This document shows, in pieces, positions 1 to 16,869 of a DNA stretch of 16,869 nucleotides. Origin of the DNA: Podochytrium sp. JEL0797 (Eukaryota > Chytridiomycota > Chytridiomycetes > Chytridiales > Chytriomycetaceae); NCBI GenBank assembly GCA_027596195.1, contig JADGJG010000541.1, forward strand, positions 1 through 16,869. The letters are read 5' to 3'. Below the pieces are notes generated by a model. It was not told the origin of the DNA, ran no database searches, and saw nothing but the letters and a program-made list of their open reading frames with translations. The position numbers and the translations under genes were made by a program. Each line of letters starts with the position of its first letter. Within the stretch, counting starts at the first letter, position 1.

Positions 1-2940
1 CTAAAAATTTTGGGGGTAAACGGGGCGTGTCAAAAAACCAAAACAAGCACCCCCCCCCAACCCCCCCCCCCCCCCCCCCCCCCCGGCCCAACACACACAC
101 AAACAACAAACCTGCTTCACATCCCCCAACCGCTCAATCACAAGCACCAACGCTTTCCGATTGTTCCCCATCTTGCCCAGCAAAAACACCATCTCGGGCA
201 CAAGGTCGCGCACCTCGCAGAGCTCATAGGCTGTTTGGATCTTGTACATTGCCGAGGAGCGCAGAAAGTCAATGAGGCGGGTTGGGTCAAAGTCGGCGTA
301 TAGTTCGACCTTAACAACAAAGATTAGACAAAACTCCCAAAAAAAGGTGAGCGGGGGGAGGGGTGTTTTCAAACCTGCAACGTATGATACTGCACCCCCT
401 CATGATCATCAAACCGAAACAACGCGTCCAAATACACATGCAAAAACCGCCGCGAAACGGACTCCAACTCCTTCACAACACTCATGACAGGCGCGCGATC
501 CGTATTCCTCACCAACAACTGAACTCCACGTTGTAACCCTTGTCGTCGTATAATCCTCACGTCTTCTTCCACCATCTCTTTCCGATCTCCGGTGAGCACG
601 TCGCCGAAGCCTTCACCGCGTCCGGTCCATGTTCGGGTGCCGATCTCGTCTTCTTCCGCAGCGGCGGTGGCGAGGTCGTAGGACATGAGGAGCCCGGCGT
701 TGGATTGGAGGGTTTGGAACAGGTTGTGTGGAGATACGAGGTCGAGAATGGTTGGGTCGTGGAGGTGCAGGCCGTGGATTAAGGCGCGGTCGAACCGGTT
801 CGCGCGTTGGGAGAGGAGGATGGCGGATTCGAGGAGGGATTTTTGCGGGGGTGTGAGAGGGGTGGTTGGGGAGAGGGATGCGAGGGCGGATTCGACGGCG
901 TCGGCGACGGTGGGGATGTCGTAGAGGGTTGGTGGCCAGGTTTGGATAAGGATGAGGAAAGTGGCGGGGTCGGATTCGAGGAATTGGGCGAGCATCATTT
1001 CGTGCACGGTTTTGGGAAGGGTGAGGGAGGTGATGGGGATGTGGGGGAGGAGGAGGGAGAGTTTTTGGACGCCGAGGAAGGTGTAGATCCATTTTTGCCA
1101 GAGGGATGTGTCTGTGCGGAGGATTTTGGGGGTCATTTGGGCGGCTTGGTCATAGCTTCCTGGGAGGGGGTGTGAGTAGTGGAATGGTTGGGAAGGTAAG
1201 GAACGAACCATCGTCCATCAGACTCTCCAAATACTTCAACCCAATCGCCACCACATCTACAACACTCATCCTCCCTTGATACACGCTCCCATCTGCTTCC
1301 TTCTTGGTCACAGTCGCACTCTCCACCGCCGCCAACGCCTCCTCATACCGCGCGCGGGAAACCAAAAACTCAATATGGTCGTCTAAATCACGGGGCCGTG
1401 CCACAACGATATCCTTGGGAGATACAATGTAAAACGTCGTGTCTGTCGGTGTTGTTGCGGACGGGAGGAACGCGAGACGGTAGTCGTTGGCGCGGTAGTG
1501 TTCGTATCCAAACAGGCTGAGGACGTCGTTGGCAATGTGGTCGCCGTTCATGTCGACTACGTGCACTTCCGGTGGGTTTGAGACGAGTTTTTTGGAGAAG
1601 GTGGTGGTGGAGTCTGGGGAGGGGAGTGTGTCGACTGTGTGCGGGTCTTCGTTTGTGATGAAGGAGAGGAGCGCGATTTGGCCGCGGAGTGGGGCGATTC
1701 CGGAAATGATAAAGTCGGTGCGGAATTCGCAGATGATTTCAACGTATTTGGAGGGGAGGGCGGTTCCTGGAATGGGGAGAGCAGGGGTGATTGTGGTGTC
1801 GGATTTGGCGCGTTCTTTGATGACGCAGATTTTGACAGAGTCGGCCCAGCCAATCATGAGGGTTGTGTCGTCTTTCCAGCAGAGGTTGCAGCGGTAGAGG
1901 TCGGCGCGGGGGCTGCCGACGGGGCGGTCGACGTACGCGAATTTTTGGGAGGTGGATGTGTCGTAGATTTTGACACCCTGTTTCGTCGATTAGAACGAAG
2001 TTTAGAAAGGTTCTGGAATATCGATTCGAGATGCAGCTGTGCAAGGGATTGAAAATCGAACAAATCGAGTCCACTATATCGTCACTTCAAACATACCGCA
2101 TCATTCGCCCACGCAATATAATCCTTTCTCCACTCCACAGCCCAAACGGCACCCTCGCCCGACCCAATCACGGTATCCACGCTCGAAAACCACCCTTTCC
2201 CCGTCATGACGAGTTCTTCGCCCGTGCCCCCGCTCACGTGATTCCTCGACGGTTTCCGCGAATATTCGGGTTCCAACGCCACGCATTTGATGGGCCGTTT
2301 GTGTTTGTAGGGGATGCTTTCGGGGGTGTAGAGAGAGTTGATGACTACTCGGCCTGGGAAACGATGTTCAGAGGAGTGCGCGATTGGGAAAGCCGGGGAT
2401 AGCACAACGATTTACCATCGTCGGATGAACTGGCCACGAATTCGGCTGAGGAGTCGATGGAGATGTCAGTGACGGAGGCGGAATGGGCCTCGAAGCGCTT
2501 CACGTTGTTTCCGCTCAGGTCGAGGAGGTGGACCATTCCGCAGTGGGTGCCTAGGGCCTTGGGAAGGTTCAGTAAGGAGGGCACCAGGGGAACACTAGGG
2601 GAATGCTCTTCACACACCAGGAAACGGTCCGACACGGCCAAGCAGGAAACGGCGTCCTTTTGAAGCGTTTCTGCGAGTGTCCCGCTGAGGCGTTGGTATT
2701 TGAGCATTGGCTCTTCGTCGTCGTCTTCGTCTTCGTCGGACGAGGCGCTGTAACCAGGAGAATTAAAACCTAGGGCTGCCCAAGACTGCCTAGTAAGAGA
2801 GCTAGGAAGGGGCCTAAGGAGACCAGGACCTGCTTCCTAGGCCATAAGGTGCATTCAATCACTTACGAGTCCTCGGACGAAGTAATCTCAACCTCGCTGT
2901 CGCTGTCGCTGGGAATTGTGGTGGAATCGTCGAACGCCAT
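1..2940 (-). CDS. VPS41: VPS41-like HOPS complex subunit (3' end beyond window)
   Basis: This gene encodes the vacuolar/lysosomal tethering subunit Vps41, part of the HOPS complex that links late endosomes, AP-3 vesicles and vacuoles through Rab7/Ypt7. Seven exons join in frame: 2940-2867, 2747-2618, 2557-2416, 2353-2097, 1977-1209, 1159-375 and 309-112, giving 785 residues. The N-terminus is acidic (Ser/Asp/Glu runs). A WD40 region follows, with family motifs such as ALGTHCGMVHLLDLSG, WKDDTTLMIGWADSVKI and SPKDIVVARPRDLDDHIEFL. Then comes an alpha-solenoid/CHCR region (PKILRTDTSLWQKWIYTFL, ELYADFDPTRLIDFL). The family's C-terminal RING-like zinc domain has not been reached, so the last exon(s) lie outside. 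The last intron starts at 111; a TAG acceptor lies at positions 3-1, so the next exon may begin just past the edge. The 60-nt second intron (2617-2558) is a multiple of three without stops. Only 105 bp separate the ATG from the gene upstream. Family assignment is very secure. Confidence 0.93.
50..84. repeat. Poly-C/poly-G tract inside the last visible VPS41 intron
   Basis: The + strand has C9 (50-58), two A, then C24 (61-84). On the coding strand this is a poly-G run in the middle of the intron that starts at 111. A short (AC)n run (91-100) lies beside it. The length may not be exact, because such runs are hard to sequence. Confidence 0.85.
2769..2793. repeat. CTAGG-rich element in VPS41 intron 1, shared with the uS4m intron
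   Basis: The first VPS41 intron (2866-2748, 119 nt, joint longest found here) carries several CTAGG or CCTAGG words. Its 25-nt core at 2769-2793 aligns with 15369-15394 in the uS4m intron, in the same orientation relative to both genes (both -): CTAGGG, then TGCCCA, then TGCCTAG. About 21 of 26 aligned positions agree. Whether it is a transposon-like intron element, a splicing enhancer or chance is unknown. Confidence 0.5.
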
Positions 2941-3045
2941 TTTTTTTGGTTTGTTTTGCTTTGTTTTCTCTGGCGATCGACAACCACGAGACATGGGATT
3001 TAGAAAGTATTCAGCAAACAGGAATCAATCTGCCACACATCTTTA

Positions 3046-6000
3046 TTAATGCGGCAAATTCAGCAACGCCTTTTCAGCCTCCGCAAACCCTTGCGCTGCC
3101 GCCTTTCGATACCACACCGCCGCCTGCTTCTTGTCCCTGTGCACGTGTCGACCATGCTCATACATGAATCCCAAGTTGAACTGACCCTTCGGGTTTCCCT
3201 GCTGCGCCGACTTCAAGAACCACTCGTATGCCTTCGAATAGCTCACGTTCACTCCCGCCGCCCCCGTCAAATACTTTGATCCCATTGAATTCTGCGCGTC
3301 CGAGTTGCCCTTCTCGGCTGACTTCAAATACCATTCGTACGCTTTGTACAAATCGCGTGACACGCCGGATCCATTGCGATATGCAAATCCGAGCTGGTAT
3401 TCTGCTTCAGCGTTTCCTTGGCTGGCGGCTTTGGTGAACAGGGTCACGGCGATTCCGAAATCCTGTGGGGCGCCTTGTCCCGTGAGATGCATGACTCCGA
3501 GACGCGTTTGACCTTCCGCGGATCCTTCGGAGGCGGTGAGGGAATACAAGTGGAATGCTTCTTTGGGGTCTTTGGAGATGCCGAATCCGTTGGCGAGCAT
3601 GTAGGCGAGGTTGTTGCGGGCTTTGTTGTAGCCTTGTTCGGCTGCTTGTTGGAACCTAATGAAGGGGGTGTCAATTCAACAAACGGACCAACGTTGGAAT
3701 CGAGGAGAATAAGCCTCACCACTCAACGGCAATACCGTAATTCTTTGGCGTCGCGTCGCTTCCATTCAAATACATCAAACCCAACAAGTCTTGGCTTTCA
3801 GCGTCTCCGACCATGGCACCTTTGCGATACCAATCCGCCGCACGCGCTTCGTCGGCAGAAACGACACCGGCGGCCCCTGTCTTGAAAATATTTGCGAGCT
3901 GCACTTGAGCAATCACATTCCCATGTTCAGCGGCCTTGGCGAAGAATGTGAACGCCTTTTGTACGTCTTTGGCAACGGTTTGACCCCTCAGGTACAGGAG
4001 CCCGAGTTGGGCATCAGCGTCGGCGCTTCCGTGCGAGGAGGCCTTCTTGTACCTGAAGTGAGCAAAATTCTTTAAGCCTGATGGATTCCCCCCTCGGGAG
4101 AAACCAAAAAAAACCTGACCATTCGATAGCTTTCGCCATGTCAACTTTTTCCATTCCCAACCCCCTGTGGTGATACTGGCCGACCATGAACTGAGCACGA
4201 GCGTCGTTCTTGGCAGCCGCTTCTTTGTACCTGTTGTGTGGAAGGAGGGGAAAAAAGGGGGTCGCGTTGAGAAGACAAGCGAAAAAACACGACATCCTCG
4301 AACCAGTTCAACGCCTCCTTGAAATTCACTTCCACTCCTCCCAACCCACTCTCGTAAATTCTGGCGACTTCGAATTGAGCAGACACGTCCCCTTCCATCG
4401 CGGCATTCTTGAACCAGTCGATCGACTTCCCGATATCCTTTTCGACGCCGTCTCCATTCAGGTACATGCGCGCGAGGGTTACTTTGGCTTTGATGTTTCC
4501 GGATTTGGCGGATTCAATGAACCTTGTTTGATTTGCGAAATCAACAATTGATTCGACGCGATGAAAAAGAGTGGAATTTCTTACTGCTCGGTTTCTTCGG
4601 TTTGGGATCTGGTTGTGCTTGAACGGGGCAAATGCGATGGCATGTGGCGAAGCGTGTGTCTTTGCAAGGTTGTCATTGGCTCTTCCGTCACGTTCCTGGA
4701 ATTGGGACAGTACATTTCAGAATTATTGAGCAATCAAATCCAATCGAAAAAAACTCTCACAGCTGCTCCTCAATCGCATCCACAATCGTGGAAAGCACGT
4801 CGTTCCCAAGCGTGTTCGTTGGAGACCCTCGCGTGTCAATGTAAAGGGAGTCTTGGGAAATGAAACCGACGACTGTGCGGCGCCACTCGTTTTCGGAATC
4901 TTGACCAACGAGAACCAACACGCACGGGATCTTGAGCTCACGAAGGAATTTGAACTCGCGAATGCTTGTGATATAGAGGATTCAGGTTACAATGGGGCGG
5001 AAATAAGAGGGATAGGGGGAAAAAAGGAATGGGCGAACCAGTTTTCGGAGGCAGCGTATTCGTTGGACACACAAATCACGGCCAGTTTTGCGGGGCGCAT
5101 TCCGTCCACAAGATGATCGAAGAGGGGCTCGCCGACTTTGATCCTGTCGACATCCAGCCACGAAGCGTGTCCCAGAGATGTCAACTGGCGCCCCAATTCT
5201 CTGGGATCACAAGGCTGCGTAGAGGGGGGTTGAGTCTGTAATTAGTGATGCGGAATCTAAAAATGCGAAATGATGTACCCCACAGGCCCCAAGCGACGAG
5301 ATTTCGCCCTTTCTGAACGCTTCCTTGGAGTTTTTCCAGCTGTACGACACGAAAATGGTCCAGTCCACATTCAGTGCGACTGTGGATCTGTACAGAGAAC
5401 AGAGCGTTTTAAATTAACAGAAATCATGCGAACGCCAATGAAAAATATCCACCCCAAAGAATCTTGAAAGCTGGTTGCGAGAAACGAAACAATTTCGGAC
5501 GCCAGCGGCCTCGCCTCTGGATTCACAGACCAGCACTTGAGCATCAAGCTCCACAGCCTCTCGTCACATCCTTGCGGTTTCGCGGGTCGGTTCGTGATTG
5601 ATTGGATGGCTTCGAGAATTTCGTGGTCACTGCAGTCGTGGAATGGGATCTTGCCTGTCACGAGCTCCCACATGAGCATTCCAAAGCTCCAAATATCAGC
5701 CTTGGCGGTGATTTGGCTTGGATGCAAGCGCTGCTCAGGAGACATCCAATTCAGGGTTCCGAAACTGCGGTGGTGATTGATTGGGGAGAAGGAAGGGATG
5801 GAGAGGAGGTTTTTGCTGAGCCCAAAATCGGCGATGGCCGCGTGGTTCGTTTCCGTGATGAGAATGTTGGCTGCTTTGATGTCGCGGTGGATAACTCCGG
5901 CGGCGTGGATCGTTTCCAAGCCGCAGGCTGTTTCGAAAATGATGCGGAGGAGGTTCTGCGGGTTGCGGCGGATGTGTTTGTCGGCTGTTGATTTGCAGAA

Positions 6001-7124
6001 TTCGGACACGATGAAAGGCTGCGCCACTTTGGTGCACACTCCTTCGAGACGGAGAATGTAAGGTTTGCCAGAGAGTTGCATCCACGCCGAGATTTCCTTT
6101 CGAATGGCGTCCTCCAGAAGTTTGGGTTCGTCGTTGAACAAGTCGTTGAAGACCTTGACCGCCACAGTCATGCTGTGGTAGTACCCTCTGTAGACAACGG
6201 ACGTGGAACCCTTGCCAATAATATTTTCGGGTCGTGGATCGAATTGGACTTCCAGACTGCTAATCATCCAATTTTCAACAGACTCGTCGAATGGCAAGCT
6301 GCTCTCGAGACTGTTGATGCGTCTGGATGCTTCCAAAACGTGCGACTGCTGCTTCCTGAGCATTTCCGCAAGTCGGTCGCGGTGGCCGGCTCGTTCCTCG
6401 GACAATCCCTTGGCTTGGTTCAATCGCTCGAGTTCCCTTGCAAAGAACACGGTCACGTCCGAGAGTTGGTCCAGCTTGAGGGTGAGCTCGTCGAGTTTTT
6501 GGGTGAACGCTTCGTTGTTGGCCAATAACTGTTCCGTGTCGTGCAGGATTTGATCGACACCCGTGACGGTCCTGACCTGCAAATCCAGCTGCAAAACCGA
6601 GGCAGCTTGGACGAGACGTGTCTGTAGAAGTGAGAGTTCGACCTGAGTGTCCTTTGCACCGATAACTGCCTTAATCTTGTTCGCGAACCTGCACGTGAGT
6701 TTGATTAAATTCAGGGGCTTCCCCACGATCCACAAAAACACACCTGTTGACTCTGTGTTCGGCATCAATCCTTGTGGTATCGTTGCGCATCAAGAACTCG
6801 TTGATCTCGTGCATGGCCTTGCGAACGGCCTCGCCGTGGACGGGGGACATGTGGTGCAGGCCCTTGATCGTGACGGTTGTTCTCGCAACGAGGTCTCCGA
6901 GTGCCAGGATCTCATTTCGGTTCGACTTGGCAGCGCGGCAGTGTTCCAGGATCGAAGCGGCAACTGGAGGGGGTGGTGGGTCAGAGTGCATTCCAGGCGA
7001 CCAATCAAATTGGGGTACCGATGAAGATTGGGCTCACGAGAGGCCCCAGGCTATTCATGACTGGTGTGATCGCATTTATGGCAGTGCTGATGCCGGCAAG
7101 GGCGTCAGCGGCGCTGATGGACAT
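3046..7124 (-). CDS. MLKL-NTD-like / protein kinase / TIR / Sel1-repeat fusion protein
   Basis: Eleven exons join in frame to 1144 aa: 7124-7019, 6963-6744, 6688-5453, 5387-5279, 5214-5039, 4964-4761, 4695-4585, 4522-4304, 4230-4120, 4052-3720 and 3655-3046. Residues 1 to about 250 are helical, like the MLKL N-terminal four-helix bundle and brace. Residues about 263-512 are a TKL-like kinase with all catalytic elements: GKGSTS loop, VAVK Lys287, HRD Asp378, Asn383, DFG Asp396. Residues about 528-684 are a TIR domain: DWTIFVSYSW start, then SNEYAASENCIRE, whose Glu619 sits where NADase TIRs carry the catalytic Glu. A Ser/Thr-rich linker of about 38 residues follows, then 11 Sel1 repeats plus a partial one. 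The ATG has a GCCACC context. Such a protein would plausibly sense a signal through Sel1, cleave NAD and trigger a helical effector; that is inference. It could instead be two genes: stop at 4757, second start at 4715, a 41-bp gap. Domains are secure; single-gene status is about 75 percent. Confidence 0.8.
4696..4760 (-). other. Intron whose retention stops translation between TIR and Sel1
   Basis: The coding strand reads CAG CT, then GTGAGAG. GTGAGA is a good splice donor, and its bases also complete CTG (Leu684) followed by a TGA stop. The acceptor TTCCAG ends at 4696. The 65-nt length matches this gene's other introns (55-74 nt). Splicing keeps Leu684 and continues into the linker and Sel1 repeats; retention ends the protein at Leu684 after the TIR domain. 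Both outcomes are read directly from the sequence; which one is used in the cell is unknown. Confidence 0.6.
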
Positions 7125-7189
7125 GGTGGCAAAATCACAGTGGAACTTGTGTTTTTTAATCAATTATGAATTATACATATATACTTTTT
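7125..7189 (-). promoter_or_regulatory. 65-bp spacer with TATA-like box upstream of the kinase-TIR gene
   Basis: This gap between the cupin stop and the kinase-TIR start is very AT-rich. On the - strand it holds an A-run followed by GTATATATGTATAA (about 7171-7184), roughly 50-60 nt upstream of the ATG, a plausible TATA element. The same bases may carry the cupin gene's polyadenylation signal. This is motif inspection only. Confidence 0.4.
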
Positions 7190-7991
7190 TTAAAATTTAG
7201 CTAAGTGATTGCGCTTCACAAACAGCTTTGCTCCATTTGAAGACTTGATGACCGTCGCGGTAGCATCGAATCCCGCTGGTTGGCGGATCCAACCGTATTT
7301 TGCGATCTCGTTTCCTTCAAATTCAACTTCGCCCTCCATCACAAACACCTCCAATCCGCCATTGCTCTCGGCTGCATCCAAAACTCCCCCAGGAGCCAGA
7401 GAAACAATCGAGACGCGCTCTGGCGAAACCGCGCTCTCGAACAGAATTTTCTCGCTCCCGTCTGGAATCACGCTCGCGTCCCGGATCACAACAAGAGGGT
7501 CTTCTTTCGGCATCCAATGCAGCTTGACCAGGATCAAACAGCCATCTGCACCCACCCAGGGCTCATGCGAAGAACCGACCTGCATGCTGCGCCGTTAGCG
7601 ATTCGAAATCAATGAAAAGAAAGAAAGGAAAACTTACGGGATGACGAATGTAAGAACCGGATGGATACTCTCCCTCGTCGTCGATAAATGTTCCTTCGAG
7701 AACGAGAAACTCTTCACCGCCAGAGTGGACGTGGAATGGAAACTTCTTGTTTGGATCGAAGCGGACCAGCGTTGTGGCTCGCGCAACTTCGTTCCCTTTG
7801 CGATCCAGGGGACCACGCCACACTCCCGGTGTTGGACTTGGCACAAACACTAGCTTATCGAAGCGTTGGAGGGCGGGGAGGCTCAGGTCGTCGTTCTTGT
7901 CTTGCATGGCTGGCGGCGTTACGACAGGATGGAATTCGGCCTTGCCGGTGCTGAGGAAGGTTTCGGCATCAAGTTCTGCAGTCATTGTCAT
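7190..7991 (-). CDS. ChrR-like bicupin protein
   Basis: Two exons, 7991-7638 and 7579-7190, join at CCC/GTC around a 58-nt GTAAGT intron and encode 247 aa. Residues about 55-118 form a first cupin with the metal-binding pattern HVHSGGEEF (His87, His89, Glu93/94) and a late His117. A second cupin lies at about residues 125-235 (LEVFVMEGEVEFEG). This layout resembles ChrR-type cupin domains, which bind zinc in bacterial anti-sigma factors, and related small dioxygenase-like proteins. No substrate can be read from the sequence. The start chosen is ATG ACA ATG ACT at 7991. The frame stays open to an ATG at 8198, which would add a basic 69-residue extension, possibly a targeting peptide, though it looks more like 5' leader. 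No catalytic assignment is made. Confidence 0.8.
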
Positions 7992-8286
7992 CGTTGTTTT
8001 CTGGAAGATATTTTGAGTTCCTTTTTGTGGAGTTTTTGAGCGTTTTCCGTTGATTCGAAATCGGTTGAACTTTACAGGGTTAGTAGGGTTAATGGCAAGG
8101 GAGAGAACGAAGAGTTGTGGATTTGAAACTCCGCTGCGCCGGGCAATTTTATTTTTTCGAAGTCCGAATTGCTCCAAATTGTCGAAAAGTGACACCAAAA
8201 CAAAACATCAAAATTCAAAAGTGAAGTCCCAATGCGACGCAGCTCGCAGAATGATACAGGCATAATCTAACTACGAATCATGCAGA
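7992..8286. promoter_or_regulatory. Shared upstream region between cupin and lectin genes
   Basis: These 295 bp separate two divergent start codons and must carry both promoters. Two AGGGTTA-type words sit close together at 8076-8092 (AGGGTTAGTAGGGTTAA), resembling TTAGGG-factor (Tbf1-like) sites. No clear TATA box was found. The 5' end of the open cupin frame overlaps this region. Confidence 0.4.
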
Positions 8287-9870
8287 ATGAAATCCCTTCA
8301 AGTCGGAACACTGTTCGTGCTTTGGCTGTCGGCGGCAATCCACGCGTTTCCGGTGGCGCAAAACAACAACAGACTCATCCGCCGCAATATTCCAGCAACA
8401 GATTCTACGGATGCGACTGCCGAGACATCTACTGGTGAGATCGAGCGCATGCGCGCGCAATATTGGGTTTTTATTTTTTTGACACCTCTTCTTCAATCCA
8501 GTTTCGAACCAAACATACTCCATCTTCGCTTTGAATACTGGTAAAAATAGATGATTAGTGAAATCTGATTTGCTAATTCGATCGACAGGCTCGAGTGACG
8601 CGACTGAAGCAACACTGTTGGTAAATATTCTTTGCAGCGCGTTCGGCGATACATATTTTCTTATATACGTTCATTTTAGAGCGATTTACTCACATCAAAG
8701 ACTACGCCAACCCCGAATGGCCGTGGCGTCCCATACGTTCTCACAATCATCAAAACCGCGCCTCCCATCGCTGTTACAACGGAGACGATCCCAGATCTCA
8801 CAATCACGTCAATTGATGATATTGTTGTGAATATTACTATATACGTGAGCTTGACCGAACGCGTCGTTTTTTTTCGACCTCACACATTTTTTCCAGGAGA
8901 CGGAATCCTGCAGCGAATCGACAGAATTTGTCATTGAAAGCTCCCCAACGCCGACATCCACGACAAGCACATCTACTTCAACGAGCACCTCAAGCACAAC
9001 GACAACAGTGAGAATTTTTCGCCCATCCTCCTTTCCAAAAGATTATCCTAATTTTTCGGTTTCCAGACTTTACACTTTGGACCTGGACCGCAACCCGTCA
9101 TCCGTTCCTCGACGAGAACTTCGAAGTCGGCCCATAGTACAACTACTTCAACCAGCACTTCCACCACGCTTGGAACCACGTCCACGAGTACTTCAACCAC
9201 TGCCGAAACCACTTCGACATCGACCAGCACGTCAAGCACGTCTCAAACGTCTTCTACTTCAACCAGCACATCCACCACGCTTGGAACCACTTCCACCAGC
9301 ACTTCCACTACTACCGGAACCACTTCGACATCGACCAGCACAACCACTTTGGAACCTACATCTTTGTCGCCTTCTCAAACAAGAGTGTCCACGCGCGTCA
9401 CAACAGAAACTTGTTCGACGGAAGTAGACTACGTGACGGAATTCCTCCCCCCCGCCATTCAATACTACCCGTTGGTCATTGCGAACCATACAAAAAGCTA
9501 TGTCAAAGTAAGCAACGACGGAGTTGCTGCTGGCAGTTCCGTGGTTCTCGGAACCTCCGACTCGCCGCAAATCGACCGCCTCGCGCGTTTCGGGTTCGAC
9601 TCGGACTATAAAATCCATTACCAGCCGGCTCCAGAGCTTTGTCTCAGTGTCAAAAAGAGTGCCGGATATACAAGCGGCAGCCCAATCGTGTTGGGTGGGT
9701 GCGATGACGCGATTGTTTGGCAGGTCGAGGAGGGCTATTTCTACAAACCGGTTGGCTATAACAATCTATGCCTCGACGACAACAACGAGAAGCTTTTCAC
9801 AGACAATGTGATTCAAATTTGGCATTGCCACCATGGATGGAATCAGAGATTCGAATTCGTCATGGTTTGA
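8287..9870 (+). CDS. Secreted Ser/Thr-rich protein with C-terminal ricin-B-type lectin domain
   Basis: Six exons join in frame to 432 aa: 8287-8434, 8502-8540, 8589-8620, 8680-8844, 8897-9007 and 9067-9870. Residues 1-20 are a classic signal peptide (hydrophobic core LFVLWLSAA, likely cut after AIHA). A basic RLIRR site nearby could be a Kex2-type cut. Residues about 145-280 are almost only Ser and Thr, a mucin-like stalk expected to be O-mannosylated. Residues 300-432 look like a beta-trefoil carbohydrate-binding domain (ricin B/CBM13 type), with WHCHHGWNQRFEF near the end resembling the family's QxW motif. No enzymatic domain is present; this is a lectin module only. It is probably secreted or wall-linked; no GPI signal is seen. 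Exons 2 and 3 are tiny (39 and 32 nt), and skipping could go unnoticed. The ligand is unknown. Confidence 0.78.
9143..9347 (+). repeat. Tandem 111-nt repeat encoding the Ser/Thr stalk
   Basis: A block starting CTACTTCAACCAGCAC at 9143 recurs at 9254, a period of 111 nt (37 codons). It contains CCACCACGCTTGGAACCAC and ends with ACTTCGACATCGACCAGCAC. The second copy is slightly shorter. Inside it are shorter TSTST units. Such in-frame repeats usually vary in number between strains. Confidence 0.75.
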
Positions 9871-9946
9871 TCGCGGCGTTATTTTAATTTCCTCTCCTTC
9901 TTTCTCTTTCTTTTCTTCCTTGTGAAGTTCATAAAACTATTCGCTT
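9871..9946. terminator. 76-bp convergent 3' region
   Basis: The lectin gene (+) and the channel gene (-) end facing each other with 76 bp between stops. The + strand is pyrimidine-rich (CTTTCTCTTTCTTTTC), with TTATTTTAATTT near the lectin stop and CATAAAAC near the channel stop. Both polyadenylation signals must lie here or overlap the other gene. No strong AATAAA is present. Confidence 0.4.
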
Positions 9947-12924
9947 TTATTCATGCACGGAGACGTTGCGTGGTTTGCGCCGTTCCGATTCTGTCCGTGG
10001 AATCTCTTTTTCCTTTGCTTCAGCAGTATCGGCCGAATCCAGAACTAACTTTGACATGAAAAAGGAAGACCGTCGTCGGTCATTCAGCAGCCCCATGATC
10101 GATCTTGACAATTTGTTAACACTGCCTTTGCTCTTCTTCACACTCTGTTGCAGTTTGAGAGAGCTGCGAGTTTTCACATTCGAGGACGACCGTTCGAGAT
10201 CATCCCGAGCGCGTTTTTTTTCTTCTTCCTGCAGCTTTCGAGCCCGAATCGTTTCTCGAATGCCTTGTGCAACTTCCGGGTACAAGTTCATGAGAATTCC
10301 AAAGTCTTCTTTCGACAGAGTGCAAAGCTCGCAACTTCCCTTGGCTCGGGCTGTGGCTGTTCGGCGACATGCTGCATTTCCGTTTTTCTTAATCAGTATT
10401 ATAAATCTTCGGAATTTGTTACGCTCACATTCAAACAAGGCAATCTCGCCAAAGAAGGTACCCTCCGCCAACGTGGCAAACACAATAATCCCATCCTCGG
10501 AACAAATTTCCACCTGTCCAGACTGAATAAAAAACATTTCTTCTCCTTCGTCTCCCTTTCTGAAAATTGTCCAACCATCCAAAACGTGCATTGGCTTCAC
10601 GAAAATTAAGATGAGCAAACAGCCACTCGAAGAAGAAGAAAAATGCATACCCGAATTTTGAATGCCAGAATCTGCTGAAAATTGATGTCCGTTTCTTGGA
10701 AAATGGGCACTTTTCGGACAAGGTCGAGATACAAAAAGTTTTTGATTTCTTGATGTACACTTTTTGGTATTCCCACAAAGAAGTGGTCCTCGTCAAGACC
10801 CTTTGATTTCTGCCATTGCAGCTCCTTGTAATCGCGCACCATCTGTTGTCCTGCGTTAGAAATGCCCAACGCGACCAATTTCATAATGGTTCCTCGTACC
10901 TGTTGTAACTCTGGCTTAATCTTTTTCTCTTTCATGAAAGTGATTATTCCTTCCATTTCGAATTTGTGGTACTCCTCTGGAAAGCAGTTGTGGAATTTAA
11001 AACGCGTTAAAAAAATGCAACACAACAAACCAGCTTGATTCACGGCAGCAGTACTATCCATCAGCGCCAAAATACTGTGAATGTTTCCAAACACCGTTCC
11101 ATAACTCAAAATACCCGCGATAAATTCAAAAATGACGTAAATATTCTCCGCGTCGCGCGAACACTCCCTCAATTTCAATACCAGACTTCGCAGGGCAGAC
11201 AAATAACTGACGAGATATTGAGTACTAATTGGGACCATAACGGTTGTCCCATTGATGCTTGTTGATATCAGTTTGTTTTGCTCAATCCAACGATCCGGTC
11301 CAGGCTCGAGTGTCCAGTCAATGAACCAGAACAGACACGCGTCAACGTGACCAATGAGCATGAGGATGAACATGCATTTGACCAAGCGAGAGATCGGCTG
11401 GTTGGTTGAAGGACGAAAAAAAACACGTCAGATTTGTGCAACTTTTGAATTTCGTTTTTAACGATACCTTTGCGAGAGAGGGAATATGCATCTGATATAT
11501 CCGCAAATAGGGTGCCCGTAGAAATATTTTGAGAAATAAAATCATGGCCCAAAGCTTTCGTCGAAAAAAACTGCAAGTAGTAGTAATTAGCGACCAAAAA
11601 GGAATAACGAAAGTCCCACTCACATTAGCGGATCCACGTCTTGCGCCGGGCCCAAAAGCTCCTGGAGAAGCCCAACATTATTGAAAAAAAACTGGAGCGC
11701 TTCCCAAGGCCAGCTCGCAATAAATTCCAAAGTTCCGTTGTTTCGGAGCAAATATCTCCACAAAATCCGTTCCGTGTCGTCAACAAGAATTCCATATTCA
11801 TCCGTGTAGTCCAACTTTGCCTGAAGCCAGCAGTCAAACATCATTACGGCATCCATGATAAAGTAAAAGTAGACCCAGTAAACACTTGTGAAATAATTTG
11901 TCCATGCCAGTTGAACGGGGATCAAAATAAGCAACGTGATATGAGCCACGTCGATTCCAAACGACCACCACCCGAAAACTTTTGAATTATTTCGAATTGG
12001 CGCGCCCAGAAACCTATGCAAGACAGGCTTAACTTGTTCGTTGTACACTGAGTATTTCGATTTGGACGACATCATGCTCCGAAACTGCAAGGGAGGCAAC
12101 GGACTTGCAGATGTGTTTTGCATCAAGTAAGTTGATAGCGCCCTTTCCTTTTGTATCGGAGTCGCGTCATTTGGGAGCATATCTGCAAGACTTTCTGGAA
12201 TCCACTCGTCGATATGACCCGTGCGATGCCCTTGGGCATCTAATTGTTTGCTCAAGAAAGGAAACGGCTTCAGTTTGGGGGTATGTTCAATGATGGACAC
12301 TTGTCGTGAGCGAGAGTCCGCTCCCTTGGACCCGCTGGAGCTATTCGTGCGATTGCGTTCCAACACGAAATCTTTTGCAGCATTTGTTTCTGATGGGAAC
12401 ACTGGGGGAGATTCAGGATGCAGCACTTGCCCTGATGTAAATATATTGTTTCGGTTCACGTCAAACACGTCATCGCGAGGATTTTCAATCACGGGGTCGA
12501 TGTTGATACTGACGCCAGAACGGTTTATCGGATCTTGCCATCGCGTGTTGTTGAACTGTTTCACATAAGGCGTGAAGGGTTGCATGTTATTTGGATCCAA
12601 TGATCGTCTGTGCTCGGGGATACTGGACGGAAAGGGAAACGGTGCCGACATGACCGAGTTGAACGATCCTTCATGCTTCCTTTGAAAGTCGATCCGACCC
12701 TTGAAGTTTGGTTGAATTTGATCATGAACAGGCCGCGGAGACGAAGGGTTTGTGTAATAAGGCGCCGATGTTGTTGAGCTAAATGATCCTTCGCGTTTTC
12801 GTCCGAATTGTTGCGAAATGTTGCTGGGATCCAGCGACCTCCGATGTTCCTGCGATCCGCGTAAGCTTAATTCACGCTCATCAGATGCGGCGCTGTTGCG
12901 ACGGCGACTGTCACGAGATGCCAT
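9947..12924 (-). CDS. Six-transmembrane channel with cyclic-nucleotide-binding domain
   Basis: Six exons give 895 aa: 12924-11624, 11570-11468, 11397-11031, 10976-10651, 10594-10429 and 10371-9947. Residues 1 to about 285 are polar and Ser-rich, with a repeated motif (EHRRSLDP, then EGSF..SAP, twice). S1-S3 lie at about 316-415. S4 is about 435-468 with sparse charges (KIFLRAPYLRI). S5 is about 472-495 and S6 about 552-578 (GTVFGNIHSI). The pore segment between them (about 529-547, LSALRSLVLKLRE) has no GYG/GFG. The cyclic-nucleotide-binding domain is at about 700-800, with GEIALFESCRRTATARA supplying the phosphate-binding Glu and Arg; the Thr after Arg is often seen in cGMP-preferring domains. 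The tail is basic and Ser-rich. The architecture matches CNG/HCN/EAG channels. The start is the first in-frame ATG of the open frame. An upstream ATG at 13055 is one base out of frame across a G7 run. Confidence 0.83.
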
Positions 12925-13369
12925 TTGTGATATTCCTGACAATTTTTTTTCAACCCACTTACAAATTGAAAATTCAGTTATTCTGCGACTCTTCGAGTCG
13001 GATTGCTTTGATCGCTTTTCCTTTGAACTCCTCTCCAATGACGCCCCCCCGCCATCGGAGCTTTGGGTGGAATTTTGGGACCGTCTTTGGTTTCCCGTTA
13101 CTAGACAACGATTCTCTCAGGCCTGCGCCGGTAAAAATTATTGCTTTCCTGCTTCCACTTTCCCAGTTCGAATCGAAGGCGTGCGCCTTTTCCCGGGGCG
13201 TGCTGTGCTCCCAAGACTGAATTTGCGTACTTTATGTATACCAAACTAAGAGAAAACGAAGAGATTCGAGCCGATAAGAAAAGACCAGTACCTATCACGA
13301 TTCTATTTATCGGGGATCGACCATCCACCTCCCAAGCTTCCACCCAAGCTTGGGCGGTGACATTCATAA
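12925..13369. other. Upstream region of the channel gene, no gene identified
   Basis: The channel frame stays open upstream to about 13038 without an in-frame ATG. A GATAAATAG word near 13300 on the - strand is a weak TATA candidate. At 13331-13352 the 9-mer CCCAAGCTT occurs twice, the second forming the palindrome CCCAAGCTTGGG. A short - strand frame (13367-13101) resembles nothing I know. I see no supported gene here. Confidence 0.4.
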
Positions 13370-13617
13370 CTCACATTCAAACAAGACAATCTCGCCAAAG
13401 AAGGCGGCCGTCCATCAGATTTCTTTAAAAACATTTCTTCGAAGAGATGTTCCATCCATCCAACACCTTACAAAGAGAACAACCCATAGAAAGTAACACG
13501 AATGCGGTGGGGCGCGTTTTCGATTCGGGCGGTATAAAAAAGATTGGTACCCGAGTTTTGAAGGACAAAATATCAACAAAATATACGGAAAATTGATGTC
13601 CGTGTATTCGAGTAAGA
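13370..13617 (-). pseudogene. Decayed partial copy of the channel gene (CNBD region)
   Basis: Positions 13370-13404 match 10424-10458 of the channel gene in 34 of 35 bases. Further matched blocks occur in the same order: AAAAACATTTCTTC, a CATCCAAC block, TACCCGAGTTTTGAA against TACCCGAATTTTGAA, and a perfect GAAAATTGATGTCCGT. The copy has a deletion of about 45 bp, frame breaks and a TGA. The intron-equivalent stretch (10595-10650 in the gene) is present as degenerate sequence, so it arose by DNA duplication rather than by a retrocopy. The copy keeps a GTGAGT at the donor site of the last channel intron, which supports that donor in the intact gene. It encodes nothing usable. Confidence 0.8.
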
Positions 13618-13655
13618 GGTAAAGGTTATTAGGACGGAGTAGTCTGGGCTCCGGC

Positions 13656-13686
<31 letters not shown>

Positions 13687-13697
13687 TCACCAAGGGA

Positions 13698-13754
<57 letters not shown>
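13656..13754. repeat. G29-spacer-C55 homopolymer pair
   Basis: A run of 29 G (13656-13684) is followed by the 15-nt spacer TTTCACCAAGGGAGG and then 55 C (13700-13754). The two runs are complementary and could fold into a long G:C hairpin; each could alternatively form G-quadruplex or i-motif structures. Frames read through them (poly-Gly/poly-Pro) are not genes. The tract sits right next to the channel pseudogene fragment. It may be a real feature, a rearrangement scar or a read-joining artefact. Confidence 0.85.
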
Positions 13755-13755
<1 letters not shown>

Positions 13756-14229
13756 CTGTCTCCACTGTCTGGACGAAATTGACATCGACCGCGTCTCGGA
13801 TGTGGGTCGGGGACGCATTAGGAGAGGCAGATACGGAGAGTCTGCTGCGTCGCCTCTACATTATATCGCTCGTTCGAGAAGGAAGCGCGTTTTGGAATTG
13901 TCAGATATGTAAATCTCATGTAAATCAACGTCAGGAAAGGCGCATCCACCTTCTTTTGCTTAGCTAAAGACCTGGACGCGGTTGTTTTCGTGTTTCGGAT
14001 ATGTCTTCCACACAAATTGGGTGGTTGGGGGACCAAAACAGATATTATCGTAGGTCTGGAATTTCAAGAGCGGTTTTCAACCTTTCCCTTTTCCATAAAC
14101 AAAAACACACTGGTTATTCAAAAGCGGAATAAAAGAAAAGACATTTTACTTGTTTTTCTTGCCACAAACAAAAACTACTCCATCCCCTTCATCCATTTCA
14201 CACACACACACAATGCCCACACTAATCAC
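13755..14229. other. Intergenic sequence, nothing recognised
   Basis: Between the C55 tract and the uS4m stop I see no supported gene, tRNA or repeat family. Short open frames on both strands lack recognisable motifs. A (CA)n microsatellite lies at about 14200-14213. Part of this may be more decayed sequence from the adjacent duplication, but I could not match it to the channel gene by eye. Confidence 0.5.
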
Positions 14230-15445
14230 TCAAGCCTTGACCTTCTCCGCCTTCGTCACCTTTTTTGCCTTCTCAGCCATCGCCTTCACTCTCGCGGCCT
14301 CATCCCTCTCCCCCCACACCTTCCACCTCTCATCCCTCTCCCCCTTCAACCTCGCCCTCACAATACTCTCAAACTTGCTCTTCAACCTCACACTCTGTCC
14401 ATTCACCACCAACGGTTCCGCAGGCGGCGGCCGCTTCGTCTTGGCACGCTTAATGGACGAGTACCATTCGTACGCGAGGGCGTGCATGTCTGGCGCGTGG
14501 GGGGACGGGATTTCGACAGAGTCGGGTTGTGGCATGGGCGGGCGGAGGAAGACGGTCGAGGTCGTGTTGTAGCAGACTTCGAGGTAGTTTGGGATGAACA
14601 TGAAGGGGGCCATGTAGGGGAGGGGGTGGAAGGGGAGGGAGTTGGGGTGTTTTTTGAGGAGGAGGGCGAGGGCGGGGGATTGTTTGGGAGTGGTGGGGTC
14701 GGCGGCGACTGGGGTAGTGGGTTCGGCGGATTCGACGGGGGTTGGGGAAGCGATGGATTCGGCGGATTCGGCAGCCTTGGATTCGATGGGTTCCTTGGTC
14801 TCGACTGGTTCTTTGGATTCGGCGGATTCGACGGGTTCCTTGGACTCGCTCGCCTCTGGGGCAACATTAGGCCTTGGACGCAGGGTCACGACCTTTGAGG
14901 GATCAACAGTCACTAGGTCACCCGCGTTCAAGGCTCTCGCAGGAAAGAGACACTTGACGCCATTGACCTTCACATGGCCCTGAGTGACGAGCGATCTCGC
15001 CATGAAGATGGAAGATGCAAAGTGCGATCTGAACAAGACGACATCCACGCGGCGTTCCGTCTCTGCAAAAGCGAGTGCCTGGACGGGAATCTTCTGGTCC
15101 TTCTCGTGCGAGAGGGGCAGCTGGTTCTTCCAGTGTCTGTGCAGCAGCTGCGTCTCGGTGATGTTGGGCACGTGGTACGCGCGCAGCTCACGCTTGGCTG
15201 CCCACTTCTGCTGGAACACGGAGCGGCGAGAAGTGTCGGGTGCGGCAGTGCGGTGCGCGAGGTTGAAGACATTCAGCGCGTCCCAGGACATGCGCAGAAG
15301 TGCAGTGTGCGGGGCATAGGGGTCTGCGACCTAGTGGGAGAGTGAGTCTAGGAGCGTGTCTAGGGGAGTCTAGGGATGCCCAGAGGATGCCTAGACAAGG
15401 AGAGAGTGCACACACCTTCCACCGGCTCGGGATGCGTTTCGACAT
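14230..15445 (-). CDS. NAM9: Mitochondrial ribosomal small-subunit protein uS4m (Nam9-like)
   Basis: Two exons, 15445-15416 and 15330-14230, join at AAG/GTC around an 85-nt GTGTGT intron and encode 376 aa. Exon 1 gives only ten residues (MSKRIPSRWK), a very early intron typical of conserved fungal genes. The start of exon 2, LLRMSWDALNVFNL, fits the Nam9/uS4m N-terminus. The S4 RNA-binding domain lies at about residues 105-165 (RRVDVVLFRSHFASSIFMAR, QGHVKVNGVKC, NAGDLVTVDPSKV). A Glu/Ser/Pro/Ala-rich insertion of about 60 residues with ESKEP-type repeats follows. The family C-terminus is then seen (IPNYLEVCYNTTSTVFLR), with a Lys/Ala/Glu-rich helical tail. It is a structural part of the mitochondrial small ribosomal subunit that helps decoding accuracy. 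It shares a 31-bp start-to-start spacer with the next gene. Confidence 0.9.
15369..15394. repeat. CTAGG-rich element in the uS4m intron
   Basis: The intron at 15415-15331 contains four or more CTAGG/CTAGA words. Its 26-nt core at 15369-15394 aligns with 2769-2793 in VPS41 intron 1, with matching orientation relative to transcription. See the entry at that position. Confidence 0.5.
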
Positions 15446-15476
15446 TTGAACGAAAAAAGAAGCAAAAAAAAAACAC
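15446..15476. promoter_or_regulatory. 31-bp bidirectional spacer between uS4m and SGT1-family genes
   Basis: The two start codons diverge with only 31 bp between them, mostly A on the + strand (two A-runs, the longer of 10). Core promoter elements must overlap the two 5' ends or lie inside the neighbouring genes. Poly(dA:dT) runs commonly exclude nucleosomes at fungal promoters. The co-regulation suggested by the shared spacer is inference. Confidence 0.55.
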
Positions 15477-16869
15477 ATGTCCACCCCAAAGAAACCAAAA
15501 GTCTCAACACACACACCAACACACAATACTCCACCAAGGACTCCCCCACAGCTCTCTGAAGACACTGTCGAATACCGCCTATACATCCTCAACCCGTCCG
15601 CAGATGCCAACACGGACCTCCTCTCGCTGCTCGCACTCGCCACAGCCTTTGCCGAACACATCACAAGGGGACACATTTGGCAGCGTGATCCGTTTCGATT
15701 GAAGCTGAGCAAGACTGGGAATGGTTGGTTCACGTTTTTGGACCGGATTCCTCTCTTGTTGCTGTGCATTCAAACTCCGCTCTCTTGCTGACATCGCACC
15801 TTCTCCTAGCTGCCATCGACACACCCTTCTTGTATGGCAAAACAACTTTTGCAGAATGCATCGACGACGAATGGCTCATTGTCCATCTTGTGCGTGAACT
15901 CACGCGCGAATTTGCGCAGTTGGGAATCATTGCGAGGTACTGCCCCTCTCTTTCCCTCCTCCCCAAGCAACACCCCTCTGCAATGAAACACTCAACACAC
16001 ACACGCACACAATAGCATCACAGACTCGGACGGTTCCTTCCTCCTCATTGAATCCGCTCACCACCTTCCCACGTTCTTGTCCCCTTCCACATCACATAAC
16101 CGCACTTTTCTCCACGCGGGACATCTTCACATCATCCCTCTTCCGTCCCCGAAAAATCCATACCTCCCATCCACTCCACCCCTCCTCCACCACGCTCTTC
16201 AGATTGTGTATAAACATCCAGAAGTGACACGGGTTTCGAACGAGATTGAGAAAGCTGCTTTCGCGAAAGTGGAGACGGTCGTGCAAGGACTTAAAGAAGG
16301 AACACTGTACCACCGTGCGAGGTGTTTTTTGCCCAGGGGGGTAGTGAGGTGTTTGAAGGCGGACGAAGGGTTAGTTTCGGCGGCGGTTGCGGCTTTTGTG
16401 GGGAGGGATCCGGGGCAGGTGAAGCAGTGTATGGGTGTGAGGAAGTTTCGGATGAGTGATGGGGTTGAGAGTTGTGTTAGGTTTACGCGGTGTTTGTATG
16501 CGCAGATTGGGGGGGAGCAAGGGGAAGGTGGCGGGGAGGGAGGGGTGGGGATGACGGAGGCGGAACTGAAGGCGTGGGAGGTGGGAACGAAGGTTGCGCT
16601 TGGGTTTGAGATTTTGGCGAATGAGGCTGGGAGGAGGGGGGTTTTTTCGGGGGAGGTGGGTGGTGTTCCGAGTTTGGATACGTATTTGTTTGACGCGGAT
16701 GCGGAGTGGAGGAGGGTTAAAGCGCGGTTGGTGGGGGCTGGGTATTTTAGGGGAGAGGTGGAAGGGAGTAAGGGGTATAAGGAGTTGGAGCGGGAAGCGA
16801 AGGGGGTTTATTTGAGGGGACTTGATGGTGGTGGTGAGGGGGGAGAGGAGGATGAGGAGGATGAAGGAG
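15477..16869 (+). CDS. SGT1/ecdysoneless (ECD) family protein, 3' end beyond window
   Basis: Three exons (15477-15723, 15810-15936, 16016 to the right edge) join in frame and give 409 residues before the window ends. The product belongs to the SGT1/ecdysoneless family (Pfam SGT1, distinct from the HSP90 co-chaperone Sgt1). Members are linked to transcription of glycolytic genes in yeast complementation, and to pre-mRNA splicing and cell-cycle control in animals. Diagnostic segments are EYRLYILNP at the start, HITRGHIWQRDPF, then YGKTTFAECIDDEWLIVHLVREL across intron 1, ITDSDGSFLLIE after intron 2, and YHRARCFLPRGV. The N-terminal 24 residues are Pro/Thr-rich. The visible end is Gly/Glu/Asp-rich and acidic. 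Exon 3 changes abruptly from C-rich to G-rich at about 16200. No stop is reached. Family assignment is secure; the role in this organism is inferred. Confidence 0.88.

Follow-up and report, generated by a model that had tools for sequence, protein, structure and literature searches.

An MLKL-resembling helical region, a kinase, a TIR domain and Sel1 repeats encoded by one gene in the chytrid Podochytrium sp. JEL0797

The locus and its gene model

The window, that is, the whole stretch of DNA that was analysed, consists of one contig of 16,869 bases from Podochytrium sp. JEL0797, which belongs to the family Chytriomycetaceae (Chytridiomycota). The assembly comprises 24.4 Mb in 995 contigs. Eight of the nine neighbouring frames scanned in the window match known families, namely Vps41 (three frames), a ChrR-like cupin, a ricin-B lectin, a cyclic-nucleotide-binding domain, an S4 domain and SGT1.

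The gene lies at positions 3046-7124 of the minus strand. A splice model rebuilt from GT..AG sites and reading phase has 11 exons, which encode 1144 amino acids and a stop (1145 codons); the claim of an earlier note on this DNA, that eleven exons join in phase into 1145 codons, was thus re-derived at exactly these limits. Exon 1 (7124-7019; aa 1-35) carries a hydrophobic N-terminal segment and is followed by exon 2 (6963-6744; aa 36-108) and by the long exon 3 (6688-5453; aa 109-520), which spans the end of a putative helical bundle, two long predicted “brace” helices and a kinase. Exons 4 (5387-5279), 5 (5214-5039) and 6 (4964-4761) hold the start, the middle and the C-terminal part of the TIR domain, respectively. 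Exon 7 (4695-4585) encodes a variable linker and then the first Sel1 residues, and the Sel1 repeats continue through exons 8 (4522-4304), 9 (4230-4120), 10 (4052-3720) and 11 (3655-3046), the last of which ends with the stop codon placed by splicing at 3046-3048.

The protein deposited for the same gene, HDU98_008947 (P0001, 1123 aa), departs from the spliced model in two places only, its N-terminus and intron 8, where it carries five additional residues, so that eight of the ten introns agree at the protein level. Its N-terminus starts inside intron 1, and exon 1 is missing. Three orthologues, all from other genera of the Chytriomycetaceae, bear on both differences: the exon-1 segment, ending in P-x-x-x-PIF, is present in all three (P0002-P0004), while the five extra intron-8 residues occur in none of them. 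As judged from these sequences, the orthologues agree with the spliced model at both places and favour it over HDU98_008947. The deposited gene model is corrected accordingly, and the exon it lacked carries much of the N-terminal hydrophobic stretch.

The orthologues come from Siphonaria (P0002), Physocladia (P0003) and Entophlyctis (P0004) and are 62%, 49% and 40% identical to the window protein. All are gene predictions; the record name of the Siphonaria protein is tagged UNVERIFIED_CONTAM, and the insertions in the Entophlyctis protein look like missed introns. In all four aligned proteins the N-terminal helices, kinase, TIR and Sel1 repeats follow one another in the same order, colinear over the full length.

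Could the kinase-TIR part and the Sel1 part be two adjacent genes that were joined only on paper? The linker between them (aa 685-720; 4587-4694, within exon 7, minus strand), delimited by splicing and alignment, does contain an ATG at aa 691, and the orthologous proteins are themselves predictions. However, the two parts are fused in all four deposited proteins (P0001-P0004), and the linker ATG is found at the aligned position in none of the three other species. In addition, a paralogue on another contig of the same genome (C275) has one uninterrupted 199-codon ORF with a match to Sel1 (1e-8) as well as one to the second half of TIR_2 (3e-5, 25.0 bits, against a cut-off of 28 that applies to the whole domain), which makes the TIR-Sel1 join of the window gene credible. 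The preceding frame of C275 contains ankyrin repeats together with the N-terminal half of the TIR domain; a search with the TIR of the window protein retrieved this half (52% over aa 3-68), but Pfam gave no match to it at 0.05. An Obelidium protein (P0121) likewise has a TIR domain, then Sel1 repeats, then a GTPase. The two-gene reading is thus extremely improbable and is rejected, and the single-gene claim of the earlier note stands.

The same comparison shows TIR-Sel1 to be a recurring pair, found together in C275, in Obelidium P0121 and on contig C29 of the same genome, where two near-identical copies each have a Sel1 frame downstream of a TIR frame on the same strand; the TIR ORF of the one copy scanned holds the first half of the domain (TIR_2 23.1 bits, below the cut-off). 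The TIR domains of C275 and P0121 are 43% and 45% identical to that of the window protein. Differently to the window protein, the pieces of C275, C29 and P0121 that were scanned have no MLKL_N or kinase match. The pair may therefore be a reusable chytrid module.

The N-terminal bundle and the kinase

The putative MLKL-like bundle covers approximately aa 31-137 (6604-7034, introns included, minus strand) and is delimited by a sub-cut-off Pfam match, by hhalign and by helices predicted on P0002. MLKL_N (PF22215) matches the spliced protein at 6.4e-4 and 19.7 bits, below the cut-off of 27; at E<=1 it matches one of the four members of set A1 and neither of the two Aphanomyces relatives scanned. 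A more sensitive comparison used a set (A7) of human MLKL and three proteins with PF22215 among their listed domains, against which the chytrid N-terminus gives a colinear hhalign score of 36.3 over 115 columns. This value is reached neither by any of 300 column shuffles (maximum 22.2) nor by the reversed profile (11.9) or the best of 16 decoy windows (17.3), and the score is 30.2 when the human row is removed. Much of the signal is nevertheless local, because 22 circularly shifted templates still score 23.0-31.9. The chytrid N-terminus scores 15.7 when compared with human MLKL alone, and the Aphanomyces N-termini, each of the two sets taken by itself, score 15.6 and 14.6 against MLKL_N; none of the three values is significant. 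MLKL is absent from the 12 matches (up to E 10) of the N-terminus profile to solved structures, and also from the 50 fold matches listed for each of the two models (chytrid and Aphanomyces), which are taken up by kinases and, for the chytrid model, Sel1 proteins, so that the latter searches bear little on the N-terminus.

The helices were read on an AlphaFold2 model of the Siphonaria protein P0002 (mean pLDDT 74.4, pTM 0.41), in which blocks of residues 11-100 have pLDDT values of 73-87, those of 101-120 values of 38-47 and those of 121-150 values of 63-82; model quality is poor in the candidate brace (blocks 42-60) and in the TIR domain (blocks 35-70). Predicted helices, read from secondary structure alone, span residues 10-27, 36-51, 56-75, 81-100, 103-113 and 118-142, giving a predicted pattern of an extra first helix and four helices, with a short helix between the third and the fourth. 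Two long helices of low pLDDT (159-205 and 210-241) precede the kinase and are a candidate brace. Basidiomycete MLKL-like bundles are described, in the part of the source available, as carrying one more helix at the N-terminus and a short helix, hM (PMC9815663), and the predicted helix order of P0002 is like theirs. The model of Aphanomyces P0007 has a similar predicted helix series as far as the fourth helix. The MLKL-like N-terminus proposed in the earlier note is thus partly supported, by the profile comparison with its shuffles and by the predicted helix order, whereas the Pfam match itself stays below cut-off.

The most hydrophobic 19-mer of the window protein (rank 1 of 1125) starts in exon 1, at aa 22, and extends into exon 2. 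In three of the four chytrid proteins the most hydrophobic 19-mer falls within the first 60 residues, and in the fourth that region ranks second. The stretch is less hydrophobic in the two Aphanomyces proteins checked, where the best N-terminal 19-mer ranks 23rd and 15th.

The protein kinase domain (aa 264-512; 5479-6225, minus strand) matches PK_Tyr_Ser-Thr (PF07714) at 9.9e-50. The catalytic Lys (Lys287), the HRD motif (Asp378), the Asn and the DFG motif (Asp396) are invariant in all four aligned chytrid proteins, and the kinase is, on this sequence basis, apparently active. The “MLKL-type” label given earlier to the helices and kinase together therefore describes the N-terminus better than it does the kinase, since MLKL is a pseudokinase and the motifs here are intact. 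Tyrosine kinases make up most of the best 60 of 1081 solved sequences for this domain, MAP3K12 being listed as well, and its predicted fold groups with tyrosine and RAF kinases among the best 50 fold matches listed. Its HRDIKxxN loop is of the Ser/Thr type; together with the tyrosine- and RAF-kinase likeness, this leads us to call the kinase TKL-type. Within the same genome, the match with the next best score is 30% identical.

The TIR domain and the Sel1 repeats

The TIR domain (approximately aa 525-684; 4695-5377, introns included, minus strand) matches TIR_2 at 5.4e-9 and 37.0 bits, above the cut-off of 28, as do those of P0003 (35.0) and P0004 (29.9); P0002 falls below it at 26.3. The assignment also rests on plant and bacterial TIR structures, the best-scoring solved TIRs being those of plant resistance proteins; bacterial TIR proteins and NAD hydrolases score lower. 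The Glu of an S-E-N-C-x-x-E motif is present in all four orthologue rows and in all five rows of the TIR set, and in the window protein it lines up with the glutamate in the WC-x-x-E motif of plant TIRs. We read it as the position of RUN1 E100, a residue named putatively catalytic in the part of the source available (PMC7282519). The domain thus bears an NADase-type Glu619 (codon 4957-4955, in exon 6), a candidate catalytic residue.

This conservation and the resemblance to plant resistance TIRs could be accounted for by a SARM1-like NAD-depletion device, in which the TIR domain would be the effector, the bundle would assemble the oligomer and the kinase would set the threshold. Such a reading is, however, distinctly unlikely, as a Glu of the catalytic type is also retained in some non-enzymatic TIRs and the TIR score is modest, below the Pfam cut-off in one orthologue.

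The Sel1 repeats (aa 721-1144; 3049-4586, introns included, from the end of exon 7 through exons 8-11, minus strand) match Pfam Sel1 at 1.6e-91 in 11 stretches. The model of P0002 has 12 predicted Sel1 helix pairs, and Sel1 structures rank first in its fold search. Sel1 is a scaffold repeat. NACHT and NB-ARC have no match at E<=1 in the spliced protein.

Relatives, known systems and a possible function

In a full-length search of the protein database, 8000 candidates were scored and the best 120 of 2176 matches were listed; region searches returned four proteins for the TIR domain and three for the N-terminus, both missing the orthologue P0004. The distribution given here is therefore a lower bound. 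Beyond the chytrids, relatives among the matches listed are kinases of the oomycete Aphanomyces (P0005-P0016), which share the kinase and, in the sets compared, a homologous N-terminus (hhalign 55.4 with three proteins and 48.6 with five, against the chytrid N-terminus). In contrast to the chytrid protein, they are without TIR or Sel1 among their listed domains, and several have ankyrin repeats or a second kinase. The kinase tree was built from 93 rows, with up to two kinase stretches per protein, and covers the window protein and P0002-P0061, leaving out P0001 (same gene) and P0062-P0121. It has several long branches. The four chytrid rows group at 100/97, and they group with 13 Aphanomyces rows (12 proteins) at 100/99. 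This link may go back to ancient common descent or to a transfer.

Does the protein kill, or does it only signal? The bundle, TIR domain and Sel1 repeats may serve to oligomerise and dock a signalling kinase that is no killer and that would act in stress or development by phosphorylating other proteins. This is a serious possibility, if well short of probable. It would suit the intact kinase motifs, unlike those of MLKL, the generally scaffolding role of Sel1, an N-terminus that has no second match in its own genome, and the 62% identity to the Siphonaria protein, a value that stands without comparison to the rate of other genes. The Aphanomyces relatives point the same way, in that they retain the N-terminus and the kinase without the TIR or Sel1 among listed domains. 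However, a pure scaffold would need neither the conserved NADase-type Glu nor the hydrophobic helix with which the chytrid proteins begin.

How does the chain compare with known systems? MLKL of animals and plants (PF22215) has an N-terminal helical bundle, brace helices and a kinase fold, in the same order as the putative bundle, the candidate brace and the kinase of the chytrid protein. It differs in being a pseudokinase where the chytrid protein has intact kinase motifs, and the chytrid sequence match to it is below the Pfam cut-off. To our knowledge, vertebrate MLKL has no TIR or Sel1. One paper reports MLKL-family proteins with Sel1 repeats only from Glomeromycotina, and no word in its text begins with TIR (PMC8778642). 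Those proteins resemble the present one in their MLKL-family assignment and in carrying Sel1 in an early-diverging fungus; the window protein differs in belonging to Chytridiomycota and in having a TIR domain. TIR domains and MLKL-like bundles both serve as effector domains in fungi, including TIR-NLRs and basidiomycete MLKL-like NLRs, and TIR is reported in NLRs of Chytridiomycota (PMC9815663, in the part available). The likeness to these receptors lies in the TIR domain and the putative bundle; differently to them, the chytrid protein lacks a NACHT or NB-ARC match at E<=1. Two reviews on immunity and cell death in fungi, searched for the term, have no word that starts with “chytrid” (PMC10197012; PMC12881547). 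The four modules are known separately, and no description of them in one protein was found in the literature searched, which covered neither preprints nor most subscription papers; as far as that literature shows, the combination is new.

One gene thus encodes an MLKL-resembling helical region, a kinase whose catalytic motifs are intact, a TIR domain and consecutive Sel1 repeats. Related fungi share this order, which points, short of proof, to a stress or immune switch that is complete in itself. The reading we tentatively prefer, at somewhat short of even chances, is a membrane-linked, kinase-regulated cell-death or stress switch that senses through its Sel1 repeats; the non-lethal signalling kinase is a close rival to it.

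Under the preferred reading of a membrane-linked switch, the architecture would comprise a hydrophobic N-terminal helix, an MLKL/HeLo-type bundle, a two-helix brace, a TKL-type kinase, a TIR domain and a Sel1 superhelix. The Sel1 repeats would bind a trigger or partner, upon which the TIR domains would cluster and may cleave NAD+. The clustered kinases would then phosphorylate each other and release the brace, allowing the N-terminal helix and the bundle to act on the membrane. A sensor, a RIPK3-like kinase, an MLKL-like executioner and a TIR enzyme would in this way lie within one chain.

In animals, necroptosis uses one protein as kinase (RIPK3) and another as executioner (MLKL), and the pathways of TIR NADases are different ones. 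The stronger proposal, that sensing, activation and killing are intramolecular and amount to a necroptosis-like pathway in one polypeptide of early-diverging fungi, with a bundle-kinase core common to oomycetes, is unlikely. A conserved fungal protein in which a TIR domain and a kinase whose motifs are intact are joined to an MLKL-like bundle would offer a testable, single-chain form of necroptosis logic in Chytridiomycota.

The deposited model and other features of the window

The deposited protein model of the gene under study, HDU98_008947, lacks exon 1 (window 7019-7124) and treats intron 8 (window 4231-4303) differently from the spliced protein. Elsewhere in the window, a plus-strand gene at 8284-9870, which adjoins a ChrR-like cupin gene, encodes a protein that is Ser/Thr-rich by eye and carries a ricin-B lectin domain at its end. 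The long C and G runs at window 50-84 and 13657-13754 may be sequencing or assembly artefacts.

TIR partners and paired matches in chytrids

The same chytrid also has a TIR-NLR, at locus L012 (contig C786, 1501-3150), where a TIR domain is followed by a NACHT/NPHP3-type NTPase; the in-frame stop within this TIR is probably an intron. The pairing of TIR with Sel1 recurs in an ankyrin-TIR-Sel1 gene on the minus strand of contig C275 (locus L028, 6369-4308), in which a single open frame holds half of the TIR and one Sel1 repeat. Another use of the pair is found in an Obelidium mucronatum protein (P0121), where TIR-Sel1 precedes an MMR_HSR1-type GTPase.

Three further contigs of the Podochytrium assembly each carry two matches of identical score, 8-10 kb apart: C29 (27354 and 36170), C201 (Sel1; 63885 and 71601) and C224 (kinase; 58885 and 69401). 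These pairs stem either from recent tandem duplication or from an artefact of the assembly.

Relatives in Aphanomyces

Among the matches listed, the closest non-chytrid relatives of the window protein are kinases of the oomycete Aphanomyces (P0005-P0016), whose N-terminus is homologous to its own. This may reflect a transfer between oomycetes and chytrids.
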